In this document: positions 1-64,000 of the stretch, piece by piece | Layout: every line of letters starts with the position of its first letter | Position numbering within the stretch: the first letter of the stretch is position 1 | Source of the DNA: Caenorhabditis remanei | Lineage: Eukaryota > Nematoda > Chromadorea > Rhabditida > Rhabditidae | Length of the DNA: 64,000 nucleotides | Reading direction: 5' to 3' | Assembly: GCF_010183535.1 (NCBI RefSeq) | Contig: NC_071332.1 | Span: forward strand, 10,540,001 to 10,604,000 | The notes under the pieces: generated by a model | The model's input: only the letters and a program-made list of their open reading frames with translations | What the model was told of the DNA's origin: nothing | Databases searched by the model: none | Translations under genes and position numbers: made by a program

Positions 1-964
1 AATGGATTTTGGAAGTTGTTCCTGATTCTTCTCGTACTTCACAGTCAGAACCCCATTGTTGCTCAATTCAGATTTGATATGCTCTGGACGGACTCCAGTT
101 GGAAGATTGTACTTTCTGATGAAATGACGTTCAACCTGAAAGAAGAAACATATCTAATAGTGCAAGCTAGACATCCGGAGTGTAAGGTTTCTTTCGATTG
201 CGTAATAAGCTTGCATCAGGCGGAATTTCCTTGATCTTGGATGTTAATCTTTATGCAGAATATACACTTTTTGACCTTCTGGTAAACTAGAAATGACTAA
301 TTCTGGATTTCTGGGAGAATGCTATCTGGAAATAGTACTTTGACAATATATATGCAGAGTAGTAGTCTTCACCGAAAATCTCTAATGATGAGTTTATGAA
401 ATATGTACTCTTATGAAACCCAACAAAGTTCAAAGTCTGTCCTGTGTATTTTTGATCTCTCCTTTCGCTTACCTGTCCATATTTATCAGTTTTCTCGGCA
501 TGCTTTCCCTCAATGATCAATTGATTGTCCACAATATTGACCTTCAATTCTTCCGGCTCAAATTGGGAAACATCGACGGAAACATTGTATTCTTTGTCAC
601 TGTCAACGACGTCAATGGCATCTCCAACACGATGTCCAGTGAGCATCGTTTGGTCAGCCCAATATGGACGGATCATGTGACGGTCGAAGTCAACATCATC
701 GAAGAATCTGCTGAGAAATTAATAGTTTTTTGACAAAAAAGTGAAGATATTTTGCTAGAATCATCTGATGGGAAGAAAGATAATTCGATTTGAGACAGGG
801 TCACACTCAAATTTTGGGAAAATGTCACTGCTTGGTTTCATGGATGCTATTCACATCCAACTAGCATAAAATATTCATATTCCCCATTCATGATTTTTGG
901 CGTTCAATACTCACCGGTGATGATTGAAAAATGGAGAGAATGGTGCTGGGAAACGGCGATCCAT
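1..964 (-). CDS. hsp-17: Small heat shock protein (alpha-crystallin family), C-terminus beyond window
   Basis: ATP-independent holdase chaperone of the small heat shock protein family. Three exons on the minus strand: 915-964 (ATG at 962-964), 473-710 and 1-135, with GT-AG junctions and matching phases. The N-terminus (residues 1-33) is rich in Phe, Arg and His and begins MDRRFPAPFSPFF, followed by FFDDVDFDRH. The alpha-crystallin domain follows: EYNVSVDVSQFEPEEL, then QLIIEGKH, then VERHFIRKYNLP and SNNGVLTV. The last visible residues are QLPKSI, so only the short C-terminal tail is outside the window. The N-terminus and synteny point to the hsp-17 type rather than the hsp-16 type, although hsp-17-like paralogs cannot be excluded. 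It is transcribed away from the tRNA and cyclase genes to its right. Confidence 0.88.
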
Positions 965-2017
965 TTTTCTATTTTAACTGAAAAATGAAACTTTTCGAAT
1001 CAAATAAAGACGAAACGGGAAGACAAAAAAAGAAAGAAAAAGGAAGAAGTTGCGATGAACTGTCGTTACTTCGCTTGCTTTTCTACTACTGTTCTATTAT
1101 CCTCTGAGCAAATAAAAGTCGCCCACTTCTTTTTCTTTTAGTTTTTTTTTCTTTTTCGAGAAAGATTTCGAAACCTGACCAAAACAGAGAGAAGAAATTT
1201 GTTTAGAAAATTAACAAAACAAATTGATGATTTGGGTGTGGTAATGGCTCCACCGCCCTCTTCTTTTATTTCGTTTCCTATGGAATGTATCGAATCGTCT
1301 CGAAACGACGTTTTTTCGGTTGGAAGAAGAAATGGACTGATAAGAGGAAGTTATTGATGGCATGCATTCCATGTTCGTCATTTCAATGCTTATTTATAGT
1401 GGAAATGTCTCTTTATTTCTAATACTATTTCTATCATCCTGAATTAGCAATGTAAATAAAGTGGAAAGTACACTGGGTAACAAGAACAGAAATGAGAGAG
1501 AATCTGGGGGCGAACAGTATTGTTCCAAAATGATGATGGTATTGGATGACTGTGTTTCGAAATTTATTTTGCAAGTGAGTGACACTCGAAGAGAAAAATT
1601 GCAGAAAAAAGAGCGGAGACTGGGTCAGATGAGTATCTGGATTTCTATTTTGAATTGGGGAACCGGGAAAGTTCAGATCGTATTTCTTTCAGTCTTCTCT
1701 GTATTGACAAAGTTTTTGAAAAGTAGAAAAGAGCCGCGATGATCGAAACTTACTGATAAGCAGTGTATTGAAAATCGGATGAAGTGAGTCAGAAAGGAAA
1801 AAAAGAGAAAGTTTATTGAGCATGAAAATGGGTTGTCATCTTGTTGAATCTGGAAAATGTAGTTCCTGTGATCTTAAAGATTCGTAATCGGATCAAAAAT
1901 CTGGAAATTCTGGTTTCCGTGCATGATGACTGTGTCATTGTTCCACTAAAAGTTATCCTCCAAGCACTCTTGTCGCACAACAAAGGTTATCTGGATCGTC
2001 AGAAATCCAAAAAGAAC
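965..2017. other. Spacer upstream of the heat shock gene; no gene seen
   Basis: AT-rich spacer between the heat shock gene start and the tRNA fragment. It should hold the hsp promoter. Short open frames here (for example 1461-1742) lack splice-consistent continuation and resemble no family I know. Confidence 0.5.
1155..1162. promoter_or_regulatory. Possible heat shock element core (TTCGAGAA)
   Basis: A TTCnnGAA inverted pair lies 191 bp upstream of the heat shock start codon. The third pentamer on the right is imperfect (ATT instead of TTC), so this is only a two-unit HSF site. Such short motifs are expected by chance in AT-rich DNA. Confidence 0.25.
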
Positions 2018-3182
2018 TCCGTCGAGCCGGATTCGAACCAGCGACCTAAGGATAACCACTGACTCTACACAGGTAGTTGGCCAGCGACGAAATACGGACC
2101 ATATACGCGTCCGCGCCGGACTCAAAAAGAAGTAGCTAAGGACGATATGTGTGCGTCATATACGGTCCGTTTCGAGTCCGCGCGCCGAAAAAGTTGCTCC
2201 TCTCCCTCCCACCGCCAGCCCCTTCCCTACTTTTGTTTCCCGGTTGAGATCGTCATTTAAGAAGGAAGATTAGTGATAAAATTACTATTTTATTTAAAGA
2301 AAGATAAAAAGGAACATTGAAAATAATGAAAATAAGATGAAAACATAGCAAATTAGACATAGAAATCACAAGTTTGTCCGCCAGTCGTGTCCTTGAAATC
2401 AATCGAAATCCAATTGTCGTAGAAGCAATTTCCAGTCGTTGATTTCCGTTTTTCCCTTTGTATTTCTGAAAAAAATCAATTAATTGCGGAATAAAATATA
2501 TTTATTCAGTTAACTTACTTTCGAAAAAGGGTTCCTCCTCCGAACAAATACAGATGTCATGTTTGAGAAGGAGTTCCGGCCAATTTTATCGAATTTCCTC
2601 ACTGAAAAAATTTATTTTGAATAGAGAATGTTGAATACTATCACAAACCTTTGAGGAAATCGAAGAATTGGTTCCATTTCAGCTATCGCCGCTTCTTCTC
2701 TTCTTGGGGCCAACGGACTGACTGAAAACATACTAAATTTTCGATCATTCACAGTTAAATGCGAGAATTTTTCACGAAAAAAATTAATTAAAAGAAATTT
2801 CAATATAAAAAACATAAAGAAAGGCGAAACTTTCGAAAAATAGGGAAAGAAACGTTAAAACTCCGTAAATGATAATAAAATTATCATTATCCGAGAGGAG
2901 TCCGAGAGCTTCGGAAGAGCTGCTGCAAGCGGCCGCCGCGGCCAGTCCATACGGACTATTTCGCCAATCCATATACGGTCCGCGCTGAGTCCGCGCGCGG
3001 ACGCCTGCCGCCCACTTCCTCCTCTTTTCCCGAAGTCCACACTGCGTCCATCTACAGTCCGTAGCGGGCCATAATTCCGCCGCGGACTCTATACGGGCGG
3101 AAAATAGAACTGAATCCGCATGCGGTCCGCACGCCAACTACCTGTATACAGTCCTCCGCTCTACCAACTGAGCTATCGACAG
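2018..3182 (-). pseudogene. tRNA-Tyr (GTA) gene split in its anticodon by a transposon
   Basis: Two halves of one tRNA flank the element at 2068-3146. The 5' half (3182 down to 3147) has acceptor strand CTGTCGA, TA, D arm GCTC-AGTTGGTA-GAGC, stem GAGGA and anticodon-loop bases CTGTA. The 3' half (2065 down to 2018) has a short intron, ATCCTT, T arm GCTGG-TTCGAAT-CCGGC, acceptor strand TCGACGG and discriminator A. The two acceptor strands pair at 7/7 positions with one G-T. GTA is the Tyr anticodon. Nematode tRNA-Tyr genes carry a small intron after position 37, and here the interruption is about 1.08 kb, so a functional tRNA is unlikely. Confidence 0.85.
2068..3146. mobile_element. Non-autonomous DNA transposon, TA target duplication, 14-bp inverted ends
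   Basis: The left end reads CACAGGTAGTTGGC and the right end, on the opposite strand, TACAGGTAGTTGGC (13 of 14 identical). Each is flanked by TA, at 2066-2067 and 3147-3148. About 150-250 bp at each end are GC-rich with repeated ACGGTCCG and GAGTCCGCGCG motifs; a near-identical direct copy lies at 2157-2187 and 2970-3000. The centre (about 2240-2880) is AT-rich. No transposase is seen. A TA duplication suggests mobilisation by a Tc1/mariner-type enzyme, but I do not recognise the family. Confidence 0.75.
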
Positions 3183-3330
3183 CACGGATCTGATAGTCTC
3201 TTGTGATATGACACTACCGTATACTTCCGAGCCAGTTTCATAATCTTCACATGAATCACAATTCTCGAAAGAATGTTGCCCTTACTTTCACGCATTAGGA
3301 AATGTTTCGGGAGGCGGAAAAATAGTTCTG

Positions 3331-3340
3331 TAAGGTTTCT
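3331..3340 (-). promoter_or_regulatory. Possible CHE-1 (ASE motif) site, AGAAACCTTA
   Basis: The minus strand reads AGAAACCTTA 108 bp upstream of the guanylyl cyclase start codon. CHE-1, the ASE-neuron selector zinc finger, recognises sites with a GAAACC or GAAGCC core, and gcy-7 of C. elegans is an ASE-left gene. The motif is short and this call rests mainly on position and gene identity. Confidence 0.3.
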
Positions 3341-3447
3341 CCAATAGGAGATTAGGAGGCAATCGCGGCAAACTTAAATGCTCTCCCCCCATCTTGAAAG
3401 ATATAAAAAGATCTGCCGTCTGGAGGAAACTTCTAGCTTATGCAATA

Positions 3448-6400
3448 ATGAAGCACTTTATGTTTCTAGTCTTGTTTCTAGTTACTACGGTATGTCCTAC
3501 TTTTTTCTATTGAGAACTCAAGTATGTGTTTCAGATTCCCAGTCCAACTCATCTGCAAGTGGCAACTGGAACAACTGGAAATATAATTCGTGTCGGTTTC
3601 ATTCATTGCAGAGATTATCAAAGTGCACCAATTACTGTGGGATACCGTACCTCTGCATCTGCTGCAAGTATTGCTGTCGACCGATTGAAAAGAGAGGGAT
3701 TGATGGTTGGATGGGAATTCAAGTAAGTTATGAAGAGTACAGATACAGTAGTTATAGTGATTCTTCGTTTCCTTAATGATCTATTTCTCTTCCAGTTTCA
3801 CTATCGTTTTTGATGATTGTGTTGAATCAGAAGCTGCTGGAATGACAGTTGATCTCATTGAGAAACATAATGTAGATGTTATCATTGGCCCTACAATGAA
3901 CCAACGTAAGAACTCACCCTGCGAATGATTCCCATTCCACCGTAAAACTTTCAGCCACTCTCGCTGCTTTCATCGTTTCAAACTATTATAACCGTCCAAT
4001 CATTTCGTGGGGTCTTGTCAATGCAGCCCAACTGGATGACTATGAAAGATTTCCGAATGCTGGAATCATGTCTGCTGGTCAAAGAAGTCTCGGTGTGGCA
4101 ATTCGGGCGGTGCTGACTGAATATGGATGGAATCAGTTTGTATTTGCATATTTCACAGAGGAAGATGCAGAGAAATGTGTGACAATGAGAAATGATTTAC
4201 AGGTGTGAATTGAAGTTGTCATCAGTTCTCGGGATTTTTGTTATTTAATCTGAGTTATTTTGTTTTCTAATATTTGTTATCTTGAAAAATCATCTTAATC
4301 CTTGCTTACCGAGTCTATCAGTTACATTTAAACACCTTCTATCCTTCCCATTATTAAATTTTCAGCAAGTAGTTTCATATTTCGGAGACATAATTCTTGC
4401 ATATTCCATCCAAGTGACTGACATTTCGAATGAAGGGATGATCTCTGCTCTCCGGAAAATTCAATCCAGAGGAAGAAGTTCGTTGATTTTTTAATTGAAG
4501 AACTTCTTAAACTCTATAATTACAGTAATCGTAACCTGTATGAAAGATGGTATTGGACTCCGTCGTAAGTGGGTTTTGGCAGCCGAAGAAGCTGGAATGA
4601 TTGGTGATGAATACGTCTACATATTCTCTGATATTAAGTCGAAAGGATACTGTAATTATTTCTCTTCTCAATCATGTTCACTTTCATTTTGTTTTCAGAT
4701 GTCCCGATTCTCGGAGGTGGTGAGAGACCAGCATGGATTCCATCGAGTGGATCTGATGAAAACGACACAAGGGCTCTGAAAGCATTCAAAAAGTCTATAT
4801 TTGTCTGTGACGTAAGTAAGAGTAAATGAGCATATTCGTATGTAGCCTAATCCAATATAATCTATTCCGCCTGATTCTCGAGGAAGCCACCCAAGAAGGC
4901 CAAAAAATCACGTTGTTTCTTTTCAGATGATGGGCCAAGGGTCTATTGCAACCAATTATACGGTATTCGGAACAGAAGTTGTTGCACGAATGAAGGAAGC
5001 ACCGTACTTCTGTACGGATGATTGTGAAGGGAAGAACTATTCTGTGGTGGGTTTGAATAAGAAATCAGTGTCTCCACATCTTGAACAGAAGTTCTTTGCT
5101 CAGTCAGTGTTCAAAAATCCAATAACACAGAAAACAAGTAAACAGTCTGAAAAATACATTAAAAATCAAAAAATGAATCATTCTTAGTTTGACTATATTT
5201 TAACTGATATCTGGTGCACAATCTACAGAAAGCATCCGCAGTTTCTACGGAAGTCTTACATTAATTATAAAAAACGTTTGATAACAAACAAAAGTTATTT
5301 TTTAATCAGCAGTAGCATATTAGAGAGACTAGAATTGAAGTCTCACGTAGTCTGGAATGTTATTCCTATTGGTTGGAATACGGTAACGGGAAACATGACG
5401 ATTGAAGTGTTCCAGGCTGCCACCTACTCTGGTCAACTCCACGACGCCGTCTACGCGTACGGAGTTGCACTCGATAAGATGGCGAAAGCAGGTCAAATGG
5501 TAAACTACCGTAATGCAAGTGCTTTTATGAGATACTTTCCACAATCGTTTGTTGGAATGTCTGGAAATGTGAATATCAATGAGAAGGGCACTCGAAACCC
5601 CACGCTTTTTCTCCTTTCATTGGATGAAAATGGCAATAACACTCTTAGAGCAACGATTTATGTGGAAAATATGAGTGCGGTAAGATGAAAAATAATCAAA
5701 AGATCACATGTAATACATTTTGTTGTTGTTTTCAGACATTCTCGCCGTTGTATTCAGATGAAGGGGTTATGTGGAGTTCTAGAAAAGGAAATGTCCGACC
5801 GAATGATGTTCCAGAATGTGGATTTACTGGAACTGGGGTATGAAAGTTTGGAAGTCTACAAATAATATTCAAGTAACGTTTCAGTGTCCGAAAAGTTTTG
5901 TGGAAGAGTATCTGATCTGGGTTATTGTCGCTGTCGTTGTATTATTTTTGGCAGTTTTGGCAGCTGGATCTGGAATATATTTCTCTATTAAAACTAGACG
6001 ACAAGAAATAGAAAGATTGAATCAATTATGGCAGATTCCTTTTATACATCTTCATCAAATTAATGTAGGTCGCAGTGACTATTCATTCAGATATCTCTCG
6101 TTTTCAGTCAAAACAAAAAGGAAAAGGAGAGCACAGTGTTCGAAGTCTTCAAAGTGGAACTAGTACTTTATCATCGAGAACAACTGTTTCTATCAAGACC
6201 GAAACACGAAACTTTCTGTTTTTTAGTCTTCAGAGAGAATCTGATTATGAACCAGTCGTTGCTAAGAAACATGCTTACCGTCCAAGATTGGATGATGAAA
6301 AGTGTGCTTTTATGAGATCGGTAAGCTGAAATTTCAGAATCAGAAAAAGATAATGATTTGTTTATTACAGTTGAGAACCCTGGACCATGATAACTTGAAC

Positions 6401-8203
6401 AGATTTATTGGATTATGTCTAGACGGACCTCAGATGTTATCAGTATGGAGATTCTGTTCTAGAGGATCGATGGCTGATGTTATTCTGAAAGCTACCATTC
6501 AAATGGACAATTTCTTCATTTATTCTCTGATCAAAGACATTGTTCATGTTAGTTAATTCCCTCAAATAGTCAATAAATTGATATTTTTAGGGGCTAGTTT
6601 TTCTCCATTCTTCAGTGGTTGGTTGCCATGGAATGTTGACTTCGAAATGTTGTCTGATTGATGACAGATGGCAAGTGAAGATTTCAAATTATGGATTGAA
6701 AGATTTGAGATCTATTGAGATGTATGAAAAGAAAGGTTGCATTGTTTTGATTGAGATTAAAAAAATAAAATTCCCATTTTCAGATCTCCTCTGGAGTGCT
6801 CCAGAACTGCTACGAGCTGAAGATATCAAGGGAACAAAGGAAGGAGATGTTTATAGTTTAGGTATCATTTGTGCCGAACTTATTACTCGAAAAGGTGTGT
6901 TCAATATGGAGGATAGGAAGGAAGATCCTGAAGAAATAATTTATTTACTCAAGAAAGGAGGAATGAAATCACCAAGACCTGATTTAGATTATGATCATAC
7001 TATTGAAATTAATCCGGCATTGGTTGGTTTTTATCTTCGTTTAAATTGTGTATTTCTTTGATTTTTAGCTCCATCTTATCAGAGATTGTTACACGGAACG
7101 TCCATCTGAAAGGCCTTCAATTGAAACAGTGAGATCTCAATTGAGAGGAATGAATTCTAGTAGAAATGATAACTTGATGGATCACGTATTCAATATGCTG
7201 GAGTCCTATGCATCATCTTTAGAAGAAGAAGTTTCAGAAAGAACGAAAGAATTGGTTGAGGAGAAAAAGAAAAGTGATGTTTTGTTGTACAGAATGCTGC
7301 CAAAGTGAGCATACTTTCTTGTGGTGAAAACATAGAATCTTATTTCAGAACTGTGGCGGATAAACTAAAGCTCGGACAGACGGTAGAGCCGGAAACATTC
7401 GAACAAGTCACCATTTTCTTCTCCGATGTAGTTCAATTCACAACTCTTGCTAGCAAATGTACACCTCTACAAGTTGTTAATTTGCTGAATGATTTGTATA
7501 CTATTTTCGATGGAATTATTGAAAGACACGATGTTTATAAGGTGCTTTTTGTAGTGATTTTCCCGAGAAATTTTTAATTTTTCAGGTAGAAACCATTGGA
7601 GATGGATATCTCTGTGTATCTGGTCTTCCTCATAGAAACGGAAATGAGCACGTCCGACAGATTGCATTGATGTCTCTAGCGTTCTTGTCGAGTCTAGAAT
7701 TCTTCAGAGTCCCTCATCTGCCAAGTGAAAGGATCAATTTGAGAATTGGAATGAATTGTGGAAGTGTGGTTGCAGGAGTTGTTGGATTAACAATGCCACG
7801 TTTCTGTCTTTTTGGAGATGCAGTGAATACGGCTAGTCGGATGGAGAGCAATGGAAAACGTAGGGTTTCAATTAGAGTTTTTTACTTGAACCATGTGATT
7901 TCAGCTGGAAAAATTCATTTGTCTGCTGAAGCCAATCGTCTTCTAACTGAAACTGTTGGAGGCTTTGTAACAGAATCTAGAGGAGAAGTGATTATAAAAG
8001 GAAAAGGAGTCATGGAAACGTTTTGGCTTATTGGACCAAATTCTGGAATTCGTCCAACTTCTACAAAAAAGATTGTGAAACCTAAAAAGGTTTGTCAAAG
8101 AATTTAAATGAAAAGTATTCTGTTTAAGATGTATGAGGAGTTTCAGATGGAAGAACTTCATCGACAAGAGACACTGAAGTCAGATGATGTACTTAGTGAT
8201 TAG
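3448..8203 (+). CDS. gcy-7: Receptor-type guanylyl cyclase
   Basis: Single-pass chemosensory receptor making cGMP from GTP. Twenty exons join in frame to 1107 residues: 3448-3489, 3535-3722, 3796-3905, 3955-4202, 4366-4477, 4526-4651, 4699-4811, 4927-5046, 5416-5679, 5736-5837, 5885-6064, 6108-6320, 6371-6547, 6591-6735, 6784-7022, 7069-7304, 7349-7541, 7586-7859, 7905-8089, 8147-8203. In order: signal peptide ([11 protein letters not shown]), extracellular ligand-binding fold to about residue 475, one membrane helix ([19 protein letters not shown]), pseudokinase domain (NYG replaces DFG) and a coiled linker. The cyclase domain has both metal Asp residues (FSDVV, IFDGI), guanine-specifying VETIGDGY and [10 protein letters not shown], and Arg in NTASRMES, so it should be active. 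The exon 8/9 junction spans the longest intron and is the least certain. The symbol rests on synteny; other gcy paralogs are similar. Confidence 0.9.
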
Positions 8204-8318
8204 AGCCGTGGTGTCGAAGAAGAAGTTGTCGTGGATGATGATGACGTCACTGGTGTCGAGTATGTACCACATAACTGTAAATTATTATTGTTCATTTTTA
8301 TTGATTTGTCGCCATTTT

Positions 8319-9663
8319 CTATTTTACCGAATATAAAGCATCCAAAGATTTCACTCGAACATGTTCTAATAATTCCAGAAATTGAGAATACGGACAGATT
8401 TGTAAGCATCCAGGAACGGTCATTGGGTACGCTGTATTGGTTGTATTCTTGTAGAACACCTGAACTGTATCGTCATCATATAACTCGAAGAGTACTGTAG
8501 CCGTATATGGAACCAGTTGATCATTGGAGACATTCAAAGCATAGAGAAGGGCGGAAAGTGTTCCGTCGTGCTGAAAATGTAAAGTCATGGAGTCTACTCA
8601 AATATTTTTGAAATTTTTGGAAAAACTCACCGAAGAATACATCAAAGCATTCTTTGTGGTTTTATTTGCCTTCAGATCTTCCATATTTTGCAAGAACTGA
8701 TTCACTAGCATTCCTCCTCTGAACTTCGCTTTTGTTGGTGAATTAAATTCTTGATTTCTCGTTATTCTCTTTAGTTCTCGAATGTGATCCATTATAGTTG
8801 TTCCATTGAATACTTGATTCAACCAACTCGGCTGGGGCATATTGTGATCTATCTGAAATTAAAAGTTGAGTGTCTCACTAATAATTGTTAAAGCAACCTC
8901 TCTCTGGATATCATATAAATCATTAATATTCCAAAAGTCGATAGATTCCATTCCAGTTGTGTTTTGCAACCATTTGAACATTTGACCATATTCACTATTC
9001 ACTTGAGCAGCAATCGGAGATTCCTCGTTTTCGTTGGCTAAATCATAATTTGGACATTTGACTTTTGTTGGACGGAGCAGCTGAAATCATGATGACTGTT
9101 GATTTGAATACCACTGCATCAATAGTTCCATAACTCACTGCATCAATAGTTCCATAAGCAGTCTGAATCGGTGTTGGCTGCCAGTACCGTAGATATGAAG
9201 ACTCCCAAACACGATCATCTGTTGGAGGGAAGAGACCAGCAGATACTCCTTGAGCCGTTTCAATCGCTCTTTCGGAATCAGAAGAGAGAATGAACACCTG
9301 AAAATTACAGAAATTGGACGGTTTCTATTAGAAATCTCACTTTATCCTTATTGAAAATTGGAAGCACTGTGCTTCCATACCGTTGTCTGAGCCAAATACC
9401 CAACTCCACAGACTGCCAGATTCCTTTCTGAAATCTAGTGGATCAATATGTTCTTCTTTTCGTTCAAAACAAGAAAAACTAACATTCGTCAATTGATCCC
9501 AACCACGTGGCCAATATGTCTCATTATACCTATCTTTTGGGTATGGTAAATCACCTGGAGCACGGTCTCCATGTCTCCAAATTGCTTGCATCATTATTAA
9601 ATTTGCACAGTATGTGGAAGAGAAAAGTGTCAGCAAAAAGCATAGCGAGAACATGTGACTCAT
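8319..9663 (-). CDS. pho-6: Secreted histidine acid phosphatase
   Basis: Branch-2 histidine phosphatase that hydrolyses phosphomonoesters at acid pH, probably in the gut lumen or lysosome. Six exons, minus strand: 9484-9663, 9341-9427, 9139-9297, 8898-9080, 8631-8852 and 8319-8570, giving 360 residues, the usual family length. A signal peptide (about residues 1-19, ending SSTYCA) precedes the catalytic RHGDRAP motif at residues 30-36. The C-terminal proton-donor His-Asp pair opens exon 6 (H278, D279). VFILSSDSERAIETAQ matches the family's substrate-side helix. Several N-x-T sites fit a secreted glycoprotein. The gene is convergent with the cyclase, with 115 bp between stop codons. The symbol follows synteny with C. 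elegans; other pho paralogs are possible. Confidence 0.9.
9112..9159. repeat. Tandem 24-bp duplication covering an exon end and its splice donor
   Basis: Two adjacent 24-bp units (9112-9135 and 9136-9159) share their first 22 bases. Read on the minus strand, each contains ATTGATGCA followed by a GT donor (GTGAGT in the first, GTGGTA in the second). They form the end of acid phosphatase exon 3, so the gene has two donor sites 24 nt apart in the same phase. Confidence 0.85.
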
Positions 9664-9950
9664 TGTATTGCACTGAAAAATCGAATTGGATTGAGAGGGA
9701 TTTGATTGAAACAGTATGAAAAGAGATTATAGATCGAAAAAGACAAAAACTACAGACACAGAGAGAATGAAAATTCAAAAAGTGGGCATAGCAAAAAAAA
9801 AGTTATTTTTGATCTATCTTACGATTAATTCGGGAAATTAGTCGATGAGTCAGACCCGCGAGAAATGAGATAGCAATAGTATGTTCTTCTGCGAGTAACC
9901 TCCTTTTCCGATTTTTTTCTGTTTCCGCTATTTTTCAAATTTTCAGCAAG

Positions 9951-11009
9951 ATGTCGGATCCTTCTGATAATCCAGAATCAAATCAGGAGAGGAACGGAGA
10001 AGAAGAAGAGAAAGAAGAGAAGAAAGAGCAAGTGGATGTTGAGAAAGTAGATGAGGAAGAAGAAGATGATGAGGCTAAAAGAGTTGAGAAACAGGAACAA
10101 CAAAGAATACAAGAAGAAAAGAATAAGAAAGAGAAAGAAGCGGCTAGAAGAAGAGCTGAGAACACCCCTATGGCCTTTCGGAAATTGAAAAAACCAGTGA
10201 TTTCGAAACCAGGAGGCTCTAAAACGAGTTATGAATCCTTTTCGCGGATGGGCCATTATCCCAAAGAAAGGGATCCAAATGAAGAAAGAGAAGAAGTGAG
10301 TTTATGAAAGTGGGCAAATCAAACAGAACATCTTCAGTTTTGATGAGATCGAGTTGAACCGCTTCATATCTACATATTTACGAGGAAAACGTTTTGATTT
10401 GCAGATTCCTCCAGTCCCAAAACCACCACCTACTGGAGACGAGCCCGGTACATCGGATCGATTTGTAAGAGAATTGTAAACAAGGATACAGTGATTAATA
10501 GACTGATTCTTCAGAAAGAAGCTGAATTTGATCCATTTGGACTCCCGCCTGTTATTGCTAAGGAAAAAGAGAAACAACGGATTGAAGAAATGATGCGAAA
10601 TCAGAAACAAATCGAGGAAGCGAGGGCACAAATTCTAAGCGAGAGGAACATACTGAAAAAGGGATTCGACTATGTATCTGATAAAATAGACAATATGGGA
10701 CCAAAGAAGAAAAAAACTCCAGAAGAAATGGATATAGGATCCACTTCTCATTCTGGAGAAACTTCTGTTATTACACTGTCACCCAGAAACGATGAACGAG
10801 TTGTAGAAGACGGGGGCTCAGGTACAGAAACTATTTCAAATCAAGATCGAAACGGAGCACGTCAAGAGGAGAACGTCGCCGATGCACCTCCTGAACCTGA
10901 AATTCAAAACGACAATACTCAAGTTGATCCTGTCGTGGAAAATCAAAGAGGTCAAGATGATCAAAATGCTGCAAACAACTCTTGTTTTGATAGTTGTGTT
11001 TTGTTATAA
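9951..11009 (+). CDS. Acidic low-complexity protein with C-terminal CaaX box (family member A)
   Basis: No family recognised. Three exons joined in phase 0: 9951-10295, 10405-10464 and 10515-11009, giving 299 residues. A splice-acceptor-like TTTTCAG lies just before the ATG, fitting trans-splicing. Residues 1-75 are almost all Glu, Lys, Asp, Gln and Arg (charged coil), followed by a basic stretch (FRKLKKPVISKP), a Pro-rich second exon (IPPVPKPPP) and a Gln/Asn/Glu-rich tail. It ends NNSCFDSCVLL: CVLL fits a CaaX box with terminal Leu, predicting geranylgeranylation and membrane attachment. No signal peptide or transmembrane segment. AATAAA at 11134-11139. First of five tandem genes with the same architecture. 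Confidence 0.75.
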
Positions 11010-11844
11010 AAACATTAATTGTGCATAATTGAGTTATTTTTTTATAATTTAATTATGACATTCCTAATATTTCCCTTATTTCTGTATCTATTCATAAGTA
11101 TTCTTTCCAAGTATTGTTGAATATTTTTTGAAAAATAAATGAAGAAACGGGAGTTTGTTTTGAAAGAAATTTTCGAGGCATTTTCTAAGTAATGACAGGT
11201 TGGGACGAAAGGAAAAAAGGAAAGCTGGTAATTATCAAAACGAAAAAGAAAGAAGAGCGAGTGAAAAATCGAAAAATGGAAAAAGGAATACCGATTCTTT
11301 CCGTCTGTTCTGTCGTATTATCAAGTTAGAAAGTGAGTTTTTTGTGAGTCATGAAGAATGAAAAACAACAGAAATATGGTATCACTTTCTCTAAATGTTC
11401 CCTTCGGGGTTTGACTGAGACATCCAAAATCTCATAGTCAGGTAAAATTCCTTACTTTCTCTTCTTGTATATATTGGCATTGATCGATAAGATGGTCACT
11501 TTTCGCATCATCTTTCAAGAGTTACACAAAAATAATAATAAAAGAAGTGAGAAAAACTCGCAAAATATCTGTCTAGGTTAGCTAGAGAAACTTGTTTACG
11601 ACCTACAACTATATCATTTAGAATAATGAGTGTTGGATGGGTTATGGATCGGAAAAATACACGAAGATAGAGTTATTCTCTTTCCACTACCCAACGTTTT
11701 TACAAGTCCTGACGGTTCTCCTTGAGTTTTTTAGTAATCTAATGTAATATTGCACTTATTGGTAGGCAATTGATCCACAGGAAACTTTTCTCTACTTTCT
11801 TCTAACTGGTTTGTTTATAAAATACTTTAATCCCGTTTTTCAGA
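11010..11844. other. Spacer between family members A and B
   Basis: Holds the 3' UTR and poly(A) signal of gene A and presumably the promoter of gene B. AT-rich; no gene or repeat recognised. Confidence 0.5.
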
Positions 11845-12911
11845 ATGTCATCGTCTACTTGTACCGGTCCGTTTTGTTCAATTAAAATGAAAGAAGATGA
11901 GAAAAAAAGAAAAGTTGAAGAAGAGCAGACTAAAAAAGAAGAAAAAAGCAAAGCTGACAATGAGCAATATTTGAAAGAAGCAGAAGAACGAAACAGAGAA
12001 AGAGAGAAACAAGATCGTCGGAAAGATGAACCTATTACTGGAGTTTCGAGTTCTGCATTCTCAGAAGTGTCAAATGAAGAAGTTATGGATTCAATCGCTG
12101 CATCAAATTATCAAGGGACTACCGATGAAGTTAAGGAGCAGTCAAATGAAGTGAGTTTAGAGAGACAACTCTTCTTGTTTTGGGTCAAGTCATTTTTGGT
12201 GTATTCCAGGTTCTATCTTGTTTCTTTTTATTACGTTTACTGGTATTTTTTCCGTTTCTTATCCAGTGCTCAAAAAGGGGATTAGCTTGATTAAACTTTC
12301 AGCAACTGAGAACAAGCGGCTCATCCCAATCCCAACGGAATCTACCATTTTCATCCAATCTACAGAACAAACAGTCAAATTCTTCAACTCCTTCGACTCC
12401 ACCCGTGATCGTACTAGGGCTCTCAACTCTTCCGGTACAGCCTTCATTACATTTCATGGTCGACATTTCCCGTTTGTTTCAGGAAGAACCTCCATTCAAT
12501 CTACCTCAACTCTCTGCTGCAAAAGCAGCAAAAATCGATGCGCTCAATCTGGCAGCGAAACGACAGGAAGCAGAGAATTCCAAAAGAGAAAGAAGCAGTG
12601 AATGGTCGACGGAACTTGGATCAGGACATTCTTCTGTTGATCTACAAGACCCAGAATCCAACAAAACAGATGAACAATCCATTATTTTTGTTCAGCCAAC
12701 AGCCCAGAGTACAGATGAAAATGAGGATGAAGAACAGCGTCAACAACCTGATCCGATTGACTTGAATGCAGCTCCTTTTGTTCCTCCAACACCTCCTCCA
12801 GCAGAATCTGCTCAACCGGGAGCTGAGCCTGTGACTGGACATGTGGTTCCTAGTCACTGGCTGATTTCAGTTTCACATGGAAAAAGGTGCTGCAGCTGCA
12901 CTATTTTGTAA
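11845..12911 (+). CDS. Acidic low-complexity protein with C-terminal CaaX box (family member B)
   Basis: No family recognised. Exons 11845-12150, 12303-12434 and 12483-12911 join in phase 0 to 288 residues. The start codon lies one base after TTTTTCAG, a likely trans-splice acceptor. The N-terminus has a small Cys-containing patch (STCTGPFCSIKMK), then a Glu/Lys-rich coil of about 60 residues, a Ser/Gln/Asn-rich exon 2 and a Pro-rich end (APFVPPTPPPAES). The C-terminus is GKRCCSCTIL: CTIL is a CaaX box with terminal Leu, and the two Cys just before it could be palmitoylated, as in Ras-like hypervariable tails. AATAAA at 12976-12981. Exon number, intron phase and tail match its neighbours. Confidence 0.75.
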
Positions 12912-13424
12912 AATAATGAAAACTGTCTTGTCCAGTATTAGTTGGTTTTTTTAAAAATGTTTTGTAATGATATACAATAAACCGTTTGTAGATTGATCAT
13001 GTTGCTATTTCATTCTCTGGGCGCCTTAATTTCAGTCTGTTATATCAACAAATAACTGATAGATGAAAGAAGAAACTTACTGGATTTTTACAGGAATTGA
13101 AGATGTGGAACAGAAGAAACAAAATAATAGAAACTACTTTTTTCTGTACGGAAGCATAACCAATAGTTTTCTGATTGTTTGAAAACATTTGATTCCGTTT
13201 CTCGTAAATAGAAATGTTCGTCCTCAACAATATCAAAATTTTAACTTGAGAAGAGAAAATCAGAAAGTTTTTGATCTATTGCATGATGTCAGATGACGCT
13301 GAGGAAATGCGGGAAAAAGGAGACATTCAAATAGAAATGTTTTGAGCCATTTTCATACAGTTATTTCCATTTTTTTATTTTATTCTCTCTGAATTCTCTA
13401 AATATCTATTTCCAGAACGTCAGG
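12912..13424. other. Spacer between family members B and C
   Basis: 3' UTR of gene B and upstream region of gene C, with a TATTTCCAG acceptor about 9 bases before the gene C start. Nothing else seen. Confidence 0.5.
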
Positions 13425-14448
13425 ATGTCGGCGCCCAGTGATGAAATAACAAAGAAACCGTTTAAAACTACAAAAGTATTATCCCCAAGGGCTCAAAGAA
13501 TAAGAGCAGAAACACTAGCGAGAGCAAACCAAGAGAATTCAAGTTTCAGTTTACCCGGAACATCGTTTAATATCCGTAAAAAACCTCAACCAGAAGTTGA
13601 ATCACTAACCCCACCGCCCGCTACAAGACGTTTTTCGAATCAGATAAATGAGGTTAGTTGGAAGAGAAAGAATAGTTTGAGATGAAAGGTTCAAGGGTCT
13701 TATCGTGTTCCGTCACATCGATTTCACTTCAAGATAATTTTCAGTTATCACATCTGAGAGGACCACCACTACAAACATTCGGTGATCAACCTGAATCCTC
13801 GACCCTGCCAATTGACCTTAGAAAGTCCAGTGGAAACGATAAATTAGGATCCTCGAATGAAATGAAAGCACCTATTCCAAGGGAAACAACACCACCAACT
13901 CCGCCAACGACAAGAGAACAAACTAAACCGTTGGGTGAATCATCTTCATCAAATCAACCGGGATCATCGAAGAATCAGTCAGAATCTTCTAGTCAATCGG
14001 CTTCTCAGGCAGAATCAAAAAATCAATCGGTAGGAAATCTTCGGACTCGTACTTATTTCAACATTTTCTTTTTCAGAAGCCGAAACGTATCGAGCCCAAA
14101 ATCATTGAAGTGAAGCCATACGAACGTAGGAAGCCTCGGGTTGTTCAACCAATTATTCTGCCTGAAACTCGTCCAGTTGATCCTGTTGAACCAGAGAATA
14201 CGATTCCGGCTGAAACAGAGAATCCGATCAATGATCAACGTGAGAATCCTGTTGAGGCTCTGCCAGAAAACCCTCAAAATGAAAACAATGGAGTAAACTA
14301 TGTTCACGAGGAAATTAATGGTCGAGCTAGGAATGCAACTCCAAATACTGTAGGAACTCCAGCATCTAACGACATTTCTGAAACAGAACATTCAAGATCA
14401 TATTGTGATCCGAGAGGATTACAGTGCAGCAAGTGCTCGATTCAGTGA
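13425..14448 (+). CDS. Low-complexity Pro/Ser/Glu-rich protein with C-terminal CaaX box (family member C)
   Basis: No family recognised. Exons 13425-13652, 13745-14029 and 14077-14448 join in phase 0 to 294 residues. The N-terminal 76 residues are basic and Ser/Pro-rich (KVLSPRAQRIRAETLARA). Exon 2 is Ser/Gln/Pro-rich. Exon 3 contains degenerate repeats of the kind VEPENTIPAETENPI. The C-terminus is GLQCSKCSIQ: CSIQ is a CaaX box with terminal Gln, which would favour farnesylation, with one further Cys three residues upstream. AATAAA at 14588-14593. Same layout as A and B but with less of the Glu/Lys coil. Confidence 0.75.
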
Positions 14449-15132
14449 ATAGTGATAACATTGATAATAATATAATTGATAATACATATGTACTAATTTC
14501 ATCGGTAACACGTATATCATTAATCTTGTTTATTCATTCATTATCTGGTCTTGATTATATATTATTCTTATTTCTTTTCTATTTTTGAATAAATAATAAT
14601 CACGATTGTAATTCAGAAACAGTTGGCCTAATCTTTAAAACATATTAATCAGAGAGACAGATCGAAGTAAGAAACAAAAGCCGAAAGTCTATCGATCAAA
14701 ACTGAAACAGCCCGAATCGACCCGAAATTTTTGAATTCAAATCGACAAGATAATTCTCGTTTCTAGGCACTCAATTCCTAAATTTGACTGTTATTTCAAA
14801 TGTGACCTGATCTGATTTTTAGCCGCGCTATCTTGAATTGGTTCGAAACAATTTTCACCAAAAATCGTAATTGTCCATTGATTCGAAAAATTTAAAAATT
14901 AGATAAGAAACTTTCTGATCTCGTTCAACAAAAACTAAATATACTTTATGATCTACCATTGTTCAGAAGAAATGTGTTTTTGATTTCGGCGGCGGGAACT
15001 GTATGTAAAGAAAACAACACTTGGTTTCTTCTCATTTCATCTCATTTTTCTTCTTTTTCAATTTTCTCTGAATTTTCTCTTTATTCTTAACTTCAGTCAT
15101 TCTTAATCTTATCACATTTTCAGCTCTCCAAA
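14449..15132. other. Spacer between family members C and D
   Basis: 3' UTR of gene C, then AT-rich sequence leading to a pyrimidine tract and TTTTCAG acceptor (about 15116-15122) just before gene D. Nothing else recognised. Confidence 0.5.
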
Positions 15133-16281
15133 ATGGCAGACTCTAATAAGAAGAATACAGAAGGAGGAGAAAAAGGAAAGAGAGCGAATGAAGCAATGAA
15201 GAAGACTTCTCAAGGAGAAGATCTTGAAATGGATTCGTTGGAAGCTGGAAGTGCTGGAACCTCTTCAAATGAGCAGTCTACCAGAACAGTGCCAATAGAT
15301 ACACCAAGACCAGAAAGCACATCAGATCAACCTCACGAATATGAGGCGTCGGATACAGCTGTGAGTTCAAAATTGAAGTGGGTCAAGACTTCTTGTTTGA
15401 ATTATTTAATACAAAAACTGAAAATTAAAACACAAAATGCCTTAGACGAATAAATCAAAAATCACATTTTCAGTCTTCATCGAGCCACATTCAACGAACT
15501 TCCACAAGAAAATCAAGTGATCGGAGAGGAGAACGCGCAAGGACTAAATCGGTTCCATCGATGATGTATCCCTCGTCATCATCATCAAGTTCAGAACCGT
15601 CAACGCCGCAGACGGTTCGAGAACGACCATCATCAGAGAGCTTGCCGATGCAATCAAACTTGAGTCGTAGTCAACCAATCAATCCAAAAGGATCATCAGA
15701 ACAAACGGTATAAGAAGTCGATTTTGTATATTAAAACTAAGAAGTTCTTTCAGAAGGCATCTTCATCTGGATCATTCAAAAACCTTATCATGGTTAAGCC
15801 AAAAGCTGAAAAAGGACAAACTGGAACCGATGAAGGGGAATCAGGTCTCGTAGAAGATGGAGCAGAGTCTTCTGCACCAGCCACTGATCCTGCACCAGTC
15901 GTGGAACCTGAACTAGTCGCTGATCCTGCACCAGTCACTGATCCTGCACCAGTCGTGGAACCTGCACCAGTCACTGATCATGAACCAGTCGCTGATCCTG
16001 CACAAGTCGCTCCCCCAGCCGAAATGATTCTCGCTCCTGACCCAATCGATGTTCCCGCTCCAGATCCAGCTGTTGCTTTGCCTCCTGTTCAAAACGATGT
16101 TCCGGATAACGCTCAAAACGATCAAAATCATGTTGTAGACGGACAAGAACTATTGGATGGCATTGTTTTAAGATTTCCTGATCCGGACCCGGAAGTTCAG
16201 GTCGCTCAACAAAACAACGCCTTTTCCATACTAGGTTGCATTCGAGACGCATTCAGCAAATTAAGTAAAATTTGTAACTGA
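15133..16281 (+). CDS. Low-complexity repeat protein related to the CaaX family but without an intact CaaX box (member D)
   Basis: No family recognised. Exons 15133-15360, 15474-15707 and 15754-16281 join in phase 0 to 329 residues. Exon 1 is exactly as long as exon 1 of gene C (228 nt). Exon 2 is Ser-rich (PSSSSSSSEPSTPQT). Exon 3 holds tandem repeats of Asp/Glu-Pro-Ala-Pro-Val type. Unlike its neighbours it ends SKLSKICN: a Cys two residues from the stop, so no canonical CaaX. The last 20 residues (from LGCIRDAF) look amphipathic and could still touch membranes. AATAAA at 16457-16462. Position, exon layout and composition make it a family member that lost or changed its anchor. Confidence 0.7.
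15881..16010 (+). repeat. In-frame tandem repeat coding (V/E/T)(D/E)PAPV
   Basis: Degenerate 15-18 bp units of the type CTGATCCTGCACCAGTC repeat about seven times inside exon 3 of gene D, encoding Asp-Pro-Ala-Pro-Val modules. Confidence 0.8.
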
Positions 16282-17013
16282 AGTTCTATGTCAGCTCGAT
16301 AATAATTAAGCATCTATCTTGAAGCTTTTTCAGTTATCTATTTATTTGTGTTTCTTGAATTTGATTAATCAATTAAATCACAAAATATTAAGACTAAAAC
16401 TCGATTATCTTGTACCGCCTATTCTGTATTTCCCGTTTATTTCATTGCTATTATTGAATAAATAATTTTGGATTGAAATATTTTCTAGAAACAGATCAAT
16501 TAAATGTAATGTATTGTCCAAAATGTGGGAAATAGACTTACATTTTCCCTCATCAAAGTAATAACAGCATCCTACCTTTGATGTGAAAGAGGGGATTCCA
16601 CATCACTCCAATTCTATTCTCCAGTACAAAATGATTGGGAACATCTTGAAACAAAACATTCAAACATAAATTTATAACGAAATCGTCAAAATCATGACCC
16701 AACAATGTAGACTTGAAACTCTATTTTTGCATGTTCTTACTGGCTCAGTAAATAAATTTCACTAGGAGTTCTAATAAGAGTATCAGAAGAACAATTTGTT
16801 TCTAGACATGTAGAATTTGTTTTTGATCTACCAGATCATCGGCGCTCAAAAATCAAATCGAAAAGCGACTCTCGTTCGATTGTCATTCAGTTCAAATCAG
16901 TTTTCACATTCCATTTTCTATAATTTTCTAATTCAAAACAAACGTTCAACTTTCATAAATTTTTTTCCAGTACGCCATCCCTTCTGTTTCTAATATTCCA
17001 ACAAGCCAAAGCG
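16282..17013. other. Spacer between family members D and E
   Basis: 3' UTR of gene D and upstream region of gene E. A TTTTTTTCCAG acceptor lies about 43 bases before the gene E start. No other feature seen. Confidence 0.5.
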
Positions 17014-17783
17014 ATGTCTGACAGAGAAGAGAGTGAGGAACTGGAAGAGGCTCGGAAACGGAAGGATGATGCAGAGTTACGAGATGAAGAACTGGCTAAT
17101 GTAAGTGAAGAAAATTATGATAGGATACCTTATTTGTATGATTTTTTTTATCATAGTGAAAACTGAAGTATGTAATTTTTTTAAAATTCTAAACTTTAGA
17201 TGAATCAACCGTCGGATAGTCAATCACAGGCATCGGATCAGTTAGGACCATCATCCGATCGTCGACCAGGACCATCTACACAACCGGTTCCACCAAATCG
17301 ACCAGCACCATCTAGACAATCGGTTAAATCGATTCGGTCAGGGCCAACAACTGTCCCTGTGAGATATAGCTCATATCCCTCTACGAAATTGAAAAAAACA
17401 ATTTCGTAGATTTCTTCCTGAGTTCGTCAATCAATTCTACTTTTCAGGTATTAGGAGAATTCAAAGAACCAGCGCCTCAGGAGCCAATCTTCACAAAAGT
17501 ACCACTACGACTTCCTGGGCGGCCCGCGACGCCTATACAAGAAATGCCAATTGAGGGAATTGAATTCAACCAAGAACCAGAACAAGCTGAGCAAGATCCA
17601 GCCGACCCGATGGCTCATGCGGATCCAGCTGATCCAGAGCCACCAGCTGATCCAGAGGCCCCAGCTGATCCAGAGGCCCCAGCTGATCCAGAGGCCCCAG
17701 CTGATCCAGGGGCCCCAGCTGATCCAGTGGGTCAAGGGGACCCAGCGGTTCCTGACGAGTCAAGATGTTGTTCAACTATGTGA
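17014..17783 (+). CDS. Low-complexity repeat protein with C-terminal CaaX box (family member E)
   Basis: No family recognised. Exons 17014-17100, 17200-17358 and 17448-17783 join in phase 0 to 193 residues, the smallest of the five. Exon 1 is a short Glu/Arg/Asp coil beginning MSDREESEELEE, similar in composition to gene A. Exon 2 is Ser/Pro/Gln-rich. Exon 3 carries six-residue repeats (ADPEAP). The C-terminus is DESRCCSTM: CSTM is a CaaX box with terminal Met, predicting farnesylation, with a Cys immediately upstream that could be palmitoylated. AATAAA at 17921-17926. It closes the tandem array. Confidence 0.75.
17621..17730 (+). repeat. In-frame 18-bp tandem repeat coding ADPEAP
   Basis: About six copies of an 18-bp unit (GATCCAGAGGCCCCAGCT), three of them nearly identical, in exon 3 of gene E. 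The near-identity suggests recent slippage or unequal exchange. Confidence 0.85.
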
Positions 17784-19074
17784 TTGGTGAAAACTATTAT
17801 TCGAACAACATTAAAATATATTATAATTCCTTGATTTTAATAATATTCCTTAAAGAATGTATTATCTAGTAATTATTTTCAACTGATTAAATCATTATAT
17901 TTGTATTTGAATTTGAGTTGAATAAAATGAAACGACATGGAAAAAGGGATGAAAAAGAAATGATACTACAGTGGTATGCAGTTGGTCGGTGGTTTAAATA
18001 GAGAGATGGTTTTTTCATATTTACTCACAAAAAGATCATCGGAAGACCTATGTTGGTGGACACATCGATGAAAATGTAGAATATGAATCAGTTGGAAATG
18101 AATCAGAATGCAACTGTACTTTGTTTATTTGCTCTTACAGGAAGTGGTCATGATTGTTTTCAATAATTACTTTTCCGGAAGTTTATCCATCTTTAGACAT
18201 TCTAGATTTTGTTAAATAAAATATTTAGTCTGGTTTCAAATATTGAATCATATTCGTGTTTTGACTTTCGTATAGTCTAATCACAAAGTAGAACGACTCC
18301 AAATGAAATAAATAATATAATTCAAACATCTGATTTTGACATCATCAATTGGGAAACAGAAACCAGAAAGAATGAAATCAAACGGATCATGCGAATAGGA
18401 ATTTTTGAATTTACATAACTCTCATTCGTATTTGAATCATACTTGTTTTCTTCCGAAAAGTGATTTTAGATCAATTTTGAAAAGTGATTGAAAATAAAAT
18501 TTTAAAAATTTAGATAAATTTCTTCTACATACTTTCAAAGTTTTCTATTTCGTTTAAACATGTTTCCTTCATGATCTGACCCCTCATTCAACTCAAATCC
18601 CTGGTCTGTCTGAAATCGAACATCCGTCTTTCTGACGACAATCTCTACAAATATTTTATCGTTTACGTACTTTTTTGTATTCTGAAAATGTATTTGAAGT
18701 CACAAAAGAATATGAAAAGGACTTCATTCAAAATCCAATAAATATAAAACATTTTCTGTTAATTATTATTTTCTTTTTTAATAAGAAAACAATTATTTTG
18801 CAACTTTTTTGTCTAAACAACTAAAAAATAATACACATTTTAACAAGTACTCCGTGATAAATGTGGCAAAAAACAAAGATTTGTCATATGGAATAGCACC
18901 AGGAATGGGAGCAGAGGGAAATGGGACAAAAAGAGAAAAATGAAGTCCTTGACAAGTTTTAGCAAGCAAAAAGAGGCTGAAGGGCACACAATAAATAAGA
19001 AAAAATGGAGAAGAGATCGCAAAAATGTTGGCGGGAAGTTTTGAGAGAAGACGTCATTTTTGATTCAGAAGACG
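17784..19074. other. Spacer right of the CaaX array; no gene seen
   Basis: AT-rich convergent spacer between gene E and the minus-strand TMEM55-like gene. It contains the gene E poly(A) signal. Short open frames near 18793-19022 are hydrophobic shadows without splice-consistent partners. Confidence 0.5.
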
Positions 19075-22000
19075 TTAGACATCCATATCTTCAATCAGAA
19101 TCTTTGCCTCTTCATAACTATCTTTTGACTGCAACGCCTTTGTGAAGAAGATGATGGCTCCGAAGAACAACATTATTGCTGAAACTTCATACTTGAGAAT
19201 TTGAAATATCGAGAATGGAATACTCACCTGGAATTGAAAGATACACTTGATCCTTTGCAATTGTGAATACTAGCACTGTCATTACCATTGAAATTATGAG
19301 AACAATAGTGCCAACCACAAAGTTAAGATACATCTGTTTCCGATTCTGAATGTTCAGAAAGTATAATTTGAGAAAGAAGTCTCTCAGAATCTTACATAGG
19401 TCCCAATTGCGATGGAAGTGTAGCAAAATGGACAAGTGAGGAGTCCGTTGGTTGAATGAAACAGAAATTGTTCGTCACAGTGGGGACAAACGTAACGGGG
19501 ACAAGTCACTTCACGGGGGTAACGGATTTTTGAGAGATTTGGGCCTGAAACAAATGTATTCAGAATAAATACTTTAAAGGGTAGATTATAACCTGCTGGA
19601 TACGGTGGTAATGGTTCAAAGGGAAATGCTTGACCTGGAGGCCACGAGAAGTTCGAAGTGGGTTTCTCATCGAATTCTTCATGAATAATCGTTGACGAGC
19701 CACTTGAGGTAGTGCTTGCGCTACTGCTCATCTCGCGTATTTCTGCAAAAGATTGATATGAGAGCAGTTTTTGGAAACGAGTCGTCGTGAGTCGCAAAAC
19801 ACTGAAAAGCTAAAGGAAAGTGTCCCAAGAGAATAACAGAACGCCTTTGAAACAAATATACCAAAAAAGTGTGGTTGGTTGGTTTGAAAAGGAAGATAAC
19901 AAAGGACTTGTTTTGTTTTAAGACTGGAATCACAAGGTGTCCAAGACAACTACAAAACTCTTCCTCTACCGAAGAGAGCAAAAGAAATGAAGTGTGTTCT
20001 GACTAATGGAAAGAGAAAAGAATCAGAAAGAGTTTAGATGAAGTAAATGAAAATGACGAAGATTGTTTTCTAAATGGTTTTTTTTCTTGTACTTCCGGTG
20101 GAAATAAGCAAAGAAAAAAATAGAAATCGGTCTCGGTAAGAAGATTACGAGTTGAGTTACATGTACAGATGTTGGGCAGTTGATAAATAAACTGAATTGA
20201 AACAGTTGTCGTTTTCTGGGTACCAAAAGATACTGGGGCCAAAGATACGAAAACAGAAGGTTCACTAATTTTGGTCAATATTTTTATAGAATGCTGGAAC
20301 ATTATGGAACTGATCAGGCAAAATATACAATTATAGGGAAGAACTTGGGGGGATATGTTTGAAAATTACTGAAATGATATTGTGATTGACTCATTTATTT
20401 GAAGCTGCTCAATCTCAGAAAAACTCATCATTTTCACTATTGTAAGAGTAAAAAGCTCTAGAAGTAGAAAACAAATCTCTCTAATTTTTGTTTTACCAAC
20501 ACTCATAACCTTTACTCCTCATTCGAAATTTCAGGTTATTTTTAACTAAATCCGATAGATACATTTCGTTGTGTGCCAAAAGAGCACCTCGCCAAAAAAA
20601 AGAAAACAAGAATCTTTTTGTTATTTTTCTCCCTCGATTGGCTCCGCGGAGAGCGTTAAAATCGGGCGGTCAGACTGTAGAGTAATCGGCTTAAAAGCAA
20701 AGAGAAATTGGAAAACGAAAGGCAAAACCGACTCGGTTTCATTTAATTTCTGTTGATGTTTATGAAGAATGAGTTGGCAAGACAAATTTCAAAAAAGTAG
20801 AGAAAATTCGAAAAAAAAATCATCAGTGATTGTAGCCAACGTGTCGAAGATAGCATTGAATTTGAAGAGACGGAGGACGGAATAGGTCAAACAAAATCTC
20901 TTTGAAGTTTGTGGAACGGATAATAAGCACACAGACGCGCGTGCGGGGCACGGAAGAATGGTCATTAATGATTTCAATCAGCTGGAGGAGTTTTCAGTGC
21001 CAAGACTCTGCCCAACACTTTACAAAATTAAGGTAATAAACGTCTTCTCGGAGGAAAAGAATGTAGAAAAAACAGGGAGAAGGCTAATCTCACTAAAAGG
21101 TTTGGTACGTTTTACAAATGCTAAAAAAGGAGATTAAAGAGGTTGAAGATGAGTTAGAGAGGAATAGAAAAGTGTAATGCCAATAAAGAAATAAAAGGAG
21201 AAATGATGGAGGATTACGGTAGCTCTGGAGAAGAGCACGTGCTGGGAGAAGAGTTCGGAGCAAGGGGTTTAGGGGTTGATAAAACAATTTTATAACTAGA
21301 ACTGTGAAAAGAACATGACGGTGGTAAACTTAAAATACTCAATCTTAGAAAGACATAACATTGAAACTTGCTCCTCAACATCCGCTTTGTTGAGCCCCAT
21401 AAACTGCATTTCCGAAAGCTCTAAAAATCCCATAAAGTGGCCTTGTGACGTGGAAAAAACGTTAGAAAACCAAATGCCAGAATCTCATGCCATTCGTTGA
21501 TGAATCAGGATACGAAAATTTAGATGAAGACGGAGTAGAAAAAGAAGAGCAAGGAGCTCAGGGAAGGGTGCACAAGCTGGGATTCATCAAAAGCGCAATC
21601 AAAATATATTGTTTGTTTATCTTTTTTGGATTCCATTCTATTCTAGTTAGAAGAAAAGTTTGAAAAGAAATAAGAAGAAGAAGAAGAAGAAGAATCAGGA
21701 ATAAATGAAACTTGTTGGTTTTCATCGTTTTTCAATGAGGAAAAAGATATAAATGGAGATGGAAAAAGAAGGAAACGGTTTGAATGCAGAAAGGTCTTCT
21801 TCTGTTTTCCGTGATAAGATCGATAAGCTGTGTTGTTTCTGTTTGTAGGGAAGGGATACGAAGAGAGATCACTTCGAAAAACCGGTAGACGAAGAAGAAG
21901 AAAAAGGAAAACGATTATAGAAGAAGAAAAAGACATTGAAGGAATTTCGGAATTTGAAAAGATATGGAAGAAACTGCATTCCAACCATAAGCTCCTCCCA

Positions 22001-23015
22001 CTCTTTGCTCTCTTGCACCCAAACCGAGGAAGTGAAATAAAGAGGAATACAAAAGTGTTCTTTATTATAAAAAAGTTGAAAAATAGGAGAGCAGGAAACA
22101 TTTTTTCAATCGACTGATAAGAAGAGAAACGATAACATATTGCAAATGGGAGGCACGTTAAAATAAACTTTTTTCGGTTGATGGAGAAAGAAATAGGGGC
22201 GTTTTGTTGGGTTCTAATTTACGAGTCAATAGAAACTTTGTTTCGAATCGAGAACCATCTCTCTCTCTCTTCTATAAATAATAAACTAGACTGTTAGTTG
22301 TTTCAATAATTGTTTATTCGAAATGAAGAACACATACAAAAAGTTATGTACCTGATTACTGTAGGTTACGAGATGGAAGTTAAAGGAAGGTTGTTTGTTT
22401 TTTGCTGGTTACAGTGTTTACTATATGTGATTTGTGTTCGATTATTATCGGTCAGAAAAAAGGAAATATTACGGGTAGAGATGGTGACTAAATGCTGAAA
22501 TTGATTGATGTTGAAATTAAAATATTGAATGTTTGGTTAAAAATAACTAGTTCATCAGATTTCTAGATATTCGGAAGCTATCAAAATTCAGGATCAGTTC
22601 TCACTTTAGTATATATCCAGGTCTAATAATCTGTCTATGTCTTCACCCCTAGTACATTCAAAGGAGATTCAAGTTTTCAGACATAATACAAGTAGTAGTT
22701 TAATCGGATACCATCCCAGTGTGGTACAAAGGGCAAAAGGAAATGCACAAACCAAACTTCACAGAATAAAATATTGGTTCTTTCGGTTTCTTATCAGAGG
22801 AAAGACATAACAACACGTGAAAAAGAAATAGTAAAACTTCTGAGAAAGCATTTAAAGAATGAAGACACATGAATGAAGAATTCTTTGAAGTTTATCATAA
22901 ACTCATAAAACATTCACATCACACTCTCTCAAACCACAACGCAACACGAACATGTTTTAAGAGAAATGAGGTATTATCAGTACAACATACCTTGTAGAGC
23001 AGATACGTCGATCAT
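19075..23015 (-). CDS. TMEM55-like (PIP4P family) two-helix membrane protein
   Basis: Sure part: exons 19593-19731 (ATG 19729-19731), 19396-19544, 19228-19345 and 19075-19178, giving 169 residues. After a Ser-rich, Pro-rich N-terminus ([12 protein letters not shown]) comes one zinc-ribbon-like unit (CPRYVCPHC, then CPFC), then IGTY, two membrane helices ([19 protein letters not shown] and [12 protein letters not shown]) and an acidic tail. This matches the C-terminal half of TMEM55/PIP4P proteins of endolysosomes, reported as PIP2 4-phosphatases. The upstream ribbon with the CX5R motif of that family is absent, so activity is doubtful. The start exon can extend to an acceptor at 19742 and joins in frame to a likely 5' exon at 22991-23044 (ATG 23013-23015), adding [12 protein letters not shown]. 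Alternatively, that exon is 5' UTR or belongs to another isoform. Confidence 0.7.
19743..22990 (-). other. Putative 3.2 kb intron of the TMEM55-like gene, purine-rich on plus strand
   Basis: Flanked by a GTATG donor at 22990 and a TTTTGCAG acceptor ending at 19743 on the minus strand, with matching phase. It is rich in GAA/AAG runs on the plus strand, including a (GAA)n tract near 21672-21692 and a short (CT)n tract near 22257-22271. No coding exon seen inside. Confidence 0.45.
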
Positions 23016-23044
23016 CGGAGAGACACGGAGAAGCCAGGGCGAAG

Positions 23045-26000
23045 CTGGAAAAAAGGGTGATGATGGGAATGAAATGGTCGGAGAAAGACCATTGACGAAT
23101 TGAAAAGGAAGGAGGAGGTGAACATGAACAGATAGACAACGAAAAGGAAAAGAAGAAGAAGAAGATGGGAATGGTAATTGGCTCAATCGACAAGAGAAAA
23201 TGCAGGACACAATTTGAATAATGGCCAGAAAAGGAATAAGAAAAAGACATGATACATTTACTGTTTTTCTCGTTTCGCTCTGAATATTAAGACGATAGAA
23301 GATGGAAAGAAATAAAGGAATTCTAGAAAACGTTTGACACTCTCACATGGTTTTGAGAAAAAAGGTCAAAGAAATGCCGCTGATAATACATTTTTCGATC
23401 AAGAAATCAACAGATTTTTGAAGTTTCAAAAACTAAAACGATCTGGAGGAGAATATTCAGACTGTCTCGATACTCCACAGGAGAGAATTATAGAGATATT
23501 GCAAGAGGATATTCAGATAAAACATTTGAAAATTACATTTCAATGGAAGAAAAAAACTTTTCCTAACTGGATAGAATCAGTCTTCAAAACAACTACAAAC
23601 CATTGTCCTACAGTAAGAATTCAAAAACATCTCTAATAAGAAAAAAAACAGGCATTCGTTTAGAATTCGAAAACTTCAGACAACAATTAGTTAAGAAGTG
23701 ATAACCCCTCTTGTCTCTGACACATACTAGATGGTTTGTTTGCTGACCTCCCATTCTTCTTCGAAGTAGACAAGACAAGAAATGCTTGAACTCGAACAGT
23801 GTACAGTAAACGAGGAGTTCGAAACAAGTCAATGACGTGCTTCCTCACTATGCCACTGATGATGTGATCAAACAAATGGTAGAAGCATGTGAAAAGCCGG
23901 TGAGAGAGTGTGGGAGGATGAGAGACGCAGAGATGCATAGTCGCTCCCTTCGGGGCGCCTCAGATGCTTCTCAGCCACCCCTCTAACACACACTGTTTTA
24001 TTTGTTTTCGTCACTTTTTTGCGTTGATATCATCATCTTTTAGGAGAAGAAGCTTGACAATGAATTGGACACACAACAACTGTATTGTGTGTTATTCATG
24101 GAATTCACTTGTAATGATTTCTGTCTGATTTTTATCTTTGGCGATTCGTTTCAAATTCCAAGGAATTAGTATTATTTAGACAATGTTGATCGAATAGACT
24201 AGATTACTTTGGCCAATTATAATGACTATTCTTTTCAAACAACAGAGAAATAAATGATTTAACTACGTGTTCAAGAATAATTTGATTTAGTTACTAATCC
24301 TCCTAGATTACGGTCGAAAGTATGTTGAAAGTAGCCGAACAGCTGTAATAATTTTCAAAACGAAAAGGCGAAGCAGGAAGATGATTTTCACAGTAATTTA
24401 TAAACGAACGACACCAAAAACCTGTCATCTATTGATCATTCGTGAAGTTCAATTTATGCAAAACCATCTGGATTATCACTGATCATTTCGCCAAAAGACT
24501 ATTTTCGATTTGAGTCTCAATTTCAGATTTCCCATTTTTTTAGTAACGACCAGAAACTATATCGAACATTCAAATAAATAAAAAAACAATAGCTTATCAT
24601 TATTTTGTTTCCTCCTCTTCTAGTCCAAGCCGGAAAGTATATTCAAACATTATTTCACTTCCTCCCACCTCTTTTTAGAATGTTCCACTTCAGAAAAGAA
24701 ATTTGAGGAATTTATGAATTTGAATGGAATGGAATGGAATGGAATGGAAATGAATGGAAGAAATTTGGCAAATCAAAACACAAAAGGTCATCTTGTCAAA
24801 AAAAAAACAAACAGAAAGCAAAAAAGAAAAACCGAGATGACATAGAAGGCGTGATTTTTCGGTTGAGTAAGAACAAGAGAAAGCGTAGGCGACACGAGAA
24901 GAAGTCACACCAGTTCACTCGTCTAAAAACTTACTTGTTGTGGTCAAAAAGTTCACTGGAGCGCATAAATTCAGAAAACAATTGAATGTTTTGGACGGAA
25001 GAGTCGGGGGGAAAAGAAAGAAGAAAATAAGAGAAACAAGTTGATAAGTCAATGAGTGATAAGAAAGAAACCAGTAGAAAACAAGAAATGTCATTTTATA
25101 TTACAAAAAGAGAGACCCTTTTGGTCTAAACGGTGTTCGATTGGATCAGAGAATGATGAGGATCGGAATTGGGGAGAAGAAGATAGAGGGATTGATGATA
25201 ATTGCTGATAACCTCATTGGTTTTGTATAGAGAACTGATCAAGGTTGGAAGATGTAATCAGAATTAGATTGAGGTAGTTGAAGTAGAAGGGGTTGCAAAA
25301 AATGGACGGTTTGGTCAGATAAACAAATGATAAAAACAGTGTAGTGATCCTAAACCTATTATTGAAGCTGGTGCATATATTTTTGAATGAGATGAGACTT
25401 AACTAGCTTTCTAGTGCTTAATTACTTGGTTTCGATAAAATAAATCAAGAATTTTGACATACACAATGGTATATCTGAAACCTCAAATGATTTCAGATAT
25501 ACCAGCAAGTTCTGTCATCCTTTCTGTCATGCTTTTTCAGAATGCCCTTCTATCCTGTATTCTAAAAAAGGAATGTTTCTGCATCACTTCCTGATTGTGA
25601 CTCCCAAATCCTTGATGTTAGCAAAGCTCGAAATTCAATCAGTTTAATGAAAAGTTAAAAATTAATGAAGTGAAGGCTAAAGTGTTGCTGCAGTCTCTAG
25701 GCGACACTGAGAAACTGAATTATTTTTAGCAGAAGCAGAGGTTTTTGAATTGGATTAGCCTTCTGGAGACTTCTAGCACTTTCCACTTCTAGCTGGCCAG
25801 TCTAGCTGGGAGAAGAGGAAGGAAGCGGCGACCTTTAGATGGGAGAGGGAATAGATAATACTGGTTTGAATTGTAGACATTTCAACAAACATATATGTAC
25901 ATACAACTTACAGGCGACACTTTTTTTCAAAAATATGTGTTATGACATAAAAAAAGAGAGGGATCATCATCGTTTTCTCCTTCTTCTTACACGAAAAAAA

Positions 26001-29000
26001 ACCGACTCCCTCACTTTTTTCTCGTTTAATCTAATCGGATTATGAGATCAGGTTGAATGGCAAAACAACATGCAAATATGAATTAAAACGACACCGATTC
26101 AAGAGTTTTTGTTCATAATGGGATCATGGATGGGTGAGAAAAAAGGGAAAGAAGGAAGAAGAAGAGAAAAAGGAAGTGGTGGATGATTGAAGGAGACAAG
26201 GGGAAAGTTACTTGATGAATCGGAACGAATTCATGGATTTAGATCAGATGACGTTGAGTTCTCGTTTTCTGGATCATTCCTTTTCTAGGCTAGTTATCAG
26301 AAGTTACAATGGACATTGAATAGAGAGGAATACGGTTACAGGAAGTACAAGAGGTCTAGAAAGACGAAGAAGTCGCCGAATTGAACGAGTTAAACGAGAA
26401 TCAATGCAAAAAGGTGACGTCAAGGAGGTGTAAGATGAGAGGTGATGATTGCCACTTGTAAGTGTCGAAAGCTTCATTTTCACTTTTACCTTTTTGAAAG
26501 AATAGGAGAGAGGAAAGGACAAGAATAGAGAAGATTCTGTACTTTTTATATATCGTTTTTTCACTTTTCCTTACTTCAAAAATATCCCTTCTCGTCTCGG
26601 TACTGACTAATTGGCAAAAGGTTAGAGGTCGTTTGAAGAGACGTTTAAACGGAAGAACTTTCGAAGAAGAGGTCAGATCATAACACAAGTATACTTGCTA
26701 TAGTTGGAGGCATGGGGTGACTTTAAGAGAAGTTATTATCGTATTACATTCAAACTAATCGACTAATATGGAAAGATGTCTCAGATTTCCGAAAACGAAG
26801 AGAGTTAGAACAATTCGTGACTTTACAGAACGATCAACAGGAGGAAGAAATGGTAAAGAACTTCTTGAATGTCACTGTTGCCGTACTTTGGCCCTAGGAT
26901 TTGAAGATAATGCTATGGAAGCTGGCTCGGAAACAATCCTATTTGACATTTTAAAGAAAAACAAAGGAAAACTCAAAACTTAAAAGTAGTGTTATGCCCA
27001 AAAGATATGAACGTATGTCTCAATATGCCAATAGTTGAATTCGATGGTTTTTGATTTGTTATCAGCAGGTTTTTTTTTCGTTTGGCGAGTGGTAAGTAAA
27101 CGTATCCTGTTTGAATGAAAACTTATGCGAATTGGGATTCACATGGACTAGGTTCTGCTCTGCTTTCTAGGCCGCCAGGAGTTTATTTCAAAAGTTTACT
27201 GAAAACGTTTTCATAAAAATGAATTATTGGGAACGTCTGAATCGAGGTCACTTTTTAGACATAGTTGTGACTTTCCTCCAACAACATGGAATCAAATATG
27301 ACCATAACCAGAAATAACACAAAAAATAAATGTCCTTGATGATAATAATAAACACTCATAAATTGAATAAAGAAGGAAAAAACATAGGATTGGTTCCAAT
27401 GTAGTCAGTGTCTGGTGGCATTCAAAAAAGAAGAAGTTACACTGTAAAAGAGTGTAAACACATATACACTCACCCCTTCTCTAACAACACAAAAACCGTT
27501 TTGTGTAGGAGGAAATGAATGAAAACATTGAGGGACGAAATGAATGAAAAAGGAATAAGAGGAAGGGCAAGGCGTGATTCGTATCACAACCTAAAATGGC
27601 AAAACGATTGGACAGGAGGGTCGACGTCGTCATATGGAAGGACAGGAGGAAAAGGTTGGAGAGAAAGAAAAAAGATGGATAAAAAAGGACGACGTCGAAC
27701 GGTAAATTGAAAGGTTGAATGAAATAGAATATGGAATAAAGAGGGCGGATAGAAAAGAGACGATTGGCAAACTATGCCCGATTGGGTAATATTATAAATA
27801 GAAGGATGGAATGGATTGGGTAGAACAACAAAATGACTGTCTCAAAGTGAATGGATGCAGATGCAAAAGAGATGGAAAAAACAGTTGATTAGGATTAGAG
27901 AGTGTAGGAAATGATGGGTTTACGAATACCTGAAACAAGAGAAAAAACTGAAAATCCGATAGAAGTGGATTACGATATTTGCTTTGTCAGAGAACTGACA
28001 GATATCATGGAACTCGTTGCCTTTTACTCAAAATATTTTACTAGAGTACCTAGAAATACTCTGTTTTCTCTGATATCATAATCTCATTATTTCCGTTTAG
28101 ACCCATTTATTCGTTTCTTTCGAATAAAACGGCCCAAAATATCTTGAAAGCTATTCAGCTCAAATGATCTCTTGGAGTACTACAACTCGCACGCATCACA
28201 TTTCAATGTCGTCGCAATTTCCTTTTGGCTCATAAATCAAGAAAAAGTTGGCAGAAAAGTTTTCGACTTTTTCGATTCAAAGATTAGACATTATGATGAA
28301 GAAAAAGAAGAGAAGAGGAGGGGAGATTAGGAGGAATAAAACAGGGATTGATATGGAATGAACTGATTTCATTCGAAATTAGAATATGGAGGAGGGGTGG
28401 ATGGAATTGAGAAGATTGACTTGGAATTGAAATGTGATGGATGTTGAAACGGAGTGGAATGAAAAAGAGGAGTACAAGAATGACGAGATTGGGAAGTTTG
28501 AATATTGGCTTTAAATACTTCTGATGTTGAATGAAATCCCATAGATTCTGAATTTAGAGATTGAAGTTCTAGTTCTGAAACCGAAGCTTTGGAAACCGAG
28601 ATCTAGATATCACGTTGAGAACTTCAAGACGAGACTGAAAAGCAGAATGGATCGAACTGAATTCGAGAAAAAAAACATAATATGCAGACAGATTTAAAAA
28701 CAGAAACGAATTTGCATAAGCAACTTCTGAAAATCCTCCGAAAAATCTCAAAATCTGGAAAATCCCACGAACACGTCACACCCTCGTGTTCTTCTTGTTT
28801 TTCTAATTTCTCTGGTTTCAATTTTAAAATTGTGTCGAGTCATAAGTAAGTGTATGAAATCAAAAATGAAAAATTACCCGGGAAAAAAAAGAAAATTGTG
28901 AAAGAGTTCTAGAAGTTAGGAGAGAGAAAAAAACGAGTGTTTAGTAAACTGGGGACACAACGATGGAAATTGGATTTATTCTATATCACTTCAACTGACA

Positions 29001-29829
29001 GGTACACAACTTTACTTCTGAAGTCAGTAAGAGTTATTTTTAGAAAAAAATGATTGGAGATGATGTGAAGACGAGTGGACATGAAAAGAGTGAACGATAA
29101 GCAAATATTGATAATCAATATAATCAGATGCTTGCAGAGTCTTTCTATCGGAACGTCGGGAAGCGCACCGATAGATAGATATGTCGAAAAATGCAATGAC
29201 CCAAATAAACATAGAAAACGACAAGTCGGATAGTCGGGAGAGAAGGAGACGGCTTGGAAGAAAAAGAAGAAAATGAAGGAGACTGTGTGATCAGATAGGA
29301 GAGGACAAGTGGATAAAAAGGGTGATCATGAGAGAGAGAAAAGAGAGAATTACTGACTGTCTGATGGTGTTCGCACCTCTTCCGATAGGCTTCATCGTTG
29401 CAAACTGGCTATGCTGTCTTCTTGTCCATTCGGCGAATTGCAATGGGAAACGGACGGTGGAAGACGAAGAAGAAGAAGAAGAAGCTGAAGCTGTAACATT
29501 TGACAGAAAGAAAAATAACAGAATTGTTTTCAGATTTAATGTAATGGAAAAAGACAAGTCAGTGATGACCTATTTCAGTTTAATCAGTGGATAGCTCCCT
29601 AGTTGAAAGACAGTTGAGGGCTCTTGATGAAAAATGACTGCCTAGGTCAATGTTTAAAATAATTTTGGATAATTTCAATTCTAGAAATTACTGTAAGAAA
29701 ACATGAATTTTGTGAACTTTTGAAATATAAATCCATCGAATTATAGGAGATTACCGCCGACGCATGAAACCAAACCGTACACCGTTATTAAGTTCTGTTT
29801 AACAAAAATCATTCTGCAGTATCGAGGAA
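23045..29829. other. Gene-poor 6.8 kb stretch, purine-rich on plus strand
   Basis: No exon chain found on either strand. The plus strand keeps the same GAA/GGA-rich composition as the intron to its left, which suggests it may be further intron or 5' region of the minus-strand TMEM55-like gene. One weak candidate first exon lies on the minus strand near 29350-29391 (MKPIGRGANTIRQS, then GTAATT), but its phase does not continue into the exon at 23044, so it would have to be untranslated or lead elsewhere. Confidence 0.4.
24722..24750. repeat. (TGGAA)n microsatellite
   Basis: Five consecutive TGGAA units with slightly degenerate flanks. Locally interrupted, so a simple microsatellite, not a satellite array. 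Confidence 0.8.
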
Positions 29830-30889
29830 ATGAAGTTCACGATACTCGTTTTGTGCGTATGTCTTCTGAAAATTGCGAATTCTTTGAATCTGAATGATAT
29901 CAGTGAGTTTGAAACTGAAAAAAAGGTAGATGCTTTCAGATGCTCCGGTTTCTTTTCACAGAGCTGATCAGTATAACACAACAGTTATATGAAACAGCTT
30001 TTTGTTTTTTTCATTTATTCTGGAGCAAATTATGCTTTCAGTTACTCCGGTTTTTTGAATTTCAGATTTTCAGAGTTTAGAAACTATGTTTTTCTATCTT
30101 TGTTATTTGTGGGAAACAATTTTATTTCAGAAAAGGTACGTACTAATCCAACTACTATTGCTACAACTACCACAATGAAACCTACAACTACAACAAAGAC
30201 TACAACAACAACTACAGTATACACTTCAACCACCAAACCTGTAGAGCATTCTGTTGTGGATCCTGGACCAATGTTGATTGACTGTCAAGATGCATGTCCC
30301 ACTGGATGGCAGTATTATAATTCGAATTGTTACAAGGTGGGTGTTCAAGTTCGTATTTTATGTGTCATCTATTTTCAGAAATTCGATTCTGGTGTAACGT
30401 ATTCTCAAGCTGTATCAGCGTGCTCCGGCCTGGGAGCTCAGCTTGTTACAATTGATAACTTCGATGAGAATGATGCATTGAGAAGTAAGAAATCGTCTTA
30501 AATTCAGAATAATCTGGTTCATATTTAGAAGCATTTGACACGAATACACTTTTCTATGAATCACAAGAGACATGGATCGGTTTGAAGTTTGTGAGTGGTT
30601 CCTGGACATGGTCTGGTGGTTCAGAAGCAAGTTATATAAACTGGGCACCAACTCAACCTGCTTCCGGGCAGTGTGTTCAGGTGACTTGTTATAATGGCCG
30701 GGGGACTCTGATTGAAAATTGAAGATTCAGATGATAACGGATGCATTAATCAATGAGACGTATAAATATCAACGTGGCGGATGGAAAACTTACGATTGTT
30801 CAAAGATATCTGCAAGTTACATTTGTGAACGACCAGCCGGATCTACAGAATTATTGAAGGCTACCACTGTTGAAATAGATTGGGATTGA
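29830..30889 (+). CDS. Secreted C-type lectin-like protein with Thr-rich linker (copy 1)
   Basis: Five exons: 29830-29902, 30131-30336, 30379-30484, 30529-30680 and 30731-30889, joining in frame to 231 residues. Signal peptide (FTILVLCVCLLKIANS), a Thr-rich linker of about 35 residues (probably O-glycosylated), then one C-type lectin fold: CPTGWQYYNSNCYK, a helix with ACSGLGAQLVTI, WIGLKFVSGSWTW, YINWAPTQP, CVQ, WKTYDC and SYICE. The calcium/sugar motifs EPN or QPD and WND are missing (QPA and TYD instead), so classical calcium-dependent sugar binding is unlikely. Nematode CLEC proteins are mostly gut-secreted and pathogen-responsive; that role is inference. First of three tandem copies. Confidence 0.88.
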
Positions 30890-31120
30890 AAATAATGAAC
30901 AGATTATTGAAAATTAGATTTAACATCATGAGTATTGTTTGGGATGTCTACAGTCTCCCAGACACAATTTCAGTTTTTCTTCATCTTGAAGCAGTTCTAT
31001 ACTACAACATCAATCTGTGATCCCATCCAATTCTGCCCTGTTGGATAATACGAGATTATGTTGACGTATCGAACTTTTTCGATTGTCTACAGGTTCACAG
31101 GCTGTGGTATTTCAGTCGAA

Positions 31121-32092
31121 ATGAAATGTTTGACCGCAGTTTTCTGTCTACAACTTCTCACTTTTTCAAGTGCTTTGGATTTAAATGATATCAGTGAGTT
31201 GGTTTTCTGTCACGTAGTTTTCTTGGAGTTTTCGATATTCAGAAAAAATGAGAACTGACCCAACAACTCTCGCAACTACTCCAACTACGACAACTCCCAC
31301 AACAACAACAACGAAACCAACGACCACGACTAAAACTACAACGACTACACCAACAACAACTACAGTAACCACTACAACTACCAAACCTGTAGAGTTTTCA
31401 ATTGTGGATCCCGGAGCAATTATGATTGATTGTCCAGATGCTTGTCCGAGTGGATGGCAATATTACAGTTCAAAGTGTTACAAGGTTCGTAGATTTTTCA
31501 GTTAAAAATATATATAAGAAGGTGCCAGTTTTCAGAAGTTTACGTCAACCGGTACATATACTCAAGCAATCTCTGCTTGCCAAGCACTCGGAGCCGAACT
31601 AGTGACGATAGAAAATTCGGCTGAGAATGACGCTCTGAGAAGTTTGATAGTATAAATTTGAATTATAAAAGTCTCTCGAATTTCAGAAGCATTTGATACG
31701 AATGCTCTAGTTGATGAATCACGGGAAACGTGGATTGGTTTGAAAGCATCAGTGACAGGTGGATCATGGATTTGGACAGATGGATCCACCGCTAGTTACA
31801 CGAATTGGGCTCCTACTCAACCTTCGTCAGCCTCACAGTGTGTTCAGGTAGATGGATTGAAGCGAAAGTTTTTGGGCAGTCCTTTCGCTCGTGATAAAAT
31901 TTTTGCATTGTTAATAATTAATTTTTGAAAATTATTGTCCTTCTTCATCTACATATAATTGATAGTTTGTTTCAGATGATCACCGACGCATTGAGTGATG
32001 CAACCTATCTGTATCAACGTGGAGGATGGAAAACCTACGACTGTTCGAAAACATCGGCGAGCTACATCTGTGAACAATCAGCATCTGGTTAA
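31121..32092 (+). CDS. Secreted C-type lectin-like protein with Thr-rich linker (copy 2)
   Basis: Five exons: 31121-31193, 31243-31484, 31536-31641, 31687-31847 and 31976-32092, giving 232 residues. Signal peptide (LTAVFCLQLLTFSSA), the longest Thr linker of the three copies (about 45 residues, from ACN codons), then the lectin fold (CPSGWQYYSSKCYK, ACQALGAELVTIE, WIGLKASVTGGSWIWTDG, YTNWAPTQP, WKTYDC, SYICE). No EPN/QPD or WND motif. The last intron (128 bp) falls at CVQ|MITDAL, the same place as in copy 1. AATAAA at 32157-32162. Confidence 0.88.
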
Positions 32093-32445
32093 TCCACAAC
32101 AACTGCAGCAGTCTTAAATGTTTCTGTCAGTATTGTTGGGGGAAAATAACGTTTTGAATAAATAAAAATGATTATCAGTCATTGGGAATGTGACATTGAG
32201 CAGCGTTGTGTATTGCAATAATAGATCTTTATGTTTCTTAAAATTTTCCTGGTTTCCGTGATTTGCTCGGTCCCTTAAAAGTTCCAACTACCAATGGGTT
32301 CTTCCTTTTCAAATCGACAACCTCTGATCTGTAGAAATTCGGAATATCTGAAGGATTACATCAGATTACCATCGCATATCGACCTTTTTGTACAATACTC
32401 TTCAGTTTCCAACCAACCAACATTTTTTCTTTTATTTCAGTAAAC
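32093..32445. other. Spacer between lectin copies 2 and 3
   Basis: 3' UTR of copy 2 and upstream region of copy 3. A TTTATTTCAG acceptor ends 5 bases before the copy 3 start codon, fitting trans-splicing. No gene. Confidence 0.5.
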
Positions 32446-33262
32446 ATGAAGTTCATTATTCTTCTTCTATTTGGAGCAATTTTCCCCCCTACTGTTTCGC
32501 TGGATTTGAATGAGATCAGTCAGTTGTCAGCTTACTTAAAGTCTTGAAACAATGCATTTCAGAGAAAATGAAAACGAATCCAACAACCATTGCAACAACA
32601 ACTACTCCAACTACAACAACAACTCCTACTTCAACTACAACAACTCCTACTTCAACTACAACGACAGTAATGACAACAACAACAACTGGAGAACCAGAAT
32701 ACATTACATTTACAATGACATATCCAGGCGCTATGCTGACAGATTGTCCTGGAGGATGTGCAACTGGGTGGCAATATTATGGCTCGAAATGTTACAAGGT
32801 TTAAAAAAATTGTTTCGCAACATTAATGTGGCATTATTGAATTCAGAAGTTCAATCAGGCTACCACATACGATCAAGCAGTTACTGCTTGTCAAGTAGAA
32901 TGGGCAGAATTGGTAACAATCGACAACTCGTATGAAAATGAAGCATTGAGAAGTGAGTCATTTGATGTATTAAATCTGAAACATCTATTTCAGAAGCATT
33001 TGATACGAATGCTCTAGTTGACGAGCCAAAAGAAACATGGATTGGATTGAGATCTACAAGTGGATCTTGGAAATGGACAGATGGCTCTTCTGCTAGCTTC
33101 ACAAACTGGGCACAGACGCAACCTTCCAGTAGCCAATGTGTGCAGATGATCACGGATGCGTTGAGTAACGCAACTTATCAGTATCAACGCGGCGGTTGGA
33201 AAACATATGATTGCTCAAAAACATCGGCGAGCTATATTTGTCAAAGATGGGCGACTGTCTAA
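32446..33262 (+). CDS. Secreted C-type lectin-like protein with Thr-rich linker (copy 3, one intron fewer)
   Basis: Four exons: 32446-32518, 32563-32798, 32847-32952 and 32994-33262, giving 227 residues. Signal peptide (FIILLLFGAIFPPTVS), Thr-rich linker with TPTSTTTT units, then the lectin fold (CATGWQYYGSKCYK, ACQVEWAELVTID, WIGLRSTSGSWKWTDGS, FTNWAQTQP, WKTYDC, SYICQ). The intron that splits CVQ from MITDAL in copies 1 and 2 is absent, so exons 4 and 5 are fused. EPN/QPD and WND motifs are missing here as well. It ends 134 bp from the convergent V-ATPase gene stop. Confidence 0.88.
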
Positions 33263-33396
33263 TAAACAATTTCATGAGCACGACAATTTTCCTGATTTGA
33301 AGGGATTAAACTAGAAATGCAAAAGGCAACGGGCCATAATTATCATACATAGAACGGGATATAGAAGAGTGAATATAAACAAGAAAAGGGTTGTTT

Positions 33397-35026
33397 CTAA
33401 AGGCCGAGATCTTTCCAGTGATTTATCATTAGTTTTTGAGCGGCAAGAAGAGCATGATAGCGAACGTTTGGATCCATGACAGTCAGCAGACGCATCATGG
33501 CTTCTTTCCCACCGAGTAGGTCCACATGCATTTTTCCACGCGGATAGAATCTAAAATCAAAATAAGTGTATGTGTATTTTAAAGTAACGCACCTAACAAA
33601 CTCTCCAATATCGTGCGCAGCAACACAAAGAACCAGAGGATCATTACTTTTTTCGAGCATTGTGATTAATAATTTTAGAAGTTCTTGGCGATTATCGTTT
33701 AATCTATGGGCATTTTCTGTCCAGAAGACCTCGCATTTGTGTGCAGGAGACCAATGAAGTGATCCAAGTCGAAGCTCGTTTTCGTATTCATCGAACGAAG
33801 TAAGCACTTGGACAACCTTCTTGAGCTCTCCACGAAGAAACGCCATGTCATCCTGAAAAATTATCTTCATTTTTGAATAATATTATATGACAAACAATAA
33901 GATCGACATCCTGGAATTTTCGATTTTCGAGATGATCAAGTTTTATTGGAATTCTGTTCTGTATCATTTGAAGAGAGGCTTGTCTGAAAAAACACTATTG
34001 ATCATTTCATATGTTTTCTTTGTTTCTTACTTTTTCATGTAGTCGTCTTCGTTGGAGGCAATAAGATTTCTTAGCGTTGCAACAACAATTCGAATGACTT
34101 TTTCTTTTTGACAGTTTCCGAGAATTCCAGAGATTGTATGAATGAGATTTCCAGAGAGAGCAACTTCTGCTGCGTGCGAGTTGAAAGTCAGAAGCCACAT
34201 ACAGAAAATTATCTGATATTGAATCTGGAATCCGCATTTGCGAGTCGAATAAAGCGCATGTGTCAGCGAATCATAGCCATTGATGTTTACGAACGACACT
34301 CGATAGGAATCTACTCTGAAAAGAGTTTGCATACATCGGACTGCAGTCGCGATGTAGTCGTTTCCAGTTCCACGCGTGAGAGCTTCTTTCAGAGATCCCA
34401 TCACGTAATCTAGCTCGTCGCCGGTAATTCTGAAACATTGCTTTTTTTTTAATGTTTCTATTATAAGCTGAAACTTCATATTTCCAAAAACTGCCATTTT
34501 CGTGAGAATGGAGAAGGTGATATGAACTATATACTGATCTTCACGATGTAGTAAACCAAGAAAAAACGAGTAGGGCGATCTCTTCAAAAGTTTTGCGACA
34601 TCTTCGAATATAATTGTTCTGCCGACGTCTTCTCGAAGCATGTCGTCGATTATTGTCAAAGTATATCTCACGTAATCATCTTTCGAAATCTGGAACCAAA
34701 ATTAGCTATTTCGAAACTGAATTATGAAATATATCAACCTGCGACATGAGGTGTACAAATGCGTATACGGCTTTCTCCTTGAATACGGACAACACGGTGG
34801 AGCGATCCGCTTCAGTTTCTGCTTGTTCGTACGTCACAATGAAATCATAATCACTTTGGGCAATCATTCTCGACCTGTAAACATAAAACTTGTTCCCTAT
34901 CTTTTTCTAAAAACGATTTTAGACTCACTTTGTGAAAAGCCCCCAGTTGGTTTTCATTGTGCGCACTTTGTCTGCTTCCTTTTGGAAATGTGTTCGGATG
35001 AGATCTTGATTTTCACCAAAAACCAT
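33397..35026 (-). CDS. vha-18: V-type proton ATPase subunit H
   Basis: Peripheral V1 subunit that couples ATP hydrolysis to proton pumping and silences free V1 after disassembly. Seven exons: 34929-35026, 34739-34874, 34475-34689, 34031-34429, 33896-33983, 33593-33852 and 33397-33550, joining to 449 residues, normal for the family. Hallmarks are NWGLFTKSRMIAQ near the N-terminus, armadillo-like helical repeats with [17 protein letters not shown] and ATLRNLIA, and the conserved end from [14 protein letters not shown] through [10 protein letters not shown] to [18 protein letters not shown]. elegans has two H genes, vha-15 and vha-18; the symbol here is chosen by synteny. It starts 477 bp from the divergent pos-1 gene. 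Confidence 0.93.
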
Positions 35027-35503
35027 GTTGACTGGATAAGAGAAAACTCAATAGGGAGTAGAGTGGCAAGCAGAAAATGATAGCGAAACCAGCTGGGAAA
35101 CGTTAATTCTTTTTTGAAAAGCGTGGCAAAAAATGATAGTGTGAGTGCGCGCTAATGATAATTCTGAAAATTCGGCGTTCAAAATTTTTTTCGATCTTCA
35201 TTTTGAGCGCTCATTTTTATTTTCGATGATATCGGCGCCAGTTTTCGCGTTTTTAGATTTCCAAAAGTCTCATTCGTTCATTCATTTCTTCTCGTCTTTC
35301 TCTTGTAAATCGTTATTTAATTCAAGCAAGATTGCTTCTTCGAAACTTTAGAACTTTTTTCATTCTTCCACAGAGCTCCGTTCCTTCGCTTATTCTTTTC
35401 GCGTTTCCTTCAAACTTCATTTTTCCACTCTTTCCAATTTACATTCCGCAGACGTACAGCCTTTTTCTCACGAATATTGCAATTATGATTTGTTTAGATC
35501 ACA
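35027..35503. promoter_or_regulatory. Shared divergent upstream region of vha-18 and pos-1
   Basis: The 477 bp between two opposite start codons must contain both 5' regions. The right half, upstream of pos-1, is pyrimidine-rich on the plus strand. No individual factor site can be called with confidence. Confidence 0.45.
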
Positions 35504-36393
35504 ATGACTGGAAGCGAGACTTTGAGCAGCGATTCGATTTTGTCATTCAAGAAGGAAAACTACGAAACAGCCGATTCCGTCAACCTTCTGAATCAATCGC
35601 TTCCACATATTACCGCACCACCAGGGTTGTCTGACCTGGAAAAGTCGTTCGCCCGAGATTTCCAGCCGTTCGTACAACAAGATCAGATGCTAAAGACGTT
35701 GGTATCGCAGGCAGCTCGTAACGCACTCGCCAGTCAAGACCCCTGCACGATTCCAGACGATCTTCGTGAGGAGCTGATGAGGCAAAAGAGAAAAGACGAC
35801 GCATTCAAAACGGCGCTCTGCGACTCGTACAAACGTAATCAAACCTGCTCGTACGGTGATCAATGTAGATTCGCGCATGGAGTACACGAGCTTCGCCTTC
35901 CACAACACGTAAGTGAAATGTTCATACTCAAAGTAGTGAATATCATTTGCATTTATAGTTTAGCTATTTTGGCTATTCCCATTATAAGACAATCTTATAC
36001 GACCTTTTCCAGCCACGCGGAAGAAATCATCCAAAGTACAAGACAGTCCTCTGCGACAAGTTCTCGACAACAGGAAACTGCAAGTACGGAACCAGATGTC
36101 AGTTCATTCATAAGCTGGTTAATCCAACGTTATTGGCTCAAGCAAGCGGAATGCTCAACAACACCTCAACACTAGCTTCTGCAACTTTCAATCAGTCATT
36201 GTTCATGCCACCGGTGTCTTCTGATCTCAGCATGGATCTTAATCAAAGTCTACCGATCCGTCAATCAGACCTTGCCCGTGCATTCGCTCGTGCCAATCAA
36301 GTTGATTCCGTGGATGACAGTGTTACTCGGATGGCGCGGATCTTCGGCAATCAGTTCCACCGAAATCTTGGTTATTCGGGTCTACGAAATTAG
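35504..36393 (+). CDS. pos-1: POS-1, maternal tandem CCCH zinc-finger RNA-binding protein
   Basis: Cytoplasmic regulator of maternal mRNA translation in the posterior early embryo; in C. elegans it binds 3' UTRs such as that of glp-1. Two exons, 35504-35908 and 36013-36393, give 261 residues (C. elegans POS-1 is of similar size). Two TIS11/TTP-type fingers with C-x8-C-x5-C-x3-H spacing: C106, C115, C121, H125 and C149, C158, C164, H168. Both are preceded by the family lead-in (KTALC and KYKTVLC). The region before finger 1 (DPCTIPDDLREELMRQKRK) and the linker HGVHELRLP are also typical. The first 75 residues and the tail after finger 2 are little constrained and look unlike my memory of the C. 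elegans protein. Confidence 0.93.
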
Positions 36394-37227
36394 TCTTCGT
36401 TTCCCTTCATTTTCTTCCCTTGATCTTCAAATTTCACTTTTTATATTTACGTATGGATTGTATAATCAATTCCAATAACGTGGTCCAGTCCCTAGGACAC
36501 TCCCCAATAATTGTTCTCATTCATTTTTGTCGATTTTTCCACCTTGTCTAACCCCAAAAGCTAGCCCGTAACACAGATTCTCACAAATCCCCCACATTCC
36601 CCCCTGATGTATCTAGTCTGTATATTATTGTTATCTTTGATTTCTACCAATGTTGCTTTCGTTCATTTTCTATGCTCTAGCTAAGTCGACTGATAAAATG
36701 AAGAGCTTCATAATCAGATAGATGAGTTTTGAGTATTTCAGTGTAGAGAAGTAGCAAATTATGATAGGGTTTGTATTTATTACTTTCATAACTGACATCT
36801 CATAAAAATTGAGATGAAATTGGTGAACGGACTGACGTGGGGAGGAAAAATCAACTAGTTTCGCAATACCAGTAGACTTAAATGAAAAGGACAAATATCA
36901 CTGCAACTGCATGTGTCAAAAATTGTGTAGACTAATAACTACAACTTATCAATCAAATGAATAAATATACGGGGAGAAGAAAATATACACATAACAAAAA
37001 GAAGTTATGAACACCTGGAAATATTAGTTGGTGGGTGGTGGGAACAACTGGAAATAGGGATTGAATCGGGAGTGAGGGAGCAAAGAAAACAGAAATGCGT
37101 AATACAACGGTATATGGTATAAGTAAGAATGGAGCAAGGTGGATCGGCACCAAAAAGGGTATGTTTATGTCATGATAGGAATTGAAAACAGTTAAAGTGG
37201 GAAGAATTTGCTATATTTACTTAATAA
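36394..37227. other. pos-1 3' UTR and convergent spacer
   Basis: The first few hundred bases are the pyrimidine-rich pos-1 3' UTR region; the rest is AT-rich spacer toward the convergent lmd-3 stop at 37228-37230. No other gene seen. Confidence 0.5.
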
Positions 37228-40200
37228 TTACATTCTGAATCCATATGCCTCAACGAACTGAATGATGAAATCTTCGTTTTCACCGCAGAGTGGCTCATTG
37301 TCGAAAGTTTCGCATTTTTGAGAGCGTCCGTGGTTGAGGTCAGCTGAAATTTATAGAAATGACATTCTGAATGCTATGATTATAACCACGAACCATCAAA
37401 CCATAATCCATATCTTCCGGATCCGGCGCCAATGGAGAGACAATCTTTGGCAGCATTAACAAAATACTGATTATCACCAGTCCAGTTGTATTGACGGAGT
37501 TCGCTGAAATAAGTAACTTTCAAAACTTCTGAATTTGATAGAATTGAATTACCGAGTGTGTGGTACTTCACCAGTGAATCTCCACAAGAGACAACTGTCA
37601 CCAGTGCCAAAGAAGTGGTCAGATGGTCTGATGGCTGACGAGACAACAGCTCCGAAGACGTGCTCTTTGGTGTCTCGGATGATGAGTAGTACTGGCGAGA
37701 GATCTTCGTCAAACTCGGCCATCTTTCTGTACATGGTGGCGAGTGAGAATCCATGCTTTTCCGAATTGTAGATGTTGACCCATGGGTAGCCTTCAGCACG
37801 TGGTGGAAGGATGTCCATGACCTGGAACAATGAGAGAATGTTTTAGACTCATAATGGAGTTTTCTGTCTGCCCGATTTCTACATTTCCTTCGCAAAAGTA
37901 AGTCGATTAATTTGTTGTGCTCTGCATAGATGTTGACAAGGTCTGTTCTTAGAAGGGACGTTTTCTTGATGTTAATTTTCGAGCACGTGCACCCAGAAAA
38001 TATGTATTTTTAATGGTCCAAGAAAGACGGGAAAGTTAAAAACATTTGTCAAATATTCGGTGAATTTGAATTTTTCCTCAAAAGATTTTAGCCATTGTCA
38101 GAATAAAGTGAATTCCAGAATTCAAGGATTCACAGAATGTGAACCACTGAGAATTCAGAGAACTCAAAAAGAAGCAAAGACGACAATAACAACTTTTTGC
38201 GGTTTATCGTTTTGTTTTCGGCGTCGCATCTCCGTTGAAAAAGGAGAAGAAAGAAAAACCAATGAATGCGAAGCGCTGCGTTGAGAAAAAGCTGAGAAAG
38301 AGTGAAACAACAATTCAAATGAATAAGAAGTTACAGGAAGCAAGCTACTCATTAAATCTTGAACTCAAAGGTTTTTGGAAAGAGAGGGAGAAATACTAAT
38401 CGCATTTCATTACTTGTGTCTAGCGGTTTTCTTGGGGCAAAGAACGTCGCAAAGAGGGAGGATCACGATTGCTAGAAAATGACCGAGAAGTGAGGGTGGC
38501 GTTGGCGGCGGGTTGTTTTGTAATCATCACATAGTGATTTCCGAATTTCGAAGAAAACAAATTTTCTATGTATCCAAATGAACCGAGATATTTTACAGTA
38601 GTGTATTGAATCTGTTTGTCCTCACCTGTCTGATCATTAGCTCATCCAAGATTTGAGATGTATTTGCTCCATCTGGAATCGGCAATTCAAGCTCCTGGTC
38701 AAGTGACAAACGACGGCACATCTCCGACACTGTAACGAGCTCCCATTCGCGGTTGAGCAACGACGATCCAAAGAGTGGAGTCGATTTTTCGCCTGAAAAT
38801 AAGATATGTTAGAAATTTATTCTGAAATTCTCTAATTGTTTAAAACTTTTTTGTTACAATTCAGAAGACCGAAATGTATACATGGGCAAAATATAGGAGA
38901 TCCTCAAAGTTTTGAGAATTCCGCTCTCCACGCATACGTACTTTCGGTCCCTATGGAATATTATAGTCTCGTCTGGATCAGACCAAACTACGTCAATTGT
39001 ATATTTTGGTAATTCTTGTTTTTCAATTGTGTTTTTGTTTCACATATATTTTATGTCTCTTCTATTCCAGTGGTGATGATCGAGTGGTGCTCCGCACGAG
39101 CTATGCGCGTGCTCGAAAACACCAACCCGGATTCAAATTTCATCACCATTTCTCAATTTCAATGAATATTTTAAAGATGCTGAATATGTATATCAGCCTG
39201 AACTCTTATGCTATGTCTATTTTCTTTTCCACACGGTTCTCTTGTTTTAGGGACTCCTATTGTTTTTACTTTCTTGACGAGAGGATCTCTCCATCTTGAA
39301 TAACCAATAGCTCCAGGCTTCAGGCTGTCAGTTTTTGGGGAAAAAAGAGAAGAAAAAGTTTCATCTCATGCGATGCATACAACACGGAACGATTCCGGTT
39401 CATGAATTATTAGAGAATTTCGAGAAAGAATTCTACAAGATTTCTTCCGAGATTTTTTACAAGATTTCCTATTTTTGGATTTCTCTTTTCGTGCGACTTG
39501 GAAAAGGTTTCAAACTTCAGAAATATTTGAATTTCAAGATTTCACACACGACATTTCTAAAATTCTTTAGATATGTATACCTGGTTGCGTCATGAGAATC
39601 TCTTGATCAATAACCTCTCCAATGGCAGAAACCATTTGAGATAGACGACGTTGAGAGGATTGTCTAACTTTGCCAAGTGGCATTGATAGACGTCGAACTG
39701 ACGATCCGATCTGTCGAAGATACGGACTCATTTCTTCAGATGACGCTTGAGAAACAGTCGAAGCCAACGAGTTGGTCGATGTTTGAACTTTATCAACCAA
39801 TGAGGAGAGCATTTCACGATACGATACACCTTCTTCGTCTGTAGACGATACAGTAATCAGAGGTAGAATAGGCATTGTACGAATACTTCAGGAGAATTCA
39901 AATAAATGAAGAAGAAGAGAGATGAATGAAGATGAAACTAAGGAACTGAGGGGGTGGTGATCATTATGAAAAAAGAAAAATAAGAAGCTGTTTTAGCTAA
40001 ATAACCGAGAAGATATAGCTAATTGAGATCGTTTTACTTGCTCGTGCTGAGCTCTAAAAAGTGGCTAAATTTATCTGTAACTTGAGAAATCTATGAAGAA
40101 GGGGGCGTGGCCTACACTCCTGAATCATTTGACGTAGTCAGTTATATACACTTGATTAGTCGAATCAAGGAGTGATTTTCCAGAGGCCCAGAGGGCTCAG

Positions 40201-43200
40201 ACAAGGAAATAAGAAGTATTCATCGTTGTCGGTACAAGGAGATACAAGATAGAGGAAAGTGCATTACTCTCAACTCAGGCAGAAAAAAAAGAGAAGAATT
40301 GAGTAGGAGGGAAGTGGAGACATGCTTAGGGGGTGCCAAAAACTTATTTTACTACATTTGTTTCATCTTCTTTGAGTTTTAGTTTTTTTGGTGAACAAAA
40401 AACACTCGACTTCTCAGAAGAAGACGTCTTCATCTGGTTTGGTCTTCGAAAGAGTCGGGAATGAGGAGACAAGGCTCCGCCTCCCTTACTGGTAGACACG
40501 GGCGGCGTCCCCCGAAAAAAACACTTGAAGTAGGAAATAGCGAACTTCTGGAGTCTAGGTCTATTTTTTCTATTTTCCAGATTCGGAGAGAAAAAATAAT
40601 TACTGTCCTCCTGGAGACATGCGATAGATGCCCTTTGGCGGCGTGTTTACTTGAAAATCAGAATATTTTTTGACATTGAGGTGGGAGGCAGTACTCCACT
40701 AAATACTTAGAAAAGATTGAGATGTCCGGCTGTGTGGACACTACTACTACTAGCAGCGAGCTTTGAAAGAATAGAGATTGCTGAGGAGGAGTGAACAATA
40801 GAGTAATATTGCGGAAGTAACGTCTTCTAGGCCAATGACTTCTGACACCATAATCCAGAAACTAGAATTTTATGTAGTTCCAGCTACAAAGGTGATGAGA
40901 AAAACTGAAAATAGACATCTATCCAGTCGGAATCTATTTTATTCGACTTATACAGAAAAGATACAAGATGCAATTTTCGTTTCGAAGAAAGGAGCATTCT
41001 GATCGAGATGAAATAAATAACATTTTGATAGAGTTTGAAGATTCTCTTCAAGCGAAAGAATGGAAAAGCGTGTCAATTTATACTGTGGAGCAGCACAAAA
41101 AGAAGAAAAATACTAGAATGAATTCTTTGTGAAACTGAGAAAAAGCTGTGAACAAGAAGAAGAAGTCAAAGAGAAAAAACCTTAGATGTAAAAAACAGAA
41201 ACGAGTAGAGTACTTGGTGTCCCCAAGGGAAGAAGGGGCTTATACGAGAAAACAGTTTGTACCCACACACATTCAAATAGAGTATGTCTGATTTATAGGC
41301 TCGTGGTCTTGAAAGTTTGAAGAGTCTAAAGAGCACAAAAAAGAATTGGTCTGCCTATTTCTTTAAATAATTGGTTCCCGGAAATAGGGAATTTCGAAAA
41401 AGCATAAAAACGGTGGCCGGTGAATTCTGTGATGTCCATTGGGTTGACTGGACAAAGAACATGCGCCAAATTGCGTGATTTTTCGGATTTTGAATTGGGT
41501 AAAGAAAAAGAAATCTGGGGAAACCAATTCGGAGCAGGCAATAAAGATTGGGAAATTGTGAGACGGCCAAACTTCAAAAGAGAAAATGTTTTTGGTTTCT
41601 TTTCAAGTGAACCAAAAAAGAAGTGACCAAATGAAAGAAGAAAGTGAGGACATCTAGAGAGAGCTCAATTTGAACTTATTCAAAAAGTCGAAAATGGGAG
41701 AAAGAGAATCCAATTTAGATCCATTCGGTTAGCACATCCGAAATGACGTTTTGCAAAATATTTGATGCAGAAAAACAGATGAATACCCGTTTTTGTAGCT
41801 AGAATCCAGTAAAACAATCTCAAAATAGCCGTTTGAATAAAACGAGTTCGCAGCCATTACTACTGTATAGTGGGCTGAAAATCAGGCCAGACACTAACAA
41901 GCTGAGCAGGCAGCACATAACTTGTTCACACAATATACTACTATTGTTTTTGTTTTGATAACCCCTAGCCGTTTGGGAGGAGTATTTTGCAGATGCAATT
42001 TGACACCTCTAGGCAAAGAAGAAAGAGCCAGGCCATTATCAACGGAGACACTATTATTTACAGTGACTCAGTTTTTTCTAGGAGGGAGGTCAAGAGAATC
42101 TGAACAAGGAATCTAATAGCTTCGCATCCAGAATCTATAAATAAAAGACGTCGTGTCACGTGGAGCGTTTGCTTCTGTCTATGAATGCGAAGTTGCGCCA
42201 CTTCGCTTCTACATCTCAAAATAATCAACCTAATGCTGCCTTTGCCAAGTTTCGAGACGAGACTCCAGATGAACCAAAGATGAATTTCCGGATTGGTGAG
42301 CAAAAGAAAAGTGGAAAAACATGAAGATAAATCACCAGAAGGTTCAAGGAATCTATCTGGGAATCTAGAAAAACTAGAGAACTGGCAAATGGAAACAATT
42401 TCTAGGGGAACAAAATTGGATTGAAAGTAGAAAGGAACCCAATTTTCAGGCGGTAGCTCTCAATTGTGTTCACCTCCAATTTTCTCGGATAGAAGAAAAC
42501 GAAAAAGGAAAGAAAAACGACAGAAGGAAAGTTTGTCGTAGAATAGAATAAGAAGGAGAAGGACACGCGCTCACTTTAATCGACGGCTTCTCCTGTTTTT
42601 TTCCATAAGAATAGCCATCGAACCCAGCAGGTGTCCAGTGAAAAGATTCATCTAAAGATAGGGGAAATTTCTATTTCAATTAGGAAGATCATGCAGAAGA
42701 GGATGAGAATCTTGGCAACGTCTTCTAGGTTTTTGAATTTCTGCACATTGACACAAAAGAGCACGAAGACTTCCGTGTCAAGGCGATATCTTTTTCGGTC
42801 TATGGTCATGTAAAGAAGATGAAGCAGAAGTAGAAAAAAAGAAGAAGACAAATTGGAACAATGTGTCCTTGCAAGCGGAGAGAAATGACAGAATGTGTCA
42901 CTTTCTAACCTTTTCCAGAAGTTTTCAAATTTTTAAATGAAGACAGACATCTAGTACAAACAGTAATGCGGAAAACACAAAGTATTTTACAAAGATCTGG
43001 TTTAAGTAACCGATTAGAACTGATTTCTATTTTTTAATCTTGACTCATTCACAACTTATTTTGAGATGCTTGTGCTCTTTAGTCGCAATATCAAAAACGG
43101 AAATTCGCATTACCGTGTTAATAGAGCAGGTCAAAAATTTCTTATTTTGAGAAATAATATTTGGAAGGAAAAATGAAGTCAGTGAGAATTGGCAGCATCC

Positions 43201-46200
43201 CAAATTGCAGAATTGGGGAAAAACTTCAAGATTTTATTTGAAATGCCACCCTAACATTTCTCAATGGCTTCTTTTATAATCCTTTCATGCAAAACTTACC
43301 ATTTGAATACATTGCATTTGGTGATCCTAATGATTTTGACCTGGTTCTCATCTCAATTACTTTCGCACTCTTCTTCTTAAAAACCTTCTTCATAATGGCT
43401 CTTTTGAGATTTCTCTGCTTCTTTTTTTCTTCTGTTTCATTCGTATCTTCGGCAAGAGATACTGTGATTTTGGGAACAACTGGCAAGGTTTGTTCATCTC
43501 CACGAGATGAAGAGGAAGTGGTTGGCAAGTGAAAACTGGATGCAATGGGTGAATTAGGGTGAGTTCCGACACCAGAATCATGTGATCCTGTTGATTTTCG
43601 TGAGCTGATACTTCCCTTTTTGGACATTCCGGAAGAAGTGGACTCTTCATCTGTCGCTTGTCTGACGGTCTCCAGAATGCTCTTCTCAGTCTCTTCAGAA
43701 GACTGTCGACGTGACATTGAAGACACACAAACCGTTCCCGCTCGACTACGTGCCATCATCTGTTTCACATCGAATTCAGTGAGGATGATGTTGGAATTTT
43801 TCTGTTTCTCATCATTATTATTATTATTGTTGTTGGTGGTTTGGTGATTCTTGTTGACATGAGGACTTCCAAAATAGTCAGGCGGACTTCGTGTGTAGGA
43901 TGTGTGTGCACGTCGTCTAACGGGAACGGTCGTTCCTGTTTCTGAGTGTAGATTGGCAGACTCGTTGGCGCCCATTTCGAGTTTTGTGATTGTGAGATGC
44001 TATAAAATAAGGGAAACTTATGATAAGATTTCAAATTAGAAGAAGACGATCGAGCAGAACAGAAATGAAAATAAACAACAACGAGCAATGGATTCAGAAT
44101 TAGAGTTAAACGGATTGCAGTTGAAAGTACAGTACAAAAAATATGATGAAAAGAACAGTTAGATCATATGCCACGCGATGATTGGAAAATTGAATATTCA
44201 AATTGTTCAGTCTTTTCATGCGACTGTGAGTGGGTGATAAAGTACAAAATATTTCAAATGATACAAAACTTCACACTTTAGTAGCTTTTTATAGTATCGT
44301 GTGTTGGCGCTGAACATCATTTTTTTGAAAAGGGGCGTTTCAGAGCAGAATCACACATATGTGTGGGCAGGTAATCCTACTATAGTTATGCCTTATCACG
44401 AATAAGAAGAAGAATAAGAAAGTAACAGGGACGGTACTAATTCTTATTGTTTATTACGAAAGGAAAGAATTCGATTTTGAATTCAAAAGGTACAGACACT
44501 CGAGTAATAAATTGTGGACAATGGGATGAAACACGTGGAATCGTTAAAAGAAATCGAGTTTTCAGTGTTTTTATTCTTCCACCACACTTGACCTTTGCAG
44601 AAGATTTCAGAAAACAAGACAACAAAAATGAAGGTGAGAAAGAACACCTGATTTATCATAAAACGATCAAAAACTCTTGTACCGGAAACTGAGAAATTAT
44701 GGCTGCTTTCGTGTGAAACTGTGCACTTTTAAATGTTTCGGAAACAAAAGAGAACACTCAGATGATTCACAATTCTTTTCAGTATTGCTTGGTTACGGTA
44801 GAAGAGAAAAGAAGCCACATGCATAAAGTGGTCAACAACAACATGAAGAACGGTATGATGTTAGGTACTCATACTGGCCCTGCGCAAATCAAAAATGTTC
44901 TTTTTCTTTTCTTCGCTAAAGGATAGAAGACGCAGCGATTCAAGAAACCTAGAGATCTGTACAGAAGCAATTAGGAATCATTAGACGCAGAGACACTGAC
45001 AATGAGAAGGAGAACGCGGAAAAGTGGAAATTACGAGAGGAACGACACGGAAGGATTAATTGCCGACGCGGGAGAGAAGCAAAAAGCACGGAAGTTGGAC
45101 GTGGACGATATGCTCGCTAAGATGTTGGAAACAAGGAAAACTGATCTACCATTATCTGTCAACGACTTACATAACAACATGTTTTGATACACTCTGTGAA
45201 GTAACTTATCAGTAAAATATGCGGTTGGGTGGAGCAAAGTGAAGGGAGAGGGTCAAACGAACAGAAGTATGACACCGAATTATGATGAGTTCGTGATCAT
45301 GAAAATATTATTTATGAAAACGAACTTTGATTGCCGAAACATCTTAACTCATTCCTATTGAAGAAAAGAGAGACATTTACTTGGAGAACTGAAAGGCAGA
45401 TGTTCTCAACATAGAGAAAAAAGATGAAACTTAGGCTTACAGAACCTATGAAATCATAACAAAACAAATTTCCAGATGAAATTCACATGATTTGAACTGG
45501 CAAAATCCAAATGCGCGACGAACCGTATAATCTGTGGTGACCAAATTCACCTCGGAAACAAAACGAGATCAGATCCTTAAAAGTGACTGCGGGTCGGTCG
45601 ACGAAAACTAGTTCAACTCAATTAGCTCGACTACCTTCAATTATTACGCGTGTTGGCAAAACGATGGTGGATTGAGTTGATCTATCACGGGAGAGATTCG
45701 TCCACGCAACGACAGCGTCCGACCGTCAAAATTTCCGAAATTATAGTGGTTGAACACTTTTTGTCGGATCAAACATCGAGCAAAAGTTCAAACTCTCCTC
45801 CATCTATTATTGCAAGAGGTGGATGTTTTTGTTATTTCTCTTTTTGCGGTTTTGGGGTACTGTGCACAATTAAAACTGAAATAGCAGCAATATCTATTCA
45901 TTGCGGTCAGAAACCATTTTTGATAACGGAATAGGGCATTGTCTGTCTAAAGGCAGGTTTGTTTGGATTTTAGATTTCGAAAACGAAAATTTGTGTCAAA
46001 TTTCACTTCAACCCCTCATTTGATGATAAGAATGTGGAGAACGGGATTTGAAATGATTCGCGGCGTCCTAGTAATCAATAAAAGATGAAATATTTATGCA
46101 AATGCGAATGAGAGAAAACAAAGGTCAGCATAATAGTGCAACGCTCGCGGCATGGATAGAGCACATAGAGATGAGAGAGCGCCAGAGAAAACGAGGAACG

Positions 46201-49200
46201 GACGGACGACAACGGGGCACCGCAAGGGGTGAACGAGGCAGGTGAACGGGGAATGGGAGCCAGTGCGAATTGTGATGGGAGCCCAGAAAAAACTAAAGTC
46301 AGTATAGTAAAAAGCAGAGGAGGAAGTTATCACTCACCACCAAACAGACAGTGACTGAACTTTGGAGTATGCTAATCTAGTACTGACTTTAATGGGGGGA
46401 GCAAGCATTTTTTGAAGTTACCGACAAGGAAGCAGATATTGTGGGTGAAAACAGGAAGAGCATAGATTGAGACTATATCAAAACAGAAATGAATCAGTAT
46501 CCGAAAACAAACTTTGACACCTTAAAAGCGCCGAAATTGTCTTTTGACCGTCTTATAAACTATACAATTGTGTCAATTCGTTATCAGTGAAACGGGGAAT
46601 TTCATAAACTTTCATGTGATCGTAAAAGGTATCAGGAAGAAGAAAATGAGAACACATGAGCATGAAACAAAAAGAGAAAGAAGAAGAAGACGCTGACAAT
46701 CGAGACAGAAGCGTGATGGTTTGATCTTGTGAGACAATTGAACATTTTCAAATTTTGGTTTTATTGAATTCAGTATGGAGAGGAGAACAATGTGGTTTCT
46801 GGTATGCAAGTGCAAGAAATGTTTTCTCTTTTAAGGAGAAACTTGTTCTTTTGATATTCTTTCTCTCACAATAGAAATAATGAAGACAAGAGAAAGGACA
46901 AAAAGAGATATTATTTGACCCTAAAGTTCTCGAAAAACAGCATGTGAGACGAGAGACAAACGAATTGGTTGGAAACGGTGACACTTTTATGCTAGTGGCC
47001 TTTTTCAATTGATATTTATAAAAACACGTCCGCCGCAATGGATTAGCTGAACATCGGGGACATATCCAAGTTCAAATCATCATACGGTCAAAAATAGAGC
47101 TCCAAAATCTCAACATTTTTTAAAAATACTGTGCGGATGAAGATTAGAGATTATGCACGACACACCGATTGTGAAAAGGGGTGGGCGATGGGATATCGCA
47201 TCGAAAATCGCATATGATCGTTACCAATTTAAAAGTGGGAGAAAAGTTCAAACATTTCAAAAAAAAATTCTTTGAATACGGTTTCGAAACACACTTTGTT
47301 TTCCGATTTGCATCATTCGGACCGCCCGCGTGGGGATCGTTTGCCAACATGGCACTTTATTATTTTGTTTTTTTTTCGTGAAAAACAAGTAATAGGGTTC
47401 AAAATAGTTCATGAAAAGAATCAAGTGATGATGATCAAGTGATCAAGTACAGTATGCTAAAGTAGATCAGAAGACCGAGAACAACTTTTGTTCGGTGAAC
47501 TCGTATCAGAAGAAAATGATTAGAGAAGATTTGAGATTACGGTATTCCAATAGTGATTCCTTTATATACAAGTTCTCGGAGCTTCTAGAACAATCTAAGA
47601 ATCTACAGTAAGAGTACGAGAAGTGCAGAGACGCAGACACAATGAGAGAACGTTCGAGAACTAATTATGCACTGTTAATGTCAATAAGCTTCACTGAAGG
47701 GTCAATATTGCTAGGACGTCTGCAGCTTCACACTTTGAGGTAATAGTGGCACTGCTCACGTAAACTTTTCAGACTAAAATAACGATACAAACTGAAGTTT
47801 TCTCTTTCGAGAACTTAGGATTCTATCCACGAAATCATTCAATAAAGTTCCAAATTTTTTAAATACCTACAGTACTAAATACAAAATACGATTTTACCTC
47901 ATTTTAACTGAAAGTCAGATGGCAAGTACTCAATTTTGCAAGAAAGGAAAAGTGTCGAGAAACACGAATAATAACATTTTGATGGTCAGCCATTCAGGCA
48001 ATTAACGGTAAAACAAAAAGGTATTGTCTTCAATTACTTAACACAAAAAGTGACTGATTATGTTTAAAAGAAGAAGAGATGGACAATGGTCGATGGTTAG
48101 ATAGAAAGAGACGTGATAATGATTACGAATGTTTCTTTGAAAATTAACAAGAAAAAGAAGAAGAAACCGTAATCACGAGACACTCGGAGACACTTTTCGG
48201 CCGCTGATTCGGGGTTCTTTTTGAACTGATAGATATTATTGAAGACGAAAAGATACGATAAAAAAGGTGAAAAGATTGAAAAAAGACACATTGACAGTAG
48301 GAGAGAAGGAGGATAGGTTGACTTCCGATCGACACAAAATACAATTTTTCAGAGAAAATACGATCTTCGAAGACGTCATTGTTCTTCTTCTTGATATTTT
48401 TAAAAACGATGATGAAAGAGTTTTCTTCAGAAACAGAAGGTGATGAGTTATGATTCACTTGTGAATACTTTTATACGAATCGAATTGTGGAGCAACATCT
48501 TGATGATTCATGATTCAACCTCTTATCACCATCTCGTCATTTTCTTTCATTTTTTGTCTGATAACCCTCAATTTGTAGTCTCTGTTCAATATTCTGTCTC
48601 CTCTTTGTCATAATTTCAGTTATTATTCAATCACAAAGTAGAACACACTATGTATGACTGTGTGACTTGAATATATTCTGAATCAGAATTTCTGATTCTA
48701 ATTCTGGAGTAAGAGCACCGTGGGTGGGTTTTAAACGCTTTGATGTAACTTTTGATGCAATTTTTGATGCAATTTCAAAATGGAAACTTTTGAAATAAAA
48801 GGGGCGTACCTCCAAGTGACTCGTCAGCGTTCGATCCGAGTACTATGAATCCTTTGTCCTGTCCGTCACTGACCATAACCAATGATGGCTCTTCGTTCGT
48901 GGTGTTGTTGGTTGTATCCTTAATTCAGAATCAATCTTATCTATCAATCTCAACAGGAGAAACAATTTTCGATTCTCAAGAGCGCACAAAACCTATGAAA
49001 ATTATTCGGAAGAAGTGCGTTTTCGCTCTAAAAAGAAGACCGGAAAAGAAAACGTCTTCTCTGTTTTATATGAATTTTAAATAGCCTCTGGGCTTGAAGA
49101 AGAGCAGAACTCACCAGGCCGTACTTATCCGGTGACCACTGCAATAAGAAGTGATAGATGTTGTCAGCCTGGCTACGTGGTACTGCGAACCTGAAAATTG

Positions 49201-52200
49201 AGAACTTTTAAACCACGTCATTTTTTGTGATCTCAAAAAGATAATGGCTAATCTGAAACAAACTTTTCGAAATGCCTTTGTATTTTTTCGAAATTAGTTT
49301 TTTTAGTTTGATCTCAAAATTGATTTCTACTTTTTTTTTAAATATGAACATGGGTTGAACTCGCTATTACTATTCTTTGTTCTGTGTTCCGAAATACTTT
49401 CATGTTTCTTTTTCGAAGTTTCCGTCCACTAAAAGGTTTTTAAAACTCACCAAAACTCTCTTTTCAACTTATTTCCGAAAGCAATATCCTCGTCGTACGA
49501 TGGCGAACTTGTAGAAGACTCTGAAATAGAACAAAAATTTCCGTCACTGTTCCAATCACAGAAAATGAAACAAATATGCCACCTGCTAGTTGAAAAGAAT
49601 GAGAGAAAGCCTCCTAGAAACTGCTGGCTGGATAAATGAAGTACACTCTGCGTCTCTTCGCAAACAGGGATCTTTCCTAATTCTCTAGAATGCTGCGTAT
49701 TCAAACTCTCCATCTCTCTCCCTCTATTCCTTCAACTCTTGAGCAGCATGAACCAGTCAAGGTCGCCTAGTTTTGGGGAAACGAATAAAACTGACATGGA
49801 GGGAAAATGGAAAAGAAGGAAAAAGAAAGAGGTCTCGTGCCTTCAGGAGGTCCTAATTTGTTTGAAAGGATGAGAAAACGAAAGAAAACTACGAAATGAG
49901 ATTTGAGGTGTGAAGAAAGAAGGAAAAATAGTAGAATTGAGTGGAGATGGAGTAGGCATTGTAAGAACTTTGGGGGAAAAGGAAAACTCTCGACCCAGTT
50001 TTTCTTCAGTTTGTGAAATATGAGTTGCCGGGAGTTGGAAATGGAGAATACTCTTTCTTTTTCTTTTTCTTCCAAATTTCTAACTCTATTTTTCTTGAAA
50101 TGACAAACTACTTTATCTTTTTTTTTGCGTCAGCTTCTTCTCAAAACATTCGTACGTTTTCTTCTTTTCACTCAAACTTGTCATTTTTTGGAAAACTTCT
50201 GGAGAAGCTGCTAATCTTCAAAAACTCACTCTTCTTCTTTTTGTTTCTTGTCAACCGGACAGCCATATAAAATGGAAGAATTGGTTGAGATCCAGTCGAA
50301 TCGTTACTTTGAATTCGACTCCGTTCGACTATCTCGTCAACAGCGGCGAATAAGTCATGATGCATTTCTTCATTTGATGTGGCACAAGCAAATCTGAAAC
50401 TTTTCTTCGAATTGTCTTCAATTCAGAATTTAGAAACTCAGTTTGAGCGTTGTGAAGTAAAGCTGATTTCTAGTTTTTATTGTTGTTCAATTGGTCTGTG
50501 CTTTAACCAGAATCGATATTTCGGTTTTTAGAAGGAGATGGATCTACATAATTCAGTTTTCTTTTCTTTTCAAATCTATACACACACTCACAAGGGAATG
50601 ACCCTGAGTGTCCCCCGAGTTTCTCAACGATGTTTTCACCAAAGATAGGTCTTACCGAGACTAGAACAACACAATATGTTTTAGGTGCAACAAACTCGAT
50701 TCCAGCGAATGGCAAACATTTTTCATTTTTCTCAAAATTTTTTGGTCGAGTCACTTTGAGGCATCGTAACTTTGTTCATTTTGAAGGATTTCATAAAATT
50801 CAAAGTGTTATAAAAAGGTGAAGATGTGGGCTATAAAAAAGCTAACAGGACCTTTTTACTAAAACTGAAACCTGGGAAGATACAAATCAAAACGTAAAAA
50901 TTGACAGTACTCATGAAATCAGAAAGTGCCCATTTTCGAAAAAAAGGTCTCGGGGGACCATGTCTATTCGATTCCCCGTGTTGAGTGAGGTACACATACA
51001 AGTTCAAATATATGGCTCACCTTTCATTTTAGAGACTTATTTTCAATTTTTCAAGTTTTAAAGCCATTTCCACGTATCCCTATACATGAAAATCGTTAAA
51101 AATTAATAGCCGGATTTGTTTTATTTGCGATCATAGAGTTATCAAAACATGATATTGGTTTACAAAAACCGTGTTTTGGCATGTTTCAACAATATTCCGC
51201 CATCATCTGTGTTTTCGCGTTTTCAGTTGAAAACTCGAACGTATAGGGATACGTGGAAATGGCTTTAAAACTTGAAAAATTGAAAATAAGTCTCTAAAAT
51301 GAAAGGTGAGCCATATATTTGAACATGTATGTGTACCTCACTCAACACGGGGAATCGAATAGACATGGTCCCCCGAGACCTTTTTCTCGAAAATGGGCAC
51401 TTTCTGATTTCATGAGTACTGTCAATTTTTACGTTTTGATTTGTATCTTCCCAGGTTCCAGTTTTAGTAAAAAGGTCCTGTTAGCTTTTTTATAGCCCAC
51501 ATCTTCACCTTTTTATAACACTTTGAATTTTATGAAATCCTTCAAAATGAACAAAGTTACGATGCCTCAAAGTGACTCGACCAAAAAATTTTGAGAAAAA
51601 TGAAAAATGTTTGCCATTCGCTGGAATCGAGTTTGTTGCACCTAAAACATATTGTGTTGTTCTAGTCTCGGTAAGACCTATCTTTGGTGAAAACATCGTT
51701 GAGAAACTCGGGGGACACTCAGGGTCATTCCCTTGTCAGATTCACGAATTTCAATGATTTTGTCTCATAAAGATTTTCAATTGAAAAAAAAACTCACACA
51801 CTGGTTCGGTTCTCTTTCGCAGAATTCTCCCTGGCCTCAGCAGTTTGCCTTTTCAAATCTTGAAGTTTTGCGAGAGACTGTTCTCGTTTCATTGCCATCG
51901 GACTTTTAGCGGGTTGCTGAAATAGAATAAAATAAAATATTCAATAATGAAACTAATTTACTCTTCTCCCTCTCACCTCTTCCTTTAACTGTTGATTTTC
52001 AATATCACCTTCTATTCGTACATCTATATCTGAGTTGTTATCAAACGATGAGGTCAAAGCGACCAAATTATAGCTATCTGATCGTTTTCGAAACGGTTTT
52101 CTCAGAAAAACATTCATATTTACTAAATATAGTCGGAATGATAGTGGTGTTACAGGTACTTCTTGCCGTTTTCCGAATAGTGAAATAAACTAGGCGCAGC

Positions 52201-55200
52201 GCAAAAGTATTCAAAAAGCGGATTCGCACATAATCTCGTTAATATCGTTTTTCGCATCGACACTCTCTTTCGACTACGCAACGACCAGTTGTGTGATTCT
52301 GCTTCCTCTCGAACTTTTGATTACTCATAGACATAGTAGGCTGTCATCGAGTAGACCCCCAACTAGAACGGGTATTCGGCTAATTGCTCGTTGGGTGAGG
52401 CCGTGTTTACAAAAACAAAAACTATATTCCTTTTGATGTGTAACACCTTTTGTCTCCCAACTAACCTCAAAGTCGGGAACAGTGAAGATCTCAGTGACGC
52501 CGTTGATGCTTTCACTCATTAGCGATTGTCCTTTGTCGACTACACGCCCAGCCACATCAACTGCCGCCTGAAATTAATGGAATTTTTAGTTGTGATTCCA
52601 GAATTCTGATATGGTACAACTGTAGTTTAATAATTTTGATTAACAGATTTATCGAAATTTCTACCTTTGCCCCATTTTCAATTCCAGACTGTAGCGTATC
52701 TGCTGCACTTTTTGTATGAGTCACCACTCCGTGAGCCACTGTTTTTGTCCCTTGTACTGCTGTTCCAACCACTTTTTCAGCCCCAGATGTTACTGTTCCT
52801 TGGATGGATTTTGCGCGGGCGCTGAAAAATATTACATGAAAATTTGGAAAGTTTCTTAGTGTTATAATTTTGAAAAAAAAAACTATTTTTTTCAAAGTTT
52901 AATTTTTAGGTTGAAATAATTGATTAAATTGAAATGAATCTTTTTTTGCAGTTGGTTGTGTAATTCTTGATTACAGAAAATCTGTGTCATGTTCTTTTTG
53001 TGTATTCTGTGCCAAGTTTTTCATCGAATTCTATAATTAGAAATTCTAAAACGATACCTCAACGTTCTTCCCAATTTTCCGAACGACCTCCTCGCAGCAT
53101 TTGGTGAAAACCTTCCGATATTCTTTCCTTCTGAAGGCGTATCCAATTCAGAGAAACTCCTGGGTCGCTCGTCATTACTACTTGCTTGTGATGACGTTCT
53201 TGATCGAGATCTGGCTCGTAATTGAACTTCTTCATCTCCAAGTGTCGCTGATCGATTTCTTGTTTCATTTGATTTCGATTCTTCACAGGGCGAATCTTTA
53301 GTTTCTTCCGAAATTGCAGGCAAAGCAATATCACTTCCAAACTTTGGAGAATGATTGGAATCCACTGATCCTGCTTCGAATGTCACTTCGCTATTACTTC
53401 CATTCCGTGGGATTTCTACTTCTTCTTGATGATTTTTTAGTTGTTTCTAAAAAATTAGAAACTAATTTGCTATTTTTTTCTTCAACTAGTAAGATATACC
53501 TTGGGACTATCTTCGGGTGTTCTCAGGTGATCTGGATCAAAAATATCCCGTTTTTTCTCTTCTTTGTCTCCAGTCAACCCACTAATTTCTTTATACACTG
53601 ACACTGACTGTATTTCGTCCATGCTGAAAAAAAAGCTTGAAATTTCTGTTGCATTAATGTTAATGTCCTACTTTGCTACCATTCCATATAAATCTGGTCC
53701 ATTTTCCTTGACTAGCGGATGGGAAACATCTGGATCAAACATCAAACAATTCGGTGTCACCAAAAGAGTCCCCGAAACTGTTCCATCTGATTCCGTCACT
53801 TGTTTCACTTTGATCTTCAAAAACCTTTGTAAACAATCTGTATCCGCTTCTTCATTACTGCCACGTGGAATCGGTGCTGACTGAGTTTTTGTGAATGATC
53901 CCCGTCTAACGTGTGCCGGCACTGCACCGCCCGGACCTTTTCGTATCCCGTCTTCTGGAAAAATGGGTTTTAGAAATAATCTTTGTTCTATTCTATTGTT
54001 TCTATTCTCTTTTTTCATTTCCTTGTTTCCTGCAAGCACTTGGAAACAAAATGAGGCAGTGTGCTCTTGGAAACAAGAAACAAGAGCACTTGTTCTCTGT
54101 TCATAAAGCCTCATTATCTCGTGCAATTCCCTATTTTTCGGGTACTCTTTCAAACCTGCGTTTTCAATTCCCGATATTTGATTTCCTGAAGATTTGACTG
54201 AAGAGGCAGATGATGGCGGATCGAAGACGTCGTCAGAATTTGCTAAGGGAACTAGAATCTTCTGACCAGGGAAAACCATCCGCGACGCCATCTTGTTCAG
54301 CTTCATGAGCTCGCCAACTGTGCAGTCATGAGAAGCGGCTACCCTTTCCAGAGTATCCGTTTCTGTTATTGTGTAATCCATCTGTAATTATATACTTGGT
54401 TGAAAAGTTGAATAATGTTTACTAGGCATGAGAACTAAATAATTGAAAATAGAAACGTTCTATGAAATGAGTTTTTGGGTTTTAGGACTCATAGTTATAT
54501 TTATAGGAAGACCTTCCTCACATTCACATGACAATGATGATGATGACTATCGAACATTTTTCGAACAACTACTGAAAGTGTTAAAACAAAATAGACTGAA
54601 CTGTGTGACCAGCCCCACGAATTACTGCCGTATTGACCGTTTTATTGTCTGCTGTCTCTAGGAGAACTTTCGCTATCTACTAGATGTCTAATGTCGGAGT
54701 AAATTGGAATAGGTGGCGAGAAGAGAGACAGAAAAATGGGAACGACAAATAAATAACAGCCACTGGACAAGAGAAGAAGGCACGCGATTGAAATTAAATC
54801 TTCAACTACTCAGTGACCGAACTGTTTATTCGAGAGTGGGAACGGCCGGTTATTTTTGAATTTACGACTGAGTGTTATAAGAGAACCGTATGTAAAAACA
54901 AAGAGAGAGGAGAGGTCTTTATAGGAAATTGACCGTTATCAGTGATTGGAAGTAGCGTCATAGCATTCAGCGTATTGGCAAATAATAGTTTTATTAATTT
55001 TACCACATATTTAAAAATATACCTCAAATCACACTTTTACAAATCGATGTTTTTGTGGAAATATAATCTTTGCGCGTAAAGCCTAATACATTACAGTAAC
55101 CAAATCTCCGCAAGCGCTAGACGATACGCGAGTTTGCAGACAAATTTTTTGAGAGTTTTGGCTTGAATATTTAAATTCTGAAGTCTTTCCAATACTATTC

Positions 55201-58200
55201 CGCTTCGTTCTGCCTTGACGCTTAAATAATTTGCTCAGTTTTCATAGAAACATAGCTGGAGAGAAAGTTTGAATCGCTGAAAATGATGTCCTGTCCTGAT
55301 AAGAAATAAAATTGACCGATTCGACAGTAAAACAGAGGGGAGGAAATTTTTATGTAAATTCGCACTCTCTCTTTTTCAAAGATGATGAATACATCGCCGC
55401 TCTTCAAAAAATACCGAATTCGAATCTATTGTTGACAGATCATTACAAAACTGACCAAAAGGACCAAAGATTATTAGAATAGTTATATATTCGCGTGTTT
55501 TCATAAATTTTGCTTTGTCGAAAAGTAATGTGCGTGTGTGCCCGCTCGTGAATTAGGACGATGCATCGAGGCAGAGCAAAAAGTTTTTTCCCGTCTTCTT
55601 TCCGCATCTTCTTCTCATTCAAAATTCAAGAGTGTCGCAGCAAAGAAAACGTTTTGCTGAAAAACGGACCACCAACACCACCAAAAGCACCGTGTCGCTT
55701 AGAAAATAGAACACAATTGTTTTCATGTCTGCTCTAAAAACTCTGTCGCCGGCTGCTCACATACTCCCGTGGTCCCTTCAACGCAACGCAAATCGAATCT
55801 TTACCCCGTCTATTTCTTTTACTTTACTATTTTTCCGTCTATCTCTCTATCTCTCTGTAACCGGTCTGTTGGACGAGTGCACAGAGCACGAAATGTCTCT
55901 TTGTGTTGCCACCACATACTGGATTATCATTTCTCTCATGCCATCGGGTACCCCGCGCGGCTTGACATAAAAGAAACAAGGTCCCCTCGTTTTGCAGAAG
56001 CAGGAGAAGATTCTGGCCACCAATAAAGTTCGAAGATTATGGAAATTTGAGATGAGTTCATTAAAGTCAAACAGGGAAGTTCTATATATGAAGAGTGAGA
56101 AAAAGGATGGAATAGACGAAACGATGAACATAATGAAGGAATTCGCGATTCGATGAAAAACGGGTCACTGTATAAAACATCATTGGTTGTTTGGTCTTAA
56201 TAGTCTGCAGTTAAGGAACATCTATAGAACAGTATTTTCTAAACTTGCAGCTGAAACATCATATAACTTCAAAAGCTAGTTCAAATCTAACTCGATAAGA
56301 GCTGTAGGTTCGGATCACTATTATTAGCATTATCATTGACCTTTTTTTCGACGTATATTCTATCACAACGTAAGAATCATGAGAAAATTGGCGCCTTTTC
56401 AGGAATCTTTTTCAAGAACTATACTTACAATAAAACATTTATCGACATCAGCGATGATTTTTCAAACATTCAGTTATTTTGTGAAATTCAAAAACTCAAA
56501 ACAGGGGAAACCGACCGAATCCCAGCCAAAGCTGACACAGCCAATCAAGATTATCCGTAGAAGAGAAAGGGAAGAAGAAAAAGAGACAGATAGAAAGCGG
56601 ACAAATACATCTATATGTATATGTAACCCAAAACAAGAGACAAAGTGTATCCCGTCTGGCCTATTCCAAATAAGAAAGGAAAAAGTTGAGGAGTAGAAAA
56701 GAAGGAATAGAGAACGAGTTGTTTGGAAACTCATAGAAACCCACCGAAAAAAAACGAACTAAAACGGGAAACGTTGGCAGAGATTTATGAACCCTGAATG
56801 TACTTTGATTTGTCTATTCTAAGTGGGCCACCAGTAAAGGCAAAAAACAGAAAAACGGAAACAGAAGAAGAAGAAAGAGGAAAGTACGAAGATTAAAGTC
56901 GGAAGTTTGTTGTTTTTTAGGCCATCATACAGAGAAATTGACTTTAGAGTTCTCGTTTCCGTTTAAAATCTATTGGGCCCTCTAGTAACATACAAAAGCG
57001 GTGTGGGACAGTGATTTTTTTTTGAAAGAACTTCCTGATCAACAGTTTATTTTCAAAATGTTTGCTGTCTCCTCTGTATCATAAGCATTTGTAAAAGGAT
57101 GGTTTTTCAAGGAAGAACAAAACTTAACTAACCTCTTGGTTTTTTTTGAATTTTGAAGACTCGCAAAATGATCGGATTACTGTATCTCATTTTTCTAGGC
57201 CAACAAGAGTACTGTTGCTAACCAAACCCAATCAAAATGATTTTCGGCATGAAAATTACTAGTTTTTAAGCATTCTCCCACGCTTCTTCTGTTTACTTTT
57301 TCAATATGGGGGTGCCAAAAAAGGCGCAAAACGAAAGAGAAAAGAGCAAAAAACTTCTTGTGAGACCCCCACAGAGCTCTTCTTTTGGGGTCTTGAGACG
57401 ACTTCTCCTGCTCGAATTTTTTCGGAGAAGAAGAAAAGAAGCTGACGAACAATAGGAAAAGAAAGAAGAAGAAGAGCAAGGTTGTTTTCTTGTTTGCAGA
57501 GCATTTCGGTATGTGTGAAGGGATTAATTTTAAGAAAAGATCCTTGACCCCTCATGGGTTTTTCAGAAGATATTGAAGACGTTGAGTCCAGATGAAAAAG
57601 AGAAACTCTCTCTATTCTTCTACACTCTGTTGCTTCCTCCGTCGGGGATTCTTTTAGAAGAGCAAAAATGCCACATAGATATCCATCTGACCGACGACGA
57701 CTTTTTTTTTCTACTCTCTTCCTTTTTCTTTCTTTTTTATTTTATTTTGCACATCAATCGAGATAAATCAATTTTCGTCCCATCCCAACACAAAAAACGC
57801 TTGATACATACATATTTTTGGACTTGACACATTGTCCCTTGACACCAATTTTTACTGAACCAAAATGGATGGAAGGCGGGCAAAAAGAAGAGGAAAATGA
57901 CTGAAAATGAGTGGGATGGATGATAGTGAATGAGAGATTATTTATGAGTTATTGCAAGGGTGTTTGAACTTTTTCGACTAGAAAATTTGAATTTCTAGGA
58001 GAAAATTTGAAAGAAAAAATTGGATCAAAGGAATGGAGATCTCTTGGGATTCTTCGAATTGAAGTTGTCAATTGAAAAAAAAAGTTTCGTTTTTTCTTTA
58101 TTTTTGTTTTTTAAATCGAGGAATTAGACATGTCGGAAATGGGTTTTCTGTTGATTCCGAGATGTTGTTTTTCCTGATTTCCAGAAAAAGACTAGTCCTA

Positions 58201-59039
58201 CTGTTGTTTTTGATGATAATGGGTGTTGTAGTTTGGTACAAAATTTGAATTTGGGTCAGGTGAGATACGGTAGTCAAGGTGTACTGCTGGATACACAAAT
58301 AGAAGCAATCTAGCTTCAGAAAGTACTCTTCACTTCTGACTGATATGTAGTTCTTTTTGGACAAATTCTGAATTAATAATACTTCAATTGTTCAAATTCA
58401 CCAAGAAAGAATATCAAAAAATGTAGTTCTTATTGAAATCAAAAATTAACTTTGAAACATTTATCAATGCAGATGAATGGGATGTATTCAGAGTTCACTA
58501 AATGTCTAGTTGAATGGTTCAACTGAGAAACGCCTTTCAGGGTTACTGTAATTGAAGTTTCATTTGACTATGTACATTTAGATCAGAAGGTTACTGTAGT
58601 ATTTTTGAGGAGGTCACCAGTGAACTCGTCAAAGCGAACAGCTTTATAATTCCACCAACCTCTTTGAAAATTTAGTTTTCTGAAGACTTCTTCTTCAGAA
58701 ATTTGAAAGTTAAGATGATGTAGTCTAGTCTTAGCAACGCCCAATAAACTGCGCTAGAATTTCCTGATTCGTAGTTTATAAAGTGCATAAGTTTCTCAAG
58801 TTTCAAAAGGAGAATCCTTGGTATTCTGATATGAATTCAACGTTTTCGTAGTTTCTGATTCGTCCCCAACATTCCCTCACATCACAACATTTCCACACAA
58901 CAACAATCTTCCTAACCTGAAACGCTGGAATTTTCGCTGATCCAGGCGGTGCCGACGAGACTGAACCGAAGCTGCCCATCCGAAGTGGAGAAAGGCCTCG
59001 AAGAGATCCGATTCGGGTGATGAGACGATCGGTGAGCAT
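37228..59039 (-). CDS. lmd-3: LysM-TLDc protein of the OXR1/NCOA7 family
   Basis: Intracellular stress-resistance and V-ATPase-regulating family. Long form: 17 exons (58917-59039, 54156-54381, 53672-53954, 53500-53623, 53058-53446, 52665-52821, 52466-52567, 51798-51916, 50230-50393, 49451-49520, 49115-49190, 48810-48918, 39581-39838, 38626-38792, 37553-37821, 37394-37503, 37228-37343) joining in frame to 953 residues. A 41-residue leader precedes a LysM domain (about 44-86: YTITETDTLERVAASHDCTV...MVFPGQKILVP), then a GRAM-like segment (FLKIKVKQVTESDG, LLVTPNCLMFDPD) whose second part follows a disordered insert (REFWFAVPRSQADNIYHFLL), then the TLDc domain in the last 170 or so residues (YPWVNIYNSEKHGFSL, GLWFDADLNHGRSQKCETF). 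No signal peptide, so LysM is cytosolic. Several ATG exons imply shorter TLDc-only forms. Confidence 0.9.
39581..39875 (-). CDS. lmd-3: lmd-3 exon with alternative start (short TLDc isoform)
   Basis: Two uses are possible. An acceptor (TCTACAG) gives the internal exon 39581-39838 of the long form. The same frame is open upstream to an ATG at 39873-39875 (MPILPLITVSS), which would start a 318-residue isoform holding little more than the TLDc domain. No acceptor is evident immediately before this ATG except a weak CCTGAAG. Confidence 0.6.
39876..48809 (-). other. lmd-3: 8.97 kb lmd-3 intron (39839-48809) containing one alternative first exon
   Basis: Purine-rich on the plus strand, so pyrimidine-rich in the transcript. 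Apart from the exon at 43300-43975, no reliable exon is seen. Weak items: a plus-strand open frame at 45002-45187 and a kinase-loop-like fragment at 42145-42225. Confidence 0.5.
43300..43975 (-). CDS. lmd-3: lmd-3 alternative first coding exon with unique 225-residue N-terminus
   Basis: Starts MGANESANLHSETG at 43973-43975, preceded by a TTTTATAG acceptor, and ends SPNAMYSN plus one base at a GTAAG donor. That phase fits the acceptor at 39838 exactly, giving a 531-residue isoform that lacks LysM and the GRAM-like part. Composition is Ser/Thr/Arg-rich with a run of seven Asn (from an AAT/AAC tract) and a basic helix (RNLKRAIMKKVFKKKSAK). A separate internal promoter is inferred. Confidence 0.75.
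50588..51738. mobile_element. Foldback (palindromic) element in an lmd-3 intron
   Basis: Left arm 50590-51084 and right arm 51242-51736 are reverse complements over 495 bp, with only a few mismatches, around a 157-bp loop. The same 63-codon open frame therefore appears on both strands (50630-50821 and 51505-51696), which shows palindromy and not coding. The ends read CAAGGGAATGACCC and a TCA flanks each side (50588-50590 and 51736-51738), a candidate 3-bp target duplication. It lies between lmd-3 exons 50230-50393 and 51798-51916. It resembles the non-autonomous palindromic elements known in Caenorhabditis. Confidence 0.9.
51977..52117 (-). CDS. lmd-3: lmd-3 alternative first coding exon
   Basis: ATG at 52115-52117, beginning MNVFLRKPFRKRSD and ending ENQQLKEE at a GTGAG donor in phase 0, which fits the next exon (51798-51916) and would give a 532-residue isoform without LysM. 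The sequence before the ATG ends in TATATTTAG, a possible acceptor, so an internal exon in phase 0 is also possible. Confidence 0.65.
54382..58916 (-). other. lmd-3: 4.5 kb lmd-3 intron
   Basis: Between the leader exon (donor at 58916) and the LysM exon (TTACAG acceptor directly before the ATG at 54381). Purine-rich on the plus strand in its right half; no exon or repeat recognised. The acceptor directly before an ATG means the LysM exon may itself be the start in some transcripts. Confidence 0.5.
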
Positions 59040-59043
59040 AGTT

Positions 59044-62000
59044 CTGCGAGAATTCGAATATGAACGAATTCAAAGCACAAAAAGAGGGAGGGTAAAAACG
59101 GAAAAACTAGAAAAACTAGGAGAGAGAAAAGTCAAGGAAATGACTGGACTCGGGGACATAAGTGTGTATTGGTGGTGTTCATTCACATGGATGACTGCAC
59201 TGAATTGAGAAGATGTGGAAGAAGAAAATGGAAGAAGAAGATGGGAAGGAAAATGTTTTCGTGTGATCTTTTGGTAGAGCTCCTCCTTATTCGGCGCCTG
59301 TCACTTGGGCGCTTTTGTGACGATTGGAGGAAAAGAAGGACAAAAAAGGGAGAAGAATGGAAATGAATAAATGAAAGATCTCAAGGAGTAGCAAAGAAAG
59401 AAAACGAAGGATAAGAAGAACTGAATGAGAGTTCGACGATCAGCTCATTCATTTTTTGGGAAGAAGAAAGGGACTTGTGATGGGCGGGGCTTAATGTTTA
59501 GATGGGTGGTGGAGTCAGATTTCTGGTAGATTTTTTGACAGAAGAGGGTGGAAAATCTTAAGGAAGAAGAGAGTGTAACGGAAAATTCAAAAAATGAGAA
59601 ATCTCGCTCGATCTGAGATTCACGAGACCTATCCAGATTTTAGAAATTCTGATTTTCAGCGGTTTTCTGTATTGAATTTCTAAAAAAGAACGGCAATTCT
59701 ATAAACAATACAAACCATTCCACAGTCTAGAGCCAATAAATGAATAAATCGTACCAGATTTATACAATCCAACTAACACGATCTTGGAGTACAAATACAG
59801 TATCCTATAAGATTCAAAACAGCCTGATCAATTGAACTTGAGATTTCATACCTCTCCTTAACCTATTATCAAGTGTCAAATTCTGAAAAATGAGAGTATT
59901 TATGCATAAAAAAAGAAAGGATTAACCGATCATCGGATGCAAAAATTTGCAGAACTCGGTCCAAAAAGAGAGTCCAACGGCCAAACACAAAAAGAGTGCA
60001 TTTTTCGAGAAGAGTTGGTTATCTAGAAGTGAGGAAAGTGGAGCACTCTGACAAAAGAACACTAGGAATACTCCAATTCGAATTGGAGAGATTTAGTTAG
60101 TATTGGTAGAAAATGAAGATGTAGAAAAGAAGAAGAATAAGGTCTTCTCAAGTTTCAGTAGACCTCCAACCTCCCATATCGAGTTGCTCTCTTCCTCGTG
60201 GTGCTCCGTGAGCATTGCTCTGTTAGAATAGGTATGAGAGGAAACTGAGATGCTCTGAAAAGCTAAAACTGACAATATGCATGAGTGAGTTTCGGGCATT
60301 TTTCAAGTCTAAGGAATGACGGAAAATACGTCGAAGCAGACAAAAGGGAACCGAAGAAAAATAAGAAAAAGAACAAAATTATAGAGTAACATAAAAAAGA
60401 ATCGGGCGCGGAACTAACTGCGTTATCGTTGTCAGGGAGGGTCAAAACTAAGTTAGAGAGGCTTTTTAGGAGGAAGATGAGATTAGGAAAAGAGGAAAAA
60501 TGGAACGGGAGTCACCTACATAGATGGGGTGACGGAGTCCAAAATAGGGAAGAATGATTCAGAAAAATGAATCGAAGGAGGAGAAATGTTTTGACAAGTT
60601 TTAGTTTTCTGTAGTGATTCTCACCAAGCTTACGAATTGGAATTCAAGTTTTTTAACAACTTGATGTCACTTTTGAAAAAGCAGCTCAGACATCATTATG
60701 GTCGGTTTTTGATTATTGTTGGGAAAGGTTACGGTAGCCGTTTTTCAGGCTGCTTCAGATATTTTTTCGAAGACCCAGTTTTAGGTACTGTTTTTCACGT
60801 CAGCCATTTTCTCATCCTAGCTCAGAAAGATTTTTTGATTCGTAATATCTTTGATGTTCTCTATAAACTACTCGAAAGAATATATTGCAACATCATAAGT
60901 CTCCAAACTAATCCTTTCTAACATCACTCTCTTATTGATAAACCACAAAAAAACTTGGCCATGTTTTGTGTATTTTTCCAGAACTTCCTTCCCCTCACTA
61001 TGATTAATTCGTAAGCTCTCTATTGTTGTGAATAAAATATAAGCTCCTCCTTTTCTTCCAATTTACGTCATTGGAGTAACGGGCAACGGAGCCAAACATA
61101 TTCACGAGATCGTCCTAATGAGGTGAAGAAAAACGAATGAATCTTTTAGTTTTTTCAGAAGAAAAAGAAGAATAAACTAGACTTAACTGAGAAGGAAACA
61201 AACCAGAAGAATACATTGTTTCTGGAAGAAGAAGACGTCGGAGGCAACAAAAAACGAAGACGTCGACGTCGTCGTTTTGTTGTCTTCTGAACCAAACTAA
61301 ACACTAATCGGACCTATAGACACCACACCGGGTAGCTTAAAAACGGAAAAAACGAGTGTCAAAACAGAAAAAAATAACCCAGAAAATGGAGAAAAGTGTT
61401 AGAACTGGGAGGCTTCTTTCGTATTTGTCTTTTTTTTACTGCCATGAATAATTGAAAGGTCTGAATGTGAGAAAACGAGGAGAAAAAAGAGAAGATATCA
61501 GATTAGAAGTCGACCACCGATTATTCAAAGGCAACGTTTTTTGAAGCAGATCTTTGGTCTTTCCGTTTCGATTTAAAATAGAAAAAGAAGAAGTCATCAG
61601 GAAGAGAAAAAGATAGACACGAGGAAGTCGAATCACGAAGAAATTGGAAAACGAAGTCGGGATTAGTGCGTGGCCTAACTTTTCATAGTGTGGTTTCTAG
61701 GCCATCTGGAAATTTTGCTAGTTCGAGCTATCTGAGATATAGGAAACAACGAAAGCTGTCTTAGTGATCTTCCATTTTGACTCTTCTTCTCTTTACTCCA
61801 AAAGACACCAGGAAGTCTCTTGATTATGTATTACAAACCCTTTTCAGATTCGTTTGCGTGTCTAGATTTCTCAGAGAAATCGAGAAGAGCAGGGTGAAAA
61901 AATTGTTCGATCATGTCCTGACACGAAAGCAAAATATAAATAGTTTTTTTTTCTTTTTGGATGTTTGGGAAAAGGAATAAAAGAAATCAAAACTTGGAAT

Positions 62001-64000
62001 AAAAGAGGAAGAATGGAATAGGAAAAGTTAAGGAAAAGAGCAAGTTTGGCAAGAAGAGATTTCTGATTTCATGTGGGACACAAGAAGGTGTTGGATTCTA
62101 AGAAAAAGGTGTTAGATATTCATAAGTATTTCAGAATAAGTCTACGCACAAATATATTCACCACGCTTGATTCCAGGCCATTTAGAACTTAATACTCCCT
62201 TCGATTCAGGAACGATCTGTTCCGCTATTACATGCCCAGTGCAGCACAAGAAAAAAGAAATCCTTTGTTAAATAGTAAACATGAACGAAAACCCCAAATT
62301 CTGGACCGTAAACTATTGTTTATACTTATAAATCTCAAAGCTCTCAGTCTATTTTCAGACGATACATTGAGTTCACAGAATACATTAGACCTCTTCACAC
62401 TCGATGTCTCCTTGAGAAAATGCAAATTTTCAGGTGCATTTGAATACATTAAACCTGATTCTTAGAAGACCAACACTATCCTATATCCAGTAATTAATCG
62501 ACGATCAGCTGGTTGATTTGAGAATTACACTCAAAAAGCTAACCGACTATATTTATTATTATTTTCAGCTGCTATTTTTTTGTAGTCTGGAATGGAGAAA
62601 AGGGACGCCGATGTCAAAACATGAAGTGACTTGTGGAGGAAAGTGTTATTCTCATTTAGGAATTGCCAGTTGAAAAAGAATTTCCGAGGAGGAAATACGT
62701 GAAAATTTGGGAAATTATTGATGAAACAGACTGGATTCAAGGAAGTAAAACTGGAAAACAGGTGGAAATGGAAGAATGGGTAAGTCAAACTAATTTATTT
62801 TATTATAACTGACGACGACAATGATTTTAATTCTACAAAGAATTAGCAGGAATATTTTATTAGAAATATGTATACAACAAATCTAGGATTCCAGACTTTA
62901 AGTATCTGAACATTAATCTGAACAATAGAGATAAGTCTTCTTAAAAAATCACTAACGAAACCGGATTATCTGTTTCTAGGAATCCAGAATATGTTTCCAC
63001 CTTGTGGGAGAGATCCATTTGGAAAACCTTAAAAACTTGTGAAAGTCGCTAGATTTCGTCCATAATATCAGTTGATGAAAAAGTTATGAAAAAGTTGTGA
63101 CGATGGGTGGTGGAGTGGTATAATTTGCAATGTCTCTCTGTCTCTTTTTCTATGAGAGCCCAACATAAAATATCTAGAGAAGCAGCATTTGAGTGCACAT
63201 GACAAGACGACGTGTTTCCCACGAGTCTCAAAAAGAGACTCATATATTCATCCCGTATTTTGGGAGTTACAGAGGGCAAGGTCTTCAATGCGTCAATTTA
63301 TAATCTTTTTCGGGAAATGGCAATGATAAAAATATCCATTTCTGGGATATTTGGATCAAAGAATGATATTTTTATAAATAGACTCACCGACCGACCCCGT
63401 TGAGCTGTCCGAATTCTCCACATTTTGGAAGGGTTGGGGATAGATTGTGACCAGGCTAGGAGTACTCTGAAAATGGAAAAGGTATTTGTCAAAAAAATGG
63501 ATGAAGTTTTTAAAAAGTTGAATAGAACAAAAAAAATTATAAAAGTACTCATTGCAGATTTCGAATCTGTATATCGAATAAAATAAAATCTAGGAAGTAC
63601 TCAAAAGAAATCTAGGAGTATTCAAAAATGTGAACTTTAAAAGTTCGAATGCCTTAAAGAATTGTTGAATAAATTTGCTTCGTAACTACCAGATGTACAA
63701 ATATTCGAAAAAAAACTTCAGAGCTCGTCTTTTCAACTAGGCCGTATAAACATAACATATAATTTTTATAAACAATTTTTCTGATTCTGCAGAAAATGTA
63801 CCTTTAGAAGTGTTGAAACTCGGAATGAATTGAATTTTGTAGTTCGACTCGAGTCTGTGTAAGACTTTAGAACTTTTAGATCATTAATTAGTTGACAGTT
63901 ACGAAAGTGTTCCGAATACTGAAAAAGATAATTGTGTTCTTTAGGCTACAAGCCCGAACTATACTTTGACCTTCCCCTGAACTTCCTCAATTCTCAAACT
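59044..64000. other. Region upstream of lmd-3; one candidate exon, otherwise no gene seen
   Basis: Again GAA-rich on the plus strand, as in lmd-3 introns, suggesting that lmd-3 transcription may start beyond the window. Apart from the candidate exon at 63388-63466, no coding exon is convincing. An open frame at 60637-60921 on the plus strand resembles nothing I know. Confidence 0.4.
63388..63466 (-). CDS. Candidate upstream exon, possibly of lmd-3
   Basis: 79 nt with good borders (acceptor ATTTTCAG, donor GTGAG) and a coding-like frame, STPSLVTIYPQPF then QNVENSDSSTGSV, ending in phase 1. It does not fit the phase of the lmd-3 leader exon at 59043, but it does fit the exon at 53954 (which begins in phase 1), giving a possible isoform that skips LysM. 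It could also be untranslated or belong to another gene. Confidence 0.4.

Follow-up and report, generated by a model that had tools for sequence, protein, structure and literature searches.

Results

Five neighbouring genes have a common structure

At positions 9951-17783 of the window (the whole 64-kb stretch of DNA that was analysed), there are five neighbouring Caenorhabditis remanei genes, g1 to g5, on the plus strand, each with a low-complexity body. In the gene models that we rebuilt, all five genes have three exons and all ten introns are GT-AG and in phase 0, which bears out the shared structure claimed in a preliminary description of this DNA:

g1, exons 9951-10295, 10405-10464 and 10515-11009, plus strand, 299 residues, ends SCFDSCVLL
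g2, exons 11845-12150, 12303-12434 and 12483-12911, plus strand, 288 residues, ends GKRCCSCTIL
g3, exons 13425-13652, 13745-14029 and 14077-14448, plus strand, 294 residues, ends LQCSKCSIQ
g4, exons 15133-15360, 15474-15707 and 15754-16281, plus strand, 329 residues, ends AFSILGCIRDAFSKLSKICN, without a CaaX
g5, exons 17014-17100, 17200-17358 and 17448-17783, plus strand, 193 residues, ends SRCCSTM, with ADPEAP-type repeats

The reading frame is intact in all five genes in this assembly, and an AATAAA begins 65-176 bases downstream of each of the five stops. An AG acceptor had also been placed just before each ATG; this holds for g1 to g4 (4, 1, 9 and 9 bases), but in g5 the distance is 43 bases.

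Four proteins end in a CaaX box and the fifth in a predicted helix

We found the four different CaaX ends that had been claimed: CVLL in g1, CTIL in g2, CSIQ in g3 and CSTM in g5. Three of these proteins were said to have an extra Cys nearby; in fact all four do, with one or two more Cys at most 14 residues from the end, and 12 of the 14 cysteines of the array sit within the last 14 residues. The choice of enzyme (farnesyl versus geranylgeranyl) tracks CaaX residue X, and the tails are as follows:

10995-11006, plus strand, CVLL codons of g1; X is Leu, predicted geranylgeranyl, with a further Cys at -8
12897-12908, plus strand, CTIL codons of g2; predicted geranylgeranyl, with Lys-Arg followed by Cys at -7 and -6
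14434-14445, plus strand, CSIQ codons of g3; predicted farnesyl, with Cys at -7 and -14
17769-17780, plus strand, CSTM codons of g5; predicted farnesyl, with Cys at -5

The farnesyl/geranylgeranyl switch among g1, g2, g3 and g5 is predicted from the last residue alone, and the lipidation, expression and location of the array proteins are likewise predictions. A Cys at -4, a permissive a2 and an X accepted by FTase or GGTase-I are present in CVLL, CTIL, CSIQ and CSTM and in the CCII of a C. nigoni relative of g2, and not in g4. Prenyltransferase family matches are present in the C. remanei genome at family level, where individual enzymes are not told apart. For C. elegans, a PRENbase query is described as listing 49 prenylated proteins (PMC3274489).

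Given the pooled composition, chance would put a Cys at -4 and a permissive a2 in ~0.27% of proteins, and in at least four of five proteins with a probability of ~3e-10; thus, the CaaX tails exceed chance. When we scanned the window loosely, CaaX-like ends were present on 12 frames of at least 40 codons, four of which are the array ends (133-202 codons); of the other eight, seven span 43-62 codons and one, antisense to g1, has 106. Among the 36 stop-ended frames of at least 120 codons in the window, six have a Cys at -4, four being the array ends; the remaining two are CVFL at 7061 (an open frame, putative protein end) and CQRI at 8107, which is not a CaaX.

In place of a CaaX, g4 has a different C-terminal feature:

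16198-16275, plus strand, predicted C-terminal helix of g4, residues 303-328

The whole g4 protein has two Cys (-14 and -2), both inside this helix, and the tail has a hydrophobic moment of 0.65, which is equalled or exceeded in 0.19% of shuffles (last 22 residues). In an AlphaFold2 model made from the single sequence, the helix at 303-328 is the best-modelled part, with block means of 55 (301-310) and 79 (311-329) and other blocks at 40-62; confidence is moderate, with pLDDT of at least 90 at no residue. On this model, the g4 tail is predicted to be a membrane-binding amphipathic helix with Cys.

Bodies share composition and hardly align

The bodies were described as acidic, which is the case in g1, g2, g4 and g5 (net charge -16 to -24) but not in g3 (+2). 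That they share composition yet hardly align, with the tail kept, is supported; exon-by-exon alignments mostly fall within the shuffle range. Of 30 exon pairs aligned locally against 500 shuffles, only exon 3 of g1-g3 and exon 3 of g3-g4 gave P below 0.05, and end segments gave P <0.05 in 3 of 30 pairs; values were 0.006 for the last 30 residues of g2 and g5, owing to the common CC tail, 0.022 for the start of g1-g2 exon 3 and 0.024 for the start of g1-g3 exon 1. BLASTP, run unfiltered and without composition correction, gave many local matches in every pair, the strongest being g4-g5 with E 4e-8 in the five-protein set; because exon-wise shuffles were significant in only 2 of 30 pairs, we attribute these matches to shared composition and reject them as body homology. 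DNA matches between genes, overlapping flanks aside, were one of 51 bases between g1 and g2 (74.5%) and one of 30 bases near polyadenylation signals, and we took both as low complexity instead of homology. Pfam scans of the five models (E<=1) and of the proteins P0001-P0005 (E<=10), among them P0003 of C. nigoni and P0004 of C. briggsae, found no domain over its cut-off. Position, tail, promoter and gene structure, rather than aligned bodies, are the grounds on which we infer the paralogy of the five.

A shared word lies upstream of four genes

We found that TTTWTGATCTAY is present in four copies in the 64-kb window, all upstream of array genes, with its core 140-189 bases from the ATG; the shuffle mean is 0.10, a figure that is no clean P value since the word was picked after inspection. 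The upstream region of g2 is without TTTWTGATCTAY. Two E2F-like sites are also present:

9806-9817, plus strand, TTTWTGATCTAY before g1
9858-9865, minus strand, E2F-like TTTCNCGC site upstream of g1, a lead only
13268-13279, plus strand, TTTWTGATCTAY before g3
13309-13316, minus strand, E2F-like TTTCNCGC site upstream of g3, a lead only
14945-14956, plus strand, TTTWTGATCTAY before g4
16820-16831, plus strand, TTTWTGATCTAY before g5

Array upstream regions hold two of the three window sites of TTTCNCGC, two of five for GCGGGAA and none of five for TTYSGCGC. In a blind count, words common to all five upstream regions showed no excess over shuffles, and words common to four of the five exceeded them (for 9-mers, allowing one mismatch, the count was 230, compared with a shuffle mean of 136 and a largest shuffle value of 191). 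The array genes are probably co-regulated.

A 13-base form of TTTWTGATCTAY has 501 genome sites. At 40 of the 501, all on C1, there was no CaaX family downstream, with CaaX-like frames of at least 50 codons at 2 of the 40; several sites on arms have a longer common context that is repeat-like. A literature search with the TTTWTGATCTAY motif found no paper. We also considered a sperm regulon by way of MSP genes, which gained no support: at 30 loci examined, of 101 MSP-domain matches, none had TTTWTGATCTAY in the 500 bases preceding the domain match (distances being from the match, not the ATG).

Public models and relatives in other species

Among public C. remanei models, CRE_05523 differs from g1 at 1 residue over 299 and has the same last residue, and GCK72_018836 is identical to g4 at every residue. 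The older model CRE_05524 joins g2 to g3 and omits the g2 tail, a case of how automatic annotation can lose a tail; it departs from g3 within exon 2, from about residue 144, in the manner of a frame shift, so that the strain behind this model may lack an intact g3 tail. Across 266 residues compared between the two C. remanei models of g2, 8 of 44 differ in exon 2 as compared to 3 of 222 elsewhere (Fisher P 3.5e-5); five of the eight fall inside one six-residue block and are perhaps a single event.

Relatives of g2, at 44% identity, were found in C. nigoni (P0003) and C. briggsae (P0004); the three proteins have conserved blocks in common, with an overall identity of 43-47%. A CaaX in sister species had been proposed as a test of the family: P0003 ends in KSKCCCII, with all three Cys there, but the P0004 model keeps the KSKCCC cluster and then runs into HPDPG-type repeats without a CaaX. 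Searched against the C. remanei genome (130 Mb, E<=1), P0003 matches in g2 only. Its predicted structure points to disorder, with a mean pLDDT of 56.8 and 140 of 262 residues below 50, but has an N-terminal helix at 10-59 (block means 84-98 over 11-60). Given the conserved blocks that g2 shares with these two relatives, and the long predicted helix of P0003, the bodies are not free of constraint.

Outside C. remanei, no relative was returned for g1 (query residues 66-299) or for g3, g4 or g5 (parts of each in one joined query), and searches with g1, with g2 and with the joined g5/g3/g4 query, which detect only relatives with exact 5-residue words in common, brought up no C. elegans protein. 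Elsewhere in the C. remanei genome, g1 and g3 had no paralogue at E<=0.001 and g2, g4 and g5 had 1, 1 and 7 weak matches (E 0.017-0.9); we found no clear paralogue of the array genes by sequence similarity.

Discussion

Because four proteins have CaaX ends, the fifth has a predicted membrane-binding helix and the bodies are barely alike, our data suggest that evolution has preserved residence at a membrane and altered the remainder of the protein. We think it likely that the array arose by tandem duplication and is a Caenorhabditis family in rapid divergence, whose proteins are tethered to membranes, are mostly disordered and act as adaptors or brushes. Of the preliminary picture of a rapidly diverging family selected for tethering, the tandem family and the kept tail stand, but the bodies are under some constraint, as seen in the conserved g2 blocks.

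Such proteins would be made in the cytosol and modified at the CaaX Cys, which would receive a geranylgeranyl group in g1 and g2, where X is Leu, and a farnesyl group in g3 (Gln) and g5 (Met); the last three residues would then be removed, and the Cys next to the CaaX would be palmitoylated. Binding of g4 would be by its amphipathic C-terminal helix, possibly palmitoylated. The disordered body would project from the membrane on its inner face. The N-terminal helix of ~50 residues in the g2 group may bind a partner. Selection would retain the anchor and some short blocks in each gene while the remainder drifts or is driven apart, and anchor type would be exchangeable between members.

Conflict, whether sexual or with a parasite or selfish element, might instead drive the array, the tethered disordered bodies being arms-race decoys or effectors and body change being adaptive rather than neutral. 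Tandem paralogue bodies that scarcely align would fit, as would the differences concentrated in g2 exon 2 (8/44 against 3/222, Fisher P 3.5e-5); however, a single event could account for five of those eight, which fall within one stretch of six residues, g1 has only 1 difference in 299 residues between C. remanei models, and g2 blocks are conserved between species, and we regard this explanation as unlikely. Nor do we give much credence to relaxed constraint, by which a duplicated family would be decaying, its tails persisting through youth, with g4 and the frame-shifted g3 of CRE_05524 as early losses: all five frames are intact in this assembly, the C. nigoni relative of g2 retains its CaaX at 44% identity, and g4, whose missing CaaX speaks for decay along with the CRE_05524 g3 part that is out of frame from ~residue 144, has an amphipathic Cys helix instead.

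That the CaaX ends are a gene-model artefact, produced by wrong last exons or by chance, is very improbable: the public model over g2 and g3 (CRE_05524) does differ, but the public g1 and g4 models agree through the last residue, P0003 of C. nigoni has a CaaX end, an AATAAA follows each stop by 65-176 bases, and the ends are expected by chance at ~3e-10. The g2 group has a layout like that of paralemmins, with a disordered body, basic residues and clustered Cys at the CaaX and, in the C. nigoni protein, a predicted helix near the N-terminus, yet a cluster of paralemmin orthologues is scarcely credible. Pfam scans of the five models and P0001-P0005 gave no paralemmin match, the array genes have three exons in all five cases where paralemmin genes have a large 3' exon after six to eight small ones, and a survey found no paralemmin in C. 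elegans, with matches in vertebrates and one lancelet match only (PMC3405040).

Within the membrane-tethered family that we favour, a more specific proposal is offered tentatively, as possible but doubtful. The family would be restricted to Caenorhabditis, with the anchor as its main long-term selected feature, anchor chemistry (geranylgeranyl, farnesyl or amphipathic Cys helix) exchangeable between neighbouring paralogues, and a body that acts largely by charge, length and stand-off rather than by sequence. If true, the array would be a natural protein series in which membrane tethering is kept apart from sequence, in a tractable worm genus for testing how far disordered-protein function amounts to anchor plus bulk properties. 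Where the bodies show no homology, orphan low-complexity nematode genes could still be grouped as a family through their tails, promoters and gene structure. In open-access full text, we found no paper linking 'Caenorhabditis remanei' with CAAX or naming these genes.

The hypervariable tails of Ras, Rho and Rab proteins carry basic residues and Cys upstream of a CaaX, and four of the array proteins resemble them in having a CaaX with upstream Cys; unlike Ras, Rho and Rab, the array has no G domain, since none of the 122 Ras-family matches listed in the genome lies in it. Paralemmin bodies are acidic and disordered. Paralemmins (PALM1-3 and palmdelphin) are described as having an 11-residue paralemmin motif, low conservation outside short motifs and a CaaX that is kept, with a C-terminal Cys cluster that is prenylated and di-palmitoylated, and the main form of palmdelphin is without a CaaX (PMC3405040). 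At the sequence level, a C-terminal CaaX with adjacent Cys is shared by four of the five array proteins and C. nigoni P0003 (not g4 or the C. briggsae model), but the array genes differ in their three exons and in proteins without a paralemmin Pfam match. NSPD (Nematode-specific peptide family D) is also a Caenorhabditis family of disordered, low-complexity proteins; however, its paralogues are reported to be 81-95% identical and not in one single cluster (PMC6081950), whereas the array paralogues are hardly alignable past composition and lie in one cluster. In G protein-coupled receptor kinases, as described, the anchor varies within the family (farnesyl, geranylgeranyl, palmitate or amphipathic helix; PMC3307776), and the predicted C-terminal anchor type differs likewise among the array members, although the kinases have kinase and RH domains and no domain was found in the array proteins. 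By analogy with these systems, the array may work in the fashion of paralemmins, with an exchange of anchors like that of the receptor kinases, without being a paralemmin.

Five tandem genes share an architecture and four CaaX ends

Using splice sites, we reconstructed five genes between window positions 9951 and 17783, listed with the end of each protein and the distance from a plausible splice acceptor to the ATG:

9951-11009, plus strand, g1; CVLL; 4 bases
11845-12911, plus strand, g2; CTIL; 1 base
13425-14448, plus strand, g3; CSIQ; 9 bases
15133-16281, plus strand, g4; ICN; 9 bases
17014-17783, plus strand, g5; CSTM; 43 bases

As the preliminary description had proposed, all five plus-strand genes have three exons and phase-0 introns; each of the ten introns is GT-AG. 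The second intron is 46-50 bases long in four genes and 89 bases in g5, exon 1 has a length of 228 bases in both g3 and g4, and an AATAAA starts 65-176 bases 3' of the stop in each gene. An acceptor had been claimed right before the start codon; this holds for g1 to g4 (1-9 bases) and not for g5 (43 bases). Acceptors near the ATGs suit trans-splicing, with which they are compatible without proving it.

The rebuilt g1, g2, g3 and g5 carry the same four CaaX boxes that had been described. The five proteins have 14 cysteines in all: 12 are at most 14 residues from the C-terminus and the remaining two are near the g2 start. Pooled composition predicts a CaaX-like end for about 0.27% of such proteins. 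When we scanned the window loosely, we found 12 CaaX-like frames of at least 40 codons, which are the 4 array ends and 8 others of 43-106 codons; among frames of at least 120 codons, Cys is at position -4 in 6/36 (the four array ends, CVFL at 7061 and CQRI at 8107). For scale, a PRENbase query is reported to give 49 prenylated proteins in C. elegans (PMC3274489). The original observation is real and a good description, subject to the corrections made here.

In g4, which lacks a CaaX, AlphaFold2 with single-sequence input modelled a helix at residues 303-328 (block means 55 for 301-310, 79 for 311-329 and 40-62 elsewhere). The C-terminal stretch is amphipathic, with a moment of 0.65 that is reached in 0.19% of shuffles of the last 22 residues, and the only two cysteines of g4 are both inside it. 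In our reading, one membrane anchor has been swapped for another in g4.

Bodies are alike in composition and have few relatives

Among g1-g5, BLASTP without correction gave matches down to E 4e-8. In an exon-wise shuffle test, 28 of the 30 exon pairs had a P of 0.05 or more, so the earlier statement that the bodies are alike in composition, with little alignable sequence, stands. The bodies had also been called acidic, which is not true of g3. We found no Pfam match over the cut-off in the five array models or in the protein models P0001-P0005, and no clear paralogue elsewhere in the 130.5 Mb genome, which gave nine weak matches (E 0.017-0.9).

The g1 protein equals C. remanei CRE_05523 but for one residue, and GCK72_018836 (C. 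remanei) matches the g4 protein exactly. A search with g2 residues 135-288 returned three proteins: C. remanei CRE_05524 (P0002), and P0003 from C. nigoni and P0004 from C. briggsae, both at 44% identity. CRE_05524 fuses g2 and g3 and skips the g2 tail (compared with window 11845-14029); its g3 part diverges from g3 past about residue 144 in a frame-shift-like manner, and 8/44 residues of g2 exon 2 differ from the window. Searched back against the C. remanei genome, P0003 has g2 as its sole match at E<=1. P0003 ends in KSKCCCII, in which the Cys of the CaaX (CCII) is flanked by Cys on both sides, and has no Cys outside this end. Together, the P0003 end and the CRE_05523 match confirm the predicted tail beyond the window genome, for g2 in one other species and for g1 in another set of C. 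remanei models.

The CaaX tail is kept in the C. nigoni protein, which stops at CCII, but not in the C. briggsae model, where KSKCCC is followed by 155 residues (261-415) rich in HPDPG repeats and there is no CaaX. Judged from the protein model, this may be either a wrong model or a true loss. No other species was returned by a query with g1 residues 66-299 (E<=0.001) or by one that joined parts of g5 (48 residues), g3 (219) and g4 (68) at E<=10. For P0003 modelled by AlphaFold2 with two relatives, there is a helix at 10-59 (block means 84-98 over residues 11-60) and a second long helix at 151-169; elsewhere, the tail included, confidence is largely low, with 140/262 residues below 50.

Setting of the array

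We place the window on contig C5. Pfam matches to individual exons identify these neighbours of the array: an HSP20 gene, a guanylate cyclase, a V-ATPase H subunit, a CCCH zinc finger gene and a LysM gene. The minus-strand gene directly left (9337-9663) and the one to the right (19384-19797) had no Pfam match when tested as single exons. The left gene contains RHGDR, a motif of acid phosphatases. Gene order around the array is presumably the one seen at F52E1 in C. elegans. The F52E1.9 gene has been described as bus-6, encoding a PIP phosphatase (PMC10151413), which fits the putative TMEM55-like label given earlier to the right-hand gene.

A shared upstream element

By inspection of the five upstream regions, we picked the pattern TTTWTGATCTAY, which is found upstream of g1, g3, g4 and g5, where its GATCTA core precedes the ATG by 140-189 bases, and not of g2. 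In the 64 kb window it occurs 4 times, all on the plus strand and at array-gene upstream sites, as compared to 0.10 in shuffles; these figures overstate significance because we chose the pattern after inspecting the sequences and because words common to all five regions show no excess over shuffles. Position and strand are consistent in 4/5 array genes. Genome-wide, there are 1735 occurrences (about 0.85 per 64 kb) versus 206 for a reversed control, and some of these copies look repeat-derived. On contig C1, TTTTTGATCTACC is present in several places as pairs in inverted orientation, spaced by about 698 bases (e.g. 1457270/1457968; 7509830/7510528), as if these were ends of a dispersed repeat, and several arm copies carry a common longer context after the core, e.g. 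CCAGAAAAATA.

E2F-like candidate sites (window 9858, 13309 and 14992) lie 41-52 bases 3' of the element start at g1, g3 and g4, which hints weakly at germline or proliferating cells. TTTWTGATCTAY was found in 0/30 fetched MSP-domain loci. In 7/30 of these (L020, L021, L022, L026, L028, L030 and L034), an AGATCT, possibly a sperm promoter element, precedes the MSP domain match by 112-129 bases.

A proposed family of tethered proteins and its known counterparts

The anchor and the architecture are shown at the level of sequence, and all modifications and locations that we infer would be as follows. The array would encode a family of disordered proteins tethered to membrane. The last CaaX residue decides between geranylgeranyl and farnesyl; by this residue, the CaaX Cys would be prenylated with geranylgeranyl on g1 and g2 and with farnesyl on g3 and g5. 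The Cys adjoining the CaaX would be palmitoylated, and g4 would be anchored by its helix instead of a CaaX. Prenyltransferase-family genes are found in the C. remanei genome.

In the open-access literature, we found no paper on CaaX in C. remanei or on the array gene names and, among the titles and abstract openings listed, no description of a rapidly evolving, disordered CaaX family in Caenorhabditis. The array is a new gene family of a familiar type, and its interest is a membrane anchor that is kept yet exchangeable. We rejected identity with NSPD, a disordered Caenorhabditis family, since its paralogues are reported to be 81-95% identical (PMC6081950) whereas the array bodies are little alignable. 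We also rejected paralemmin identity: profile and gene structure do not fit, and PMC3405040 reports that no C. elegans paralemmin was found. In its proposed way of working, the array is nevertheless like the paralemmins, whose poorly conserved bodies are described as ending in a retained CaaX with a cluster of Cys, one member mainly lacking the CaaX (PMC3405040). Likewise, in GPCR kinases the C-terminal membrane anchor is described as varying in type between members (PMC3307776), in the same manner as we propose for g4 and the other array proteins.
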